A stretch of 64,000 bases of DNA, from the NCBI RefSeq assembly GCF_002355375.1, contig NZ_AP017312.1, positions 1,319,001 to 1,383,000 on the forward strand, read 5' to 3'. The notes beneath the pieces are model-generated. The model ran no database searches. It was not told where the DNA came from and worked only from the letters and a program-made list of their open reading frames with translations. Positions 1 to 64,000 of this stretch are shown piece by piece. The DNA comes from Aneurinibacillus soli. Lineage in GTDB: Bacteria > Bacillota > Bacilli > Aneurinibacillales > Aneurinibacillaceae. The position numbers were made by a program, and so were the translations under genes. Within the stretch, counting starts at the first letter, position 1. The number at the start of each line of letters is the position of its first letter.

Positions 1-256
1 CATCACAGACGCTGGATATGGACACTACTTCACGCATCGCGTTGGCCACGGACTTGGGCTCGAAGTACACGAAGCGCCATCCGTTCACGGCGAGAACCAG
101 ACTCTTATGGAAGCGGGCATGACTTTCACCATCGAACCTGGCATCTATGTTCCGGGACTGGGCGGTGTCCGGATTGAAGACGACATTCTCGTGACCGAAT
201 CCGGTGTGCGGGTGCTGACTGCGTTTCCAAAGGGGCTTACGAAGCTAAGTTTGTAG
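1..256 (+). CDS. M24 family Xaa-Pro peptidase, C-terminal part
   Basis: This is the 3' end of a gene that begins outside the window; the reading frame starts at base 2 and stops at TAG 254-256. About 84 residues remain. They carry the second half of a pitta-bread (M24) metallopeptidase: a THRVGHGLG segment with the catalytic and metal-binding histidine, HEAPSVHG, then FTIEPGIY with its metal-binding Glu and a [12 protein letters not shown] block holding another metal-ligand Glu. These blocks are typical of Xaa-Pro dipeptidase and aminopeptidase P, which cleave X-Pro bonds in the cytoplasm using two metal ions. The exact subfamily cannot be told from this fragment. Family assignment is firm. 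Confidence 0.85.
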
Positions 257-295
257 GCACTGGATAAATACAAGGACATTTTGGATAGTTGTCAT

Positions 296-529
296 AACAA
301 AGTATGGTGGAGGAGCAGAGAAGAAATGGGCATGTCACTTTGTTACGCTCGACAGGGAAGCGTACACTGGCCGCTCCAGGTGACAAGTGAACTCGCCCAC
401 AAAAGGGACAGGGATGCTTTTGCGAAGAAGAGTTGTGGGCAAAAGCCCGTTCCCTTGTCCCCCTCCGCTGGGCATTCGCGTAAAAGCGTTCCGTTGCCCA
501 TTTCTTCTCCACTCCTAACCTACTTTGTT
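296..529. repeat. Palindromic intergenic element, copy 1
   Basis: A 234-bp element whose ends are near-perfect inverted repeats of about 36 bp. The left end begins AACAAAGTATGGTGGAGGAG; the reverse complement of the right end begins AACAAAGTAGGTTAGGAG, and both then read GAGAAGAAATGGGCA. The interior, read on the minus strand, matches the element at 13745-13983 on the plus strand: GGGCAACGGAACGCTT, TACGCG, CCCAGCGGA, TTTGCCCACAA and TTTTGTGGGCGAGTT follow in the same order and spacing. There is no convincing coding sequence. It could be a MITE-like element or a structured RNA; I cannot name a known family. Confidence 0.75.
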
Positions 530-612
530 AAGCATCAGCTAAACAAAATGTTTGTTTTTGGACTGTAAAACATCCTCGAAATCGCTAGGAAAAAACCAAC
601 AGCGAAAAACAA

Positions 613-846
613 CGAAAGTATGCAGGAGTCGGAGGGTGGGCGGTGTTCAAGCGGACATTTCGACTTTTATGCTCAGTCATCAGCCCTGGAAAGCGATCAG
701 ACCCGCAATTGTCTCCATCATTGATCTACCTAGATGTTTTGCGGGTCCGCTTGGAAGGGATGATGACGGACAGTGATGCTTCTCTGCCAAAGTCGACACG
801 TACGCGGAACACCGCCCACCCTCTCGGCTCCCTCACCATACTTTCG
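613..846. repeat. Palindromic intergenic element, copy 2
   Basis: A 234-bp element, the same length as copy 1. It starts CGAAAGTATGCAGGAG and ends with the inverted form CTCACCATACTTTCG, with GGGTGGGCGGTGTTC repeated inverted just inside the ends. A second internal inverted pair (GACCCGCAA with TTGCGGGTC, and flanking CATCA/TGATG tracts) suggests the whole element folds into one long hairpin. The interior is less similar to copies 1 and 3 than they are to each other. It lies just upstream of the lepA promoter. Confidence 0.65.
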
Positions 847-848
847 CT

Positions 849-876
849 TTGTTTTTCCCCCACTGCCTGATATAAT
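849..876 (+). promoter_or_regulatory. Predicted SigA promoter of lepA
   Basis: A TTGTTT -35 box at 849-854 and a perfect TATAAT -10 box at 871-876 are separated by 16 bp. The start codon of lepA lies 37 bp downstream of the -10 box, with a GGGAGG ribosome binding site at 902-907. The -35 box begins immediately after palindromic element copy 2, so that element does not enter the transcript. Confidence 0.65.
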
Positions 877-912
877 AGTACTTAGTGCATTTTTTCCTCG
901 TGGGAGGTACGT

Positions 913-2727
913 ATGGATCGTAGAAAAAGACAAGAAAAAATCCGCAATTTCTCTATTATTGCTCACATTGACCATGGAAAGTCCACACTGGCGGACCGGA
1001 TTCTCGAATTCACCGGCGCGCTAAGCGACCGGGAGAAGGAAGACCAGTTCCTTGATCAGATGGATTTGGAACGTGAGCGTGGCATTACGATTAAATTGAA
1101 CGCTGTCCAGCTTAAATACAAAGCGCAAGACGGCGAAGAATACATTCTGCACCTGATCGACACACCGGGACACGTCGACTTCACGTATGAAGTATCGCGT
1201 AGTCTCGCAGCTTGTGAAGGGGCGCTACTTGTAGTAGACGCCGCTCAGGGCATCGAGGCGCAAACGCTTGCCAACGTGTACCTGGCTCTTGATAATAACC
1301 TTGAGATTCTTCCGGTTATTAACAAGATTGACCTGCCAAGTGCCGAACCGGAACGTGTGAAGCAGGAAGTTGAAGATGTGATTGGTCTTGATGCGAGTGA
1401 AGCCGTGCTTGCGTCCGCGAAAGCAGGCATTGGCATTGGTGATATCCTTGAGCAAGTTGTAGCCAAAGTTCCGGCTCCGACAGGGGACCCGGATGCGCCG
1501 CTGAAAGCGCTCATTTTTGACTCGTATTATGACGCGTATCGTGGGGTTATTACATCCGTTCGGATTGTGGATGGAACTGTGCGTAAGGGTTCCAAAATCA
1601 AAATGATGGCGACTGGTGCTGTATTTGAGGTTGCCGAGGTTGGTACTCACGCTCCTTTTGCGAAGCAAGTAGATGAACTGACTGTTGGGGATGTAGGCTA
1701 TATCGCGGCAAGCATTAAGAGTGTACGGGATACACGTGTCGGGGATACGATTACATTAGCGGACAATCCGGCTGCTGAAGGGCTGCCGGGCTACCGGAAA
1801 GTAAATCCGATGGTATTCAGCGGGATGTATCCGGTTGACAGCAGTGACTACAATGACTTGCGGGAAGCGCTGGAGAAGCTTCAGCTCAATGATGCATCGC
1901 TCCAGTTTGAGCCCGAGACCTCACAGGCACTTGGCTTCGGTTTCCGATGCGGCTTCCTTGGTATGCTGCACATGGAAATTATGCAGGAGCGCATTGAGCG
2001 GGAGTTTGATATTCCGCTTATTACGACGGCACCAAGTGTAATTTACCGTGTTACCAAAACGGATGGGGAAGTGCTTGATATCGAGAACCCATCCAAAATG
2101 CCGGACGCACAGCGCATTGATTTCATTGAAGAGCCATATGTGAAAGCTTCGATCATGGTGCCGAAAGATTTCGTCGGCGCGATTATGGATTTATGCCAGC
2201 GCAAGCGGGGCGATTTCGTTGATATGCAGTACATTGACGATCTTCGTGTGCAGATTATATATGAAATGCCGCTTGCCGAGATCGTATTCGAATTTTTCGA
2301 CCAGCTGAAATCAAACACAAAAGGATATGCATCCTTTGATTATGAGCTAGTTGGTTATAAAAAATCGAAGCTTGTGAAGATGGATATTATGCTGAATGGT
2401 GAGACGGTTGATGCTCTGTCGTTTATCGTTCACCGTGATACAGCCTACCAGCGCGGTCGTGTGTTCTGTGAGAAGCTAAAAGAGCTCATCCCACGCCAGA
2501 TGTTCGAAGTGCCAATCCAGGCTGCGATCGGACAAAAAATCGTGGCGCGTGAGACGATTAAAGCGATGCGCAAAAACGTATTGGCCAAGTGTTACGGCGG
2601 GGATATTTCCCGGAAGCGCAAACTGCTTGAGAAGCAGAAAGAAGGGAAGAAGCGCATGAAGTCAGTCGGAAGCGTGGAAATCCCGCAAGAAGCGTTCATG
2701 GCGGTTCTTAAAATGGACGATAATTAA
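913..2727 (+). CDS. lepA: Elongation factor 4 (LepA), ribosome back-translocating GTPase
   Basis: 604 residues, the usual LepA length. LepA is a translational GTPase that binds ribosomes and promotes correct elongation or back-translocation. The GTPase domain is at the N-terminus: AHIDHGKST (P-loop, about residues 17-25), the switch I region RGITIK, DTPGH (G3) and NKID (G4). EF-G-like domains II, III and V and the LepA-specific C-terminal domain (ending in [13 protein letters not shown]) follow. The ATG is 6 bp after GGGAGG and behind a predicted SigA promoter; a terminator follows, so it is probably a single-gene unit. No anomalies seen. Confidence 0.98.
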
Positions 2728-2748
2728 GCAGGTAACGATAGACAGAGA

Positions 2749-2777
2749 GAAGAGTGGGCATATGCTCGCTCTTTTTC
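2749..2777 (+). terminator. Rho-independent terminator after lepA
   Basis: The hairpin arms AAGAGTGGGCA and TGCTCGCTCTT pair with two G-T wobbles and are followed by a T-rich run. It separates lepA from hemW. Confidence 0.8.
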
Positions 2778-2806
2778 TTCATTAGCAGAGAAAGAAGGGA
2801 TGCTAC

Positions 2807-3961
2807 ATGACACGGGCCGTATACATTCACATCCCGTTTTGCACGAATAAATGCTATTACTGTGACTTCAACTCCTTCGTCACGAAAAATCCGCAATTGG
2901 TGTGGGATTATCTTGAAGCACTTGACCGCGAGATGGAACAGACCGTACATGACGTTCCACCGGAGGAAATCAGGACGATTTTTGTCGGGGGAGGTACGCC
3001 GACTTTTCTTGATGCGAAGCAGATGGAATTTTTTGTTTCATCTGTAGCGAAGCATTTTCCGAACCGGAGCGCAGACGTTGAATTTACGATGGAAGCGAAT
3101 CCGGGCACAACCGATCCGGAGAAGCTTGCGATTATGCGGGCGGGCGGTGTGAACCGGATCAGTTTCGGGGTTCAGTCGTTTGACGATGCGTTGCTTGCAC
3201 GCATTGGGCGTATTCACGACAGCGCACAAGTGTATCGCAGTCTGGCGCACGCCAGGGAAGCAGGATTTACGAATTTGTCGATTGACTTGATTTTTGGTCT
3301 GCCGGATCAGACGCCTGTGCTATTTAAGAAAACACTGGATGCTGCGTTTGCGCTTGATCTGCCACATTTTTCTTCCTACAGTCTTAAAGTAGAAGAAAAC
3401 ACGCTGTTCCATACGTTGTATGAAAAAGATAAACTGCCGCTTCCAACCGAAGAGGAAGAAGTAGTGATGTATGACATGCTTATGAATGAAATGGCGGCAC
3501 ATGGCTACCATCAGTATGAGATTAGTAATTTTGCCCGACCTGGATACGAGAGTCGCCATAATATGACGTATTGGCGTAATGAATCATACTATGGAATCGG
3601 AGCGGGTGCGCATGGGTATGTAAATGGAGAGCGGCATGTGAACGCAGGTCCGGTGCAGCACTATATTCAGCTTGCCGGGGAGCAGGGACTTCCGCGCATT
3701 GAACAGTTTGCAGTGACGCAGGATGAACAAATGGAAGACCATATGATTATGGGGTTGCGTATGATGAGTGGGGTCGATGAAGCTGTATTTTCCGAACGGT
3801 TTGGTGTGCCGCTTACCCATGTTTTTGGGGATAGTATGGCTGATCTAATCGAAATGGGCCTGCTTATGCGCGTAGACGGACGTGTGTGTTTGACGAAGAA
3901 AGGGATTCCGCTCGGCAACGAAGTTTTTGCAAGATTTTTGGGACTGGTTGACAAAGCATAA
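2807..3961 (+). CDS. hemW: Radical SAM heme chaperone HemW
   Basis: 384 residues. HemW is a radical SAM protein related to oxygen-independent coproporphyrinogen III oxidase but acts as a heme chaperone. The N-terminal HIPFCTNKCYYCDF carries the CxxxCxxC cluster motif (Cys12, Cys16, Cys19) that binds the SAM-coordinated 4Fe-4S centre. VGGGTPTFL, EANPGT and RISFGVQSF are conserved blocks of the family, and a HemW C-terminal domain follows. A direct radical SAM coproporphyrinogen dehydrogenase (HemN) usually has extra N-terminal residues absent here. The ribosome binding site is AAGAAGGGA. In Bacilli this gene commonly precedes hrcA, as here. Confidence 0.93.
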   Translation: MTRAVYIHIPFCTNKCYYCDFNSFVTKNPQLVWDYLEALDREMEQTVHDVPPEEIRTIFVGGGTPTFLDAKQMEFFVSSVAKHFPNRSADVEFTMEANPGTTDPEKLAIMRAGGVNRISFGVQSFDDALLARIGRIHDSAQVYRSLAHAREAGFTNLSIDLIFGLPDQTPVLFKKTLDAAFALDLPHFSSYSLKVEENTLFHTLYEKDKLPLPTEEEEVVMYDMLMNEMAAHGYHQYEISNFARPGYESRHNMTYWRNESYYGIGAGAHGYVNGERHVNAGPVQHYIQLAGEQGLPRIEQFAVTQDEQMEDHMIMGLRMMSGVDEAVFSERFGVPLTHVFGDSMADLIEMGLLMRVDGRVCLTKKGIPLGNEVFARFLGLVDKA

Positions 3962-3990
3962 CGTCGTTTGGTATTTTGAAAGTAAGCTTT

Positions 3991-4017
3991 TTAGCACTCG
4001 CCTTATCTGAGTGCTAA
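3991..4017 (+). promoter_or_regulatory. CIRCE operator (HrcA binding site)
   Basis: A perfect 9-9-9 inverted repeat, TTAGCACTC-N9-GAGTGCTAA, lies 17 bp upstream of the hrcA start. This is the canonical CIRCE element bound by the HrcA repressor, so the operon that follows should be autorepressed and heat-inducible. I could not assign the promoter boxes around it with confidence. Confidence 0.97.
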
Positions 4018-4033
4018 CAAAGGAGGGGACAGC

Positions 4034-5068
4034 ATGCTTTCGGAACGTCAGAAGTTGATTTTGCACGTCATTATTGACAATTACATTCGTTCCGCTGAAC
4101 CTGTTGGGTCCCGGACGATTTCTAAGCGAGAAGATATTGGCTATAGCTCAGCGACCATTCGCAATGAGATGGCCGATCTGGAAGAGATGGGGTATCTGGA
4201 GCAGCCACATACGTCGGCGGGCCGTATTCCATCGAATAAAGGATATCGTTTTTATGTGGACCAACTTGCTTACATGCCGTCGATGCAGATAGAAGACGCC
4301 ACGCATATTCGCAGGGCGTTTGCTGATCGGTTCTATGAACTTGAGCAGGTAATGAATCAGGCAGCGGCGATTTTGTCGGGTCTGACGAGTTACACATCGA
4401 TTGTCCTTGGACATGAATTGAAAACAACGAAGCTTAAGACGCTACAAATTATCCCGCTTTCATTAGGATCGGCAGTTGCGATCTTAGTCACCGATACCGG
4501 ACGGGTTGAGAACAAAATGATCTCTATTCCGGAAAGCATCCCGATGGAAGAACTAGAACGGGTTGTCAATCTGCTTAATTCGAGACTGCAAGGTGTGTCC
4601 ATGCCAGAGCTGCGCCAGCGGTTGCATACAGAAGTGACGCGCGAGTTGAGCCGCTACTTGCAACGACATGAACAAATTATGGAAGTGCTTGAAGACGCGC
4701 TTGGCACAAAGCCGGAAGAGCAGATTGTACTCAAAGGGACAACCAACATTATGATGCAGCCGGAATTCCGGGATGTGGATAAAGTACGGGATATTCTCGC
4801 GATTTTTGAGCAAAATGATATGATGGTGCGCCTGTTTGATTCGCAACAGAGTGGCATTCAGGTGCGCATTGGAACGGAAAATCAGGAAGAAGCGGTCAGT
4901 GGATGCAGTATTATTACCGCCACCTACCATTTTGACGGCCTGCCAGTTGGCACCATTGGTCTGCTTGGTCCAACACGAATGGAATATGGCCGGGTGATAA
5001 GTATTTTGAGGGAACTGGCGGGGAACCTGACCGACGCGGTTGAAAGGTTTCATAAGCCGGGAACATAG
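4034..5068 (+). CDS. hrcA: Heat-inducible transcription repressor HrcA
   Basis: 344 residues, typical length. The N-terminal winged-helix domain (SERQKLILHVIIDNYI, GSRTIS, SSATIRNEMADLEEMGYL) binds CIRCE, and a GAF-like dimerisation domain follows. It represses class I heat-shock genes and is kept active by chaperonin. It is the first gene of hrcA-chaperonin-grpE-dnaK. A 9-bp perfect hairpin spans its stop codon. Confidence 0.97.
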   Translation: MLSERQKLILHVIIDNYIRSAEPVGSRTISKREDIGYSSATIRNEMADLEEMGYLEQPHTSAGRIPSNKGYRFYVDQLAYMPSMQIEDATHIRRAFADRFYELEQVMNQAAAILSGLTSYTSIVLGHELKTTKLKTLQIIPLSLGSAVAILVTDTGRVENKMISIPESIPMEELERVVNLLNSRLQGVSMPELRQRLHTEVTRELSRYLQRHEQIMEVLEDALGTKPEEQIVLKGTTNIMMQPEFRDVDKVRDILAIFEQNDMMVRLFDSQQSGIQVRIGTENQEEAVSGCSIITATYHFDGLPVGTIGLLGPTRMEYGRVISILRELAGNLTDAVERFHKPGT

Positions 5069-5076
5069 TTCCCGGC
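5056..5076 (+). promoter_or_regulatory. Perfect hairpin across the hrcA stop codon
   Basis: GCCGGGAAC-ATA-GTTCCCGGC forms a 9-bp perfect stem with a 3-base loop, and the hrcA TAG sits inside it. No U-run follows, so it is not a standard terminator. It may be an mRNA processing or stability element separating hrcA from the downstream chaperone genes. Its role is inferred only. Confidence 0.5.
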
Positions 5077-5104
5077 CTATTCCATGAGCGAGAAGGGGAT
5101 GCGC

Positions 5105-6649
5105 ATGAGTTCACATCCGACTGAGGTGGGGGGAGCTGGCGATGAACGGCTCTCTACCCTGCTTCATAATATGCGTGCTGTGCAGGCAGTTGCGAGTTCA
5201 GTAGAGGGGACAATCGGGCCGAAAGGGCTTGATACGATGCTGGTCGGAGAGGACACGGTCATTATTACGAATGACGGGGTTACGATTCTCGAAGAGATGG
5301 AAGTGAAGCACCCGGCAGCTCGTCTGCTGATCGGGCTTGCACGTTCGCAGCAGCAGGAAGTGGGGGATGGTACTACGACAGCGACGCTGCTTGCAGCGGC
5401 ACTGGTGACAGAAGCGGTAGCACAAGTACAGCGTGGTGTGCCTGTAACTCGCATTATTACCGGGATGGAATACGGCATCGCAGAAGCCGTGCGTTTCCTC
5501 GGTGAACAGGCGCAGGCGGTGGCGGATTTTACAGACGAGAGGCTGTATCATATTGCGAGCATTGCGGGCCGGGGGCAAGCAGACATTGCACAGCTCGTTA
5601 TAGAAGGTGCACATGTGATCGGTCTGGATAAAATGCTTGAGCCTGACTTTGTGTTCAGTGAACTTATCACGGCACAAGAAGGGGCCGGAAATGAAGTGCT
5701 TCCAGGTGTATTACTACATCAACATCCGCTTGCTCGTGAAATGCCGACCACCGTAGATGGTGTAAAGCTGTTAATTCTAAATGATGCGTTGGGACCGGAG
5801 GAGATTGATGATGAGGCACTCGGCACGGAGGTCGGGTTTCAGCGTTACCTGGAGTTGAAGGAAGAATACCGGCACAATCTGGAGAAGTTGCTTTCGCTTG
5901 AGGTGAATGTGATCGTGCTTGATCGCAGCTGTGATAGCATGGCGGAAGAATTTTGTCTGGATCATGGCATTCTTGTGCTTCAGCGTGTGCAGAAGTCGGA
6001 GCGGGAGCGGCTCTCGCTTCATACGGGTGCACGCTCTCTAAAGCGCACGGCACTTGGGAAACCTATAAAAGAGCTTGCGCGTTCGCTCGGCCATGCGGAA
6101 AAACTTGTGTACGACGAATCGCTTGAGCAGGTGCGTGTAACAGGTGGAGTCGGTGTTTCGGCAGCGACGATGATTGTTGGAGCCTCTACCCGGGAAGTCG
6201 TAGGCGAGCGCGAGCGTATTGCCCGGGATGCGGCAGCCGCGGTTCAAGCTGCCTTACGGTCGGGTTATTTACCGGGCGGTGGCAGTATGGAACTGTTTGC
6301 ATCCCGCCATCTTGAAGCATGGCGCCACACCATTGAGGGTTTAGAAGCATTCGGAGTAGATGTAGTGGCTTCGGCACTGCGAAGTCCGCTTGCTCAGATG
6401 ATTCGCAATGCTGGCTTCAGTCCACTTGAGAAAGTGGAGCAGATCAAGGCAGTACAGGCGAAAGAAGATAGCGGCAGCATCGGACTTGATTTTGGCACTG
6501 GAGAATGTGCGGATATGCTCGAAGCTGGCGTCGTCGATCCGGCCCTTGTCAAACTGCATGCGCTCAAAACAGCAGGAGAAGTCAGCCGCGCGATCTTGCG
6601 CATACATACGATTATCCGCAAAAAATCTTCGTACAGTGAGGAAGAATAG
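5105..6649 (+). CDS. Archaeal-like (group III) chaperonin, TCP-1/Cpn60 family
   Basis: 514 residues from the ATG at 5105, chosen because AAGGGG lies 7 bp upstream; an upstream in-frame ATG at 5084 has no ribosome binding site. The protein follows the thermosome/CCT pattern rather than Gro[35 protein letters not shown] and the ATP-binding [11 protein letters not shown] central region and a C-terminal SALRSPL...IRNAG segment follow. Bacterial chaperonins of this kind inside dnaK operons have been called group III chaperonins; they fold proteins as closed rings without GroES. The CIRCE upstream suggests HrcA control. The position between hrcA and grpE matches that known context. A separate groEL is not in this window. 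Confidence 0.88.
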
Positions 6650-6660
6650 GAGGAAGTTGC

Positions 6661-7212
6661 GTGACTGAAGAAAATAAACAGACGGAAGAAGTAATAGAAG
6701 AGACAGAGGCAGTCGAGACGGAAGTAGTGGACATGGAAGAAGTGGTAGATGATAATAGCCCTGAAGCACAAATTGCACAGCTTCAAGCTGAAAAAGATGA
6801 GATGTACAACAAATTCCTGCGTACGCAGGCGGATCTCCAAAATTTCCGTACTCGCGTTAACAAGGAAAAAGAACAAATGCTTACGTACTCATCTCAGCGT
6901 GTGATCGAAGCATTGCTCCCGGTTGTGGATAACTTCGAGCGTGCGATGACCGCAAGCCAGGGAAGCGGTGATGCTGAAGCGCTCGCGCAAGGTGTTGAGA
7001 TGGTGTTCCGCCAGCTGCAACAGGTGCTTGAACAAGAAGGTGTCACGACTGTCGCAGGTGTCGGTTCTCCATTTGACCCGAACATGCACCAGGCGGTTAT
7101 GCAGGAAGAAAGCAGCGAGTACGAATCAGGCGTCATCATCGAAGAGTTCCAAAAAGGCTACAAGCTAAAGGACAGAGTCATTCGTCCATCCATGGTTAAG
7201 GTGAGCTCTTAA
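6661..7212 (+). CDS. grpE: Nucleotide exchange factor GrpE
   Basis: 183 residues with a GTG start 6 bp after AGGAGG. The protein has an acidic, disordered N-terminus (about 40 residues), a long coiled coil (IAQLQAEKDEMYNKFLRTQADLQNFRTR) and a C-terminal beta domain (VGSPFDPNMHQAV, GYKLKDRVIRPSMVKVS). It is a dimer that releases ADP from DnaK. It starts 11 bp after the chaperonin gene and is in the same operon. Confidence 0.97.
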   Translation: MTEENKQTEEVIEETEAVETEVVDMEEVVDDNSPEAQIAQLQAEKDEMYNKFLRTQADLQNFRTRVNKEKEQMLTYSSQRVIEALLPVVDNFERAMTASQGSGDAEALAQGVEMVFRQLQQVLEQEGVTTVAGVGSPFDPNMHQAVMQEESSEYESGVIIEEFQKGYKLKDRVIRPSMVKVSS

Positions 7213-7279
7213 TAGCCACCGATACATCTAGTGTTTACATTTTACATTTCTATATATATCGAAAGGTTGGGGACTATAT

Positions 7280-9112
7280 ATGTCTAAAGTAATCGGGATT
7301 GACCTTGGTACAACTAACTCTTGCGTAGCAGTTATGGAAGGCGGCGAGCCAGTCGTTATTCCAAATCCGGAAGGCAACCGCACGACTCCATCTGTAGTCG
7401 CATTCAAAAACGGCGAGCGCATCGTCGGCGAAGCAGCGAAGCGTCAGGCGATCACAAACCCGGATAACACAGTAAGCTCTATTAAACGTTACATGGGTAC
7501 AAACCATAAAGAAACACTCGAAGGCAAAGACTACACGGCGCAAGAAGTATCGGCAATGATCCTGCAAAAGCTGAAAGCAGACGCAGAAGCATACCTTGGT
7601 GAAACGGTAACACAGGCGGTTATTACGGTTCCAGCATACTTCAACGACAGCCAGCGCCAGGCAACAAAAGATGCGGGTAAAATCGCAGGTCTTGAAGTAC
7701 TGCGTATCGTGAACGAACCGACAGCAGCAGCTCTTGCATATGGTATGGATAAAGAAGAAGATCAGACGATTCTTGTATACGACCTTGGCGGCGGTACATT
7801 CGACGTATCGATCCTTGAGCTCGGCGATGGCTTCTTCGAAGTAAAAGCAACAAGCGGCGATAACAAGCTCGGCGGTGATGATTTTGACCAGGTCGTCATT
7901 GATTACCTCGTGAGCGAATTCAAAAAAGAAAACAGCATCGACCTGTCGGCTGACCGCATGGCGATGCAACGTCTGAAAGATGCAGCGGAGAAAGCGAAGA
8001 AAGACCTCTCCGGTGTTCTGACTACGACAATTTCCCTGCCGTTCATCACAGCAGATGCGACAGGACCAAAACACTTAGAAATAAACTTGACTCGTGCAAA
8101 ATTCGAAGAACTGAGCGCACGCCTTGTTGAGCGCACAATGGAGCCGACTCGCCGCGCTCTCGCAGATGCAGGCATGAGCCCGTCTGATCTGGATAAAGTT
8201 ATCCTTGTCGGTGGTTCTACTCGTATTCCTGCGGTACAAGAAGCGATTAAGAAGTTTACAGGTCAGGAACCGCATAAAGGCGTAAATCCAGACGAAGTGG
8301 TAGCTCTTGGTGCAGCCGTTCAAGCGGGCGTGCTGACTGGCGATGTGAAAGACGTTGTTCTGCTTGACGTAACTCCGCTTTCACTTGGTCTTGAAACAAT
8401 GGGTGGCGTTATGACAAAGCTGATCGAGCGCAACACAACGATTCCGACAAGCAAATCACAAGTGTTCTCAACAGCTGCTGACAACCAGACAGCTGTAGAC
8501 ATCCATGTGCTTCAGGGTGAGCGCCCGATGGCATCTGACAACAAAACACTTGGACGCTTCCAGCTTGGCGATATTCCACCGGCACCACGCGGCATCCCAC
8601 AAATCGAAGTGACATTCGACATTGATGCCAACGGTATCGCAAACGTATCTGCGAAAGACTTAGGTACGGGCAAAGAGCAGAAGATTACAATCACAGCATC
8701 TTCCGGCTTAAGCGATGACGAGATCAACCGCATGGTACAAGAAGCAGAGGAAAATGCGGAAGCAGACAAACAGCGCAAAGAGCAAGTAGAGCTGCGCAAC
8801 GAAGCAGACCAGCTCGTATTCATGACAGAAAAAACAGTTAAAGACCTTGGCGATAAGGTTGAACAGGCTGAGATCGATAAAGCAAACGAAGCGAAAGACA
8901 AGCTGAAAGCCGCACTCGAAGGCAGCGACCTCGATGCGATCCGTACAGCAAAAGATGAACTGCAAGAAATCGTTCAGCAACTTTCCGTTAAGCTGTATGA
9001 GCAAGCGGCTCAACAGGCACAGGCAGCGGAAGCGACAGAAGGCGGTGCTGCGAAAGCAGATGATGTCGTAGACGCAGATTACACGGTTGTAGACGAAAAA
9101 GACAAGAAATAA
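7280..9112 (+). CDS. dnaK: Chaperone protein DnaK (Hsp70)
   Basis: 610 residues. The ATPase domain opens with [17 protein letters not shown] and continues with [16 protein letters not shown] and the adenosine motif [12 protein letters not shown]. The substrate-binding domain begins about residue 370 ([14 protein letters not shown]) and the helical lid ends in [14 protein letters not shown]. It folds client proteins with DnaJ and GrpE. It lacks the roughly 24-residue ATPase insertion of proteobacterial DnaK, as expected for Firmicutes. A terminator follows directly. Confidence 0.99.
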
Positions 9113-9125
9113 GCAGGACGAAAGG

Positions 9126-9161
9126 AGTCAAAGTCAGGGCAACTTGGCTTTGACTTTTTTT
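9126..9161 (+). terminator. Terminator between dnaK and dnaJ
   Basis: The arms AGTCAAAGTCA and TGGCTTTGACT are followed by seven T. It would end or attenuate the hrcA operon after dnaK. The 3' arm overlaps a likely -35 box for dnaJ. Confidence 0.85.
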
Positions 9162-9177
9162 CGCAACCTGTTATGAT
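9150..9177 (+). promoter_or_regulatory. Predicted SigA promoter of dnaJ
   Basis: TTGACT at 9150-9155 and TATGAT at 9172-9177 are separated by 16 bp and lie 37 bp before the dnaJ start. The -35 box is inside the 3' arm of the dnaK terminator. This implies that dnaJ can be transcribed apart from the CIRCE-controlled genes. Confidence 0.55.
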
Positions 9178-9214
9178 TGAGGCTATGAATTAAATCGTGC
9201 GGGAGTGGACATAG

Positions 9215-10351
9215 ATGAGTAAACGCGATTATTATGAGGTGCTCGGCGTCGCGAAATCAGCTTCGGAAGACGAGATAAAAAAAGCGTACCGCAAGCTCGC
9301 CCGCCAGTATCATCCGGACGTAAATAAAGAGCCGGATGCGGTAGAGAAGTTTAAAGAAGTGAAGGAAGCGTATGATGTTGTAAGCGATCCGCAGAAGCGG
9401 GCGCAATACGACCAGTTTGGCCATGCTGCGGGACAGCAAGGCGGTTTTGGCGGTGGCGGGGCTGATTTCGGCGGCTTTGGCGATATTTTTGATATGTTTT
9501 TCGGTGGTGGAGGCGGCGGCGGACGACGTAATCCGAATGCACCACGTCAGGGGAACGATCTGCAGTATACGATGTCGATTAGCTTCAAGGACGCGTATTT
9601 TGGCAAGGAAGACGAGATCGAGATCCCAAAAGAAACAACCTGCTCGAAGTGTGATGGTTCCGGTGCTGAGCCAGGTACAAAAGTTGAAACATGTCCGACA
9701 TGTAACGGTGCCGGTCAGCAGGACGTGGTACAAAATACACCGTTCGGGCGTGTAGTCAACCGTCGTCCATGCCCGTCTTGTAAAGGCAAAGGCAAGTTTG
9801 TGCCGACCAAGTGCAGCAAATGTCAAGGTAGCGGCAAGGAGACGATTCGTCGTAAAATCCGCATCAACATTCCAGCCGGTGTAGATGATGGCATGCAGAT
9901 GCGTATTTCTGGCGAAGGCGAACTCGGGGTAAACGGCGGACCACCGGGAGATTTGTATGTTGTATTCCGCGTGAAGCGTCATGACTTCTTCGAGCGGGAT
10001 GAAGACAACTTGTTCTGCCAGATTCCGATTACATTTGCTCAGGCGGCGCTCGGTGATGAGATCGAGGTGCCGACAATGGAAGGCAAAGTCAAAATGAAAA
10101 TTCCAGCAGGTACCCAGACCGGCAAGACGTTCCGCCTGCGCGGACACGGCATGCCGCGGGTGAACCGAGGTGGAGCAAAAGGGGATCAGCATGTCAAGGT
10201 AACCGTTGTTACACCGACTAAGCTGAGCGACCGTCAGAAGGAATTGCTGCGTGAGTTTGCTGAACTTGGTGGGGAAGAAACACATGCGGCAGGTAGTGCG
10301 GAGAAGACACTGTGGGATCGATTTAAAAATATGATGCGCGGCGATGTGTAG
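9215..10351 (+). CDS. dnaJ: Chaperone protein DnaJ (Hsp40)
   Basis: 378 residues. The J domain has the HPD motif (YHPDVNK, about residues 32-38). A Gly/Phe-rich linker follows, then four CxxCxGxG zinc-finger repeats ([32 protein letters not shown]), and two C-terminal substrate-binding beta domains. It is the DnaK co-chaperone that stimulates ATP hydrolysis. The GTGCGGGAGTGG leader supplies the ribosome binding site. Confidence 0.98.
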
Positions 10352-10408
10352 TCTGCTACATCTTATACGATAGAACGGGATAGCAATGAGAGGATGGGAA
10401 AAGATACA

Positions 10409-11443
10409 ATGAAATGGTCGGAAATTAGCATTCATACCGCCGAGGAAGCGGTCGAAGCGGTTGCGAACATTCTGCATGAAGCCGGTGCAACAGGAGTTGT
10501 GATTGAAGACCCGGAGATTTTGCAGCGTCAGTGGGAAGATAAATTCGGGGAAATTTATCAATTATCGGAGAAAGATTATCCGGAAGAAGGCGTCATTGTT
10601 AAAGCGTATCTTCTCGTGAACAGCTATCTCGGAGAAACAGTCGATCAAATCAAAGAAGCGGTCAACAATCTTGCCCTGTATGATATCGAGGCAGGACCGG
10701 GAACGATCTCGCTTGCCGAAGTACGGGAAGAAGAGTGGGAGACCGCCTGGAAGAAATATTATAAGCCGGTTGAAGTGTCAGATCGGATTACGATTACCCC
10801 AACGTGGGAGGAATATAAGCCGAAGCGTGAGGATGAGTTGATCATTGAGCTTGATCCGGGCATGGCGTTTGGTACAGGCACACATCCGACGACGGTGCTG
10901 TGTATCCGGGCGCTTGATGAAGCGATCAAAGGCGGCGAGACAATCATTGATGTCGGCTGTGGCACAGGTGTGCTTGCCATTGCGGCGGCAAAACTTGGTG
11001 CTTCGTCCGTGCAAGCACTTGATCTTGATGAAGTGGCCGTGCATTCTGCCCGCATCAATGTGAAGCTTAATCATACAGCGGAGCAGGTTAGTGTCGATCA
11101 GAACAATCTGCTTGACGGGGTAGAAGGCCCGGTTGATATCGTGGTCGCTAACATCCTGGCGGAAGTCATCGTTCGCTTCGTAGATGATGCGACACGGGTG
11201 CTCAAACCAGGTGGTCGCTTCATTACATCCGGCATTATCACTCTCAAAGAAGAAGAAGTGAAGCAGGCGATGGAGTCGGCAGGATTCCGTATTATCGAGT
11301 CTCATTATATGCATGACATGTATGATAGCGAAGACGACGGTGCGCATTATCCGTCAGGTGATACAGTGGCGCCGCCGACGATTCTGGATCGGACGGCGAT
11401 CACATCCGGCTGGGTATGTATTATCGCTGAAAAACTGGCGTAG
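10409..11443 (+). CDS. prmA: Ribosomal protein L11 methyltransferase PrmA
   Basis: 344 residues from the ATG at 10409 (MKWSEISI), the start expected for the family; GAGGATGGG lies about 10 bp upstream. An in-frame ATG at 10394 lies too close to that site. PrmA uses SAM to methylate ribosomal protein L11. An N-terminal L11-recognition domain is followed by the Rossmann methyltransferase domain: [33 protein letters not shown] and the catalytic-loop motif VVANILAEV. It lies between dnaJ and rsmE, as in other Bacilli. Confidence 0.95.
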
Positions 11444-11457
11444 CGGAGGAGTTAAAT

Positions 11458-12192
11458 ATGCAGCGTTATTTTGTAGAACCGATGCACATGCGAGAGCAGG
11501 AGGTCACCATTACAGGTGACGATGTGAACCACATCGTGCGCGTGATGCGAAGCCGTATCGGGGATGAAGTAATTTGCTGCAACGGTCAGGGGCGCGATGT
11601 GCGCGGCACGATTGAGGCGATTGAGCCGGATGCTGTGCATATCCGCATCCTGGAAGAAGGCTTGAAAAATCGCGAACTTCCGGTGCAAGTTACCATTGCC
11701 CAGGGATTGCCTAAAGGTGATAAAATGGAATGGGTCATTCAGAAAGGCACTGAGCTCGGTGCTTTTTCTTTTTGCGCGTTTACATCAAGCCGGACCGTTG
11801 TGAAGCTCGATACGAAAAAAGAAGCCAAGCGTCTGGAGCGCTGGCAAAAAATCGCTAAGGAAGCGGCTGAACAGTCGCACCGAAGCGTAGTACCGCATAT
11901 CGGGAATGTGCAGAGCTGGCGCGAGTTGCTTGCATCTGCATCGGGTTTCCATTATGCTGTACTTGCATATGAAAAAGAGGAAAGTGCCACGTTTGGTCGT
12001 GTGCTGGCGGACATGCCGCCTGGATCAAAACTGCTTGTTGTCATTGGCCCGGAAGGTGGATTCGATGAGAAAGAAGTAGCAGAAGCAGAAGCGGCAGGCT
12101 TTGCCGCTGTGTCGCTTGGCAAGCGCATCCTGCGGGCCGAGACAGCCCCGCTGTACGCGCTATCTTGTGTGTCCTATCGATTTGAACAATAA
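11458..12192 (+). CDS. rsmE: 16S rRNA (uracil-1498-N3)-methyltransferase RsmE
   Basis: 244 residues. RsmE is a SPOUT-class, trefoil-knot methyltransferase that modifies U1498 of 16S rRNA. An N-terminal PUA-like domain (HIVRVMRSRIGDEV) is followed by the SPOUT domain: AQGLPKGDKMEWVIQKGTELG, IGPEGGFDEKE and LGKRILRAETAPLYAL. It starts 15 bp after prmA with GGAGGAG, so the two are cotranscribed. Confidence 0.96.
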   Translation: MQRYFVEPMHMREQEVTITGDDVNHIVRVMRSRIGDEVICCNGQGRDVRGTIEAIEPDAVHIRILEEGLKNRELPVQVTIAQGLPKGDKMEWVIQKGTELGAFSFCAFTSSRTVVKLDTKKEAKRLERWQKIAKEAAEQSHRSVVPHIGNVQSWRELLASASGFHYAVLAYEKEESATFGRVLADMPPGSKLLVVIGPEGGFDEKEVAEAEAAGFAAVSLGKRILRAETAPLYALSCVSYRFEQ

Positions 12193-12246
12193 AACTCGGT
12201 TTCGTTTCATCGGGTGATTTTTACTAGAGTAAGGAGTTGGGGAAGC

Positions 12247-13587
12247 ATGCCAACTGTTGCGTTTCATACCCTTGGATGCAAAGTAAACCATTATGAGACG
12301 GAAGCGATCTGGCAGTTATTTAAGGATGCTGGATATGAAAAAACGGATTTTGAGCAAAAATCCGATGTATATGTCATTAACACGTGTACGGTAACGAATA
12401 CAGGCGACAAAAAAAGCCGCCAGGTCATTCGCCGGGCGATTCGCCGCAATCCGGACGCTGTCGTAGCAGTAACAGGCTGCTATGCGCAAACGACGCCGCA
12501 TGAAATTATGGCGATTCCAGGTGTGGATATTGTCGTCGGAACATCGGGCCGTGAGCAATTGACTGATTATGTGAATCAGTATTTGCAGGACCGTCAGCCG
12601 ATTAATGCGGTATCGAACATCATGAAAGCACGCGAATACGAAGAACTCGATGTACCAGAGTTTACAGACCGCACACGTGCCTCACTGAAAATTCAGGAAG
12701 GCTGTAACAACTTCTGTACATTCTGCATCATTCCGTGGGCACGTGGCCTGATGCGTAGTCGTAAGCCGGAGAGTGTCGTTGAACAGGCGAACAAGCTTGT
12801 CGCGGCGGGCTACAAAGAAATCGTGCTGACCGGCATTCACACCGGCGGTTATGGAGAAGATCTCGAAGACTATAATCTCGCACGTCTGCTGCGTGACCTT
12901 GATACGAAAGTACCGGGCCTCGCACGCATCCGAATTAGCTCCATTGAGGCGAGTCAGATTACGGATGAAGTGATCGAGATCTTGAATTCGTCGGATAAAA
13001 TGTGCCGCCATCTGCACGTTCCGCTGCAAGCTGGCAATGATCACGTATTAAAACGCATGCGTCGTAAATATACGACAGACGAATACCGCGCGACGATTGA
13101 GAAGCTGCACCAGGCGCTTCCAGACGTAGCGATTACAACAGATATTATTGTAGGATTCCCAGGTGAAACCGAAGAGATGTATGAGAACGGCTTCCGTTTC
13201 ATCGAAGAGATGAAGTTCGCTGAGTTGCACGTCTTCCCATATTCGAAGCGCAGCGGCACACCAGCTGCACGTATGGAAGATCAAGTAGATGAAGAGATCA
13301 AAAACCGCCGTGTACACGAATTAATTGAGCTGTCGAACCGAATGGCAGTTGAGTACTCAAGTAAATTTGTCGGTCAGGTGCTTGAAGTCATTCCAGAAGA
13401 GCCGTACAAAGAAGCACCAGATAGTGGTCTGTATGTCGGTCATGCCGATAACTATCTCAAACTGGTATTCCCGGCGAATGAGTCACTTGTCGGCAAGATC
13501 TGTATGGTGCGCGTGGACGAGCCAGGCGCAGAAACGTGCAAAGGCACATTCGTGCGTGTACTGAGCGAAGAAGCGCTTCAGGCATAA
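12247..13587 (+). CDS. mtaB: tRNA ms2t6A methylthiotransferase MtaB
   Basis: 446 residues from the ATG at 12247, preceded by AAGGAGTTGGGG. MtaB is a radical SAM methylthiotransferase that turns t6A37 of tRNA into ms2t6A37. The N-terminal UPF0004 domain has three cluster cysteines (TLGCKVNHYE, NTCTVTN, VTGCYAQ). The radical SAM domain has CNNFCTFCIIPWARG, and a C-terminal TRAM domain ends near VLSEEALQA. The HTLGCKVN start is diagnostic for MtaB/YqeV as opposed to MiaB. A terminator follows. Confidence 0.95.
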   Translation: MPTVAFHTLGCKVNHYETEAIWQLFKDAGYEKTDFEQKSDVYVINTCTVTNTGDKKSRQVIRRAIRRNPDAVVAVTGCYAQTTPHEIMAIPGVDIVVGTSGREQLTDYVNQYLQDRQPINAVSNIMKAREYEELDVPEFTDRTRASLKIQEGCNNFCTFCIIPWARGLMRSRKPESVVEQANKLVAAGYKEIVLTGIHTGGYGEDLEDYNLARLLRDLDTKVPGLARIRISSIEASQITDEVIEILNSSDKMCRHLHVPLQAGNDHVLKRMRRKYTTDEYRATIEKLHQALPDVAITTDIIVGFPGETEEMYENGFRFIEEMKFAELHVFPYSKRSGTPAARMEDQVDEEIKNRRVHELIELSNRMAVEYSSKFVGQVLEVIPEEPYKEAPDSGLYVGHADNYLKLVFPANESLVGKICMVRVDEPGAETCKGTFVRVLSEEALQA

Positions 13588-13593
13588 GCAGAG

Positions 13594-13637
13594 AAGCTGT
13601 CCTAAGAGCCAGAACATGGCGAATGGGACAGCTTTTT
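13594..13637 (+). terminator. Rho-independent terminator after mtaB
   Basis: AAGCTGTCC pairs with GGGACAGCTT across a 20-odd base loop, followed by a run of T. It ends the dnaJ/prmA/rsmE/mtaB region. Confidence 0.75.
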
Positions 13638-13646
13638 GTTGTAGAA

Positions 13647-13740
13647 TCGAAAGCGTGGTGGTGAGGGAGTGGGAGAAGGAAGGAGCCGTTCGCTTCAGTA
13701 CGCTTGCAGGGAAGCTCAGCCTCTTGATCTTGCTTGATGA
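13647..13740. repeat. Partial copy of the palindromic intergenic element
   Basis: ATCGAAAGCGTGGTGGTGAG followed by TTCGCTTCAGTACGCTT and CAGGGAAGC resembles one half of the elements at 296-529 and 613-846 but has no matching second half. It looks like a truncated copy adjacent to the intact one at 13745. Confidence 0.45.
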
Positions 13741-13744
13741 TTTT

Positions 13745-13983
13745 TATCCAAAGTGTGCTAGGAGCGGGAGCGGGTGGGGCAACGGAACGCTTGTACGCGC
13801 TCCCCAGCGGAAGGGGCCAGATGAACGGGCCTTTGCCCACAATACTTCGATGCGAATACATTGTGGGCTTTCTTTTGTGGGCGAGTTTATCTGGTACCTG
13901 AAGCGGACAGTTCCCACTTCTCCGTAAGCGTACCGAAGTGACGAGGTTCCATCCGATTCCGCTCCTCCACCATACTTTGGATA
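13745..13983. repeat. Palindromic intergenic element, copy 3
   Basis: A 239-bp element bounded by TATCCAAAGTGTGCTAGGAG and the inverted CTCCTCCACCATACTTTGG-ATA. Its interior on the plus strand matches the minus strand of copy 1 at the same spacing (GGGCAACGGAACGCTT, TTTGCCCACAA, TTTTGTGGGCGAGTTTA). The outermost bases differ from copies 1 and 2 yet still pair with each other (TATCC/GGATA here, AAC/GTT in copy 1, CG/CG in copy 2). It lies between the mtaB terminator and dctS. Confidence 0.72.
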
Positions 13984-14016
13984 AAACCTCCACCAAGAAA
14001 AACGAGGGGGAATTAA

Positions 14017-15618
14017 ATGCGACTGGATAATTGGCCGATTCGCTGGAAGATCACACTGCTGGCATTCGGTATCGTGCTCTTTTCCTTGCTTATGGGGACG
14101 ATGATCCTCATCGGAAAAATCGTAACGGTTAAAGTAGAGGACGTAAGCGACCGCTCGCTTCTCATCGCGAAAGTGACTGCCCAGATACCAGAGATCAAGC
14201 GATTAGTGGAATCCGGTGATCCTAATCGTGTCGTTCAGAAGCTAGTCGAGCAAGTACGGGCCATTTATGGAGCCGATTATATTGTTGTCGTCAATATGGA
14301 CGGCGTGCGCTTGTCGCATCCACTTGAGAACCGGATTGGTACACGGTTCCCGATAAACCAGGCGGCGAAACCTGCGTTCGCAGAACACGTATATGTCGAT
14401 CAGGTACAGGGCGATCTAGGGGACGGCGTACGGGCATATGCGCCAATTATGAACGATGAGCATCAGCAAGTCGGGGTAGTGATGGTCGGCAATACAGTGC
14501 CGCCACTTATCGCGATTTTGCATGATTTGAGCGGCGAGATGGTGCTGATCTTATCACTGACACTTTTCTTTGGGATTTTCGGAGCGTATTTGCTAGCAAG
14601 CCATATTAAGCAGCAGACATTCCAACTTGAGCCGCAGGAGCTAGCTCGGACGATTGATGAACGGACTGCTGCCTTCCATGCGATTCATGAAGGCATTATC
14701 GCGATTGATGAGCAGGAACGCATCACCGTTATTAATGAAGCAGCCAAGCGCATGCTTAAGGTGCACGTGGAAGCAGTGGGTGAGAATATTCGGGATGTCA
14801 TTCCAGACACGCGGCTGCCAGAAATTCTGGAGCTTGGCTATCCGCTTTATAATCGCCAGTTCTATATTGGTGATACGCTCATCGTGAGCAACCGGGTCCC
14901 GATTCAGGTGAAAGGTAAGACAAAAGGGGCGCTTGCCATCTTTCAGGATAAAACAGACGTAACACGTATGGCAGAAGAACTAACAGGTGTTAAATCATTC
15001 GTGGATGCGCTGCGTGCCAAAAACCATGAACATAGCAACAAACTCCATACGATCGCCGGGCTTATTCAGCTTGGCAAAGATCAGGAGGCACTTCGTTATA
15101 TTTTCCAGCTCGATGAAGAACAGGAGAATGTCGCGCACTACATCGGAGACCGGATTCAAGACGTGAATCTGATGGGGCTGCTAATCGGCAAAATCAGTCG
15201 GGCCAAGGAACTCGATATTACTCTGCACATTGATCCGTACAGTGAATTCCGTCGGTTCCCACAGGATGTGACGTATCATGATCTTGTCATCATCATTGGC
15301 AACCTGATTGAGAATGCGTTTGATGGGCTTGCAGAAGTAACCGATCGAGAGAAAAAAATTGATGTCTCGATTGTACAGGACGACAGCTATGTTATTATCG
15401 AAACAGACGATAATGGAATCGGCATCCCGGAAGAGGTGCGACGCTATATTTTTGAGAAAGGCTTTTCCACCAAGCAAAAAGATGAACGGGGCATTGGGCT
15501 ATATCTTGTTTCGTCCATTGTAGAGCGGAGTGGAGGCGAGATTGAAGTAGACAGTAGCGCAGGCTTCGGAACGTGGATACGTGTTACGCTGCCGATGGAG
15601 CGGAAGGAGGAAGAGTAG
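14017..15618 (+). CDS. dctS: Dicarboxylate sensor histidine kinase (CitA/DcuS family, DctS-like)
   Basis: 533 residues. There is a TM helix near residues 13-35, an extracytoplasmic PAS-like sensor (YIVVVNMDGVRLSHP...IGTRF) to about residue 170, and a second TM near 172-195. A cytoplasmic PAS domain follows. The DcuS-type phosphoacceptor box NHEHSNKLHTIAG has the likely phosphorylated His at 337. The HATPase domain has NLIENAFDG, DNGIGIPEE and GIGLYLV. It is a membrane sensor of C4-dicarboxylates, followed directly by its response regulator. With the neighbouring transporter and binding protein it matches the B. subtilis dctBSRP set; the symbol is given by that analogy. Confidence 0.87.
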   Translation: MRLDNWPIRWKITLLAFGIVLFSLLMGTMILIGKIVTVKVEDVSDRSLLIAKVTAQIPEIKRLVESGDPNRVVQKLVEQVRAIYGADYIVVVNMDGVRLSHPLENRIGTRFPINQAAKPAFAEHVYVDQVQGDLGDGVRAYAPIMNDEHQQVGVVMVGNTVPPLIAILHDLSGEMVLILSLTLFFGIFGAYLLASHIKQQTFQLEPQELARTIDERTAAFHAIHEGIIAIDEQERITVINEAAKRMLKVHVEAVGENIRDVIPDTRLPEILELGYPLYNRQFYIGDTLIVSNRVPIQVKGKTKGALAIFQDKTDVTRMAEELTGVKSFVDALRAKNHEHSNKLHTIAGLIQLGKDQEALRYIFQLDEEQENVAHYIGDRIQDVNLMGLLIGKISRAKELDITLHIDPYSEFRRFPQDVTYHDLVIIIGNLIENAFDGLAEVTDREKKIDVSIVQDDSYVIIETDDNGIGIPEEVRRYIFEKGFSTKQKDERGIGLYLVSSIVERSGGEIEVDSSAGFGTWIRVTLPMERKEEE

Positions 15619-16326
15619 ATGAGCAAGCCAATCGAAGTACTGCTTGTAGAAGATGACCCGATGGTGCAGGAGATTAATCTGTCTTTTATTGAACGTGTGG
15701 AGGGGTTTGCCGTGACGGGAGTAGCCCGTAACGGAGAAGAAGCATTAGAGAAAATAAAAGAACGGACTCCTGATCTTGTTATTCTTGACCTGTATATGCC
15801 GGGCAAGGGAGGGCTTGAAACGCTGCGAATGATTCGCCGGGATGAACAAGATGTGGATGTAATTGCTGTGACGGCAGCCAATGACCGCGAGACCGTTTTA
15901 CGTGTGATGCGGCTTGGAGCGGTCGACTATATATTTAAGCCCTTCCAGTTTGAACGCATTCAGGCATCACTTGTGCGTTACCGGGAACAGTTCTTGTGTA
16001 AGCAGTCTTCGGCTACTTTTTCCCAGACGATGTTTGACCGTATATATGAGAATGCTACGTCGAGTACGGCAGGTAGCACGGTACGGGATGGAGCAGAATT
16101 GCATTATCCGAAAGGGATTCAGGCGTTTACGCTTCAGCAGGTAACAGATTGTCTGCGGCAGTCCGATCGGGGGATGTCGGCTGAGGAGATCAGCCAGTTG
16201 ATCGGGATGTCCCGCGTTACCGTTCGTCGTTATCTTGAGTATTTGGAATCAGTTGAGCAGGCGAGGTCTGTGATGAATTACGGCACGGTTGGCCGTCCGA
16301 TGAAAACATATGTCTGGCTTGCATGA
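15619..16326 (+). CDS. dctR: Response regulator, CitB/DcuR family (DctR-like)
   Basis: 235 residues. The receiver domain has EDD at 11-13, the phosphoacceptor Asp57 in LVILDLYMPG, a T in AVTAAND and a K in FKPF. The C-terminal helix-turn-helix region (GMSAEEISQLIGMSRVTVRRYLEYL) binds DNA. It begins one base after the kinase stop codon, so the two are translationally coupled. It probably activates the symporter gene that follows. Confidence 0.88.
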   Translation: MSKPIEVLLVEDDPMVQEINLSFIERVEGFAVTGVARNGEEALEKIKERTPDLVILDLYMPGKGGLETLRMIRRDEQDVDVIAVTAANDRETVLRVMRLGAVDYIFKPFQFERIQASLVRYREQFLCKQSSATFSQTMFDRIYENATSSTAGSTVRDGAELHYPKGIQAFTLQQVTDCLRQSDRGMSAEEISQLIGMSRVTVRRYLEYLESVEQARSVMNYGTVGRPMKTYVWLA

Positions 16327-16384
16327 ACAAAAAGAACAAAACGTTTAATAAGTACGCAAACTTTTCCTCTCTCCCTGCAAGCGT

Positions 16385-16419
16385 TATCATGAATCTATCA
16401 GAAAACGACAGATAATGAT
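16385..16419 (+). promoter_or_regulatory. Possible operator upstream of the symporter gene
   Basis: The 120-bp gap between the regulator and the symporter holds an imperfect inverted repeat, ATCATGA (16386-16392) with TAATGAT (16413-16419), and a nested TCTATC/GACAGA pair. It is a plausible DctR binding site by position only. I could not define promoter boxes. Confidence 0.25.
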
Positions 16420-16446
16420 GAATATTTGCAAAGGGGAGTATACTGT

Positions 16447-17709
16447 ATGAGAATTACAAAAAACTTGACGTTTCAAGTTCTCGTAGCGATTGTGCTTGGT
16501 GTTATCGTAGGGCAAGTATGGCCCAAATTCGGACAAGATATGAAAGTGGTCGGTGAGACATTCATCAACCTGATTAAGATGGTAATCGCTCCGATTATCT
16601 TCCTGACCATTGTCATCGGCATTTCGAGCATGGGTGATATGAAAAAAGTCGGTCGTGTGGGCGGTAAAGCACTTTTATACTTTGAGGTTGTAACAACGTT
16701 TGCACTTTTCATTGGTATTATCGTAGCGAATCTAGTAAAACCGGGTGCCGGTCTTGATCCGGAAAAACTGAAAAAAGGCGACATCGCGAAATATGTAGAC
16801 AGTGCAAAAGATATGGACTGGGTGCAATTCTTCACGCACATCGTTCCGTCTAACGTATTTGAAGCATTCGCGAAAGGCGATATTCTGCAAATTCTTTTCT
16901 TCTCCGTACTGTTCGGCCTTGGTCTGACGATGCTTGGGGATACAGGAAAACCAGTGATTAGCTTCTTTGATAAGCTGTCCAAAATTTTCTTCAACATACT
17001 TGGTATGGTGATGAAGCTTGCTCCGATCGGTGCTTTTGGAGGGATGGCGTACACAATCGGTAAATTCGGGATTGCGACATTGAAACCGCTCAGCATGCTG
17101 ATGGTGAGTGTATATGGAACGATGTTTCTGTTCGTGTTCGTCGTCCTTAACATTATCGCCAAACTGTATGGCTTTAGTCTGTGGAAATACTTGAGCTTCA
17201 TAAAAGAAGAACTACTCCTTGTTCTCGGTACATCGTCTTCCGAGTCTGCACTGCCGGGCATGATGAACAAGATGGAGCGTTTTGGCTGTTCGAAGCCAGT
17301 AGTAGGTCTTGTCATCCCGACTGGGTATTCGTTCAACCTTGATGGTACGACGATTTATCTGTCTATGGCGACAATCTTTTTAGCACAGGTCTTCCATGTT
17401 GATCTGAGCATTGCTCAGCAGTTGACCATTATTGCGATCCTGATGCTTACCTCTAAAGGTGCAGCAGCTGTAACAGGCGGTGGATTCATCGTCCTTGCTT
17501 CTACACTGACAGCGATGCAGGTCATTCCAATTGAAGGTCTGGCACTTTTGCTTGGTGTAGACCGCTTCATGTCTGAAGCGCGTGCGATCGTTAACCTCAT
17601 CGGGAACGGTGTAGCGACAATTGTTGTGGCGAAGAGTGAGAAAGAGTTTGATGAATCGAAGCATCAGGAAGCGCTTGTCGAAATGGCGCAGCCGAAGCTG
17701 AGTGCATAA
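16447..17709 (+). CDS. dctP: C4-dicarboxylate:cation symporter (DctA/GltP family)
   Basis: 420 residues from the ATG at 16447, with AAAGGGGAG upstream. This is a dicarboxylate/amino acid:cation symporter with eight TM helices and two re-entrant hairpins. Diagnostic segments are the first TM ([18 protein letters not shown]), the serine-rich hairpin loop [15 protein letters not shown], the [15 protein letters not shown]7 motif and [15 protein letters not shown]. It takes up succinate, fumarate or malate with protons or Na+. In B. subtilis the paralogue controlled by DctSR is called DctP; the symbol follows that usage. Confidence 0.9.
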
Positions 17710-17730
17710 TATTTTCTGTAATCGTTTAGA

Positions 17731-17760
17731 GCGTGGACAGGCTGTTGTCCACGCTTTTTT
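17731..17760 (+). terminator. Rho-independent terminator after the symporter gene
   Basis: GCGTGGACA pairs with TGTCCACGC around a short loop, followed by six T. An extended -10-like TGCTATGAT directly after it may start transcription of the next gene. Confidence 0.85.
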
Positions 17761-17810
17761 GTGCTATGATACACGCAAAGGATTTTTCAGAGAAAAAAGG
17801 TGAAAACAGC

Positions 17811-18866
17811 ATGAAGTCGCTTCGCTGGCTTATTGTATTTCTTATATCCGGTCTTGTACTGTCGATTGGAGTAGGATTTGGCTTTAGCTTTACGATGCAG
17901 AAGCCGAAATATGAAGATGAAGAACAGGCAGGACTCAACCAGAAAGTCATCATTCGATTCAGCCATGTGGTAGCGGAGAGTACGCCGAAAGGTCTGGCGG
18001 TTGCTCGCTTTGCTGAGCTTGTTCGTCAGAAAACAAACGGCATGGTCGAGATTCGTGTATATCCGAATGCTACTTTGTATAACGACGCAACAGAATTTGA
18101 TGCGCTCCAGCAGGATCAGGTGGAGATGATTGCGCCTGCCACATCGAAGCTATCCGCTCGCTATCCAGCGTGGATGGTGATGGATTTGCCGTATGCGTTT
18201 CGGGATGAGCGTATGGTTGGTGAAGCGATGGATGGTCCGCTTGGGAAGCTTTTATTTCAAGCGATTAATGATCCGAATGTGAAAGGTCTTGCACTGTGGG
18301 ACAATGGATTTAAACAAATGACGTCGAATGAGCCGCTACGCAATCCGGATGATTTCAAGGGGAAGACATTCCGGATTATGGCGAGTCCGGTGCTGCGTTC
18401 ACAATTTGCAGCATTGGGTGCACAGGCAGAGAGTTACGGTTTTGATGATCTGTACCGGCAATTGGAGATGGGAAGTGTAGAGGGAGAAGAAAATACACTG
18501 TCTAATATTTACAGCAAGCGACTTTATCAGGTGCAGAAGCATATGGACGTTAGTAATCACGGGTATTTGGGTTATATTGTATTAATAAACAAAACAACCT
18601 GGAATCGGCTATCGGAAAAACAAAGGCAGGCCATTCAAGAAGCAATGGCAGAGACGACTGCCTGGGTACGCCATTATGCACATGATATTAACAACCGGGC
18701 ATTGACAGAGATGAAGGACCGTCATCTTATGACAATTCATATGCAGACTGATGCGGAGAAAAAGGCCTGGAAAAAGGCGGTTTCTCCTCTGTATGATCAG
18801 TATAAAGACATAATTGGGGAACAGGTGCTGGCAGAATGGCAGAAGCTGAACAGTCGCCCACAGTAG
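17811..18866 (+). CDS. dctB: DctP-family dicarboxylate-binding protein (DctB-like co-sensor)
   Basis: 351 residues from the ATG at 17811, preceded by AAAAAAGGTG. An N-terminal hydrophobic helix (WLIVFLISGLVLSIGVGF) anchors or exports the protein. It has the TRAP solute-receptor fold: IIRFSHVVAESTPKGLAV, VYPNATLY, the arginine-containing GKTFRIMASPVL and the QLEMGSVEGEEN region. No TRAP membrane genes (DctQ, DctM) are beside it. In B. subtilis the equivalent protein DctB works with the DctS kinase as an extracytoplasmic co-sensor, and that role fits here better than transport. Confidence 0.85.
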   Translation: MKSLRWLIVFLISGLVLSIGVGFGFSFTMQKPKYEDEEQAGLNQKVIIRFSHVVAESTPKGLAVARFAELVRQKTNGMVEIRVYPNATLYNDATEFDALQQDQVEMIAPATSKLSARYPAWMVMDLPYAFRDERMVGEAMDGPLGKLLFQAINDPNVKGLALWDNGFKQMTSNEPLRNPDDFKGKTFRIMASPVLRSQFAALGAQAESYGFDDLYRQLEMGSVEGEENTLSNIYSKRLYQVQKHMDVSNHGYLGYIVLINKTTWNRLSEKQRQAIQEAMAETTAWVRHYAHDINNRALTEMKDRHLMTIHMQTDAEKKAWKKAVSPLYDQYKDIIGEQVLAEWQKLNSRPQ

Positions 18867-18898
18867 TTAAAAAACGCTTTTGTAAGGAGGAATACTTG

Positions 18899-19348
18899 AT
18901 GGCAAAAGAGATTTCGGCAGGAGGCGTAGTATACCGCAAGACAGAGGAAAACCAGATTGAACTGATGCTAATTGAAGATCGATATATGAAAATATCGCTT
19001 CCGAAGGGCAAACAGGAACCGGGCGAGACGATGGAAGAGACGGCGTTGCGGGAAATAAAGGAAGAGACAGGCATTCATGGTAAGGTCGTGAAGCCGCTAG
19101 AGACAATCTACTACAACTACTATAATCCGAAGATCGGTGCCATCAAGAAAGAAGTACATTACTATCTAGTAGAGGCAATGTCCGGTGTACTTACACCACA
19201 GCTGGAAGAAATCAAAACGGTAGCCTGGATGACACCGGATAAAGCATGGACGAGGCAGCGAGAAAGCGGATACCACAATAATATTTCCGTGCTTATGAAG
19301 GCATATCGCTTGCTTGGCATTGCAAATGGTCAGGAGGGGATCGGATGA
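18899..19348 (+). CDS. NUDIX hydrolase
   Basis: 149 residues from the ATG at 18899, chosen because TAAGGAGG lies 8 bp upstream. The Nudix box [23 protein letters not shown] is complete, with its metal-binding glutamates. These enzymes hydrolyse nucleoside diphosphates linked to another moiety; the substrate cannot be told from sequence. The stop overlaps the deoC start by 4 bp, indicating cotranscription. Confidence 0.9.
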
Positions 19349-20013
19349 AGCGGGAACTCGCGTTGTATATTGACCATACGCTGCTTGCGCCAGAAGCTTC
19401 TGCGGCGCAGATTGATCGGTTGTGCCAGGAGGCACGTGAGCACGGGTTTTATGCGGTATGCATCAATCCGTACTGGGTGCGCCGTGCGAAGCAGGAACTT
19501 GTAGGAAGCAATGTGAAAGTGGCTACTGTAATCGGGTTTCCGCTGGGGGCTGCTGTAACAGAAGTTAAAGCGTTTGAAGCGGCGAAAGCAGTGGAAGATG
19601 GAGCAGATGAATTGGATATGGTATTGAATATCGGAGCGCTGAAAAGCGGAGAAGATGAAGAAGTACGCCGTGACATTGCCGCTGTCGTGGCGGCAGCGGC
19701 CAGCCGTCCGGTGAAAGTAATTATCGAGACCGGACTGCTTACAGAAGCGGAAAAAGTACAGGCCTGTCGCCTGAGCGAGGAAGCGGGCGCACAATTTGTC
19801 AAGACGTCTACCGGCTTTGGTCCGGGAGGTGCTACTGTAGAAGATGTCGCGCTCATGCGCCGCACAGTCGGAGACACGGTATCTGTCAAAGCATCAGGTG
19901 GTGTGCGCACATATGAAGCGGCTAAAGCGATGATTCGGGCAGGCGCGGACCGAATTGGTACAAGTAGTGGGATTGCCATTGTTTCTAGCGCGGAAGGAGA
20001 TGGCGGTGCGTGA
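19345..20013 (+). CDS. deoC: Deoxyribose-phosphate aldolase
   Basis: 222 residues. This class I aldolase splits 2-deoxyribose 5-phosphate into glyceraldehyde 3-phosphate and acetaldehyde. [29 protein letters not shown], the Schiff-base lysine in [14 protein letters not shown] and VKASGGVRT are diagnostic. The gene overlaps the NUDIX gene upstream and the kinase gene downstream. Confidence 0.96.
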
Positions 20014-20914
20014 GCGAGAGGCAGGACTGAAGAAAAATACGATTGTAAAAAATACGTATCAAATTAAAAAAGCCATTTCCTGCAGTGATCTTTCGATCGT
20101 ATACATTGGACGCCACATCATGAGCAAAGAATATTGCATCATTAAGGAATGGTTTCCAAGACGATTGGCCCTACGAGACCTCGATCACCGAACGCTCCTA
20201 TGTCGTCTTCCGTCCCTCAAACAGAAATACGAGGAATTGAAAGCGTCATTTTTCCGAGAGGCACGTATTCTGAAAGAAATACAACACCGGAATATTGTTA
20301 CGTATATGGACCATTTTGAGGAGAACGGTACAGGATACATTGTGACGGAATATTGCCGAGGGCGAACATTGGATCAATACATACAGCAAGCAGATAGCCA
20401 TTGCCTGGCAGATTTCTTCAAACATATCTTGCTGCCATTACTGGATGTTGTCCATTTTCTTCACAAAAAAGGCATCCTTCATCGTGACATAAAGCCAGCA
20501 AATATTGTACGTACAAAAGACGGTCAGTTGAAGCTTCTGGATTTCGGTTCGGCGGTGCACTATACATCTGCCGATCGATACGAGATTTTTACGACAACAG
20601 GGTTTTCACCATTGGAATTTTATTCAGCACGAAGCCGACAGCGTGCATATTCAGATATATATAGTCTGTCGGCTACTATTTATTATTGCCTGAGCGGGAA
20701 GCCGCCTCTTGATGTAGCACAGCGAATGATTGAAGATAACCTCGTAGCGATTAAGGATCAGAATGGGAAGGTATCATCTTTTTTCTCTTATATTGTGATG
20801 AAAGGATTAGCCGTTGATTATCGCAGACGGACTTTATCGCTCTCTCTTTTGCGTACAGCTGCTGTAGCTGAGTACATATTCTTGAAAACAAAAAGTTTTA
20901 AAGCGGGACTTTAG
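20006..20914 (+). CDS. Ser/Thr protein kinase, probable regulator of the contractile system
   Basis: 302 residues from a GTG at 20006; AAGGAG lies 6 bp upstream, whereas an ATG at 20000 would abut it. The gene overlaps deoC by 8 bp. The kinase core is complete: the ATP-binding Lys in [22 protein letters not shown], the catalytic loop [12 protein letters not shown] and DFGSAVHYT. There is no TM segment or sensor domain, unlike PrkC-type kinases. The FHA and PP2C genes 3.6 kb downstream suggest the kinase/FHA/phosphatase switch known from T6SS (PpkA, Fha, PppA). A terminator follows, so it is transcribed separately from the sheath operon. The system assignment is inference. Confidence 0.82.
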
Positions 20915-20934
20915 ACCTTATTTATTTTTATAGG

Positions 20935-20972
20935 ATAGCCTTTGACCATGTAGGTCAAAGGCTATTTTGTTT
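20935..20972 (+). terminator. Strong terminator after the kinase gene
   Basis: ATAGCCTTTGACC and GGTCAAAGGCTAT form a perfect 13-bp stem with a 5-base loop, followed by a T-rich tract. Confidence 0.92.
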
Positions 20973-21277
20973 TCATTTACAAATTTCAACAAATTCCTTT
21001 TGTGAAATTTGTATTTTTTTGTATTGTTTATTTCTGGGTATTACCTCCTATTGTTTATTCATGGACTACTATTTTATAACCAAAAATACATATAAATGTA
21101 AAAATAGGATGATGAAACTGGAGTTATATGGTATGATACAGGATTTATTTTTATTTTTTGTATAATAAAGGTAAAATAGAGAAAAAAGCACTAGAGAAAT
21201 ATCTGGATTTTTATTCTATATTTTTCTATGTGAGTATTTAACTGTATATTATGTCGGAAAGCAGAGGGGAAAAGCTT
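20973..21277 (+). promoter_or_regulatory. AT-rich leader with likely promoter of the sheath operon
   Basis: About 300 bp without a gene and much more AT-rich than its neighbours. A perfect TATAAT is at 21161-21166 and a TATGAT at 21132-21137, but neither has a good -35 box, so an activator or alternative sigma factor is possible. The sheath gene start at 21278 is preceded by AGAGGGGA. Confidence 0.4.
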
Positions 21278-23446
21278 ATGGAAATTATCCATCAGACGAA
21301 CCGAACGATTTTGTTCGAAGAAATCAATCCGGAAAAGCTTGATCTCATAACGATTGTTGGAGATGTAAAAGGAATTGATAGTTTAAGTGACGACAAAATT
21401 AAAGAGATTAACGAAACTCTCGTAGTAAAAAGCTTTGACGAATTTTTGGACAAGTTTTCGCCCACGGTATATTCGTTCTATAACGCAGCAAATCAGAAAG
21501 TTATGTATACGCTCAAAAAACCGGAAGGCATCGCAGCCAGTGCAATATCTGAAATCAGCGTTGATCAGAATAATGATTTCCTCAAAATGCTCTTCACGCT
21601 TATTGATACAAAAAGAATTCAGGGAATTCCGAATGTTGATTTTAAATTCGAGAATTTACTCGATATGATCTCTCCTAAAAAAGTAATGGATGACATCCGG
21701 CAGGTGCGGAAGGAAATCCATTATTTGTACGGACAGTATGATCAACTCGATGAGGGTGATCCGAAAAAGCTTGATATGGGTGATAAGCTCAACAACATGT
21801 TTGAAGATGCCAGCCGGAACTATAACAATGTAATGGCCATGCTGCCACTGGCAATTGATGATATCAAAACACGGCTACTGCTCGGAGCCGGTCAGGAAGA
21901 AAACCAGTCAGAAGCGGTTACAATCGGCATGCTGAGCATTGGGGACAACGGGGAATTAAAAATCATCGAAGCTCCTAAGAATGAAAATGCAGAACTGATG
22001 ATTGTGGACCAGAATGGAAGCGGAGGGCTAGCCACTGTTTTCGAGGAAGATTATGAAGCCGTTACAGACACATCGTCCTCTTATGTGAAAGACCTTGTTG
22101 TACGGACATTTTGCCCATTACCTGCCGTACGGAATGAGGTTGATGTAGAAACAGAAATCCAGAACTACAATACGTATCTGGAATTCTATAAAAATTCCAA
22201 GGACGACTTCGTAAAAACAGTGAAGCCATTGGTGGAAAAACTGCTTGGTGTCAAAATGTTCTTCGATCAGTATGCAACGAAAAACAAAGGCATGGTACCA
22301 TCGCTTCTCATTACGAATGCGAAACTTGATATGACAGTGAAAAGCAATAACATTCCACGATTGGAAACGTATCTGAACACAGTAAACTCGAAAAACGATT
22401 TTACAGATACCATCTGGTTTGGAATCGTGCCAGCTGTTGAGCTGGAGCATTCCGGGAATGCAAAAGTAAGTCGTGAACGCTTCAAAGGAAATCAGAAGAC
22501 TGTCAAGCAAGATGGAAACACGATGGAATCCCTGTCCATGCTGCTGCATGTTGTCAAAGATTATAAAATTCAGATTTTCTTTAACTTTATAGCGGGAGAA
22601 GAAACAACCTTCAATACGATGGCAACATCAGGCATTGATAAATATATGGATAAATGTGCGGTTCTGCTTCGCAAGGACTACAGTGAATTTGCCATACCAT
22701 GCATGCCTAATTTCACGATTATTCCGAAAGATAAATCCGGTGTGGTCATCGATAGCCGAATGCTGCAAACCGAAGACGGAGTCAAAATCTCGCAGGAAAA
22801 AGAAGATATCTTGAAACTGTGGATTGAAGGGGTATATGTCGGAGCTAGCTATGTAGCAGCCGGGCTCGTGGCTGCCTACCAATGTCCAGAATTCTTAAAA
22901 GAAGCATTCCGTAATATCAGCCGGGAATACCCGGGGGTGCGCTTCGATATCGAAGGTGGAGACAACGGTCTGCGTGTCGTGACAACGATGGCAAAAGAAA
23001 TCTCTGGGTTCACCAATAGCATTAAGGATGCCATTAATCGTCGAAACTTCGGATTTGTCTTCTCGTCTGAAAATGCGCAGGTACAAGGCAAAGACGTCAA
23101 GCGAATTACCGTGTATAAAGCACGAAGCATGGCGATGACGGAAGATGGATTCGATTCGATCTATAAAACGCTCGTCAGCACATACGTCGAGCGCCTGCTT
23201 CGCTTCCAGACAGGTGACTTCAAACACGATAATATCGTGCGGTTCTTCAGCAACAATCCGAGCAGTCAGAAGAGCAAGTGGCTGAACGCAAAAGGATTTA
23301 TGAACTCGATTATTCATGACGGAGATGATATGAACTACGTCATCGATGAGAAGAGTAACTTGTGCCATATCGATCTTGTATTTAACGGCAACGTGAAGAA
23401 CCTTGAAGTTACCATTACAAAAGGGACTGCTGCAGCTAAAGCGTAG
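21278..23446 (+). CDS. Contractile sheath-like protein (TssB/TssC-like)
   Basis: 722 residues from the ATG at 21278 (AGAGGGGA 7 bp upstream). I infer a sheath subunit from three things: the Hcp-like tube gene next to it, the length (about that of TssB plus TssC), and the C-terminal half. That half has FFNFIAGEETTF and the LRKDYSEFAIPCMPNF block, an Ala/Gly-rich helix (VGASYVAAGLVAAYQCPEF), a YVERLLRF helix and a final strand pattern (LCHIDLVFNGNVKNLEVTITK) like the interlocking strands of contractile sheaths. N-terminally there is a helical region with a KVMDDIRQVRKEIHYLYGQ coiled coil. There are no TM segments. Direct similarity to TssC is too weak to prove by eye. Confidence 0.55.
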   Translation: MEIIHQTNRTILFEEINPEKLDLITIVGDVKGIDSLSDDKIKEINETLVVKSFDEFLDKFSPTVYSFYNAANQKVMYTLKKPEGIAASAISEISVDQNNDFLKMLFTLIDTKRIQGIPNVDFKFENLLDMISPKKVMDDIRQVRKEIHYLYGQYDQLDEGDPKKLDMGDKLNNMFEDASRNYNNVMAMLPLAIDDIKTRLLLGAGQEENQSEAVTIGMLSIGDNGELKIIEAPKNENAELMIVDQNGSGGLATVFEEDYEAVTDTSSSYVKDLVVRTFCPLPAVRNEVDVETEIQNYNTYLEFYKNSKDDFVKTVKPLVEKLLGVKMFFDQYATKNKGMVPSLLITNAKLDMTVKSNNIPRLETYLNTVNSKNDFTDTIWFGIVPAVELEHSGNAKVSRERFKGNQKTVKQDGNTMESLSMLLHVVKDYKIQIFFNFIAGEETTFNTMATSGIDKYMDKCAVLLRKDYSEFAIPCMPNFTIIPKDKSGVVIDSRMLQTEDGVKISQEKEDILKLWIEGVYVGASYVAAGLVAAYQCPEFLKEAFRNISREYPGVRFDIEGGDNGLRVVTTMAKEISGFTNSIKDAINRRNFGFVFSSENAQVQGKDVKRITVYKARSMAMTEDGFDSIYKTLVSTYVERLLRFQTGDFKHDNIVRFFSNNPSSQKSKWLNAKGFMNSIIHDGDDMNYVIDEKSNLCHIDLVFNGNVKNLEVTITKGTAAAKA

Positions 23447-23465
23447 CCCTTCATATCTTGGTGTT

Positions 23466-23492
23466 AAAGGATGCTCTTATGAGCATGCCTTT
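23466..23492 (+). promoter_or_regulatory. Hairpin between sheath and tube genes
   Basis: AAAGGATGCTC-TTAT-GAGCATgCCTTT folds into an 11-bp stem with one bulge. There is no U-run, so it looks like an mRNA processing or stabilising hairpin rather than a terminator. It could protect the tube message, since many tube subunits are needed. Confidence 0.5.
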
Positions 23493-23533
23493 TACATAAA
23501 TATATCAAGCACAATTCTAAGGAGGTCATTGCA

Positions 23534-23959
23534 ATGGGTTTCAAACTCCACATAGAAGGAGCCGAAACAATCGAGCTAGGAATGGACAACATCATGACGG
23601 TAACATACGAAACAGATACACCGGATGATTCAAATGCACGATCCACAGATGTGGGTGCGCTACTCAAAATTACAGGTAAGATCATCACAGCAACAGATGG
23701 CGATAACGCTGACGATACAATGAAGCTTGCGCTGTGGTCACTCGTTCCGGCTGAGAAAGCCGATTGTTACCGCAAAGCTACGCTTGAAGTGATTGCGGCG
23801 GATCAAGTAATCCGGAAAATTCACTTCCCGAATGCATTCGTAGTTGATTATGTGGAACGATACGGGGATACCGAGGGTGTAGGTACCTTCACATTGTTCA
23901 TCAAGCAGAAAAAAGACAAAACAGAAATGGCCAAAATCGAAGGCGGCTACGGGGTCTAA
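23534..23959 (+). CDS. Hcp-like tube protein
   Basis: 141 residues after a near-perfect AAGGAGGT site. The composition and strand pattern (short beta strands, MGFKLHIEGAETIELGMDNIMTV at the start, LWSLVPAEKADCYRKATLEVI in the middle, VGTFTLFIKQKKDK near the end) fit a tail-tube/Hcp barrel that stacks into the inner tube. The length is close to Hcp. It has no signal peptide. Its place directly after the sheath-like gene is the order seen in contractile systems. It is bracketed by hairpins on both sides, consistent with high expression. The assignment is from fold pattern and context. Confidence 0.6.
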   Translation: MGFKLHIEGAETIELGMDNIMTVTYETDTPDDSNARSTDVGALLKITGKIITATDGDNADDTMKLALWSLVPAEKADCYRKATLEVIAADQVIRKIHFPNAFVVDYVERYGDTEGVGTFTLFIKQKKDKTEMAKIEGGYGV

Positions 23960-23981
23960 CGGTACCGGCATTTCACACAAA

Positions 23982-24017
23982 AGAGGGGTTTCCGGGAATG
24001 TTCCTGGAATTCCCTCT
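23982..24017 (+). promoter_or_regulatory. Stem-loop after the tube gene (attenuator-like)
   Basis: AGAGGG pairs with CCCTCT and encloses a nested TTCC/GGAA stem. No proper U-run follows. Together with the hairpin before the tube gene it would delimit a stable tube mRNA and reduce readthrough into the regulatory genes. Confidence 0.5.
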
Positions 24018-24037
24018 ATCTATAAAGGATGGAAACG

Positions 24038-24481
24038 ATGAAAAATTACTATGAGATTCTGGGAGTTTCTAGACAGGCTTCCCCGGATGAGATCAGAAAA
24101 GCATACCGCAAGCTGGCTAAGCGGTATCATCCCGATGTTAATGGTGGAAGCAGCAAAGCAGAAGCAATGTTTAAAGATGTGAACGAGGCGTACCGGACAT
24201 TGCATGATGAATCACTTCGGCAAGCATATGATGATCGGTTTGATGGAAGTAAGAAGAATCCGAACACCGACTTTACAGGCAGCTCAAGCAGCAGAACAGA
24301 ATCCCGTCAATCTTCCCGTGCCGATCAGGGGTTTGATATGGAGGATGTGGGGAAAAGCTTTGAGCGCTTTTTTGGTTTTAATCCCAAAACAAAGGAACGG
24401 GTATCTCACGACAAGAAAGCAGATAATCCCTTTGATACAACAGATTTGTTTGAGCAATTTTTTCGTGTTAAGAAAAAGTAA
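24038..24481 (+). CDS. J-domain protein (DnaJ N-terminal domain only)
   Basis: 147 residues from the ATG at 24038 (AAAGGATGG upstream). Residues 1-66 are a complete J domain with the HPD motif (RYHPDVNGG), and a polar linker and a short C-terminal tail follow. The tail repeats FERFFGF and [11 protein letters not shown], perhaps partner-binding peptides. The Gly/Phe region, zinc fingers and substrate-binding domains of DnaJ are absent. J domains stimulate Hsp70 ATPases, and an Hsp70-like ATPase is encoded in the same operon at 30167-32815, so that is the likely partner. Confidence 0.85.
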
Positions 24482-24536
24482 CTGCGCATCACAAGATGCC
24501 GGGTGTGCGGCGTACGTAGAAACGGAGGCATGAAAC

Positions 24537-25121
24537 ATGAAACAGAAAGCCAGCTTTTGGCTGCGTACAGGTACAACGGATGTTGGCACGGAGCGAGCAC
24601 GCCAGATTAAGATAGTGGACCGTATGATTTTGATTGTGATACTAGCTGCACTCATCTACATCTATTTTATAAACGAACATACTGGAATCAAAATTGTAGC
24701 AACACTCTTTTTGTTGGCTCTGCTTGCGGTATATGCCGTGAGAAAATATGAATATATCGAGGATCAGGAAGAAATCAGCAGCAAAATTACGAAGCTTGTT
24801 CTCTTGGATGAAGAAGGGGGACATGTACACGAGTGGCCGATCCAGGGGATGACCTCTCTATTAATCGGCAAAAGCTCAAAGCAAAACGAAGTAGATATCG
24901 ATCTATCGGAAACCGAATATGCATCGCTCATCAGTAAGCAGCATGCCGTACTGAATTATTCTGCCGGCTGCTGGTATATCGAAGACATCGATTCGAAGAA
25001 CGGGACTGGAATTCAGAAAGCTCATACCGATCAAAAAAGCAAGTTGCAGGATCATTCACCGCATCCGATTGGTGCCGGGGATACGATTTACATAGCGAAT
25101 ACACGAATCATGCTTACATAA
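24537..25121 (+). CDS. Membrane protein with cytoplasmic FHA domain
   Basis: 194 residues. Two TM helices (about residues 30-46 and 51-66) are followed by a C-terminal FHA domain: LLIGKSS, SLISKQHAVLNY and DSKNGTGI are the phosphothreonine-binding loops, with the Ser and His of SKQH and the N of KNGT. FHA domains bind phosphothreonine peptides. With the kinase at 20006 and the phosphatase at 25715 it fits a Fha-type switch for assembly at the membrane. Confidence 0.85.
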   Translation: MKQKASFWLRTGTTDVGTERARQIKIVDRMILIVILAALIYIYFINEHTGIKIVATLFLLALLAVYAVRKYEYIEDQEEISSKITKLVLLDEEGGHVHEWPIQGMTSLLIGKSSKQNEVDIDLSETEYASLISKQHAVLNYSAGCWYIEDIDSKNGTGIQKAHTDQKSKLQDHSPHPIGAGDTIYIANTRIMLT

Positions 25122-25158
25122 GAAGTTTTGACTCAAAGTAGACGGGGGAATGAATGAG

Positions 25159-25686
25159 ATGAGTTTGGCACGATGCGCAAATGGACACATGTTTAGTACA
25201 AGAAAACACGGCAGCACATGCCCCTATTGCAATATCTCGGTAGAAGCAGGCGCGAAGAATGAAGGAAGAAGAATGATGATGGCAGAGGAAGATGAGAAAA
25301 CGATGCCATATCTCGGGGAAATGGAAGGAATCGAGCCGGTTACTGGCTGGCTTGTTTGCATAGAAGGACCACAGCTTGGTCAGGATTATCGCATTATGGC
25401 AGAGAAGAACTTTATCGGGCGGGCGGAAGAGATGCATATTCAGATTATTGGTGATAATGCCATCTCAAGGCGAAATCATGCGGTGATCGTCTACGATCCG
25501 AAAAAACGGAACTTTTATTTACTGCCGGGAGACGCCTCCGGTCTTGCTTACCACAATAACGAAGCGGTGTACTCTCCGGTAGAGCTAACCGCGTATGACG
25601 TACTAGAGCTTGGCAGAAGTAAATTCATTTTCATTCCATTGTGCGGTGCTCACTTCGAGTGGGAAGGCAATGGCGGTACCGAGTGA
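25159..25686 (+). CDS. Zinc-ribbon/FHA domain protein
   Basis: 175 residues from the ATG at 25159; the GGGGGA site fits this start better than the ATG at 25150. The N-terminus has a one-zinc ribbon pattern (RCANGHMFSTRKHGSTCPYC, ligands C-x2-GH...C-x2-C). The C-terminal half is an FHA domain with FIGRAEEM, AISRRNHAV and a final FIFIPLCGAHFEWE. There is no TM segment, so it is cytosolic, unlike the preceding FHA protein. The 3' end overlaps the phosphatase reading frame region. It probably acts in the same phosphothreonine pathway. Confidence 0.8.
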   Translation: MSLARCANGHMFSTRKHGSTCPYCNISVEAGAKNEGRRMMMAEEDEKTMPYLGEMEGIEPVTGWLVCIEGPQLGQDYRIMAEKNFIGRAEEMHIQIIGDNAISRRNHAVIVYDPKKRNFYLLPGDASGLAYHNNEAVYSPVELTAYDVLELGRSKFIFIPLCGAHFEWEGNGGTE

Positions 25687-25714
25687 TAAACATAATGGGA
25701 AAGCAGGAGTCAGG

Positions 25715-26542
25715 ATGGGCATGATCGGTGTGTTTATCATTATTCTTCTTGTTTTATGGTACATAAGGCAGCGCCTGCTGGTGGAGGAACCGAAGCGGAA
25801 GCTTCAGATTGGGAATGGACAAACGATTGGCAGGCGTGCGGAACAGGATGATTATTTCGCAACTGCGACAACTCCACTTGGCACGATAGCCGTGCTTGCT
25901 GATGGAATCAGTGGACTAGCCAATGGTAGGCTGGCCAGTACGATAGCGGTAGATGTATTCATTCAGGAGTTCAGCAAGCTGACTAGCCTCGAACAGATCG
26001 AGAGTTTCTTTGCCCGCGCCTCTCGTCTAAGCAACAGTGAGATTATCCACACGCTTCGCGGAACGAAAGGGGGAACAACGATTGTAGCGGCAGTAATCGC
26101 AGACGGCTACTTGTACTGGGGAGCGGTCGGCGACAGTCTGATCAAGATTTTTCGCAATCAGGACTTCATAACTGTGAATCAGAAGCATGTACTGCAATCG
26201 GTGCTGCATGAACAATATCTGGCCAGACAGATCACAAAGCAGGACGTACTCGATAACCCGCTGAAGCACAGGTTAATCAATTACATCGGATATGAAGGCT
26301 TTAAAAACATCGAAATCGGCCAGCAGCCGCTTGCTTTGTACAAAGGTGATAAAGTCATTTTGTGCAGCGACGGTGTGTACAACAGCATGACAGAAATCGA
26401 GATGGCATACATTCTTGCGGAAGCTGATTCTCCGTATGATGCAGCACAGGACATTATTGAAGTCATTGACTGTAAAAAACTACGGAATCAGGATAACGCA
26501 ACGATTGTCATTGTAGAAGATGGAGAGCAGGGATACGGATGA
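25715..26542 (+). CDS. Membrane-anchored PP2C-type Ser/Thr phosphatase
   Basis: 275 residues from the ATG at 25715 with GCAGGAGT upstream; an in-frame ATG at 25670 inside the FHA gene is an alternative. One N-terminal TM helix (MIGVFIIILLVLWYI) is followed by a PPM/PP2C domain with its metal-binding residues intact: AEQDDYF, AVLADGISG, GAVGDSLIKIF, LCSDGVYN and NQDNATIVIV. It removes phosphate from Ser/Thr, opposing the kinase. It corresponds in role to PppA of T6SS loci, though that protein is soluble. Confidence 0.87.
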   Translation: MGMIGVFIIILLVLWYIRQRLLVEEPKRKLQIGNGQTIGRRAEQDDYFATATTPLGTIAVLADGISGLANGRLASTIAVDVFIQEFSKLTSLEQIESFFARASRLSNSEIIHTLRGTKGGTTIVAAVIADGYLYWGAVGDSLIKIFRNQDFITVNQKHVLQSVLHEQYLARQITKQDVLDNPLKHRLINYIGYEGFKNIEIGQQPLALYKGDKVILCSDGVYNSMTEIEMAYILAEADSPYDAAQDIIEVIDCKKLRNQDNATIVIVEDGEQGYG

Positions 26543-28170
26543 GAAAAGACAACAGTGAGTTTCAGACATCCTTTCTGTCTGAGGCCGGTACATTGCTGAC
26601 AAATAAAGACTACTTCGCCTTTATCGAGCTCGATGGCAAAGCCTGCTGGGTGCTGGCACAGGGGCTGGATTCGGACCGGGAGATCGAAAGCGCGGAGCTT
26701 GCGGTCAAAAGTGTACTCGGGAACTTCATGAACCGACCTACTATGTCGCGGTTCAGAATTAAGAAATACATACAACAGGCGCACCGCTTGCTGCAGGAGG
26801 AGAGCGTGCGGGTGCGGCTCAAAGCGAGTCTGATTATGGTTGTCACCGACTATTCCAGAATGATCTGGGCCGGGGCAGGCAATGCGCGGATGTATCACTT
26901 TCGCAATGGGCTGTTGAATCTCCGCAGCAAGGATCAAAGTCTGGCACAGATGATGGCAGATCGGGAAGAAATCTTCCCGGACAAAGTTGACGAACATGAA
27001 GAACGAGGCAACTTGCTAGAATACCTGGGCAAGCCGGATGAGTTCAAGCCGTTCGTATCCCCGAAATACAAGCTGGCAGACGGAGATGTGATTCTGCTTG
27101 GCACATCTGGACTGTGGCAGGAAGTAAATAACAGTGAAATGCTTGATGCGACAGAAGAAGCACAGGACCCCGCACAGCTCGTCGATACACTCGAAGAAGT
27201 CTTGCTAAGCAAGCAAAAGCAAACCGTACAAAATTATACAGCGGCTGCTATTTTCGTCAAGAAAGTATACAAAGAAGACCCAACGAAAAAAATCAGACTC
27301 ATCAAGCGAATTGCCCTCATCCTGTTTGTTTTGCTACTGACAGGCGGTGGGGCTCTCGTGTACCACATAAAAGCAGCAGAACGTCAAGCAGAAGCGGTAG
27401 CGAGTATGCTGGAACATGACAAGAATGGAGATGCTTTCATACAGGATGGGGAGTATGCGAAAGCTCTGAAAGAATACAGCGAGGGACGGAATGCCGCAAT
27501 CAGAATTCAGGACAGAGTACATAGCCAACTGATCGGCAAAAAGCTGAATATAACCGGGCTGATTACAGATGGTGACACGTTTGTTAAAGATGGCGAATAC
27601 ACAAAAGCGATCAGCAAATATGAAAAAGCAAAAAAGGCGATGGAAGGTCGCAAAGACTTTAATGAAAAAGAGCTGGATGAGAAGATAAACAACTGTCGTT
27701 CTTTCGCTCAAATTTTGGGGTGGTTGAAAAACGGTGACATGAAAGCGGAAAAGCAAGATTACGTAGGTGCTAGAACCCTCTACCTGAAAGCTAAAAAAGC
27801 TGCGGTTGCCGCTTCCTTTGCAAACGGTGAAAAAGAAGCGAAGACAAAGCTGGAGGAAGCCGAAGGGAAGCTGGCTGATCTTGAACGAGAGAAGAGGCAA
27901 CTTGATGCCGAGAAGCTAGAGCAGAAGGGAGACAAATGCCTGGCAGAAGAAGACTTCAAGGGAGCAATCCAGTCGTATTCCCTCGCCCAGGAAGTGTATC
28001 AAGGGATCGATATGCTAGAAAAAGTGCTAGGCATGGAGCGGAAAATTACAAAAGCAGAAGAAAAGCTTAATCCGGTTCCAAAGGGAGAAGCACCGGTAGC
28101 GGAAGCCGCCCAGGAACCACCGCCTGCACCAGCAAGCCCTACGCCAGCTGCAAAGGGAGGATCCAAGTAA
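26539..28170 (+). CDS. PP2C-like pseudophosphatase with TM helix and TPR-like periplasm-side or extracellular domain
   Basis: 543 residues, overlapping the phosphatase gene by 4 bp. The first 235 residues follow the PP2C pattern but the metal ligands are lost: DG is QG in VLAQGLDSD, SDG is TSG in LLGTSGLW, and DN is QN in VQNYTAAAIF. One TM helix lies near residues 258-276 (ALILFVLLLTGGGALVYHI). Three TPR-like helical repeats follow (DGEYAKALKEYSEGR, DGEYTKAISKYEKAK, KQDYVGARTLYLKAK, EEDFKGAIQSYSLAQ), then a Pro/Ala-rich tail. I infer a phospho-sensing membrane scaffold. It may be the envelope anchor that replaces the TssJLM complex, which is absent here. Confidence 0.7.
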   Translation: MRKDNSEFQTSFLSEAGTLLTNKDYFAFIELDGKACWVLAQGLDSDREIESAELAVKSVLGNFMNRPTMSRFRIKKYIQQAHRLLQEESVRVRLKASLIMVVTDYSRMIWAGAGNARMYHFRNGLLNLRSKDQSLAQMMADREEIFPDKVDEHEERGNLLEYLGKPDEFKPFVSPKYKLADGDVILLGTSGLWQEVNNSEMLDATEEAQDPAQLVDTLEEVLLSKQKQTVQNYTAAAIFVKKVYKEDPTKKIRLIKRIALILFVLLLTGGGALVYHIKAAERQAEAVASMLEHDKNGDAFIQDGEYAKALKEYSEGRNAAIRIQDRVHSQLIGKKLNITGLITDGDTFVKDGEYTKAISKYEKAKKAMEGRKDFNEKELDEKINNCRSFAQILGWLKNGDMKAEKQDYVGARTLYLKAKKAAVAASFANGEKEAKTKLEEAEGKLADLEREKRQLDAEKLEQKGDKCLAEEDFKGAIQSYSLAQEVYQGIDMLEKVLGMERKITKAEEKLNPVPKGEAPVAEAAQEPPPAPASPTPAAKGGSK

Positions 28171-28171
28171 A

Positions 28172-29461
28172 ATGTCCATGAAAGAGATTGTACTTGACCG
28201 ATTGCAGAAAATCGAAGATCTCGAACAGCGCAAACTATTAAAAAGCATCATGACAGGTGTTTTTTTGCCGCTTGTAGAGTATCAGGAAGAAATGAACCGC
28301 AAGCTAGAGGAGCGAGTCTTCCAGGAAATAGCCGAAACCGAGGACCGCTACGACATTTATACAACGGTATGCCCGCGCGATGAGCTCGACCCACTTCATG
28401 AATTCTTGTATCCGATGCTTCAGCAAGACCTTGAGAACACGCTACCTGATATCGCAAGCATCCGGGCCGGGCTGAATCAGAGAGAAGAAGTCAAACTGTT
28501 GACCGTATTTTTATCATGCGATTTTTTGAAAATGAAAGAGCTTATCGAGCATCCTAGAGTGTTCAGCGGTAAACTCGTGACCACACAGGGGACGCGAAAC
28601 ATTCATGTTCGCCTAAAGCAGAACCGGGCGTACATTCAGGAAATCGAAGCGCTTCATACGATTTTCCAGCGGAATGGAGTTGTGTGGAAAACGATCAACC
28701 ATCCATACGCCTATAAATTTTTTGATGTGCTGCTGATTAGCTGTGAAGGAGAGATTGCAGAAGAAGAGGAGATTACAGAAATCAGTGTGCATCTGGAAGA
28801 ATACGAGCCGTACAAAAAGATTGATATAATCCCGCTCTGGAATATTGAGAGGCTCACCTTAAAAAACCTCGGCTTCCCGATCCCGGCCGATGACCGGGTG
28901 AATTACGAGCATGTGCTGTCGGTACGCAAAACCGGGACAGCACACGGCTATCTCGTAGACGGAGACGAGACAAACATCCGGTACAGCAAACGCACACCAG
29001 AAGAAATCACGATCGTCTCGCCCCGTGAAAAATCCGGTACGTGGGACGTACGCAAAATCACGCAGCCGACCCAGGGCGGAATAAGCGGCAGACAGGCATA
29101 CGAGCTTCTGTCCAACCAAAAAAGAAAAGACCGTTTCCTCGACGGCTTCGCCAGTAAACAGGCAACCGTAGTCAGAGCCAGAGGAGAGATCATGCGGATC
29201 ATTCATTCCTTTGAAGCGGCTGACTGCTTCGAGCTGACTCATATCGAGGTCGGAACAATGCCGGATCGAGTTGCGGAAACGTATAACATGAACCTGTTCC
29301 TCATCGATTCCATTCGGCTAGAAAGCGAGAAAAAAACAATTCGGCTCCATTTTACAGCGCATACAGCGAATCGCTTCATTCTACACGATATCATGAGCTT
29401 TCTTGTATCCGAAGTACAAATGTATTTTCCTGATTACAAGTGTGAAGGGGTATTGTCGTGA
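28172..29461 (+). CDS. Unrecognised protein of the contractile locus, baseplate candidate
   Basis: 429 residues, with AAAGGGAGGA upstream and starting right after the preceding stop. I do not recognise a family. It is soluble and charged, with a helical N-terminus (KEIVLDRLQKIEDLEQRKLLKSIM), a mixed middle and a C-terminal part ending in an amphipathic helix (FILHDIMSFLVSEVQMYF). A segment reading IPLWNIERLTLKNLGFPIPADDR is notable. It lies between the membrane scaffold and the spike genes, where baseplate wedge genes (TssF/TssG/TssK) would be expected. Function is inferred from position only. Confidence 0.5.
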   Translation: MSMKEIVLDRLQKIEDLEQRKLLKSIMTGVFLPLVEYQEEMNRKLEERVFQEIAETEDRYDIYTTVCPRDELDPLHEFLYPMLQQDLENTLPDIASIRAGLNQREEVKLLTVFLSCDFLKMKELIEHPRVFSGKLVTTQGTRNIHVRLKQNRAYIQEIEALHTIFQRNGVVWKTINHPYAYKFFDVLLISCEGEIAEEEEITEISVHLEEYEPYKKIDIIPLWNIERLTLKNLGFPIPADDRVNYEHVLSVRKTGTAHGYLVDGDETNIRYSKRTPEEITIVSPREKSGTWDVRKITQPTQGGISGRQAYELLSNQKRKDRFLDGFASKQATVVRARGEIMRIIHSFEAADCFELTHIEVGTMPDRVAETYNMNLFLIDSIRLESEKKTIRLHFTAHTANRFILHDIMSFLVSEVQMYFPDYKCEGVLS

Positions 29462-30147
29462 ACTATATCTGGGAAGCGATCATAAAAGCAGAACAGAACG
29501 GAGGCAACCCAAAAGACGTCTGCTTCGCCGTCGCCGACGTGTACTCTCCTTATATGGAAGTAAGTAACGTCATGATCAATACCTGGGTCGTAGAAGAGCG
29601 GGTCGAGATCAACCCGTATTATCGCTTCTATGACATCTTCCGGGATGTATTCGATCCGAATAACAACGAACATATGGAACTGCGCCAGCAGCTGTTCGAT
29701 ATTCTCATTCATTTCCTCGCTGATATTGATCGAATGCAAGGGATGAACAAGCGGGAGTACTATAGCAGATTTGTCATTCATGACATGGAGAGTGGAATGT
29801 TCGGGGATAGCTGTCGGGAGAAGAGCAAGCTATTCAGCCAGGCTGAGAAGGAAGTTATTTCCGCTAACCTGCTGCGGCTGTATGAAACGGGAGAAGCGTT
29901 GCATTTGTTCAAGGATACGGTGCACAAGTTATTCAAGAACTCGATTCTGTACACCAACCAGGAAGGCAAAGATGAATTGCTTCTCTATATCGGTCAGACC
30001 GAAACGAGCGTAGCGAGAGACAAGCTGACATTGCTTGAGACAATTTTCCTTCCGCTGCCGTTTCATACAGAGGTGTACTGGGGATATCATTTCGGAATGA
30101 TTGATGTGGAAGAAACGATGCAAATCGACAGCATCGCATTGTACTGA
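29458..30147 (+). CDS. Unrecognised protein of the contractile locus
   Basis: 229 residues with a GTG start overlapping the previous stop (GTGA), so it is translationally coupled to it. It is mostly helical and soluble, rich in aromatic and acidic residues. I recognise no domain. Tight coupling suggests a complex with the 429-residue protein, perhaps a second baseplate subunit. No lysozyme-like gp25/TssE gene was seen in the locus. Confidence 0.5.
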   Translation: MNYIWEAIIKAEQNGGNPKDVCFAVADVYSPYMEVSNVMINTWVVEERVEINPYYRFYDIFRDVFDPNNNEHMELRQQLFDILIHFLADIDRMQGMNKREYYSRFVIHDMESGMFGDSCREKSKLFSQAEKEVISANLLRLYETGEALHLFKDTVHKLFKNSILYTNQEGKDELLLYIGQTETSVARDKLTLLETIFLPLPFHTEVYWGYHFGMIDVEETMQIDSIALY

Positions 30148-30166
30148 CAGAAAGCAGGAGGGTGCC

Positions 30167-32815
30167 ATGAGCTATTCGTACAAGCTGCATCTGCATAAAA
30201 ACGGACACAAAGAAGAGCGAAGCACAATACGCTATACGCGAAGTGAGCTGGAGGATATGACGACTTTTCAGCTTCGCAACATTTGTTATAAAGAGAAGTT
30301 GGTGAAAGGCTTGACTAACACACTGGACCGGGAAGCGCTCATTCAGACGATTCTGCGGTTCAAAAGCGCGGAGGAAAGTCTGTTAATCGATGAGTTTCAG
30401 GAAGGTGGATTCGAGAGAGTAGAAGACGTTCTGCGGCAGTATTTGCAAACCCCGCTGTCTGGGGGCGGAGAAATTAAAATTCCAGCCCGCATGATGATCT
30501 ATACCGGCTTACGGATCGATCGCCTCGATCAATACCGGGTAGAAGGGGCCGGCAGCCTGACGGATTCGAATGTACTGATCGTTAACGATCATATGGAACT
30601 GTGTGGCATCTTGCATCTCGTGCAGGATGAAGTGGATGGCAGCTATTATCTCACAACAAAGAATGAGGTAGAAATTCGCCGGACCACCAACAAAAACTAC
30701 AGCCTGCTTTTTTTCCGTAAGCAGGATTCGGAGTACATATACCGGGCGTACTACCACGCTTCCCCGATGCCACCTGCTAATCTGCATTACTATAAAATCC
30801 CGATTGCCGATCTGGAATTCCGGGAGCTTGAGCAAACAGAGACGGTATTGGCGATTGACTTCGGAACATCCAATACAACAGCTGGAGCCTTTCTCGACAA
30901 CCACTACGTCTCCATACCATGCAGCAACGATCTGCTCAACGGACGCATTCAGCTTGGTAGCATCAACTTCGTCACGTTTCCTGATCGGACAGGCAAAGAC
31001 GTGGAATGGATTGAGATTTTGCCGACGGTAGTCGGTATAGCGGATTGTGCCGACCCGCAGCACGTCACGTACCACTTTGGCTATGAAGCGCTGAAATATA
31101 TGCGGAAAAATGGCTACAGCGGTCATGCCAGTGTATTCCACGGCATCAAGCGATGGGTGAATCGGTACAAGAAAACCGAGGAAGTCATGGACGGACACGG
31201 CAACACCGCTTTCGTAAAGCGAAGCGATATCCTGCGGGCATACATGCTGCATGTCATTCAAACGGCGGAGCATCAATTCAAGTGTCGGTTCAAAAATTTA
31301 CACATTTCAAGTCCAGTCAAGCTGAAAACACAGTTTCTGGACATGTTTACCGACATCCTGCCGGAATACCACATCGAGTCCGCCAGTGCACTCGATGAAG
31401 GGATGGCGGTGCTGTTCAATACGATTGCGGCTCAGATTGAGAAAAATCAGTTCCTCGATGGCGAAGAGTATAAGGCCCTTGTCATTGATTGTGGGGGCGG
31501 GACAACGGATCTATCATCGTGCCGCTTTCGCATTGAAGATGGACGAATTTCGTATAAGGTCGACATTCACACCAACTACGAAAACGGAGATACGAACTTC
31601 GGCGGCAACAACATCACGTACCGGATCATGCAGTTTATGAAAATCATCTTTGCGGAGTACTACAGCACCGGACGGGTACGGATGGACATGGACAGTCTGA
31701 TTCCCGTGCCGAGTACCGACATTTTCCGGCGTGTGGATGAGTATGGGGTACAGGCGGTATATGAGGCGTTCGATGCTGCTTATGTAGAAGCCGAGAACAT
31801 CATTCCAACTCGCTTTACCGAATACGAGAATCGGACGCGTGATGAATATCAGCGCGTGAAAAACAACTTCTATTTCCTGTGGGAAATCGCAGAGGAGATG
31901 AAAAAAGAGTTCTTCCAAAAGACCGGTATTCTGCGCAACCGCTTCTACGCAGAGAGTGAGCACCGGCGCGAACATGATCTGAAGATTACCCCGGTGGACC
32001 GCTGGTTTTTATCCGTCCGGGAGAATGAACGCTTTACAGATCGGTATGAGTGCCCGGATGTTGTGTTTACGATTACGGAAATTAATCAGCTGATTCGATC
32101 CGACATTTATGAGATCGTCCGCAAGTTCCTCGAAGGCTTCTATGAGGAAGGAAAGCTTCAGGAATACGCGATCATCAAGCTGACCGGTCAGTCGTGCCGC
32201 ATCGATGTGTTCCGGGAAGCACTCAAGGAATTCGTACCGGGGCGAAGCATCGAATTCCGACAGAAGGCGGATGACACGGGCAAGGTGCCGGACCTAAAGC
32301 TTGCCTGCCTGCGCGGAGCGATCCGGTATGTGAGCGCCCGAAAAGCAGGGGCAATCGAAGCCAGCATCACGAATCATGCCCCGATCGTTCCGTACTCGGT
32401 CACTGCGTTCACTCATAATCAGCGAGAGAAGATATTAATCCGAAACCAAGAAATGCTTAGTCAGATTCAGGGTTCAATATCCAGACCTATAGATGTTATG
32501 GAGATAGAATTCAATGTCAAAGGAATGGAAGGAAACTTACGACAAAAAAATATATATCAAAATAATATAGAGAATTATATACCTGTGTTATATCAAGATA
32601 TTAAGAAAAAATACGATGAAAAAATTCTGCAGGATGATACTGACTCTATTGTAAATGGAGAGGTGAAGTTCTTTATTTTTGCGGGAGAAGATAATTGGGG
32701 GTTTCATGTAGTACCTATTGCGAGGCAACAGGAGCAATTATATGTAGGAGAGAAAAAATTCTTCGCTTTTGAAAATGATTTGTCTGAATTAGATTACTTC
32801 GACGGGTGGAAGTAA
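30167..32815 (+). CDS. Hsp70/actin-fold ATPase of the contractile locus
   Basis: 882 residues from the ATG at 30167 (GCAGGAGGGTG upstream). The first 65 residues include a SAP-like helix pair (SELEDMTTFQLRNICYKEKLVKG). An Hsp70-type ATPase core follows from about residue 225: phosphate-1 motif VLAIDFGTSNTTAGAF, phosphate-2 motif VIDCGGGTTDLSS and adenosine motif KLTGQSCRIDVFREAL. There is no DnaK-type peptide-binding domain. The core-like GC content falls sharply at about 32,430, in the last 130 codons, marking a recombination junction. The J-domain protein at 24038 is the probable co-chaperone. Possible roles are sheath or effector remodelling, since no ClpV is encoded. Residues from about 240 onward are duplicated at 41574-43503. 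Confidence 0.75.
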   Translation: MSYSYKLHLHKNGHKEERSTIRYTRSELEDMTTFQLRNICYKEKLVKGLTNTLDREALIQTILRFKSAEESLLIDEFQEGGFERVEDVLRQYLQTPLSGGGEIKIPARMMIYTGLRIDRLDQYRVEGAGSLTDSNVLIVNDHMELCGILHLVQDEVDGSYYLTTKNEVEIRRTTNKNYSLLFFRKQDSEYIYRAYYHASPMPPANLHYYKIPIADLEFRELEQTETVLAIDFGTSNTTAGAFLDNHYVSIPCSNDLLNGRIQLGSINFVTFPDRTGKDVEWIEILPTVVGIADCADPQHVTYHFGYEALKYMRKNGYSGHASVFHGIKRWVNRYKKTEEVMDGHGNTAFVKRSDILRAYMLHVIQTAEHQFKCRFKNLHISSPVKLKTQFLDMFTDILPEYHIESASALDEGMAVLFNTIAAQIEKNQFLDGEEYKALVIDCGGGTTDLSSCRFRIEDGRISYKVDIHTNYENGDTNFGGNNITYRIMQFMKIIFAEYYSTGRVRMDMDSLIPVPSTDIFRRVDEYGVQAVYEAFDAAYVEAENIIPTRFTEYENRTRDEYQRVKNNFYFLWEIAEEMKKEFFQKTGILRNRFYAESEHRREHDLKITPVDRWFLSVRENERFTDRYECPDVVFTITEINQLIRSDIYEIVRKFLEGFYEEGKLQEYAIIKLTGQSCRIDVFREALKEFVPGRSIEFRQKADDTGKVPDLKLACLRGAIRYVSARKAGAIEASITNHAPIVPYSVTAFTHNQREKILIRNQEMLSQIQGSISRPIDVMEIEFNVKGMEGNLRQKNIYQNNIENYIPVLYQDIKKKYDEKILQDDTDSIVNGEVKFFIFAGEDNWGFHVVPIARQQEQLYVGEKKFFAFENDLSELDYFDGWK
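30886..32430 (+). repeat. 1.5-kb direct repeat, left copy
   Basis: This 1,545-bp stretch recurs in the same orientation at 41574-43118 with no indel (constant offset of 10,688 bp) and only scattered substitutions, which give about 14 amino acid changes in about 510. Outside both ends similarity stops or drops sharply. It lies wholly within the Hsp70-like gene. Confidence 0.95.
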
Positions 32816-32844
32816 TATTTCTGTAGAGAGAAGGAGGGATTCCA

Positions 32845-33618
32845 GTGTTCGTATATCAGTATCCCAACTTTACCAAAGGAAGAATTCTAAAAAAGGAAAT
32901 GCTAGAGAATTTAAGAGATTATCCACGTACGTTTATTGATCTTCTATTTGAAGGATATTCAGATGGAGTTATCGTCGGGGCACAGATTCAGGTTGAAGGA
33001 GATTTTTTAATCATTACAAGTGGAATTATTAAGCATAATGGAAAAATGTATATTCTTGAGAAAGGATATCAGGTCCCTTATTATGCTACCGGTAAAGATT
33101 GCATGATAAAAATTCTCTTTAAAGAGGAATCTATCGACGATGATTTCCGATCATGTGCTACGGAAATAGCTTTAGATCAAAACATGGAAATAAAACATAA
33201 TGAGCAGGAATTAGGAAGATTCAAATTAAAAGTAGGTGCTCGATTGCGTCTAGACTATCGGGACTTGCGTGATTTTTCTACAGAATACAATACGGTGAAT
33301 ACAATCCATGTAGCATATGCTGGATTTGCTAAAAGTACAATAAGTCCTGCCTTATTACGATATTTTGCGATCGAAATGTTTAAAAACAATAGCTCTAATC
33401 CGCTCGATCTCATATTTTCCATGCAATGTATGAGCCAGGGAACGGTAGATAAAGATATCATTCTGCATTATATAGCCAATAGATTAGGGATAGAGTATAA
33501 AGAACATTCTAACGGACAAATACACAAATATTTAACACTTATTTTAGAAAACGCAAAAGGTGGAACTACAATCCGGTCTGGGAATAGAAATGCTTTTCAA
33601 AGGGTTATTGTAGACTGA
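32845..33618 (+). CDS. Conserved protein at the start of spike cassette 1
   Basis: 257 residues with a GTG start and AAGGAGGG upstream. Its homologue at 43531-44304 has the same length. The N-terminus (YQYPNFTKGRILKKEMLENLRDYPRTF) is well conserved between the two copies. The middle has a strand-rich part (GDFLIITSGIIKHNGKMYILEKGYQVPYYATG), recalling phage tail-fibre or baseplate proteins, and the C-terminus is helical. I recognise no family. Strict linkage to VgrG suggests a baseplate/spike adaptor. It is AT-rich relative to the cassette 2 copy. Confidence 0.55.
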   Translation: MFVYQYPNFTKGRILKKEMLENLRDYPRTFIDLLFEGYSDGVIVGAQIQVEGDFLIITSGIIKHNGKMYILEKGYQVPYYATGKDCMIKILFKEESIDDDFRSCATEIALDQNMEIKHNEQELGRFKLKVGARLRLDYRDLRDFSTEYNTVNTIHVAYAGFAKSTISPALLRYFAIEMFKNNSSNPLDLIFSMQCMSQGTVDKDIILHYIANRLGIEYKEHSNGQIHKYLTLILENAKGGTTIRSGNRNAFQRVIVD

Positions 33619-33641
33619 ACTGCTAGAGGAGTGAAAAGCCT

Positions 33642-34268
33642 GTGGTGTACATGGATGAAAAAATTATTGAATTAATGAGAGAAGTACAAAAAGAAATTAA
33701 CCAGGCATCAGGAGAAAGTAATGATGATAAAGTTGATGTTCAAAAGCCTTTTATCAAGATTAAGGGTGAAGTCATCCCGTTTGAAGAAAAAAGATTACTG
33801 GGAAATTCTCTGAAAATCCATTTACCTAAAGCGTTTTCTATTATGTCACCGAAAATGGCAGCTTTAAAATATCCTTCCGAAAAAAGACCAACCCTTATCT
33901 ATACTAACGAGGACACTACTATTAATATGGCATTCAATTATACGAAAAGTCAGCTCAAAAATTCAGATGTAGATAGTTTTAAAAATAATATGGTGCAAAT
34001 TCTAAAAAAAACTCAGCCTCTAGCACGGTGGTTTGATGAAGGGGTAGAAAATATAAATGGGCAGAATGTAGGGTATTGTGACTTCCTAGTTCCATCATTA
34101 GACGCTACGATCTATAACCTTTTGTTTTTTACTGATCTTAGGGGAAAAGCATTGTTATGTACGTTTAATTGCTTGGAAGAGGAAATGACCGACTGGAAGC
34201 CAATTGCAAAAGGCATTATGGAGTCATTGTATATATGTGCAGAAGAGGAAGGGGAGACGAGTGTATGA
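33642..34268 (+). CDS. DcrB/PsbP-like protein, possible effector-loading chaperone
   Basis: 208 residues from a GTG (ATG at 33651 is an alternative). After a polar N-terminal 45 residues it has an alpha-beta pattern like DcrB/DUF1795 proteins: HLPKAFSIMSPKMAALKYPSEKRPTLIYTNED, NMAFNYTKSQ, a middle helix, YCDFLVPSLDATIYNLLFFTDLRGKALLCTFNC and a final helix WKPIAKGIMESLYI. In T6SS, EagR chaperones of this fold load effectors onto VgrG/PAAR. The stop overlaps the VgrG start (ATGA). Only a 46-codon stub occupies this slot in cassette 2. Confidence 0.5.
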   Translation: MVYMDEKIIELMREVQKEINQASGESNDDKVDVQKPFIKIKGEVIPFEEKRLLGNSLKIHLPKAFSIMSPKMAALKYPSEKRPTLIYTNEDTTINMAFNYTKSQLKNSDVDSFKNNMVQILKKTQPLARWFDEGVENINGQNVGYCDFLVPSLDATIYNLLFFTDLRGKALLCTFNCLEEEMTDWKPIAKGIMESLYICAEEEGETSV

Positions 34269-35689
34269 GTCTTTCGGTTATTTCGTACAATAACTTGGAG
34301 ATAAAGCCGTTTCAGCTTGTTAATCTTCAAAAGTTAAAAATAATAAAGAAAATGAATGACCATGCTAGATTGTTCTTCACAGGGATTGTATCTGAAGAAT
34401 TAAAAGACAGTTATGTAGAAGTGACTGAAGCTCAAACAAATGTTCAGGTGAATTGTATAGATAAAGAAAATAAGAGGATCCCACTCTTTGCAGGAGTCAT
34501 TATAAATGTTGAAATAAAAGCCGTAAGGGATATTTACTATATAGAAGTAGAAGCGATGTCTCATACCTATTTGCTAGATATTAAGCGTAAAAACCGATCT
34601 TTTCAAAATGAAAATATGCCATATTCTGCTTTACTCAAAGAAATTGTTTCGGATTATTCAAATGTGGATGTGGTTGATGAAATAACAGAAGGTGCTAATC
34701 TGGGTACATTTACAATTCAATATCAAGAAACGGACTGGGAATTTTTGAGGAGGCTGGCCTCACGTTTCTATACAGGATTAGTTCCAGCAGCTAATTTTAG
34801 TTCACCTAAGATTTCTTTTGGAATGCCTCAAAAGGGAAGCAAAGGAGAAATAGATGCTTTTCATTATAGTGCTCGAAAAAAGATGTCAGATTTTCGTTAT
34901 TCTACAGAAAACTATCTTCAGAATATGGATGAAAATGATTTCATCTATTATGAAGTAGAAACAGATCAAGTATTCGATATAGGAAATCAGGTGACTTTTA
35001 AAGAGAAGACCTACGTTGTAAGTGAAGTAGTGACACAAATGGAAAAAGGGTTGCTTAAGCACCAATATACACTTTGTCGTAAACAGGGTACACATCAGAA
35101 CACTTTATATAACTCGAGGATTACAGGGGTTTCTATTTTAGGAAGAGTGATTGATGTTCAGCGCGATAAACTTAAGGTTCATCTTGAAATTGATAAAGCA
35201 CAGAGCAAAAGCGAAGCTCATTGGTTTTCCTATTCATCTGTATATACAGCAGAAGGGCATAGTGGATGGTACTGTATGCCGGAGTTAAATGACTTCGTGA
35301 ACATTTATTTCCCGAGTACTAAGGAAGAGGAAGCAATTGCAATTAACTCGATCCGAAAAGATTCAGAAGTGCGAGGTCATAATAAACTCGGAGATCCGGA
35401 TGTTAAATATTTTAGAACAGCATTTGGAAAGGAGTTAATGTTCAGCCCTACAGAGATTGTTATAACGGGAAAAGATGGAGAAGTGTTTATAAGATTGAAC
35501 GAAAAGGATGGAATTCAAATTTTTAGTCAAAAAGATATTAAGATTATAGCTAAAGAAAACATCTCATTAGATTCAGAGAAAAAGATTATTCTTTCTGCCA
35601 AAGAATCCATTACATTAACGTGTAAAGAAAGCAAGATTAATATGGATGGTAGCACAAGTATTTTTGGAAAAGAAGTGAAAACAAATTGA
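34265..35689 (+). CDS. VgrG-like spike protein, class a
   Basis: 474 residues. The N-terminal half has the gp27/late-control-D pattern (LFAGVIINVEIKAVRDIYYIEVEAMSHTYLLDIKRK, then FTIQYQETDWEFLRRLASRF). A gp5-type OB domain follows (GRVIDVQRDKLKVHLEID, SSVYTAEGHSGWYCMPELNDFVNIYFP), and a beta-rich C-terminal needle with the repeating DIKIIAKENISL, KKIILSAKESITL and SKINMDGS pattern. It should trimerise to form the puncturing spike on the tube tip. There is no C-terminal effector domain. The disrupted homologue in cassette 2 has exactly the same coding length (1,425 bp) once the IS is removed. Confidence 0.85.
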   Translation: MSLSVISYNNLEIKPFQLVNLQKLKIIKKMNDHARLFFTGIVSEELKDSYVEVTEAQTNVQVNCIDKENKRIPLFAGVIINVEIKAVRDIYYIEVEAMSHTYLLDIKRKNRSFQNENMPYSALLKEIVSDYSNVDVVDEITEGANLGTFTIQYQETDWEFLRRLASRFYTGLVPAANFSSPKISFGMPQKGSKGEIDAFHYSARKKMSDFRYSTENYLQNMDENDFIYYEVETDQVFDIGNQVTFKEKTYVVSEVVTQMEKGLLKHQYTLCRKQGTHQNTLYNSRITGVSILGRVIDVQRDKLKVHLEIDKAQSKSEAHWFSYSSVYTAEGHSGWYCMPELNDFVNIYFPSTKEEEAIAINSIRKDSEVRGHNKLGDPDVKYFRTAFGKELMFSPTEIVITGKDGEVFIRLNEKDGIQIFSQKDIKIIAKENISLDSEKKIILSAKESITLTCKESKINMDGSTSIFGKEVKTN

Positions 35690-35718
35690 GTATCTGATAG
35701 TACGGGGAGGGATAATTG

Positions 35719-36852
35719 TTGACCAAAGAAGAAGTGATACAAAATTTCATAGAGAATGAAGTAGAGCCTGCCATTCTTGAAAATATGTTGGAGCTAGAAG
35801 AGTATTTCCAAACAAATAAGGATAGATTACTCGATGGCTTTGTTCGGTCATTTCAGCGTATTTGCATGAAAATAAAAGAAATGCAGTTGCAAAGTCAGAA
35901 AGATAAGATCGGGCATATTACTTATTCGATGCTTCGTACAGAAATTCAGGAAGGACGTTATGGATATTTAATTGAAGCATCTGATAGTAGCTGGTTTTTT
36001 GATCCTATAGAATGCCAAGATGAATATGATGCCAGCTGGGCCTTTCAATTTTTAGAGAGGCTTGTAGAGTATTTGGAGGAAAAAAGAAGAAATTATATGG
36101 GGACTATAACCCGGATGGATATTGAAAAAATAAGAAATAAGGAGGCTGAGAAATACAATCAATATGTAGCCATTCTCGCTCAATATGCTATGCCATACGG
36201 TATAGCACTTTTAGAATATAAGGATATTGATAAAGAAGAAGAGGTAGAAGTGCGAGTCGGAGAATATATGGATATTAGTGAAATTGTTTATAAAGAAGAT
36301 TCGCGAATGAAAGAGGCAACGGAGATTAAAGCATGGCTAGAAGAGAAACTAGAGTATGAATACGCCTATGAAGTTTTTCGAAATTTGGATTTATCAAAAG
36401 GTAATTACGAAGGAATTGATTTGCGATATGCGGATGTGGAACAAAGTAACGTATCAAACAGTAAGCTGAGCGAATGTGTATTACTAGGTACAAAATTTAT
36501 GGAAACCAATCTTTGGGAAACAGATTTTAGTCGAAGTTTCATTAGTGGTGCGAATTTTCGGAACAGTGATCTTAGGGGAGCTATATTTCATGAAGTCGAA
36601 GGATCAAGCGGATTGTTCGATCCTTCTTCCTGGGAAATGCCTGGGTTCCTATCAGTAAATTTTGAAGGGGCAAATCTTGAAGGAGCGGACTTTAAGAATG
36701 CGAACTTGAAAGGAGCTGTATTTGTAGAAGCTAATCTTGCCTATACGAATTTTACGGGTGCCAATCTGGAGCATGCTATTTTTTCACGAGCTGATCTAGG
36801 GAGGGTCAAACTGGACGATCGCCAGATGGATAGTGTTATTTGGAAGTTATAA
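35719..36852 (+). CDS. Pentapeptide-repeat protein linked to VgrG
   Basis: 377 residues from a TTG at 35719, chosen because it aligns with the ATG of the homologue at 47175 and gives the same length. The first 210 residues are helical. From about residue 225 there are pentapeptide repeats of the A(D/N)LxX type (LDLSKGNYEGIDLRYADVEQS, then FEGANLEGADFKNANLKGAV, ANLAYTNFTGANLEHAIFSRADL), forming a right-handed beta-helix. Pentapeptide domains occur in some T6SS effectors and adaptors. Conservation in both cassettes, beside VgrG-a and not next to the toxins, favours a structural or adaptor role. Confidence 0.75.
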   Translation: MTKEEVIQNFIENEVEPAILENMLELEEYFQTNKDRLLDGFVRSFQRICMKIKEMQLQSQKDKIGHITYSMLRTEIQEGRYGYLIEASDSSWFFDPIECQDEYDASWAFQFLERLVEYLEEKRRNYMGTITRMDIEKIRNKEAEKYNQYVAILAQYAMPYGIALLEYKDIDKEEEVEVRVGEYMDISEIVYKEDSRMKEATEIKAWLEEKLEYEYAYEVFRNLDLSKGNYEGIDLRYADVEQSNVSNSKLSECVLLGTKFMETNLWETDFSRSFISGANFRNSDLRGAIFHEVEGSSGLFDPSSWEMPGFLSVNFEGANLEGADFKNANLKGAVFVEANLAYTNFTGANLEHAIFSRADLGRVKLDDRQMDSVIWKL

Positions 36853-36875
36853 GTTATATAGAAAAGAGGGGAAAC

Positions 36876-37421
36876 ATGAACTACTTTATCATGATGCAGG
36901 ATGACAGAATCTCAAATGCTATAGAGCCTGTTGGTGTATCAGAAGTGATTTCAGCAGAAAAAGTGGTTGATGAACAAATCTATAAGATCGATAAATTAAA
37001 TCTTCAATTTCCGGTAAGGGAGAAAGAAGTGGTTGAGTATGTAGACTTTATACAAAGACCGGTTTCTCTATTATCTGATAAGTTGAAACAATTGATTGAG
37101 AAATATGTTCCTGATATATATACCAAATCTGTTGTATTAGTGGACATCAACCGTGTAAGACAGGACCTATATTGGCTAGTCGTACCACCGCGAATTAAAT
37201 GTTTGTCTCATCAAAGTGAATTTCACAAGGATGGAACCGTAAAAAAACTAGTGATTGATGAAAAAAAAGTAGCGTCCTACAAGGTGTTTAAAATAGATGG
37301 AATCATGGAGGAGTACACCGTAATTAGTCTGGATGTAGCAGAAAGCTTGCTTCGTCGGGACTTTATGGGAATTCGATTGAAAAAAATTGAAAAGCAAAGT
37401 ATGCAGAAAGAGGTTATTTGA
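36876..37421 (+). CDS. Conserved cassette protein, Imm11-like pattern (uncertain)
   Basis: 181 residues from the ATG at 36876, with AGAGGGGA upstream. Homologous to the 183-residue protein at 48329-48880, especially in YVDFIQRPVSLLSDKLKQLIEKY, RQDLYWLVVPPRI and EFHKDGTVKKLVI. The pattern faintly recalls the Imm11/DUF1629 family, but its constant presence beside different toxins argues against a specific immunity role. A chaperone or linker between the spike and its tip is possible. The stop overlaps the next start. Confidence 0.45.
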   Translation: MNYFIMMQDDRISNAIEPVGVSEVISAEKVVDEQIYKIDKLNLQFPVREKEVVEYVDFIQRPVSLLSDKLKQLIEKYVPDIYTKSVVLVDINRVRQDLYWLVVPPRIKCLSHQSEFHKDGTVKKLVIDEKKVASYKVFKIDGIMEEYTVISLDVAESLLRRDFMGIRLKKIEKQSMQKEVI

Positions 37422-37825
37422 TGAATGTCGATCTGTTCGATAATGGCGGGGAAGGACAAAGTTACGTAGTAGCAGGAGCAGTATTGGCTTGTAGTTATGG
37501 AAATATGAAAAGTCAACTAAACACACCGCATAGTCACGGAGTGTACATCAGAGGAAAAGCACAGATGAACATTATGGATTATAAGCCTGCGGTTCATATC
37601 ATGCCTTTTGGGACATGCGGAAGTATGGCGAATCCGGCAGTAGCGGCAGCTACTGCTGCTAATAACGGAATTCTCACGAGGATGCCCTGCACACCAGTGA
37701 TTACAATGCCTTGGATTAATGGGAAATCCAATGTCTTGATTGAGAAATCTCCTGCACTTCTCAATATATGCACAAACCATTGTATGTATAGTGGTGTAAT
37801 TACAATTGAGAAGGATGGTCAGTAA
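37421..37825 (+). CDS. DUF4280 PAAR-like spike tip protein
   Basis: 134 residues. It has the DUF4280 layout: YVVAGAVLACSYGN at the start, HSHGVYIRGKAQMNIMDYKP, a Cys-containing IMPFGTCGSM, MPCTPVITMPWINGKSNVLI and a Cys/His-rich C-terminus (NICTNHCMYSGVITI). PAAR-like proteins cap the VgrG trimer and usually bind a metal with His and Cys. Here it stands alone, without toxin. In cassette 2 and the third module the same domain is fused to nucleases. Confidence 0.8.
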   Translation: MNVDLFDNGGEGQSYVVAGAVLACSYGNMKSQLNTPHSHGVYIRGKAQMNIMDYKPAVHIMPFGTCGSMANPAVAAATAANNGILTRMPCTPVITMPWINGKSNVLIEKSPALLNICTNHCMYSGVITIEKDGQ

Positions 37826-37861
37826 AAAAGATCGAAGTCTGATCGTACCGAAGAAGGGATG

Positions 37862-39514
37862 ATGTACGTGGAGTATACTTTGAGCAGCTATGGCACGATT
37901 CAGTTCATATCTCCTTACGAAATACAAACGTTACATGAAATCAAACTGATTCAAACGATTAACGATCATGCAAAACTCTCCTTTACAGGCATAATTGCGG
38001 AAGAAAAGCAGGATTGCTGTATCGAGGAGGCAAGGAGTTCGCATACCATCACACTTCATCAAATAGAAGATGGAAACATAGTACGGACACTTTTTAATGG
38101 CATCATTTCTCAAGTTGAGAGTAAGGTCGTGCGAGACATCTATTATATCACGATAGAGGCTATTTCTCATACTTATCAAATGGATGTTAGGAAAAAAAGT
38201 CGTTCTTTCCAAAATAAAAATATGCTGTATACAAAATTAATTGAAGCGATAACCGAACCATATCCGGGCTCAGACTATATCGATACAGTCTCAGAAGGTT
38301 CGAAAATAAACACATGCATGATTCAATACAACGAAACAGATTGGGGATTTCTCAAACGAATGGCCTCCCATTTTGGAGCGGTATTGATTGCAGCGGCAGC
38401 CTCCGAAAAACCTAAATTCTGGTTCGGTATGGCGGAAGGAAGAACCGGACAGCTATTTGAACATCCTTACACGGTGAAAAAATCTTTTCCTCTGTATAGG
38501 AAAGCAATAGAAAATAACGAGGCTGATGATCCAGAGCTAAACGATTATATTTGTTATGAGGTAGAGACTACAACGTTTTTTACTGTAGGAGATCGAGTTA
38601 CTTATAAGGAAAAGCAACTGGTTATTATTCGGGTTGTCACTGCCATAAACAACGGAGTTTTAACGCATACCTATACGTTGATGCCGGAAAAAGGGAGTAG
38701 ACAAACGAGGATCTGGAATGATTTGATCTCTGGTTCCTTCCTAGAAGGACGCGTGCTAGAAGTTAACAAGGACACTGCGAAGCTTCATTTACAGATAGAC
38801 GAAAAGCAGGATGTATCCACAGCCTACAGCTTTCCCTATGCTACTTTTTATACGGCAGAGGGGCATAGTGGATGGTACTGCATGCCCGAGATTGGAGATA
38901 ACGTCAGGCTTTATTTTCCGACAAATCGCGAAGAGAAAGCAGTTGTCATGAATGCTGTTCGGAAAGAATCGGACTCACCAAAGATGGACCATCCAGAAAA
39001 AAAGTACTGGGGTACCCCGCATGAAAAAGAAATATTGCTTGCACCGGAAGAAATGGTTATAACGGTTAGTGATAAGCAGGGGAAAAGCAGTCTGGTTACG
39101 ATACATGAAGAGGATGGGATTGAGATTCGTAGTGATCATCCGATTGTAGTGACTTCCAAAAAGAACATAGAGGTTCAGCAAGCAGAAACCATTCATCTAG
39201 AAGCTGGTGAAGCGATTTATTTAGTATGCGGAGCCAGTAGTATCGTGATGGATGGAAATACGGATATGCAAGGTACTACAGTAGAAATGGAAGGACTGTT
39301 AAAACCTCCTGTCGTAGTAAGCGAGCGGGAGGAAGAGCAGCTTGCATCAGAAGAATGGGATGCAGAAGCGATCGAACTTGCCCAGAATCTAGATGGTATG
39401 CTTCCCAGTAATTTTGACACCATAGAGCTTTTAAAAAGGCAAGAGATGTCTTCTTTCCTCACTGCTAGCATTCCTTTTGTAGGAAAAGCAGGGAGGGCTG
39501 ATCGTAAGGTATGA
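37862..39514 (+). CDS. VgrG-like spike protein, class b, with C-terminal extension
   Basis: 550 residues; ATG 37862 follows GAAGAAGGG (ATG 37859 and GTG 37868 are alternatives). It has the same domain order as class a (gp27-like, OB fold with FYTAEGHSGWYCMPEIGDNV, beta needle) but diverged from it. Compared with the class b protein of cassette 2 (480 residues) it carries about 70 extra acidic residues after the needle (SEREEEQLASEEWDAEAIELAQNL). This tail probably docks the toxin encoded next, whose start codon overlaps the stop (ATGA). Confidence 0.83.
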   Translation: MYVEYTLSSYGTIQFISPYEIQTLHEIKLIQTINDHAKLSFTGIIAEEKQDCCIEEARSSHTITLHQIEDGNIVRTLFNGIISQVESKVVRDIYYITIEAISHTYQMDVRKKSRSFQNKNMLYTKLIEAITEPYPGSDYIDTVSEGSKINTCMIQYNETDWGFLKRMASHFGAVLIAAAASEKPKFWFGMAEGRTGQLFEHPYTVKKSFPLYRKAIENNEADDPELNDYICYEVETTTFFTVGDRVTYKEKQLVIIRVVTAINNGVLTHTYTLMPEKGSRQTRIWNDLISGSFLEGRVLEVNKDTAKLHLQIDEKQDVSTAYSFPYATFYTAEGHSGWYCMPEIGDNVRLYFPTNREEKAVVMNAVRKESDSPKMDHPEKKYWGTPHEKEILLAPEEMVITVSDKQGKSSLVTIHEEDGIEIRSDHPIVVTSKKNIEVQQAETIHLEAGEAIYLVCGASSIVMDGNTDMQGTTVEMEGLLKPPVVVSEREEEQLASEEWDAEAIELAQNLDGMLPSNFDTIELLKRQEMSSFLTASIPFVGKAGRADRKV

Positions 39515-40551
39515 GTCTTGTAAATTTGGCATGCGATGCATATAGAGTATATAGAATAGGAAAACCGATTGTAACATCAAAGGTAGCCAAGCGATCGTAT
39601 TCAAAAGCAAGGAAGAACTATGAGAAGAAATTAAAGAAAACAAAAAAGGGACGAGAACAATTAAAAAAACTTAAGGCTCAGGAGAAGGCTTTTAAAAAAA
39701 CAGTAGATGCATTTATGCAGCCTTTAGGTAAGGCAGTGACTCTTTCTAGAAGAGTAGCCAATAATTTGCCATTTGTCCAAACGATTCGTAATTTAAAAGC
39801 AAGTATGAAGGCGGAGGTGATTAAATCTTCAAAAACAAGAACCGGACTTGTACAAAAAGGAGATAAAGAGTATCTAAGCATTTCAGATTATAATAGAATA
39901 GTAAAGATATCTAAAGAATATCAATTAGCAAAATCTCAAGGAGCTTCACCAGAAAAATTATGGAGTATAAAAAGTAAGGCAGAGGTAATTAGGAGCGCCT
40001 ATCAAGTTGAGTCAGTTATCAAACCCAATGGTTCCGCTATCACAGTACCACGTAGTGATAGAGGGATGAATGAAGGAATTAAATCTCCTGAATCATTGGA
40101 AGATCCGGTAGAGTACATAGGAATAGGAGCAGCTAAGATTGGTGTGAATGTTCTCAAATGGGTCGGAAAAAAGGCAGCGGGGAAGATAGGGAAGAAGATA
40201 GTGGAGGGTGAAGCGAAGGAGAAAGCTAGTGAATACGCTTCGAGTGCGGCGCAATATCAAAGGCTTAAGGGCTCCCTTGCTAAAGAAGAGATTCAAAGCG
40301 TAATAAAAACTACAGAACATGGTGCAGAAAGATTAATGAGTAGGGGGTTTAGCCCGTCAGATATTAGTGCCTTAAAATTGTCACCAAGTAAAGTCTTAAC
40401 TCAATCTGATGGTGCGAGTGTGTATATCAAGGATATTGGAGCAGGAAAATTCAACGTAATTGTAGAAAGTGAAAACGGAGTTGTAACAGCATTAAAAAAT
40501 ATAAGTGAGAATTCTTTAAATAAATTATCCCGGAACTATGGATGGAAATGA
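39511..40551 (+). CDS. Effector with C-terminal DUF4258/BECR-like toxin domain
   Basis: 346 residues. The N-terminal 120 residues are strongly basic and helical (KKLKKTKKGREQLKKLKAQ). A Gly/Ala/Lys-rich segment near 205-235 could be amphipathic. The final 80 residues (TEHGAERLMSRGFSPSDI, SKVLTQSDGASVYIKDIG, KFNVIVESENGVVTALKNIS) have the look of a BECR-type RNase toxin seen at the C-termini of polymorphic toxins; conserved candidates are His, Glu and Arg in EHGAERLMSRG. The basic N-terminus could bind the acidic tail of the preceding VgrG. The gene is AT-rich. Toxin identity is by pattern only. Confidence 0.6.
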   Translation: MSLVNLACDAYRVYRIGKPIVTSKVAKRSYSKARKNYEKKLKKTKKGREQLKKLKAQEKAFKKTVDAFMQPLGKAVTLSRRVANNLPFVQTIRNLKASMKAEVIKSSKTRTGLVQKGDKEYLSISDYNRIVKISKEYQLAKSQGASPEKLWSIKSKAEVIRSAYQVESVIKPNGSAITVPRSDRGMNEGIKSPESLEDPVEYIGIGAAKIGVNVLKWVGKKAAGKIGKKIVEGEAKEKASEYASSAAQYQRLKGSLAKEEIQSVIKTTEHGAERLMSRGFSPSDISALKLSPSKVLTQSDGASVYIKDIGAGKFNVIVESENGVVTALKNISENSLNKLSRNYGWK

Positions 40552-40562
40552 GGTGTAAATCC

Positions 40563-40766
40563 ATGAGCAATCAGACTTATCAGTGTTGCTTTTGTAACGA
40601 AAATATTGAATCAAATAAAATCGACATAACAGCACTTATTGTTATATCGAACTGGGACAAGAATCAAGATGAACAGCAAGAGCAACAATTATTCTGTCAT
40701 ATGGAATGTTTACGAAGTAAATTGGGGGATAATGTGCCTTTGTACATCGCAGACATTTTCGATTAA
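40563..40766 (+). CDS. Small zinc-ribbon protein, probable immunity protein
   Basis: 67 residues with GAGGTG upstream, 11 bp after the toxin gene. Metal-binding pairs are visible (CCFC near residue 8 and FCHMEC near 45). The size and position right after the toxin are those of an immunity protein. I recognise no family. Confidence 0.5.
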   Translation: MSNQTYQCCFCNENIESNKIDITALIVISNWDKNQDEQQEQQLFCHMECLRSKLGDNVPLYIADIFD

Positions 40767-40783
40767 TGTAAGGTTTCTCTGAT

Positions 40784-40843
40784 GGGCTACCCAGTACCGA
40801 ATGAATCCACTATTCAACCAATAACACATATAACCCATACAAA
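40784..40843. repeat. Recurring inter-module spacer, copy 1
   Basis: GGGCTACCCAGTACCGAAT followed by a degenerate tract with TAACACATATAACC. Related sequences are at 52123 (GGGGTTACCTAGTGCCGAAT), 57121 and 58747 (GGGGCTACCCAGTGCCGAAT). Each lies just downstream of a toxin/immunity module or an IS. It is non-coding as it stands. Confidence 0.55.
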
Positions 40844-40874
40844 AATGTAGATCGGGTTTACATTGTGACAGCAG

Positions 40875-41015
40875 GATCGTACAATACAACCAACAAACCA
40901 AACACTAAATAACTTGACAATAAACTTGATAAACTTTCAAAGGCTTATTCCAACTTAAACGGTGAGGAGGAATGAGCCTTTTTTGCATGCCAAAAATCAA
41001 AGGAGGAAAAGAAAC
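40875..41015 (+). repeat. Repeat with terminator-like hairpin, copy 1
   Basis: A roughly 140-bp leader that recurs at 58590-58727. It contains AAGGCTTATTCC paired with GGAATGAGCCTT followed by T6, a 12-bp stem ending in a U-run, then AGGAGG and an ATG at 41016. Both copies look like the 5' leader of the same small gene. Confidence 0.75.
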
Positions 41016-41293
41016 ATGGCAAAACAAGTCAAGCAGTAGAGGAAACACTGGGCTTGATTGCACAGGCACAAGCAGAGTATGAGGCAATCGTAGACGAAGT
41101 AAGAGGACACTGTCAGAAAGCACGAGAGTTACGGCAACAGGCGGACGAGTTGAGATGCTCTGGCAGTACCAATCCACAAGTAGCAACAGAGATAAGCAAG
41201 CTATTAGAACAGGCTGAGTATTATAACCATCTAGCAGATCAGAAGGATGGACACCCTAGACTGGAAATACTTCGCCGCATAGATAGTATATCG
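41016..41293 (+). pseudogene. Frameshifted small gene
   Basis: The ATG at 41016 follows AAAGGAGGA and reads MAKQVKQ then a stop. A one-base shift near 41030 opens a frame encoding QAVEETLGLIAQAQAEYEAI and a helical, coiled-coil-like protein of about 85 residues (KARELRQQADELR, LLEQAEYYNHLADQ). The matching start at 58728 (MVKQVK) is cut off by unrelated sequence. I recognise no family; it is probably part of a mobile element. Confidence 0.5.
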
Positions 41294-41403
41294 GGAAAAC
41301 GGGATTCAAGTACCATCTTCATATTCGGGAATATTGGAAACAGCGTGGCTTTGAGATGATAGAAGCGGCTCCGATTCGATTGATGGAGAAATCACATCGT
41401 TGA
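41290..41403 (+). pseudogene. Degenerate copy of a 54-residue gene
   Basis: EYWKQRGFEMIEAAPIRLME here matches KYWKTRGFEIIEAAPIRFME of the intact small gene at 60224-60388. The upstream part (REN-GIQV) is in another frame and no start codon is left. Confidence 0.6.
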
Positions 41404-41502
41404 AGTAAAGGTTTACGAAATCATTTAATGGATAGACTACGTTTCTTGAATGAATCGAACATGGGAATTACATATTATTTTTGGATGAAGAAGCTGCAAC
41501 CA

Positions 41503-41541
41503 CCCTAACCGAGTACGTAGCACTCGGTTAGGGTTTCTTTT
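41503..41541 (+). terminator. Terminator just upstream of the truncated Hsp70-like copy
   Basis: CCCTAACCGAGT and ACTCGGTTAGGG form a perfect 12-bp stem followed by TTTCTTTTT. It should block transcription from cassette 1 into cassette 2. Confidence 0.93.
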
Positions 41542-41573
41542 TGCCTAGATTTTTTGTGGGATTTTTCTAGCGA

Positions 41574-43118
41574 AGCCTTTCTCGAAAACCACTACGTCTC
41601 CACACCGTGCAGCAACGATCTGCTCAACGGACGCATTCAGCTTGGCAGCATCAACTTCGTCACATTTCCTGACCGGACAGGCAAAGATGTGGAATGGATT
41701 GAGATTTTGCCGACGGTAGTCGGCGTAGCGGATTGTGCCGACCCGCAGCACGTCACGTACCACTTTGGCTATGAAGCGCTGAAATATATGCGGAAAAATG
41801 GCTACAGCGGTCATGCTAGTGTATTCCACGGCATCAAGCGATGGGTGAATCGATATCAGAAAACCGAGGAAGTCATGGACGGACATGGTAACACCACCTT
41901 CGTAAAGCGAAGCGACATCCTGCGGGCGTATATGCTACATGTCATTCAAACGGCGGAGCATCAATTCAAGTGTCGGTTCAAAAATTTACACATTTCAAGT
42001 CCAGTCAAGCTGAAAACACAGTTTCTGGACATGTTTACCGACATCCTGCCGGAATACCACATCGAGTCCGCCAGTGCACTCGATGAAGGGATGGCGGTGC
42101 TGTTCAATACGATTGCGGCTCAGATTGAGAAAAATCAGTTCCTCGATGGCGAAGAGTATAAGGCCCTTGTCATTGATTGTGGGAGCGGGACAACGGACCT
42201 GTCATCGTGCCGCTTTCGCATTGAGGATGGACGAATTTCGTATAAGATCGACATTCACACCAATTATGAAAACGGAGATACGAACTTCGGCGGCAACAAC
42301 ATCACGTACCGGATCATGCAGTTTATGAAAATCATCTTTGCGGAGTACTACAGCACTGGCCGGGTACGGACGGACATGGACAGTCTGATTCCTGTGCCGA
42401 GTACCGACATTTTCCGGCATGTGGATGAGTGTGGGGTACAGGCGGTATATGAAGCGTTCGATGCTGCCTACGGAGAAGCAGAGAACATCATTCCGACTCG
42501 TTTTACCGAATACGAGAATCGGACACGAGATGAATACCAGCGCGTGAAAAATAACTTCTATTTCCTGTGGGAAATCGCAGAAGAGATGAAAAAAGAGTTC
42601 TTCCAAAAGACAGGGATTTTACGCAACCGCTTCTACGCAGAGAGTGAGCACCGGCGTGAACATGATTTGAAGATTACCCCGGTAGATCGCTGGTTTTTAT
42701 CCGTCCGGGAGAATGGACGCTTTACGGATCGGTATGAGTGCCCGGATGTTGTGTTTACGATTACGGAAATTAATCAGCTGATTCGGGCCGACATTTATGA
42801 GATCGTTCGCAAGTTCCTCGAAGGCTTCTATGAGGAAGGGAAGCTTCAGGAATACGCGATCATCAAGCTGACCGGCCAGTCGTGCCGCATTGATGTGTTC
42901 CGGGAAGCACTCAAGGAATTCGTACCGGGGCGAAGCATCGAATTCCGGCAGAAGGCGGATGACACGGGCAAGGTGCCGGACTTGAAGCTCGCTTGCCTGC
43001 GCGGAGCGATCCGGTATGTGAGCGCCCGAAAAGCAGGGGCAATCGAAGCCAGCATCACGAATCATGCCCCGCTCGTTCCGTATTCGGTGACTGCCTTTAC
43101 TCATAACCAGCGAGAGAA
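41574..43118 (+). repeat. 1.5-kb direct repeat, right copy
   Basis: Same-orientation partner of 30886-32430 at a constant offset of 10,688 bp. Its left boundary is abrupt, in the sequence AAGCCTTTCTCGA shortly after a terminator. Confidence 0.95.
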
Positions 43119-43503
43119 AGTACTCATCCAGAACCACGAGAAGCTCAGTCAAGTTCAGGGTTTCATCTCCCGCCCGATCAGTGTATCCGAAGTCGAGCTG
43201 TATGTGAATGGAAGCGACGGACAGAGGCGGTATCCGTATACGTACCGGAATCGATCGGAAGATTATCGAGCGGTACAGTACGAAGATATCGCGGCGATGT
43301 ATGGGTCGAACATTCCGCAGGAGGATACGGACTCGATTGGAAACGGAGAGGTCCGCTTCTTCGTGTTCGCCAGACCGGATCACTGGGGCTTCCACGTTGT
43401 CCCCGTATCCCGGCAGAATGAGCAGCTATATATCGGAAAGAAAGCGTTCGTCGCATTTGAGGCAGACTTGTCCGAGCTTGATTACTTTGATGGATGGAAG
43501 TAA
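41574..43503 (+). pseudogene. 5'-truncated copy of the Hsp70-like gene
   Basis: About 643 codons equivalent to residue 240 onward of the protein at 30167. It lacks the SAP-like region and the phosphate-1 motif and has no plausible start codon or ribosome binding site (only a TTG at 41554). The phosphate-2 motif reads VIDCGSGTTDLSS, with Gly changed to Ser. Unlike the full-length gene, its 3' end keeps core-like GC content to the stop, ending in DLSELDYFDGWK like the full-length protein. It cannot encode a working ATPase but is an ideal recombination substrate. Confidence 0.88.
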
Positions 43504-43530
43504 CGGGTACACATGGAAAGGAGGAGACGT

Positions 43531-44304
43531 ATGTTTACCTGCCGCTATCCGACCTTTGCGAAAGGAAGGATTCTCAAAAGAGATATGCTGGAAAATCTAC
43601 GGGATTACCCACGCGGTTTTCTGGATCAATATTTCCAGGCTCATTCGGACGGCATTCTCGCCGGAGCGGATATGGAGGTGGAAGGCGACACATTGATCGT
43701 CAGATCGGGCATCATCCGGCACGATGGAAGAGTGTATATGCTTGAAGAACCGTGCTTCCTTCCCTATCAGGCGACGGAGACAGAAACGATCGTGAAAATC
43801 CGCTTTAAACCAGCGGACATACAAAGTGATTTCACTGTATATGAGACCGAACTGTTTTTGGATGCGAACACGCACATTCGCTCAGATGAACGAGAACTGG
43901 GGCGCTTCAAGTTAAAAGTCGGAGCCCGGCTGCGTCAGGATTACCAGAACTTTTATGATTTTGCCACAGAATATAACACGGTCAATCGAATTCATGTCGC
44001 ATACGCCGGGCGGGGCGAGAGCACGTTTAACCCGATGATTTTGCGATATTTTGCGGGGGAGATGCTTCAAAGCGGCGGTCTGAATCCGTATGATGTGGCG
44101 TTTGCGATGGCATGTATGAATGGGACACTTGTGGACCGAGAGCTGATCCTGCATTATCTGACGAATCGTCTAGAAACCGAGTATCGGGAATATACGAATG
44201 AGCAGATCTATAAGCAGTTGGGACGGATTCTTGAAGACGTAAAACATGGAGGACGATCACGAATCACGGGAAAAAGTCGTTTGCAACGGATGATTGTCGA
44301 CTAA
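43531..44304 (+). CDS. Conserved protein at the start of spike cassette 2
   Basis: 257 residues with AAAGGAGGAG upstream. Homologous along its whole length to the 257-residue protein at 32845-33618 (RYPTFAKGRILKRDMLENLRDYPRGF; FATEYNTVNRIHVAYAGRGEST). It has higher GC than the cassette 1 copy. The function is unknown; a baseplate or spike adaptor is likely. Confidence 0.55.
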   Translation: MFTCRYPTFAKGRILKRDMLENLRDYPRGFLDQYFQAHSDGILAGADMEVEGDTLIVRSGIIRHDGRVYMLEEPCFLPYQATETETIVKIRFKPADIQSDFTVYETELFLDANTHIRSDERELGRFKLKVGARLRQDYQNFYDFATEYNTVNRIHVAYAGRGESTFNPMILRYFAGEMLQSGGLNPYDVAFAMACMNGTLVDRELILHYLTNRLETEYREYTNEQIYKQLGRILEDVKHGGRSRITGKSRLQRMIVD

Positions 44305-44328
44305 ACCAATGCAAGGAGGGGAAAGCAC

Positions 44329-44469
44329 GTGGAATATATGGATGAAAAAATTATTCAGATGATGAATGAAATCAAACGGAATCAAAAGCAACAGCAACAG
44401 GTTGTAGAAAACGGTGGGGAGCCAGATGAAGCGAAAACAGCGTGCAAGGAGAAGGGGGATGATGATTGA
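44329..44469 (+). CDS. Short stub in the position of the DcrB-like gene
   Basis: 46 codons from a GTG behind AAGGAGGGG. The start (EYMDEKIIQMMNEIKRN) matches VYMDEKIIELMREVQKE of the 208-residue protein in cassette 1, then a Gln/Glu-rich tail ends in KEKGDDD. The folded domain is missing, so this is either an internal deletion or a naturally short form. The stop overlaps the VgrG start. Confidence 0.6.
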   Translation: MEYMDEKIIQMMNEIKRNQKQQQQVVENGGEPDEAKTACKEKGDDD

Positions 44470-44783
44470 TGACTCTTTCTGTTACGGCGTACCATAACCT
44501 CCACATCGCTCCGTATCAGCTGGTTAGCTTGCAACACGTGCGGATCACGAAACAAATCAATGAGCATACACGATTGTACTTTACCGCCATTGTACCGGAG
44601 GAGGGGAAAGACGACTACATCAAGATGACGGAAGCACAAACAAAAGTGGAGGTCAGCCATCTCGATGAGAAAGGCAAGAAAACCCTTCTATTTACGGGAA
44701 TGATCTTGAATCTTGAGATAAAAATGGTCCGTGATATTTACTATATGGAAGTAGAAGCGGTATCGCATACGTATATCCTGGAT

Positions 44784-46030
44784 CAGGCCTGTTGATTAAC
44801 CAATTTTAGACAAACTACTTCCTTGTATGAGTAGAGATTCACTTACTACTGTATGAATTGCAATCATCCATTCGACCTGAAGGCTCTCAAACCGTAAAAG
44901 ACGTGCAAACTGAATAAAAGATAGCATAGCGAAACGTGAAACCATCGGTTTCGCCTTCTCATAGATCCACTTTATCAAAACATAGGTAATTAAAGCCGTA
45001 TACAATTGACCGTATACAGCATTTTTAGTGGTACCAAACAATACTGGTACATTTACGTGTTGCTTAATCCAGCGGAAAAACGTTTCGATTTGCCATCTGG
45101 CTTTATAAATCTCCGCAATTTTTTCGGCAGATAGGTCTCTTCGATCCGTTACGACTCGAATCTCATTCCCTTCATCATCTGTAAAAAATATAACACGATG
45201 CCGCTCTTGAGAACGACACTGAGAAGTGCCGAGATAGCACGTACTGTCTTTGATTACAGAGGATGCAGTAGAGGAGCAGCGTCGAAGAGATCGTGGTGTA
45301 TCGATTGTGACATTTTCTTTGATTCGAATGACGAAAGACTGCTTATCTTTCAGGTATTGATCAAACCGTTCGATTTTTCCGTACGCTCTGTCGGCAACAA
45401 GAAGAAAAGAAGGGTTCGCTAGTTGATCTAAGAATGGACTGTCATGTTTACTTCCTATCGATTCGATTACGTGAACAGGCGTTTCCTGATCGGGATCAAA
45501 AGCCACATGTAGCTTGATGCCTGCACGTTTTCCATGATAAAGAGCCCAAGGAAGTCGTGGTTTTCCTACGGTAATGGTAGTGGAATCAACGAGTAAAAGT
45601 TTTTTGGGGATCGCCAACTTACGTCTTGTAGCACGGTTACATTTGGACACAAGATGATGAAATAACTTTTTAAATACAGTATAGGGAACATCACTTGCTT
45701 TTTTAGAAAAAGTGGAATAGTTAGCGGACGGAAGTCCGCAAGACGATGAGCGATCCGCTCCGTAACGAAATCCTTCCCATTCTTCGAATGCGGCCATGGC
45801 CCAGTAATGAAGTAACGTAGAAGTTGTGAATTTCCTTGCTTTTTCCTCGTATTCAACGTCCTGTACCACAGATTGAATCTCCTCTTCTGATAACAGTGTT
45901 TGAACAATTGTAGTGAACGTGGTAGACTTTTTCATGAGGTCGCCTCTTTCTGAATCGGTTTGGTGGTACAAACGATTCTACTGAAAAGGCGACCTTTTTT
46001 CTACCTTTTATTAGCTAATCAACAGGCTTG
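44784..46030. mobile_element. IS4-family insertion sequence
   Basis: 1,247 bp with terminal inverted repeats CAGGCCTGTTGATTAACCA (left) and CAAGCCTGTTGATTAGCTA (right, inverted). It is flanked by a perfect 9-bp target duplication ATCCTGGAT (44775-44783 and 46031-46039). One transposase gene is carried on the minus strand. The clean duplication and intact transposase indicate a recent insertion. Confidence 0.95.
44796..45935 (-). CDS. IS4-family transposase
   Basis: 379 residues from the ATG at 45935 on the minus strand (AGAGGCGACC upstream; an in-frame start at 45971 is less likely). DDE residues are visible in LLLVDSTTI, LVADRAYGK and the YKARWQIETFFRWIKQ motif (YREK-like signature with the catalytic Glu). 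It is full length and apparently intact. Confidence 0.92.
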   Translation of the reverse strand: MKKSTTFTTIVQTLLSEEEIQSVVQDVEYEEKARKFTTSTLLHYWAMAAFEEWEGFRYGADRSSSCGLPSANYSTFSKKASDVPYTVFKKLFHHLVSKCNRATRRKLAIPKKLLLVDSTTITVGKPRLPWALYHGKRAGIKLHVAFDPDQETPVHVIESIGSKHDSPFLDQLANPSFLLVADRAYGKIERFDQYLKDKQSFVIRIKENVTIDTPRSLRRCSSTASSVIKDSTCYLGTSQCRSQERHRVIFFTDDEGNEIRVVTDRRDLSAEKIAEIYKARWQIETFFRWIKQHVNVPVLFGTTKNAVYGQLYTALITYVLIKWIYEKAKPMVSRFAMLSFIQFARLLRFESLQVEWMIAIHTVVSESLLIQGSSLSKIG

Positions 46031-47174
46031 ATCCTGGATATTAAACGGAAAAGCCGCTCCTTCCAGGATGCGAACATGAAGTATGCGGAGTTGCTTAAGG
46101 AGGTAACATCTGCGTACTCCGGGGCTGATGTAGTAGATATGATCTCGAAGGGTTCCCCTATTAAAAAATTTACGATGCAGTACGAAGAGACGGATTGGCA
46201 ATTCTTAAAAAGAATGGCCTCTCGTTTCCATACCGGATTGATTCCAGCGGCTGTGTTTGATAAGCCCAAGTTTAGCTTTGGCGTTCCAGAAGGAGAGTAC
46301 AAAGGGAAAATCGATGACTTCCATTATCGTGTCCGAAAGAAAATAGCAGATTTCCGAAGCTTTTCTGAGAATGATCCTAAAAAGATAGAAGAACGGGATT
46401 TCGTGTATTACGAGGTGGAAACCGATACGGTTCTCGATATTGGGAACGAGGTGGATTTCAAGGGAAAAAGACTGTTCGTTTGTGAAGCCCATACACAAAT
46501 GGAAAATAGCTTGTTGAAACATCAATATGTGCTGTGCCCAAAAGAAGGCATGAGTCAGAAAACAATGTATCACGAAGGAATCGTGGGTCTTACGCTCGAG
46601 GGGAAAGTAATTGACGTAGCCGCGGATACGGTTAAAGTGCACCTTGAAATCGATAAAAAACAAGGCGTTGAAAAAGCGCACTGGTTCCCGTATTCCTCGA
46701 TGTATACCGCCGAAGGGCATAGCGGGTGGTATTGCATGCCAGAGCTACACGATTCGGTACACCTGTATTTTCCGAGCCATAAAGAGGAAGAGTGCGTGGC
46801 GATCAATTCCATACGAAAAGATGCGACGGTTACAGGAGAAAACAAGCTAGGAAATCCAAGCCATAAGTATTTCAGAACGGCAGACGGAAAAGAAATCAGG
46901 CTAAGCCCGGATGAAATTGTGATCACCGCAAAAGACGGGGAAACCTTTATCAGATTGCATGAAAAAGAAGGCATTGAAGTCTACAGCAAAAAGAACATCC
47001 AGATTATCTCCGACGACACGATTACGATGAGTGCACAAAAGAAGATGATTCTTTCTGCGAAGGGAGAAATCTCGATCACGTGCAAGGAAAGTAAGATCAA
47101 AATGGACGGTACGACGACTATTACGGGGAAAAAGCTGAAAACAAATTAATGACTGTGGAGGAGGGGGAGAGGGA

Positions 47175-48308
47175 ATGAAGAAAGAAGAGGCCCTCCAGCA
47201 TTTTAGAGAAAATCATGTACATCCTACCTTCCATGCGACCATCGTAGCCCTCGAACAGTATGCGCAGACACATCGAGACGAGCTTGTTCAGGATTTTCTT
47301 CCGTCATTTCAGCAACTATGTCGCACAATCAAGCAGAAACAAGCAGCGGGAGAGAAAGGGGAAATTGGGTATATCACGTACTCGATGCTACGCACCGAGA
47401 TTCTTGAGGGACGGCATCGATATCTAGTAGAAGCAACGGACAATCGATGGTTTTTGGATGATCATGTGTGTAAGGCTGAATATGATGCGAGCTGGGCCTT
47501 TCGTTTTTTGGATGAGTTTGAAAGGTCGCTTGAGCAAGCCAGGAAAGTATACATGGATGTGATCACACCGGCGGACCTTGAAACAATCAAGCTGCAAGAA
47601 GCGTTGAACTATCACCAGTATGTCATCCGTTTCATTCGCTATGCGATGCTACAGGCGATAACTCTTCCCGAATACATCGAGATAGAGAAAGCGGAAGAAA
47701 TTGAGATTAGAGTGGGCGAATACTTCGATCGAAGTGAGATTGTATACAAAGAAGATACGCGCGAGAAGGAAGCTTCCGAAATTGCGGAATGGCTGGAAGA
47801 AAAGGAGCCCCATGTCTATTCCTATGAGGTATTTACACAGTTGGATTTATCTCATGGTAAGTATGACGGCATCGACCTGCGTTATGCCAATCTGATGCAG
47901 AGCAAACTGTCTCACTCTGCGCTACGTACCTGCATCCTTGTGGGAACGAACTTTGAATCGTGTCAATTGGAAGGCGTCGATATGAGCTATAGCGTACTGT
48001 ATGAGGCTAGCTTTCGTCAGAGCAATCTGACAGGAGCGATCCTTTGGGATGTTCAGGGAGCAGCCGGATGGCTGGATGATTCCATCTGGACCATGCCGGG
48101 CTTTGCCGGGGTGACGTTTGCCGGGGCCAATTTAACCGGAACTGATTTTCGCGGGGCGAATCTGGCAGGAGCGATTTTTACCGGAGCCATTCTCTCTGGC
48201 ACAATCTTCGAGGGCGCGAATTTGGATCAGGCCGTGTTTTCGATGAAAGATAGGGAAATGATCGATCTTACAAATGCACAGCGAGAGTTGATCATTTGGG
48301 AATCTTGA
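47175..48308 (+). CDS. Pentapeptide-repeat protein, cassette 2 copy
   Basis: 377 residues from an ATG with GAGGGGGAGAGGG upstream. Same length and layout as the protein at 35719: a helical N-terminal 210 residues (EIGYITYSMLRTEILEGRHRY conserved) and a C-terminal pentapeptide beta-helix (GANLTGTDFRGANLAGAIFTG). Higher GC than its homologue. It lies between the split VgrG and the 183-residue protein. Confidence 0.75.
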   Translation: MKKEEALQHFRENHVHPTFHATIVALEQYAQTHRDELVQDFLPSFQQLCRTIKQKQAAGEKGEIGYITYSMLRTEILEGRHRYLVEATDNRWFLDDHVCKAEYDASWAFRFLDEFERSLEQARKVYMDVITPADLETIKLQEALNYHQYVIRFIRYAMLQAITLPEYIEIEKAEEIEIRVGEYFDRSEIVYKEDTREKEASEIAEWLEEKEPHVYSYEVFTQLDLSHGKYDGIDLRYANLMQSKLSHSALRTCILVGTNFESCQLEGVDMSYSVLYEASFRQSNLTGAILWDVQGAAGWLDDSIWTMPGFAGVTFAGANLTGTDFRGANLAGAIFTGAILSGTIFEGANLDQAVFSMKDREMIDLTNAQRELIIWES

Positions 48309-48328
48309 GTGGCGGGAGTAGTGGAAGG

Positions 48329-48880
48329 ATGAACTTTTTTATTTTATCGCAGGATACACAAGTTTCCCAGGCAGTCGAGCCGCTGGGTGTCTCTCAGGCC
48401 ATCACATGGGCACAGCTAGTAATGGCGCAAACCGAGGGGAAAAAAGAGCTACCTTTACAGTTTTACATTCGGGAGAATCCTTTGGTTGAGTATGTCGATT
48501 TCATTGAGCGTCCCGTTCCTCTTCTAGCGGATTGGATCAAAGAATTGATGAAAAAGTATGAACCTGCTCTGTATACGAGAATTGCGGTGCTAACAGACGT
48601 GAAGCGGAAGCGACAAGATTTGTATTGGATACTCGTACCGCCTCGAATTGCCTGCCTATCGGATCAGACGGAGTTTCATCAGGATGGCACGTTGAAACGA
48701 CTGGTTATCGCGGACGAACAGGCAGCGGGACATCCCGTTTTTATGATAGACGGAATCAAAGAGCCGTATGTATGCGTCAATCTAGCCGTAGCGGAGAGCT
48801 TGTTGCGAAGAAGCTGTACGGGAATTCGCTTCCAAAAAATCGAAACGGAACGAATACGAAGGAAGGAGGGAGCGAGATGA
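48329..48880 (+). CDS. Conserved cassette protein, cassette 2 copy
   Basis: 183 residues, ATG at 48329. Homologue of the protein at 36876 (YVDFIERPVPLLADWIKELMKKY; RQDLYWILVPPRI; EFHQDGTLKRLVI). The stop overlaps the start of VgrG-b, whereas in cassette 1 the same gene is coupled to the DUF4280 gene. The order of VgrG-b and DUF4280 is therefore swapped between cassettes. Confidence 0.5.
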   Translation: MNFFILSQDTQVSQAVEPLGVSQAITWAQLVMAQTEGKKELPLQFYIRENPLVEYVDFIERPVPLLADWIKELMKKYEPALYTRIAVLTDVKRKRQDLYWILVPPRIACLSDQTEFHQDGTLKRLVIADEQAAGHPVFMIDGIKEPYVCVNLAVAESLLRRSCTGIRFQKIETERIRRKEGAR

Positions 48881-50319
48881 AAGAAAAGGAGACAAGCGTA
48901 ACGTATGGAAACATCCAGCTGGTATCGCCTTATGACATGAAAAGCCTACATCAGCTCCGCATAATCCGAGAGGTGAACGATCATGCCCGTTTCCAGATTA
49001 CCGGGATCATCCCGGAAGAAAAAGTAGATTCGTATATCGAACGAGCCAGCTCGACCGATACCATCGAATTGAACCAGCTACAAGGGAAACAGGTAGTACG
49101 ACCGTTGTTTCGCGGGATCGTGTCTACGATCGAAATCCAGACGGTCAGAGGGGTGTACATGATTCAAATCGAAGCGCTCTCTCATACATATCAGTTGGAT
49201 ACGAAACGGAAACAAAAATCCTTTCAGAACAAAAACATGCGATATACGGAGATGATCGAGACCATCCTGGCGCGTTATCCCGGATCGGACTATATTGATA
49301 CGGCTTCCCACTCCGCCAAGTTAGAAACGTGCATCATCCAGTACAGAGAAACAGACTGGAGCTTTCTCAAGCGAATGGCGTCCCACTTTGGAACGGTTCT
49401 GATCCCGGATGCCACGGCGAAGACCCCGAAATTTTGGTTTGGAGTGGCAGAGGGACGACCTCGAAATCTTGAGAATCCCTGGTATCAGGTACAAAAGACG
49501 CTTGCGGCGTACCGACAGGTGACAGAAAACCATGATCCTGACCTTCAGGAAACGGATTGTACCACCTATACGATTGAAACGACTGAATATTTGAATATCG
49601 GGGATGAGCTGAGCTATAACGGGGCCCATTTACGTGTTTCGCATGCCATCGCTACCCTGAAGCAGGGCATTCTTCAGTATACGTACACACTTACACCGGA
49701 AAAGGGATGGTATCGACCGAGAGAAGTACACCCCCACATAGCAGGAGTCTCTATCGAGGGAAAGGCGCTCGAAGTGGCAGGGGATCAGGTGAAGCTGCAT
49801 CTTTGCATCGATCCGAAACAAAAGAAAGAAGAGGCGTGCTGGTTTCCGTACACCACTCCGTATACAGCGGAAGGACACAGCGGCTGGTATTGTATGCCAG
49901 AGGTTGGAGATACGGTGAGCCTATACATGCCGAATGGTCGAGAAGAAGAGGCCGTGGTTCGAGGTGCGCTCCGAAAAAAGAAGCCTGCTTCGATCCAGAA
50001 CCCGGCTGTAAAGCGGTGGGGCACCCCGTTTGGAAAGAACGTGAAAGTAGACGCGACCGAGATGGTATTTACCGCTACCAAAACGGAACAAGCCCCGATC
50101 TTTCTTAAGCTGAATGCAGGGAACGGGATCGGCATGCAGAGCGAGGAGCCGATCCACGTGACGTCGAATAAAAGCATCGAAATCATGGCGGGAAACGCAC
50201 TGAGGATGACGGCACAGGAAGCGGTCTACATGCGATGTGGGGCAAGCAGTATCGTGATGGATGGGATCACGGATATCCAAAGTCCATCACTTACCATGGG
50301 AGGAACGGTGAGGGGATAA
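48877..50319 (+). CDS. VgrG-like spike protein, class b, cassette 2
   Basis: 480 residues from the ATG at 48877, with GGAAGGAGGGAG upstream. gp27-like domain (FRGIVSTIEIQTVRGVYMIQ, QYRETDWSFLKRMASHFG), OB fold (PYTAEGHSGWYCMPEVGDTV) and beta needle ending SSIVMDGITDIQSPSLTMGG. It lacks the acidic C-terminal tail of the cassette 1 class b protein. That agrees with its effector being fused to the DUF4280 tip instead. The last 25 codons are duplicated at 52695. Confidence 0.83.
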   Translation: MKEKETSVTYGNIQLVSPYDMKSLHQLRIIREVNDHARFQITGIIPEEKVDSYIERASSTDTIELNQLQGKQVVRPLFRGIVSTIEIQTVRGVYMIQIEALSHTYQLDTKRKQKSFQNKNMRYTEMIETILARYPGSDYIDTASHSAKLETCIIQYRETDWSFLKRMASHFGTVLIPDATAKTPKFWFGVAEGRPRNLENPWYQVQKTLAAYRQVTENHDPDLQETDCTTYTIETTEYLNIGDELSYNGAHLRVSHAIATLKQGILQYTYTLTPEKGWYRPREVHPHIAGVSIEGKALEVAGDQVKLHLCIDPKQKKEEACWFPYTTPYTAEGHSGWYCMPEVGDTVSLYMPNGREEEAVVRGALRKKKPASIQNPAVKRWGTPFGKNVKVDATEMVFTATKTEQAPIFLKLNAGNGIGMQSEEPIHVTSNKSIEIMAGNALRMTAQEAVYMRCGASSIVMDGITDIQSPSLTMGGTVRG

Positions 50320-51045
50320 ACATACCCGAAGAGGAAAGAGGGGAATGCGGTGTATATTAACATTCTTCAGAATGGGGAGGAAGAAAAAAGTTATGTGGTA
50401 GCGGGGGCGGTGTTATGTTGTACAATGGGAAGTACACCCAGCCAGTTCCAGTTGCCGTGTAGCTATGGATTATACATTAAAGGCAAGCCGCAGATGAGCA
50501 TTATGGATTATCAGCCTCACGTGAACGTTCTGCCATTCGGGATATGTGCAAAGGGAATGCCCTGTTCGCCATCCTTGTTCATGCCCTGGATTAACGGGAT
50601 CAGCAATAAAAGCGTGGGGGATTTTCCATCTTTATCGAATCAGTCCATCACCCTATGTGCAAGTGGAGGGATCATTCAAATTCAAGAGGATGGACAGGGT
50701 GGATCAGATGTGCTAACTGGTTCCAGAAAAGTAGAAAACAATCTTGGCTTTTTCGAGCAGCTCGCCAAAATGGGAAATGAAATGAAGATAGGAGTCAATA
50801 GAGCTTTAGACGAGATTGGTCCAGCTACTAGACATGTTGGGACTGAATTAATTACTCCTAAAAATTACATACCGTTGACTCGTGAATTAGTTGGACCAGA
50901 GAGATTTGACACAATAATGGACAGTAGCAAACCTAAGTCAGAGCGTGCAAATGCAATATTTGGTATAATTGCAGGTATAGCTGAGAACGCTGGTCCTGGA
51001 AAGATAGGAAAAGCAGGTAAACAAATTAGCAAGGTAGGAAAAATT
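50251..51045 (+). repeat. DUF4280/pre-toxin repeat, left copy
   Basis: From the 3' end of VgrG-b through the DUF4280 domain and the linker (LTRELVGPERFDTI), this stretch recurs at 52695-53565. Identity is very high over the first 520 bp and lower in the linker, and it ends where the toxin domains begin. Confidence 0.85.
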
Positions 51046-51516
51046 GCTCAGGGGACGAGTGATCTTGGAATATCAAAAATAACCAAAGATTCCCCTGGAC
51101 AAATTATTTTTGGTGAATTAGACCATTTGGGACGACCTACTGGTGTAACAGCAACTATTACTAAAGACATGATAGGAACTGGAAGTAAGGCAAGTCAGTC
51201 TATTAAACCTCCGGGATTTTTAGGAGGTGGGCCTGGAAGTCCTGGACACGCCCGTGGTCATTTACTTGGTAACCAATTAGGAGGAACTGGTAAGGATACT
51301 CGTAATCTAGTTACGCTTTATCAGAATCCTGTTAACTCCCCTGTGATGAGAGATTTTGAGAGTTCAGTACGAGCTGCTGTAGAAAAAGGAGGAGTAGTTC
51401 GTTATCAGTCTATACCAGTTTATGAAGGGAATAATTTAGTCCCTACTGGTGTAACGCTTAAAGCAAGGGGAACGGATGGTTTTTCATTGGATGTAACAAT
51501 AATAAATAGAAAATAG
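50350..51516 (+). CDS. DUF4280-nuclease effector (DNA/RNA non-specific endonuclease-like)
   Basis: 388 residues from a GTG. Residues 1-115 are the DUF4280 PAAR-like tip (YVVAGAVLCCTMGS, YIKGKPQMSIMDYQP, MPCSPSLFMPWINGISN). A linker with ELVGPERFDTIMDSSKP follows. The C-terminal 130 residues resemble DNA/RNA non-specific endonucleases: GHARGHLLGNQLGGTGKDTRNLVTLYQNPVN contains the candidate catalytic RGH and the metal-coordinating N. The toxin would be delivered on the tip of the spike. The 3' half is AT-rich compared with the tip. A SUKH immunity gene follows. Confidence 0.75.
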   Translation: MYINILQNGEEEKSYVVAGAVLCCTMGSTPSQFQLPCSYGLYIKGKPQMSIMDYQPHVNVLPFGICAKGMPCSPSLFMPWINGISNKSVGDFPSLSNQSITLCASGGIIQIQEDGQGGSDVLTGSRKVENNLGFFEQLAKMGNEMKIGVNRALDEIGPATRHVGTELITPKNYIPLTRELVGPERFDTIMDSSKPKSERANAIFGIIAGIAENAGPGKIGKAGKQISKVGKIAQGTSDLGISKITKDSPGQIIFGELDHLGRPTGVTATITKDMIGTGSKASQSIKPPGFLGGGPGSPGHARGHLLGNQLGGTGKDTRNLVTLYQNPVNSPVMRDFESSVRAAVEKGGVVRYQSIPVYEGNNLVPTGVTLKARGTDGFSLDVTIINRK

Positions 51517-51532
51517 AGGGAGGTTTTTTGTA

Positions 51533-52066
51533 ATGGAAAAGCTAATAAGAATTATTCCCCCACCTGAAAATCCGCTAAATACTGGGGATGATGTAGAGTG
51601 GGAAAATTTCATTACCAATCTGGGAACTGACTTGCCTTCTGATTATAAAAAGTTCATCAAAATATATGGTACGGGTGGTATTGATAATTTCTTATGGATA
51701 CTTACGCCATTTGTAAGCGATGAAAATATCAACTTTTTAAAGAAACAGAGGGAACTTTCGGATGCCTATTTACAGTCAAAACAAAACTTTCCACAATATT
51801 ATAAACATAACGTATTTCCACAAAAAGGGGGGCTTCTTCCTTGGGCTTACACAGATAATGGTGATGAATTATATTGGTTAACAGATGGAGAACCTTGCAA
51901 TTGGAAGATTGTTGTTTACGAGTCTAGGTCTTTCGAGAATTATACTTATTCACTTACGATGACTGAATTTTTGTATCAAATTTTAACAAGAGAATTAGTT
52001 TGTGATGCTTTCCCAGATGATTTCCCTAGTGATGAACTACAGTTTATATCAGTTAATGTAGAATAA
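51533..52066 (+). CDS. SMI1/KNR4 (SUKH) family immunity protein
   Basis: 177 residues with GAGGGAGG upstream. The SUKH pattern is clear: LGTDLPSDYKKFIKIYGTGGID, a middle WILTPFVSDEN, then GLLPWAYTDNGDELYWLTDGEPCNWKIVVYESRS. SUKH proteins neutralise a range of nuclease toxins. It should bind the nuclease domain encoded just upstream and protect the producer. Confidence 0.82.
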   Translation: MEKLIRIIPPPENPLNTGDDVEWENFITNLGTDLPSDYKKFIKIYGTGGIDNFLWILTPFVSDENINFLKKQRELSDAYLQSKQNFPQYYKHNVFPQKGGLLPWAYTDNGDELYWLTDGEPCNWKIVVYESRSFENYTYSLTMTEFLYQILTRELVCDAFPDDFPSDELQFISVNVE

Positions 52067-52079
52067 TGACTAATATCTT

Positions 52080-52118
52080 AACCTTGATCGGCTTCGCGCC
52101 TTTCAAGGTTTCTTTTTT
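52080..52118 (+). terminator. Terminator after the cassette 2 immunity gene
   Basis: AACCTTGA and TCAAGGTT enclose a GC-containing loop (GGCTTCGCGCC), followed by TCTTTTTT. Confidence 0.8.
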
Positions 52119-52122
52119 ATGG

Positions 52123-52495
52123 TGGGGTTACCTAGTGCCGAATAAATCGCTTTTCCCACTACTAACAAGCATAACCTTGGTTCTACCTATAGGAAGTTTT
52201 CCTAAAATGAGATGTACGCACATAAAAGCTGAAAAAAGTATACCCTATTTAACACAATAGCATTACGTTGGACAGGTCGATTATGGTCAGATATTACCAT
52301 GATTGACCTGTTTTTTGTTACTTCGCTTTCTTGCATTTTTTTCAGATATGACTGCAACGATGTACGTACTTAGAATGATTGATAGTGTGTAAAAACATAA
52401 ACCAGTCAAATAGACTTTAATCGCAACTAAACGGTATGATGTCCCGACTATTGAGAGTGTAAGGGTCAAAATCAATCTAGTAACGTGCCAATTTA
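52123..52495. repeat. Recurring inter-module spacer, copy 2
   Basis: About 370 bp without a gene. It starts GGGGTTACCTAGTGCCGAAT, continues with CTAACAAGCATAACC and ends at AACGTGCCAATTTACA. The stretch 57121-57495 begins and ends alike at the same spacing (TTAACAAACATAACC; AACGTGCCAGTTTATACA). A minus-strand reading frame here (62 codons, hydrophobic) has no ribosome binding site. The stretch looks like decayed sequence carried along with the toxin modules. Confidence 0.5.
52272..52317 (+). terminator. Strong hairpin terminator inside the spacer
   Basis: ACAGGTC, ATTATGGT, then ACCAT, GACCTGT form a long interrupted stem followed by TTTTTTG. Confidence 0.8.
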
Positions 52496-52516
52496 CATAT
52501 AGAAGAGTAGGTTCGT

Positions 52517-52694
52517 ATGGTAAAGGCTAGCCGCCCATCCATATACCATTTTGAGGGGAAACACATGAGCAACACTAAGCTATCCATAGACAGAATCGCC
52601 ATCAAGTACAGAGATGTTTGTCGGTCATTATTTAACACATTCCAACAGAACATCTGTGATTATTACGGAATTAAGAAGTATATAGGGAGAAAGC
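52517..52694 (+). pseudogene. 5' fragment of an unknown gene
   Basis: About 60 codons are readable (MVKASRPSIYHFEGKHMSN, then CRSLFNTFQQNICDYYGIKKYIG) up to the exact point where the duplicated VgrG tail begins at 52695. The fragment runs on out of context into that tail. It is probably the remains of a gene interrupted when the module was copied. Not recognised. Confidence 0.35.
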
Positions 52695-53565
52695 ATCGTG
52701 ATGGATGGCATCACGGATATCCAAAGTCCATCGCTTACCATGGGAGGAACGGTCAGGGGATAAACATATCCGAAGACGAAAGAGGGGAATGCGGTGTATA
52801 TTAACATTCTTCAGAATGGGGAGGAAGAAAAAAGTTATGTGGTAGTGGGAGCGGTGTTATGTTGTACAATGGGAAGTACACCCAGTCAGCTCCAGCTGCC
52901 GTGCAGCTATGGATTATACATTAAAGGCAAGCCGCAGATGAGCATTATGGATTATCAGCCTCACGTGAACGTTCTGCCATTCGGTATATGTGCAAAGGGA
53001 ATGCCCTGTTCACCCTCCCTGTTCATGCCCTGGATTAACGGGATCAGCAATAAAAGCGTGGGGGATTTTCCATCTTTATCGAATCAATCGATCACCTTAT
53101 GTGCAAGTGGAGGGATCATTCAGATTCAAGAGGATGGACAGGGTGGCTCGGATGTGCTAACGGGTTCCAGAAAAGTAGAAAACAATCTTGGCTTTTTCGA
53201 GCAGCTCGCCAAAATGGGAAGTGATATGAAAGCGGGTGTTTATAAATTCGGGAGAGAGATTGGACCGGCTACTTCTTTAGAGCGGCTTGCCGAAATAGAA
53301 AATGGAGTGGAAGTGGGTCTTGCTAAATTCGGAAGAGAGATTGGTCCAGCTACTAGACATACTGTGACTGAATTAACTACTCTCAAAAATTACATACCGT
53401 TGACTCGTGAATTAGTTGGACCAGAGAGATTTGACACAATAACGGATAGTAGCAAACCGATGTCAGAGCGTGCAAAGGCAGGCCTTGATATAGCTGCGAG
53501 TTTTGCTGAGAATGCTGGTCCTGGAAAGATAGGGAAAGCAACTAGACAAATTAGCAAGTTAGGAA
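52695..53565 (+). repeat. DUF4280/pre-toxin repeat, right copy
   Basis: Starts within the last 25 codons of VgrG-b (ATCGTGATGGATGG) and runs through the DUF4280 domain and linker. It matches 50251-51045 at an initial offset of 2,444 bp. The linker here carries an extra tandem unit: FGREIGPAT occurs twice. Confidence 0.85.
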
Positions 53566-54389
53566 ACATACCACCGACTCATTTTTCAAATCAAAATCAT
53601 GCTATACCGTCGAATAGTACTATTACTCAGAAGAAAAGTAATGCTGGACATCAGGTCCCTGGGTCACAAGTGGCTCAAACTACTAAAACACCGAGTAAAA
53701 ATGTTCCGAATAAAAAGGAGTTACCAAAGGCTGCGAATGGTGGTTCTCAGAACGCTAACGTTTCGACTAAAAACACCAGTAGTAATAAGAGTAAGGGCCA
53801 AGCTGTTCCGAATGAAAAGAAGCTACCGAAAGTTGCAAATGGCAGTTCAGAATATAACAATGCTTCTGTTCCAACTAGGAGCACCAACAATCAGGGGACG
53901 CCTAAACCTAATGGGAATGTCGGAACTCCACCACGATACGGGAATAGACAGATTACAGATGAAGAATATAAAATGTTAAGAGACGAAACACCAACGCCAC
54001 AAATAAGAAAACAAGTAAATAAAGGTCATGATAAGAAAGCAGTGACAGAAGATCCAGTTCTCCCTGGAAAAACATTCAAAGGTTCACTAGAAGCCGATCA
54101 TATTGTCCCTATGGATAAAATAACAAGGATGGATGGATTTGGTAAATTGACAGAAAAGCAGAAACTCGAAGTGTTAAATAATCCAGAGAATTTTATTGGA
54201 TTAAGTAAATCAGCAAATACTTCGAGAAAAACAAAATCTTACGAAGAGTGGACGCATTATAAAAAGGATAAGCCAGGTCAAATTGAAGTCAATCCTGACT
54301 TTAGAAATAAAATGATAAAAAAGGAAAGGGAATTGGAAAGAAAATTACAGCAGCAAATTGATGACTTTAATAGAAAAAATAACCGATGA
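52794..54389 (+). CDS. DUF4280-HNH endonuclease effector
   Basis: 531 residues from a GTG. Residues 1-115 are the DUF4280 tip, nearly identical to that at 50350. The linker has the duplicated FGREIGPAT unit, ELVGPERFDTITDSSKP, and a low-complexity Asn/Lys/Ser/Pro region in which VPNxKxLPKxANGxS is repeated twice. The C-terminus is an HNH nuclease: LEADHIVPMDKI, NPENFIGLSKSANTSRK, SYEEW. It is probably a DNase delivered on the spike tip. The module lacks a VgrG of its own apart from the 25-codon tail, so it must use one encoded elsewhere. Confidence 0.8.
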   Translation: MYINILQNGEEEKSYVVVGAVLCCTMGSTPSQLQLPCSYGLYIKGKPQMSIMDYQPHVNVLPFGICAKGMPCSPSLFMPWINGISNKSVGDFPSLSNQSITLCASGGIIQIQEDGQGGSDVLTGSRKVENNLGFFEQLAKMGSDMKAGVYKFGREIGPATSLERLAEIENGVEVGLAKFGREIGPATRHTVTELTTLKNYIPLTRELVGPERFDTITDSSKPMSERAKAGLDIAASFAENAGPGKIGKATRQISKLGNIPPTHFSNQNHAIPSNSTITQKKSNAGHQVPGSQVAQTTKTPSKNVPNKKELPKAANGGSQNANVSTKNTSSNKSKGQAVPNEKKLPKVANGSSEYNNASVPTRSTNNQGTPKPNGNVGTPPRYGNRQITDEEYKMLRDETPTPQIRKQVNKGHDKKAVTEDPVLPGKTFKGSLEADHIVPMDKITRMDGFGKLTEKQKLEVLNNPENFIGLSKSANTSRKTKSYEEWTHYKKDKPGQIEVNPDFRNKMIKKERELERKLQQQIDDFNRKNNR

Positions 54390-54412
54390 TACTCAAGGAG
54401 ATGAATGATTAA

Positions 54413-55114
54413 ATGGAGCTTAAGTTAGATTTCTTAAGAGAATATAACGAAAATATACGTCTCGTATCTCCCGACGAAATCAATAATATTAATATTGGTC
54501 TTATACCAGATATGTGGCAAGAATTATTTAAAGAACAGGATAAGAAAAAAAGAATCCAGAAAATGTTGAGCGTATGGAGACAGCATATAGGCACTAATCT
54601 GTATAATACTATATCCTATTTAGATGAATATCTTGAGGATATTGAACTTATGGAGCTTGATAGTATTTATTCTATTTTGTATACAATTAAAAATTCTAAA
54701 GGTGAGTTTTTATATTATGAAGGACGAAATCCTCAGGATAGTTTTGAAAACGAAGAATTAGAATTATCATGGGGGAAAATTCCTGCGTTAATCCGAAACT
54801 TCTATGAGAATGTCCATAATGGATTTTATGATTACACAAGTGAATCTATGGGATTAGTACCTTTAGAGTCTGTAACATACTTAGGAGATGAGGATTTAGA
54901 TTGGGGCATTATAGATGAATTAGAAGAACCTATTCAGATTAATTTGGAGACATCTTTTGGCTTTTTTAGTAATGGTATGGGAAGTTATGTAGCTATCGAT
55001 TATACGAATTGCAATAATGATAATGCTACTTTTTGGTCAGCAAAGAGACAGCCTAAATATAATGTTAACTTTTGGAATTATGTGGATGAGTGGATTGTAA
55101 TTGGCTTTGAGTAG
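54413..55114 (+). CDS. SUKH-like immunity protein
   Basis: 233 residues with CAAGGAGATG upstream, 23 bp after the HNH effector. The second half has the SMI1/KNR4-like pattern (WGKIPALIRNFYENVHNGFYDYTSESMGLVPLESVTYL, then SFGFFSNGMGSYVAIDYTN). The N-terminal 90 residues are helical. By position it protects against the HNH toxin. Confidence 0.68.
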   Translation: MELKLDFLREYNENIRLVSPDEINNINIGLIPDMWQELFKEQDKKKRIQKMLSVWRQHIGTNLYNTISYLDEYLEDIELMELDSIYSILYTIKNSKGEFLYYEGRNPQDSFENEELELSWGKIPALIRNFYENVHNGFYDYTSESMGLVPLESVTYLGDEDLDWGIIDELEEPIQINLETSFGFFSNGMGSYVAIDYTNCNNDNATFWSAKRQPKYNVNFWNYVDEWIVIGFE

Positions 55115-55171
55115 TCACTTTTGTGAAGACGTAACTCCTATTACATCTAATAACATACACAACTCATGCTC

Positions 55172-55214
55172 AACACCACAATACGGACAATTAACTCGTA
55201 TTGTGGTGTTTTTT
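55172..55214 (+). terminator. Terminator after the HNH module
   Basis: AACACCACAATACG and CGTATTGTGGTGTT form a perfect 14-bp stem with a run of T. Confidence 0.92.
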
Positions 55215-55241
55215 GTTCTACAATTTGACGTGACAGCTTTT

Positions 55242-57108
55242 AACTCACATTCCGCACCTCTAGCTCTCTAAAAACGGGCCATTTTCATGTATGCTAGAAT
55301 CATTGATTACAGACTAAAGGAGCGGAAGTCAATGATTCAAATCGAAGGCATCTATCAGGCTAACTATTTACATATCCTAAGCGCCATTATGGATGACTTG
55401 AAACTCACTCAACAAATGGACCGACTGGTCCATTCTGACCCGCAGTGCAAGACGACGCCAGGCGAAGTGGTCAAACTTTTGGTCCTCCATATCCTAAGTG
55501 GGCGTCAGCCACTCGTTCATCTCGAAAAATGGGCGGAACGTCAAGATCTAGACATGTTAATATGAGAAGGAATGCAAGCATCTTGGTTCAATGATGATGC
55601 CATCGGCCATCACTTGGATCGAATCGAAGAAGCTGATGTCCATAAAGTAGTCTCGGAATGGCTCCTGCATGTCTATCGTCATGAGGACATTCCCATGCGT
55701 GTTTTTCACGGTGACATCACTAGTATGTCCGTTTATGGTGCCTACATCAAGCCCAACGAATCTTTACAAATCGTAGAAGGCTATAGCCGCGATCGGCGTG
55801 GGGCTAAACAAATTCAATTTGGCCTCGTAGGAGGCACCGATGGCATTCCCCTGTATGGCGATGTCCATGATGGAAACACATCGGACAAAACATGGAACCC
55901 AGATGTATTGGATAAGATTCACAAACAGTGCGCTTCTATTGAACTGTCTGATTTTCTCTATGTAGCCGATTCCGCTGCCATGAGTAAAGCGACCTTACAG
56001 GCCGCAAAAGCGGCTAAGGCACACCTTCTTACTCGCGCACCAGCTCAACTCAAAATCGTCAAGGCCGCATTAGAAGCCGCTGATACACCGGATATCCCAT
56101 GGTCGGATCACGTTACGTTCGCTTCGAGTAAAGAAGGGGCTACCTATCACTGGCTTGAGAGAGCTGCCGAGCATGAAGGTCATGAACTTCGGCTTTTTGT
56201 CATCGAGTCCAGTGCCCTCGACAAAAAGAAAGAAAACACGTTACAAGAGCAACGTAAAAGCGAGCGGGATCAGATCAAAAAGGCAGAAAAGCGCTTCACC
56301 AAGGAATCCTTTCATTGCCGGAAAGACGCAGAAGCGGCGTGGGACGCTTGGGTAGAAAATCAAAAGCTTCGGTTTCATCATGTATCTTGCTCGATCGTCG
56401 AACAAGAAGTCATTCGTAAGAAACGTGGACGTCCGAAGCAGGACGCTCAGCTGGAGACGGATACGTTGTATGGATTGAGACTGATTTATACCGAAGAGGA
56501 AGCGTTATTTCAACAAGCTAAACGGAAAGCTTCTCGATTTGTGTTAGCTACGACACTCCCGACGGAGTGGCACAACGAATCAATGGATGGGACAGCCGTA
56601 CTTGGACTATACAAAGGGCAGATTCATGTCGAGATGAACTTTTCATTTTTAAAAGATCCTGTCTATACGGATGAAATCTACCTAAAGAAGCCCGAGCGTG
56701 TAAAGGTACTTGGCTATCTGCTTCTCCTTGCGCTTACCGTGTACCGGGTATTTCAACGCCGCATTCGCCAGCACATTACCGAGCAACAACCGATGCGTTG
56801 GGCCGGAGGTCGCATTCTAAAAAAGCCAACGGGAGAAGCCATTTTTCACATTTTTAAGTATCTACAAGTTGTCGTATTACGAGGTCTAAACGGAACACGA
56901 ATCCGCCAATTTGATCAGCCGTTAACGAAAGAACAAAGCCGTGTATTAACTTCTCTCGGCCTAGACGAATCGATTTATCTTGGATAGTTGCATACTTTCT
57001 ACAGCGATGGTTATCTATGAAAAATAGCCATCGTTTGTTGGCGTTCCTTCTTAAATCCCTTTAAAAATTCACCTTCTGCTCTCATACGCAGGGTGCGAAA
57101 TGTGAGTT
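55242..57108. mobile_element. IS1634-like (IS4 superfamily) insertion sequence
   Basis: About 1,867 bp bounded by inverted repeats AACTCACATTCCGCACC (left) and AACTCACATTTCGCACC (right, inverted). A single transposase reading frame, interrupted by one stop, fills it. I could not identify a clear target duplication. It lies between the HNH module and the orphan deaminase module. Confidence 0.75.
55332..56987 (+). pseudogene. IS1634-like transposase with one in-frame stop
   Basis: About 551 codons from the ATG at 55332 (AAGGAGCGGAAG upstream). The frame is continuous except for TGA at 55563-55565, between LDMLI and EGMQASWFNDD; a single base change from TGG (Trp) would explain it. The DDE-type core (VFHGDITSMSVYG, YVADSAAMSK, GLYKGQIHVEMNFSFLKDP) and the C-terminus are intact. 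A restart at ATG 55572 would lack the N-terminal DNA-binding part. Confidence 0.85.
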
Positions 57109-57120
57109 TTAAATAAACTT

Positions 57121-57495
57121 CGCCCAGTACCTAGCGGATTATTTCCTTCACTATTAACAAACATAACCTCAATAATGCCTGTACGATATTTCCTTGATTT
57201 CTTTGTACGTACATCATGAAATGTCTTGAAATATATAAGCTATTCCTCATTTGCAATCCTTTCATTTCATCCTCAATATGTTCACCTCCTATCGTTCTTG
57301 TTTTCAAAATCATAACCTTCGTTATCTCATGTTTTTCGATAATTCATATTTCATGCAAGAATTTTAATCATACATCGACAACTAGGGTAAGAAAAATAAT
57401 AAGATTCCATACTAAGCTAATTGTAATTTTTTAGGGTGCATAATGATTGCTTATGTAGAGGAACTTCATTAATCTGATAACGTGCCAGTTTATAC
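57121..57495. repeat. Recurring inter-module spacer, copy 3
   Basis: Decayed version of the spacer at 52123-52495, recognised by CAGTACCTAG, TTAACAAACATAACC and AACGTGCCAGTTTATACA at matching distances. No credible gene. The following 57496-57614 shows nothing I can assign. Confidence 0.4.
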
Positions 57496-57614
57496 ACAGG
57501 GACAGCTCATTCCTGCAGTCGAGTAGCAGAAGGCAGGATGATAGAATAGAAGGCGAGAGCTAGACTATTACAGTACCTACCTTTCCTTTATGAGGTTGTA
57601 GTTTTACAACTTAG

Positions 57615-58088
57615 GGGACGGGTAAAACCGTACCTAATCCAAATTCAAAAGCTAGCGCACAAGTCTTAAATCTAAAAAATGTAGATGATGCTGCAAAACA
57701 GTATGCCTCTAGCTTGAGAAATAGTATCCTTAATGGAACAGTTCGGAAGACGACTGGTGGAAAGATTGACGCAAAAGTATTGAGCGTCGCAGTAGATAAA
57801 AAGACAGGCGAGATGTTTTATGGAATAAGTGGATCAAAAAATAACCCGACTAGGTTAAATGAAACACATCCAGACTTACAGAAGATTATTGATCGTAAAA
57901 GGGTATCTGAAACGAACTATCCATTAGATAACTGTGGAGAGTTCAATACCATTAACCACGCTCTATTAAATGGAAATAAAATTACCGATCTGAAAATGTA
58001 TACGATCAACATTAAGTCTGGTGAATTTAAAGAAATGTGTTTGAACTGTGATTCGATGTACAGTAAATTAATTACGATTATTAAATAA
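57615..58088 (+). pseudogene. Orphan YwqJ-like deaminase toxin tip
   Basis: An open frame from just after a stop at 57612 encodes about 157 residues, but there is no start with a ribosome binding site (first candidate TTG 57714). The sequence ends in a YwqJ-type deaminase fold: VDKKTGEMFYGISGS, HPDLQKII, NYPLDNCGEFNTINHALLNG with the C-x-E zinc/catalytic pair, and the second zinc pair in MCLNCDSM. The delivery domain (DUF4280 or other) is missing. The stretch looks like a displaced toxin C-terminus kept beside its immunity gene, as in orphan Rhs/CdiA tips. Confidence 0.65.
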
Positions 58089-58102
58089 CAAGGAGCGGAA
58101 TC

Positions 58103-58555
58103 ATGGAAGATAAGGTGCGAGATTTACTTCAGAAAGCAGGCTGGTTTAAGGGACGAGAAGTGGATATTAGCGAATACTTTAATTTTTTGAATTATGAAGA
58201 ATATTATGTTTTTGAGAGTGCAGTTGATTTTCTAAAAGAATATGGTGGTTTGATAATCCAATTTGAAAATCCTAGAAGATCAGACAGCTATTTAACTTTG
58301 ACTATTAATCCAATTGATGCAGCAAGCTCAATTTTCCGAGAAGTATCGAAAAGATATGAAAGATATTGTAACGAATCATTTGTTATCGTTGGAGAAATCC
58401 CACTTATGGATATGACTTGGTATATTTCTTCATCAGGAGCTTTTTATGGTGGAAACGATGATTTTCTTATCCGTTTAGGAGACGATTTTTGTCAGGCACT
58501 TTATAATATAGCGAGTGGTGTGGAATTAGAAGTTATTACTGTTGAAGATGAATAG
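58103..58555 (+). CDS. SUKH-3 family immunity protein
   Basis: 150 residues with AAGGAG upstream, 14 bp after the toxin tip. The SUKH-3 pattern is visible: LLQKAGWFKGREVDISEYF near the N-terminus, FLKEYGGLIIQFENP, and FVIVGEIPLMDMTWYISSSGAFYGGNDDFLIRLGD. SUKH-3 proteins are commonly paired with YwqJ-type deaminase toxins, which agrees with the toxin tip upstream. It is intact although the toxin is not. Confidence 0.75.
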   Translation: MEDKVRDLLQKAGWFKGREVDISEYFNFLNYEEYYVFESAVDFLKEYGGLIIQFENPRRSDSYLTLTINPIDAASSIFREVSKRYERYCNESFVIVGEIPLMDMTWYISSSGAFYGGNDDFLIRLGDDFCQALYNIASGVELEVITVEDE

Positions 58556-58589
58556 AGAGGATAGTAGGAGATTTATAATCTAACGCTTA

Positions 58590-58745
58590 GATCGTACAAT
58601 ACATCAACAAACCAAACGCTAAAGAACTTTGCAAACACGCTTGATAAACTCTTAAAGGCTTATTCCAACTTAAACGATGAGGAGGAATGAGCCTTTTTGT
58701 ATGTTCAAAATTGAAGGAGTAAGACAATGGTAAAGCAGGTAAAGG
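58590..58745 (+). repeat. Repeat with terminator-like hairpin, copy 2
   Basis: Same leader as at 40875-41035: GATCGTACAATACA, the AAGGCTTATTCC/GGAATGAGCCTT stem with T5, GGAG and an ATG at 58728. The reading frame MVKQVK is broken off at 58746, where the GGGGCTACCCAGTGCCGAAT spacer sequence begins. Confidence 0.75.
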
Positions 58746-59133
58746 TGGGGCTACCCAGTGCCGAATTATTCCTAACTATGTCTTTTTTGTTTAATGGGGG
58801 GCAACAAACAGGAGATGAGAAAATTTTTATCCCCAATATGACCAAAAAGGGACGCTCTAACGTCCAAAAATCACCCTAAGAGCCTTCTTAAAACCTAATA
58901 TGATAGAAGATTTGGGCGAGATGATAAAATGGAAATTGACCCAGTTAAAAACGCCCGTAACCATTTAAGCAAGCGAAGCAGGTAAGTGAACTTTAAAAGT
59001 AGCGTGTGGGCGGTTTAAAATTCCACCTTTCCGTGTGATTGAACTGGCACACTATTTTAAACCGTTTTAAAACCGCCGAACGATTCACCCTATATTCCTA
59101 AATAATACGAGTACGTGATACAGGGTGATCATA
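58746..59133. other. Gene-free stretch with inverted repeats
   Basis: It starts with the recurring GGGGCTACCCAGTGCCGAAT. A small hairpin GGACGCTCTAACGTCC lies near 58851. At 59009-59077, GGCGGTTTAAAAT is inverted as ATTTTAAACCG, followed by a second arm TTTTAAAACCGCC. The latter could be an operator or recombination site for the mobile genes nearby. No gene seen. Confidence 0.4.
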
Positions 59134-59475
59134 ATGGCGGTTAAACTAGACGAGCTTTTGAAGTGGAAAAAGAGTCCGATTTTGGACGGGATGCTAGATG
59201 AGGGAATAAGTCCGAATAAGTGTGCCGAATGGCTACGAAGTGAAGGATTTTCCATATCGACTCCTACCGTCTACACGTATGCCAAACGGCGAAAAAGGAC
59301 GATCTACGAGTCGATTACTCGTGAGGGGATGGGTTCTGTTCGTGAGCTTGACCCTGAGACGAAAAAGTTTAAAAAGCAGAGCGAGGATACGTTTGCGGTG
59401 AAGGAAGTAGTCACGAAGCGGTCTAAGACGAGGGTAAAGAGCGATAGTAAAAGTTCTTCTCACATACGTTCCTGA
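59134..59475 (+). CDS. Small mobile-element or phage-like protein
   Basis: 113 residues from the ATG at 59134 with CAGGGTGATC upstream. The N-terminal half looks like a small helix-turn-helix (MLDEGISPNKCAEWLRSEGFSISTPTVYTYAKRRK), and the C-terminal half is basic and polar. I recognise no named family. In another frame the next 100 bp read NQREDCLSEMERVTRGYYES and IGLGEMYRAETEE to a stop at 59578, so a frameshifted or separate short gene may follow. Confidence 0.5.
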   Translation: MAVKLDELLKWKKSPILDGMLDEGISPNKCAEWLRSEGFSISTPTVYTYAKRRKRTIYESITREGMGSVRELDPETKKFKKQSEDTFAVKEVVTKRSKTRVKSDSKSSSHIRS

Positions 59476-59587
59476 AAATCAGCGGGAAGACTGCCTTTCT
59501 GAGATGGAAAGAGTTACGAGAGGGTATTACGAGTCAATAGGACTCGGTGAAATGTACCGAGCGGAAACGGAAGAATAGCCTTTCCAA

Positions 59588-59640
59588 GCGAACAGCCCCT
59601 ATCACACCCATTTTTGGGCGTAGGGGCTGTTTCGTTTTTT
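59588..59640 (+). terminator. Terminator
   Basis: AACAGCCCCTA pairs with TAGGGGCTGTT, with an inner CCCA/TGGG pair, followed by TCGTTTTTT. It lies between the small mobile gene (plus) and the XRE regulator (minus). Confidence 0.88.
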
Positions 59641-59657
59641 ATATGGGACGGGAGAAT

Positions 59658-59996
59658 TCATTCTGATTTTACATCTATTGCGGTAAGTATATCTTTGTTA
59701 ATTTTGGTTAGCAGCGTAATCTCGGAAGTACGTCTGCTACTTAACATAACCATATGTTCATCTAATGCTTGTTGACGGTTTGTATATTCTTCAGTACGAA
59801 ATAATTCTAAGGCAGGTACTTGTAAAGCCGTAGCGATTTTATCTAACGTTTCTAACGAAATATTTCTTCCCCCTCGTTCAACCCCACCTATATAGCTGTA
59901 ATGAAGAGATGCCGCCTCGGCTAACTGTTCTTGTGTCCAACCCTTCGCTTTCCTAAGTTCGCGTATCCTATTTCCGACTCTCTCCGGTAACTTCAC
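59658..59996 (-). CDS. XRE-family transcriptional regulator
   Basis: 112 residues from a GTG at 59996 on the minus strand (AGAGGTGG upstream); the longer frame to 60176 would add a hydrophobic stretch without a ribosome binding site. The helix-turn-helix is standard: VGNRIRELRKAKGWTQEQLAEAASLHYSYIGGVERGGRNISLETLDKIATAL. The C-terminal 40 residues are helical. It is probably a regulator of the mobile element, divergent from the small gene at 60224. Confidence 0.85.
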   Translation of the reverse strand: MKLPERVGNRIRELRKAKGWTQEQLAEAASLHYSYIGGVERGGRNISLETLDKIATALQVPALELFRTEEYTNRQQALDEHMVMLSSRRTSEITLLTKINKDILTAIDVKSE

Positions 59997-60223
59997 ATAT
60001 ACCACCTCTTCTTTAAGGTTAGAAAAGGTATATACCGAATTACAGATAAATAAACACAAAATAATAAAATTGAAAACTTTACTTAAAAGTACTATTATAC
60101 AAGTGTAAGACAATATAAATGATGGTGAGATAAGATAAGCCCTTCTACAAGAAGCCGAAAAAGGGAAGTCATACATAATGAGAAGAGCGGACGACTACAA
60201 AAATGCAAAAGAAGGTGTGAAAG

Positions 60224-60388
60224 ATGAGTGAGTATCTTGATGATCTGACCAAAGAAAGAGTCGGCTATGTGATGCGGAACGAGAAAAACGGCGTGATCAT
60301 TCGGTGTACAGAGGATTTTGTGAAGTACTGGAAGACACGAGGCTTCGAAATCATAGAAGCAGCCCCGATTCGATTTATGGAGGAATAG
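60224..60388 (+). CDS. Small conserved mobile-element protein
   Basis: 54 residues from the ATG at 60224 behind AAGAAGGTG. It ends FVKYWKTRGFEIIEAAPIRFMEE. A degenerate copy is at 41290-41403, also downstream of the hairpin leader repeat. Function unknown. Confidence 0.55.
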   Translation: MSEYLDDLTKERVGYVMRNEKNGVIIRCTEDFVKYWKTRGFEIIEAAPIRFMEE

Positions 60389-60440
60389 CTTCGTGGGAGG
60401 AGGCTGAAGGTTTGCGAACTTAGACTGAATTCTGGACAGA

Positions 60441-60480
60441 CAGAGCCGAGAATGCGAAAATAAAAGCATTCTCGGCTCTG
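60441..60480. terminator. Perfect 15-bp hairpin between convergent genes
   Basis: CAGAGCCGAGAATGC and GCATTCTCGGCTCTG enclose a 10-base A-rich loop. It lies between the small plus-strand gene and the end of the minus-strand Na/Pi gene. There is no long T-run on either side, but its position suggests termination in both directions. Confidence 0.6.
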
Positions 60481-60553
60481 TATAACAATGAGGAAACAGC
60501 ATGAAATGAAATGCTGAATTCCAATTGTTCAACGCATTTAGAAATAGTGGGCG

Positions 60554-61480
60554 TTACCTGTCCTTTATAAAGGTGCGGGCAAGTCGGGCGATAGAGTGAG
60601 AGAATGGGAGCGCCAGCACGGAACAAACAACATTAAAGATCATCTGAGCATGGGCAATCTGCACATCCGGATGCATGGTCAACATGCGTACCAGATCGGC
60701 AAGCGGTTCAATGAACGGCCAGAATAAGAGAACACCTGCAACATTCAGGAAAACATGCACCCAGGCGACCTGTTTAGCCGCTGCCGAACTCCCGAGGGCG
60801 GCCAGTACAGCAGTCACACACGTGCCGATGTTGCTGCCAAGAATAATGGCAATGCCCATCGTAAGCGACAACACATGCTCGTTCAAGAAGCCCATCGTAA
60901 GCGCCGTTACTGCCGAACCGCTGTGCAAAAGCGCAGTAAAAGCTGCTCCAAGAATAATTCCGTTCAAGTTTGAGGCGTGTTCCCCGGTAAGGGTCGAGAG
61001 GAAAAAACTACTTTCCTGTAGCGGCCCTGTAATGGCCTGCATCATACGAATCCCAAGAAAGATACAGCCGAACCCGGCTAATGATGCGCCCAGTGCTTTG
61101 ATAAACGTATGGCGGATGAAATACATCACGCCTCCGATTATAAACAGCGGAAGTGCAAGTTTATGCGGATTTAAGGCAATCAGTTGCGTGGTGAATGTGG
61201 TGCCAATATTCGTGCCGAGGATGATCCCAACCGTCTGAGGAAATGTCAAAAGCCGGGCATTTACAAGCCCGATCGTAATAACCGTAACCGCGCTGCTGCT
61301 TTGGACAAGCATGGTAATCAATGTCCCGGTGAGCATACCGCGCGATGGTGTGCGGGTGAAGGTAAGCAGCCAGCGCTGCAGCTTATCGCCTGTTATCTCC
61401 AATAAGCCAAGCCGCATCAGGCGCATACCGCCAAGGAACAGGCCGAGCCCTGCAAACATGGGCCAGAGAAGCGCTGTCAT
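60554..61480 (-). CDS. Na/Pi cotransporter family membrane protein
   Basis: 308 residues with AAGGGGG upstream. It is a hydrophobic protein with about eight TM helices and the duplicated signature of the NptA/PNaS family: MLVQSSSAVTVITIGLVNA in the first repeat and ALLHSGSAVTALTMGFLNE in the second, each with a following GxNIGT motif (LGTNIGTTFTTQL, LGSNIGTCVTAVL). These transport inorganic phosphate with Na+. The C-terminal PhoU-like domain of longer members (YjbB, NptA) is absent. Confidence 0.88.
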   Translation of the reverse strand: MTALLWPMFAGLGLFLGGMRLMRLGLLEITGDKLQRWLLTFTRTPSRGMLTGTLITMLVQSSSAVTVITIGLVNARLLTFPQTVGIILGTNIGTTFTTQLIALNPHKLALPLFIIGGVMYFIRHTFIKALGASLAGFGCIFLGIRMMQAITGPLQESSFFLSTLTGEHASNLNGIILGAAFTALLHSGSAVTALTMGFLNEHVLSLTMGIAIILGSNIGTCVTAVLAALGSSAAAKQVAWVHVFLNVAGVLLFWPFIEPLADLVRMLTMHPDVQIAHAQMIFNVVCSVLALPFSHSIARLARTFIKDR

Positions 61481-61577
61481 AAGATGCCCCCTTTTCTACG
61501 TGGTTCACTTCACTATATGCAGGGAGGGGGACGGGCATGACAGGCTCACATAATCAAATGAGAGAGAAGGAAACGAT

Positions 61578-61814
61578 ATGGAAAAGAAAAACACGTGCAA
61601 TCTTGATCACACAATAGAAGATGTGCAAAAAAAATACGAGGCAATCAAGCCGCATCTGCCGGAGAATAGTACCGCAGCGCTTGCTTTATACCTCGCACAA
61701 TCCCGTACGCAGGAAGAGTTGAATGAAGTGTTTCACTTGCTTAAAAAATATGATCTCGCGGATGTGGAAGAACAGGCACGCCGCAACGCAGAATTCGCCC
61801 GACTGTTATTTTAG
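61578..61814 (+). CDS. Small conserved hypothetical protein
   Basis: 78 residues with GAGAAGGAAACG upstream. It is an entirely helical soluble protein (IEDVQKKYEAIKPHLPENSTAALALYLAQ, EELNEVFHLLKKYDLADVEEQARRN). I recognise no domain. Divergent from the Na/Pi gene. Confidence 0.65.
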   Translation: MEKKNTCNLDHTIEDVQKKYEAIKPHLPENSTAALALYLAQSRTQEELNEVFHLLKKYDLADVEEQARRNAEFARLLF

Positions 61815-61921
61815 GTCAGGGCTTTTTTGTAGAATATTTTACCATATTTTTTAAAAAATACGTGCTACTTTTTTCTGGTCTATTCGTATAAGAAAACAGA
61901 CACAGAATAAAGGAGAGGACA

Positions 61922-62533
61922 ATGAACCGGATAAAAAAGTGGACTCGGAATTTTATGCTAGTCATTGCGATAGCCGCAGTAGGTATGATTGGTCTGATGA
62001 TTTTCCTATGGAGTAGAGGAGAAGCACCACAGATTGATCCGTATGCGCATGTAAAAAAATATGAGCCCGCCCTGCATAGCGAGCTGACGCGGTACGGTTT
62101 GGAGCAGCAAACCGATGTCTTGTTAGCACTGATGTATCAGGAAAGCCAGGGCAAAGGTGGAGACCCGATGCAGGCATCCGAATCAGCAGGATTGTCGCCG
62201 AACACCATTACAGATCCCAAACAAAGCATCCGGCAGGGCGTTCGTCATTTTCATAACGTGTATATATATGGTAAGAAGAAGCATGTAGATATGGCGACGA
62301 TTATTCAGGCGTACAACATGGGGCCTGGCTATATTGACTTTGTGGCTGCACATGGCCAGAAGCACTCCGAAGAACTGGCCAGACAGTACTCTGCGATTCA
62401 AGTAAAAAAAGCGCCGAATGTATACAAATGCGGTGATGATCAGGGAAACTTTCGGTATCCATATTGCTATGGGGACTTTTCGTATACAACAAAAATACTA
62501 CAGGTAGAACCAAAAATAAAAGGAGAACTGTAG
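61922..62533 (+). CDS. Membrane-anchored lysozyme-like transglycosylase
   Basis: 203 residues with AAAGGAGAGG upstream. An N-terminal TM/signal anchor (FMLVIAIAAVGMIGLMIFLW) is followed by a lysozyme-like domain: catalytic Glu in ALMYQESQGKGGDPMQASESAG, then SIRQGVRHFHN, IIQAYNMGPGYIDF and the final YCYGDFSYTTKI. This matches the lysozyme-like domain of CwlT/YddT-type proteins, which cut peptidoglycan outside the membrane. No NlpC/P60 domain follows. Confidence 0.85.
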   Translation: MNRIKKWTRNFMLVIAIAAVGMIGLMIFLWSRGEAPQIDPYAHVKKYEPALHSELTRYGLEQQTDVLLALMYQESQGKGGDPMQASESAGLSPNTITDPKQSIRQGVRHFHNVYIYGKKKHVDMATIIQAYNMGPGYIDFVAAHGQKHSEELARQYSAIQVKKAPNVYKCGDDQGNFRYPYCYGDFSYTTKILQVEPKIKGEL

Positions 62534-62698
62534 ATACCGGGCGATGGGGCAAAAGTAAAAACCGTAGCAGATGAAGGCTAGATGCTAGAAATTACTTTGA
62601 AAAATAAATGACTCTTTCACTGTTACGGTTGCAAACTTATTCCGATATGTGGTATTAAAGAGTAAGATGACTTTTTTCCTAAGCTAAGAGGTGCTTCT

Positions 62699-64000
62699 AT
62701 GGATACTGCTTTCGACAATCAATTTATTCTTGAAAAACTACATGCATTCACTTCATCTATTTCAGAAAATGAAACGCATCAGAACAAGCATGACGGAACC
62801 ATGGAGCAGATTCATACACTTGTGAATAACTTTGCAGATGTATGGCGAGCACTAGATGAATCAACAATTGTGGCGCTGACGGATACAGCCGGAAAAATTA
62901 TATACGCAAATGAAAAATTTTGCGAAATATCGAAATACTCAAGGGAAGAACTGATCGGAAATACCCATCGTTTGTTGAATTCAGGGTACCACGGACGAGA
63001 ATTTTTTCAGAAGATGTGGGACACTATTATCAGAGGCGAAGTATGGAGCGAAGAAGTAAAGAATAAAGCAAAAGACGGAACATTTTACTGGGTCAAAACA
63101 ACCGTTGTCCCGCTTCTTGATGATGACGGTATGCCGTATCGCTATATCACGTTTCGTACCGATATTACAGAAGGGAAAATGGCAGAAGAAAAGCTCCGCG
63201 AGGGTTTGAAAAACGATTTTATTCGCACAGTAAATGCGCTTCACAACATTGTATTCAAGCTCCACCGCAATGAAAATGGTGTGCCGGTTTACACTTTATT
63301 TGAAGGAAAGCTCGCTAGTCAGCTCGGTCTTCGTACCGGCAATGTACTTGGCAAAACTCCATATGACGTGTTTCCTATAGAGGTAGCAGAACTTATGGAT
63401 CAGCATAATCTTGAGGCATTTGACGGCAAGCGAGTGATCTATAATCATCGCTATATGAATCGTGATTTCCATACCACATTATCACCGATTATTGAAAATA
63501 ACAATGTCATTGAGATTATTGGTTCCACAAGTGAAATTACAGATTTGAAGCGTGCAGAGGAAATCATTCGTCGCATGGCGTATCAAGATTCTTTAACTAA
63601 ACTTCCGAATCGCAGGATGTTTACAGAAGATCTGACACGCGCCTTACAAAAAGCGAGTGAAGCAGATTATGAAATCGCTGTGCTGTTTATTGATCTTGAT
63701 CGCTTCAAACAGATTAATGATACGTTTGGTCATAGTATTGGGGACAAGCTGCTTGTGAATGTGGCAGAACGGCTGATTGAGTATATGACTGGAGATGGGC
63801 ATGTGTACCGCCTGGGTGGGGATGAATTTGTTGTACTTATCCGGGAAGTAGACGCGAAAGCAAGTGCGGAGATTGTCGCGCGTGAACTGCTTTATGCGTT
63901 TCGGACAACATTTCCGCTCGATCATCATGAGTTTTTCATTACGTGCAGTATTGGGATTGCCATCTATCCTTTTGCGGGGCTTGATATGGAATCGTTAATG
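62699..64000 (+). CDS. PAS-GGDEF protein (probable diguanylate cyclase), cut by the window end
   Basis: 434 residues are visible; the gene runs past the right edge. The ATG at 62699 follows AAGAGGTG. A short helical N-terminus is followed by PAS domain 1 (about 55-155: VALTDTAGKIIYANEKFCEISKY, with a PAC-type FYWVKTTVVPLLD), PAS domain 2 (about 175-290) and a GGDEF domain (DSLTKLPNRRMF, VLFIDLDRFKQINDTFGH, RLGGDEFVVLI). The intact GGDEF motif predicts synthesis of cyclic di-GMP. An EAL domain may follow outside the window. Confidence 0.9.
   Translation, partial: MDTAFDNQFILEKLHAFTSSISENETHQNKHDGTMEQIHTLVNNFADVWRALDESTIVALTDTAGKIIYANEKFCEISKYSREELIGNTHRLLNSGYHGREFFQKMWDTIIRGEVWSEEVKNKAKDGTFYWVKTTVVPLLDDDGMPYRYITFRTDITEGKMAEEKLREGLKNDFIRTVNALHNIVFKLHRNENGVPVYTLFEGKLASQLGLRTGNVLGKTPYDVFPIEVAELMDQHNLEAFDGKRVIYNHRYMNRDFHTTLSPIIENNNVIEIIGSTSEITDLKRAEEIIRRMAYQDSLTKLPNRRMFTEDLTRALQKASEADYEIAVLFIDLDRFKQINDTFGHSIGDKLLVNVAERLIEYMTGDGHVYRLGGDEFVVLIREVDAKASAEIVARELLYAFRTTFPLDHHEFFITCSIGIAIYPFAGLDMESLM

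Follow-up and report, generated by a model that had tools for sequence, protein, structure and literature searches.

The DNA analysed here, called the window throughout, is a stretch of 64,000 nucleotides from Aneurinibacillus soli, whose genome is a single contig of 4.12 Mb; its first letter is base 1,319,001 of that contig. In the region of interest, lepA and hemN are followed by a CIRCE operator, hrcA, a chaperonin gene, grpE, dnaK, dnaJ, prmA, an RNA methyltransferase gene that we take to be rsmE-like and a radical SAM gene that is presumably mtaB-like. The features of the operon are:

3991..4017, no strand assigned: CIRCE operator, a perfect 9-9-9 inverted repeat upstream of hrcA (0 mismatches)
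4034..5068, + strand: hrcA, heat-inducible repressor, 344 aa (TIGR00331, 355 bits against a cut-off of 197)
5056..5076, + strand: 9-bp perfect hairpin with a 3-nt loop, overlapping the hrcA stop codon and without a U run; candidate mRNA-processing or mRNA-protecting element (-15.8 kcal/mol)
5105..6649, + strand: Group III chaperonin gene, 514 aa (Pfam Cpn60_TCP1, E 1.5e-103; tree, structure and sequence features)
6661..7212, + strand: grpE, 183 aa, beginning 11 bp past the chaperonin stop (PF01025, E 2e-53)
7280..9112, + strand: dnaK (PF00012, E 3.9e-257)
9215..10351, + strand: dnaJ (PF01556, PF00226, PF00684)

A sequence-only reading of this DNA had placed a thermosome-type chaperonin between hrcA and grpE, and the Cpn60_TCP1, TIGR00331 and PF01025 matches given above bear this out. 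For the chaperonin we prefer the start at 5105 over that of the longest open reading frame (5084), because AAGGGGA lies 5 bases upstream of it and the alignment with the closest relative begins at residue 1. The lepA-to-mtaB block as a whole is flanked by an intergenic repeat of about 240 nt (288-535, with an inverted copy at about 13777-13996). Within the genome it matches at least 43 places, with 40 of 121 candidates scored, at 69-80% identity apart from the self-match, and it carries inverted stretches at both ends. It has no Rfam match, as is true of every part of the window, and looks like a miniature mobile element.

The genome contains only two PF00118 genes, the chaperonin described here and GroEL, the latter as part of a separate groESL. 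No NCBIfam model claims the chaperonin, because it passes no cut-off: the thermosome models score about 267-268 bits against 161 bits for the best GroEL model. With TIGR02348 (GroEL) at 138 bits against a cut-off of 582, and with hrcA and grpE rather than groES as its neighbours, the protein does not qualify as GroEL; with TIGR02339 (thermosome) at 268 bits against a cut-off of 671, it does not qualify as an archaeal thermosome. Its closest PDB sequences are 5x9u and 9rwq, an ancestral reconstruction with a chain named ACII, and this closeness suggests that 9rwq may represent a Group III ancestor. An AlphaFold model (pLDDT 88.8, from an alignment of 30 sequences) finds its top Foldseek matches in two crystal structures of Group III, 5x9v and 5x9u (TM 0.88 and 0.91, 44% identity).

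A tree of 50 rows (32 Group III, 13 GroEL and 5 archaeal) placed the chaperonin outside GroEL, in agreement with the sequence-only reading; a position within GroEL did not occur. Each group fell on one side of a branch, with SH-aLRT values of 100 for GroEL, 100 for the archaea and 88 for Group III, the last of these being below the level at which branches were starred and the groups being separated by long branches. The lead of the thermosome models among named families might be taken to mean that this lineage recently gained an archaeal thermosome by horizontal transfer, but we regard such an origin as extremely improbable, as the protein nests within the Bacilli Group III clade, of which order and family form inner clades, and is 91% identical to its nearest relative and 44% to the chaperonin of Carboxydothermus hydrogenoformans (Ch-CPN), as against about 29% to archaeal proteins.

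The Group III definition of An et al. 2017 comprises a shorter alpha6-alpha7 loop, Arg155, Asp373 and features of the lid (PMC5635000). We applied it residue by residue to 5 archaeal rows and to 88 Group III proteins encoded at the fetched loci, having excluded two short chaperonin ORFs (L131, L132) and a remnant (L099). The alpha6-alpha7 loop has 16 residues in 88/88 Group III rows and 22 in 5/5 archaeal rows, making it six residues shorter and devoid of a nucleotide-sensing loop. The lid of the window protein has 41 residues, compared with 45 in the archaeal rows, and the four-residue Group II insertion is absent. Arg155, which in Ch-CPN contacts the gamma-phosphate (PMC5635000), corresponds to Arg156 in the window protein, with Arg in 87 of the 88 Group III rows; Asp373 corresponds to Asp375, with Asp in all 88. 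The gene is also encoded in a dnaK operon, itself a Group III trait; further traits of the group are a non-cooperative ATPase and an assembly of two rings with eight members each. On these observations, the window protein is a canonical Group III (bacterial thermosome-like) chaperonin.

Four residues at the lid tip (Leu237, Phe243, Tyr246 and Phe253) were termed strictly conserved in 2017 (PMC5635000). The window protein keeps three of them as Leu239, Phe245 and Tyr248 and has Tyr255 where Ch-CPN has Phe253. Among the 88 rows the counts are 73 for Leu, 79 for Phe, 52 for Tyr and 74 for the second Phe, so that strict conservation does not extend to this wider set; the Tyr is replaced by Gln in 23 of the 88 proteins. 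Degenerate lids were seen in two proteins from two families (L129 of genome G354 and L130 of genome G328; families f18 and f30 are also flagged), which have just 26 and 28 of the 41 lid residues left and an intact catalytic Asp.

With the window protein as query and a threshold of E 1e-60, we found a chaperonin match in 14 of 15 genomes of the order, in 60 of 398 genomes of the class (including the order's 14) and in 127 of 398 genomes of the phylum. Bacterial Group III chaperonins in dnaK operons had been described in the sequence-only reading as known but rare; they are indeed known, but by these counts they are common among relatives and the word rare is wrong. The nearest named relatives are species of Aneurinibacillus, and A. 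thermoaerophilus also has the gene. HrcA was sought in 80 of the 186 chaperonin-bearing genomes found; it was present in all 80, and in all 80 it lay 26-224 bp from the chaperonin match. The order hrcA-chaperonin-grpE holds in the readable loci of the order (14/14), the rest of the class (46/46) and the phylum (28/30), the next gene recognised after the chaperonin being dnaJ in the two phylum exceptions (L065, L070); in a thirty-first phylum locus (L058) no hrcA is visible because the contig ends. For 86 shared loci, the chaperonin and HrcA trees both place the Bacilli loci, and likewise those of the order, on one side of one branch, and their cophenetic correlation is 0.485, compared with at most 0.122 in 500 permutations. 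The two trees agree, and therefore the chaperonin and hrcA are mostly inherited together.

The single member of the order without a chaperonin match (genome G011) has an intact hrcA, preceded by a CIRCE with one mismatch. Between its hrcA and grpE, at 2785-2907 of locus L099, lies a 41-residue remnant of the chaperonin C-terminus (tblastn, 51% identity, E 4e-8), which by this match and its position we read as the scar of chaperonin gene loss; Pfam misses the piece. A split chaperonin ORF in another genome (L131 of G330) was considered as a pseudogene and rejected. The break carries the peptides LSLIHI and VSYTHLDGYKR, which we take to be translated Illumina adapter, and we read the split as an assembly artefact in a public genome.

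Shuffling gives an expectation of 0.02 sites with 3 or fewer mismatches, compared with the perfect CIRCE at 3991-4017, and a genome-wide scan at the same tolerance returned exactly two sites, both perfect, one before hrcA and one before groES. In chaperonin-bearing loci a perfect CIRCE lies upstream of hrcA in 14/14 cases in the order, 45/46 in the rest of the class (in the exception, L111, the locus starts only about 200 bp before hrcA) and 27/30 in the phylum, where one exception has a single mismatch and two are at contig edges. Among the genomes listed with GroEL found, a CIRCE lies 341-468 bp upstream of 29/29 groEL genes in 26 genomes. With CIRCE at both hrcA and groEL genes, HrcA should thus control both chaperonins. 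In B. subtilis, HrcA represses the dnaK and groE operons and is tied to GroE by feedback (PMC8957991), and a 2018 review (PMC5904260), which cites Techtmann and Robb 2010, states that HrcA controls both chaperonins in Firmicutes. The presumed control of the chaperonin by HrcA is thereby well supported, by the perfect CIRCE and by hrcA in the operon, and is already in print; we predict with good support that the chaperonin gene is a member of an HrcA/CIRCE-controlled dnaK operon.

Consensus scans for a separate chaperonin promoter (13 sites, compared with 10.2 in shuffles) and for a terminator (13, compared with 10.4) hardly rose above the shuffled background. In literature searches that left out most subscription journals, we found no paper linking the term "group III chaperonin" with HrcA and, among the matches listed, none on an Aneurinibacillus chaperonin or thermosome. 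A further CIRCE, away from hrcA and groESL, precedes an htpG (Hsp90)-like ORF in 6/6 sites examined (L146-L151, in G089, G006, G001, G014, G021 and G010), the ORFs having been recognised by eye and, in the case of L148 alone, confirmed by Pfam HSP90. Compared with B. subtilis as described in PMC8957991, these relatives may be unusual in having Hsp90 under HrcA control. The window genome has no third CIRCE.

The chaperonin gene also occupies exactly the junction at which the dnaK-operon mRNA of B. subtilis is cut: cleavage there falls in the hrcA-grpE intergenic region and uncouples the repressor from the chaperones, a site discussed as an RNase Y substrate (PMC11313650), and the mRNA decay reported for B. 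cereus fits this pattern (PMC3446304). The hairpin at 5056-5076 is more stable than any hairpin in 20 shuffled sequences, while the 76-nt region around it is only modestly stable as a whole (z -1.68). Hairpins of -10 kcal/mol or stronger occur between hrcA and the next gene in 4/14 loci of the order, 21/46 other chaperonin-bearing loci of the class and 2/30 other phylum loci, making this type of hairpin weakly conserved among chaperonin-bearing loci; in class genomes without the chaperonin, the hrcA-grpE gap holds one in 12/29 loci, and the thirtieth, L099, has none. Between the chaperonin and grpE such hairpins number 0/14 in the order, 1/46 in the class (the artefact locus L131) and 3/28 in the phylum, but this gap has a median of 8-13 bp and leaves little room for a hairpin, so its comparison with the hrcA gap is uneven. 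By analogy with B. subtilis, the chaperonin probably sits on the grpE-dnaK side of the putative processing site and not with the repressor. Because it follows the hairpin at the 3' end of hrcA and occupies the B. subtilis cleavage junction, it would probably be carried on the stable chaperone mRNA.

A further question is which chaperonin HrcA answers to. GroEL was present in 79/80 chaperonin-bearing genomes, and HrcA in 80/80 genomes of the class without a chaperonin match; at 30 fetched Bacilli loci of the latter kind, hrcA was accompanied by CIRCE in all 30 (perfect in 29, with one mismatch in G011). In an HrcA tree of 118 rows, chaperonin presence changes at least 9 times, 5 of these changes being forced by starred branches. 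Four of 344 HrcA columns differ by more than 0.5 in frequency between Bacilli with and without the chaperonin, and no HrcA residue tracks the chaperonin in independent pairs, of which starred branches offer 5, too few for significance. In one genome (G089), which carries the chaperonin, HrcA and two CIRCE sites, even lax thresholds brought up no match to GroEL or GroES. As a natural case of HrcA without GroEL it was set aside, an assembly gap being the likely reason, because the draft has 360 contigs at 95% completeness and groESL is present in the four family members searched alongside it.

The sequence-only reading had asked whether HrcA is tuned by this chaperonin rather than by GroEL, in which case the Group III chaperonin would fold new HrcA and be titrated by misfolded proteins. 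The invariable adjacency to hrcA (80/80) and the matching HrcA and chaperonin trees are what such a model would lead one to expect, but we found no support for its exclusive form and the evidence leans against it: CIRCE precedes all 29 groEL genes among the genomes listed, Bacilli that lack the chaperonin retain hrcA and CIRCE at 30/30 loci, the G011 remnant lies beside an intact hrcA, no HrcA residue follows chaperonin presence (in 5 pairs, where significance is unreachable), and HrcA of B. subtilis responds to GroE (PMC8957991). We therefore judge it highly unlikely. HrcA might instead answer to both: to GroEL as usual and, as an additional partner in folding or titration, to the Group III chaperonin. 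With both genes under CIRCE, a two-branch feedback would be possible, and the fixed linkage to hrcA fits it; co-regulation explains that linkage equally well, however, and the chaperonin has been lost without visible change in HrcA, which leaves this model unlikely too. It is likewise rather doubtful that one repressor reads two chaperonin machines, with the Group III chaperonin as the second HrcA modulator, encoded in the repressor's own operon yet split off from it by mRNA cleavage at the 3' end of hrcA. The chaperonin may contribute beside GroEL, which itself would modulate HrcA here as it is known to do in B. subtilis.

Taken as a whole, the explanation that we propose, and consider very probably correct, is that the gene for a canonical Group III chaperonin belongs to the structural genes of an HrcA/CIRCE-controlled hrcA-cpn-grpE-dnaK-dnaJ operon, which would be co-induced with groESL, and that it is probably carried on the stable chaperone mRNA. 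The protein would form an ATP-driven folding chamber with a built-in lid and no need of GroES, probably as a homo-oligomer, because it is the sole gene of its kind in the genome. Stress would lift HrcA repression from the dnaK operon and groESL together, raising the levels of both chaperonins in parallel. The Group III chaperonin would increase along with GrpE-DnaK-DnaJ, probably sharing clients with them, and would probably end up on the stable chaperone mRNA, away from the short-lived mRNA of the repressor.

The gene, its position and its HrcA control are already known for the Group III class, of which this gene is an ordinary instance. Added here are the frequency of these genes, their fixed synteny, a scar of loss and the side of the mRNA-processing site on which they probably lie, and the counts correct the view that they are rare in this phylum. 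This one-contig, 4.1-Mb genome combines HrcA with two chaperonins, GroEL and a Group III protein, and has just two CIRCE sites, and the Group III gene has been lost in a relative from its order. It is therefore a system in which to ask directly whether HrcA responds to one or both chaperonins.

Compared with the dnaK operon of B. subtilis, with which it shares its gene order and the CIRCE sites before hrcA and groES (PMC8957991), the window has an extra chaperonin gene between hrcA and grpE. Archaeal (Group II) thermosomes have the built-in lid fold and the catalytic Asp in common with the window chaperonin, but their nucleotide-sensing loop is 6 residues longer, their lid is 4 residues longer, and they occupy a separate branch of the tree. 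The closest known system is the prototype Group III chaperonin, Ch-CPN (5x9u, 5x9v), which has the same fold, the short alpha6-alpha7 loop, the 41-residue lid and the equivalents of Arg155 and Asp373, and whose group has its genes in the dnaK operon with one exception (PMC5635000). The window protein is 44% identical to it and differs in the lid-tip change from Phe253 to Tyr255 and in belonging to a host from the Bacilli-side class of the phylum.
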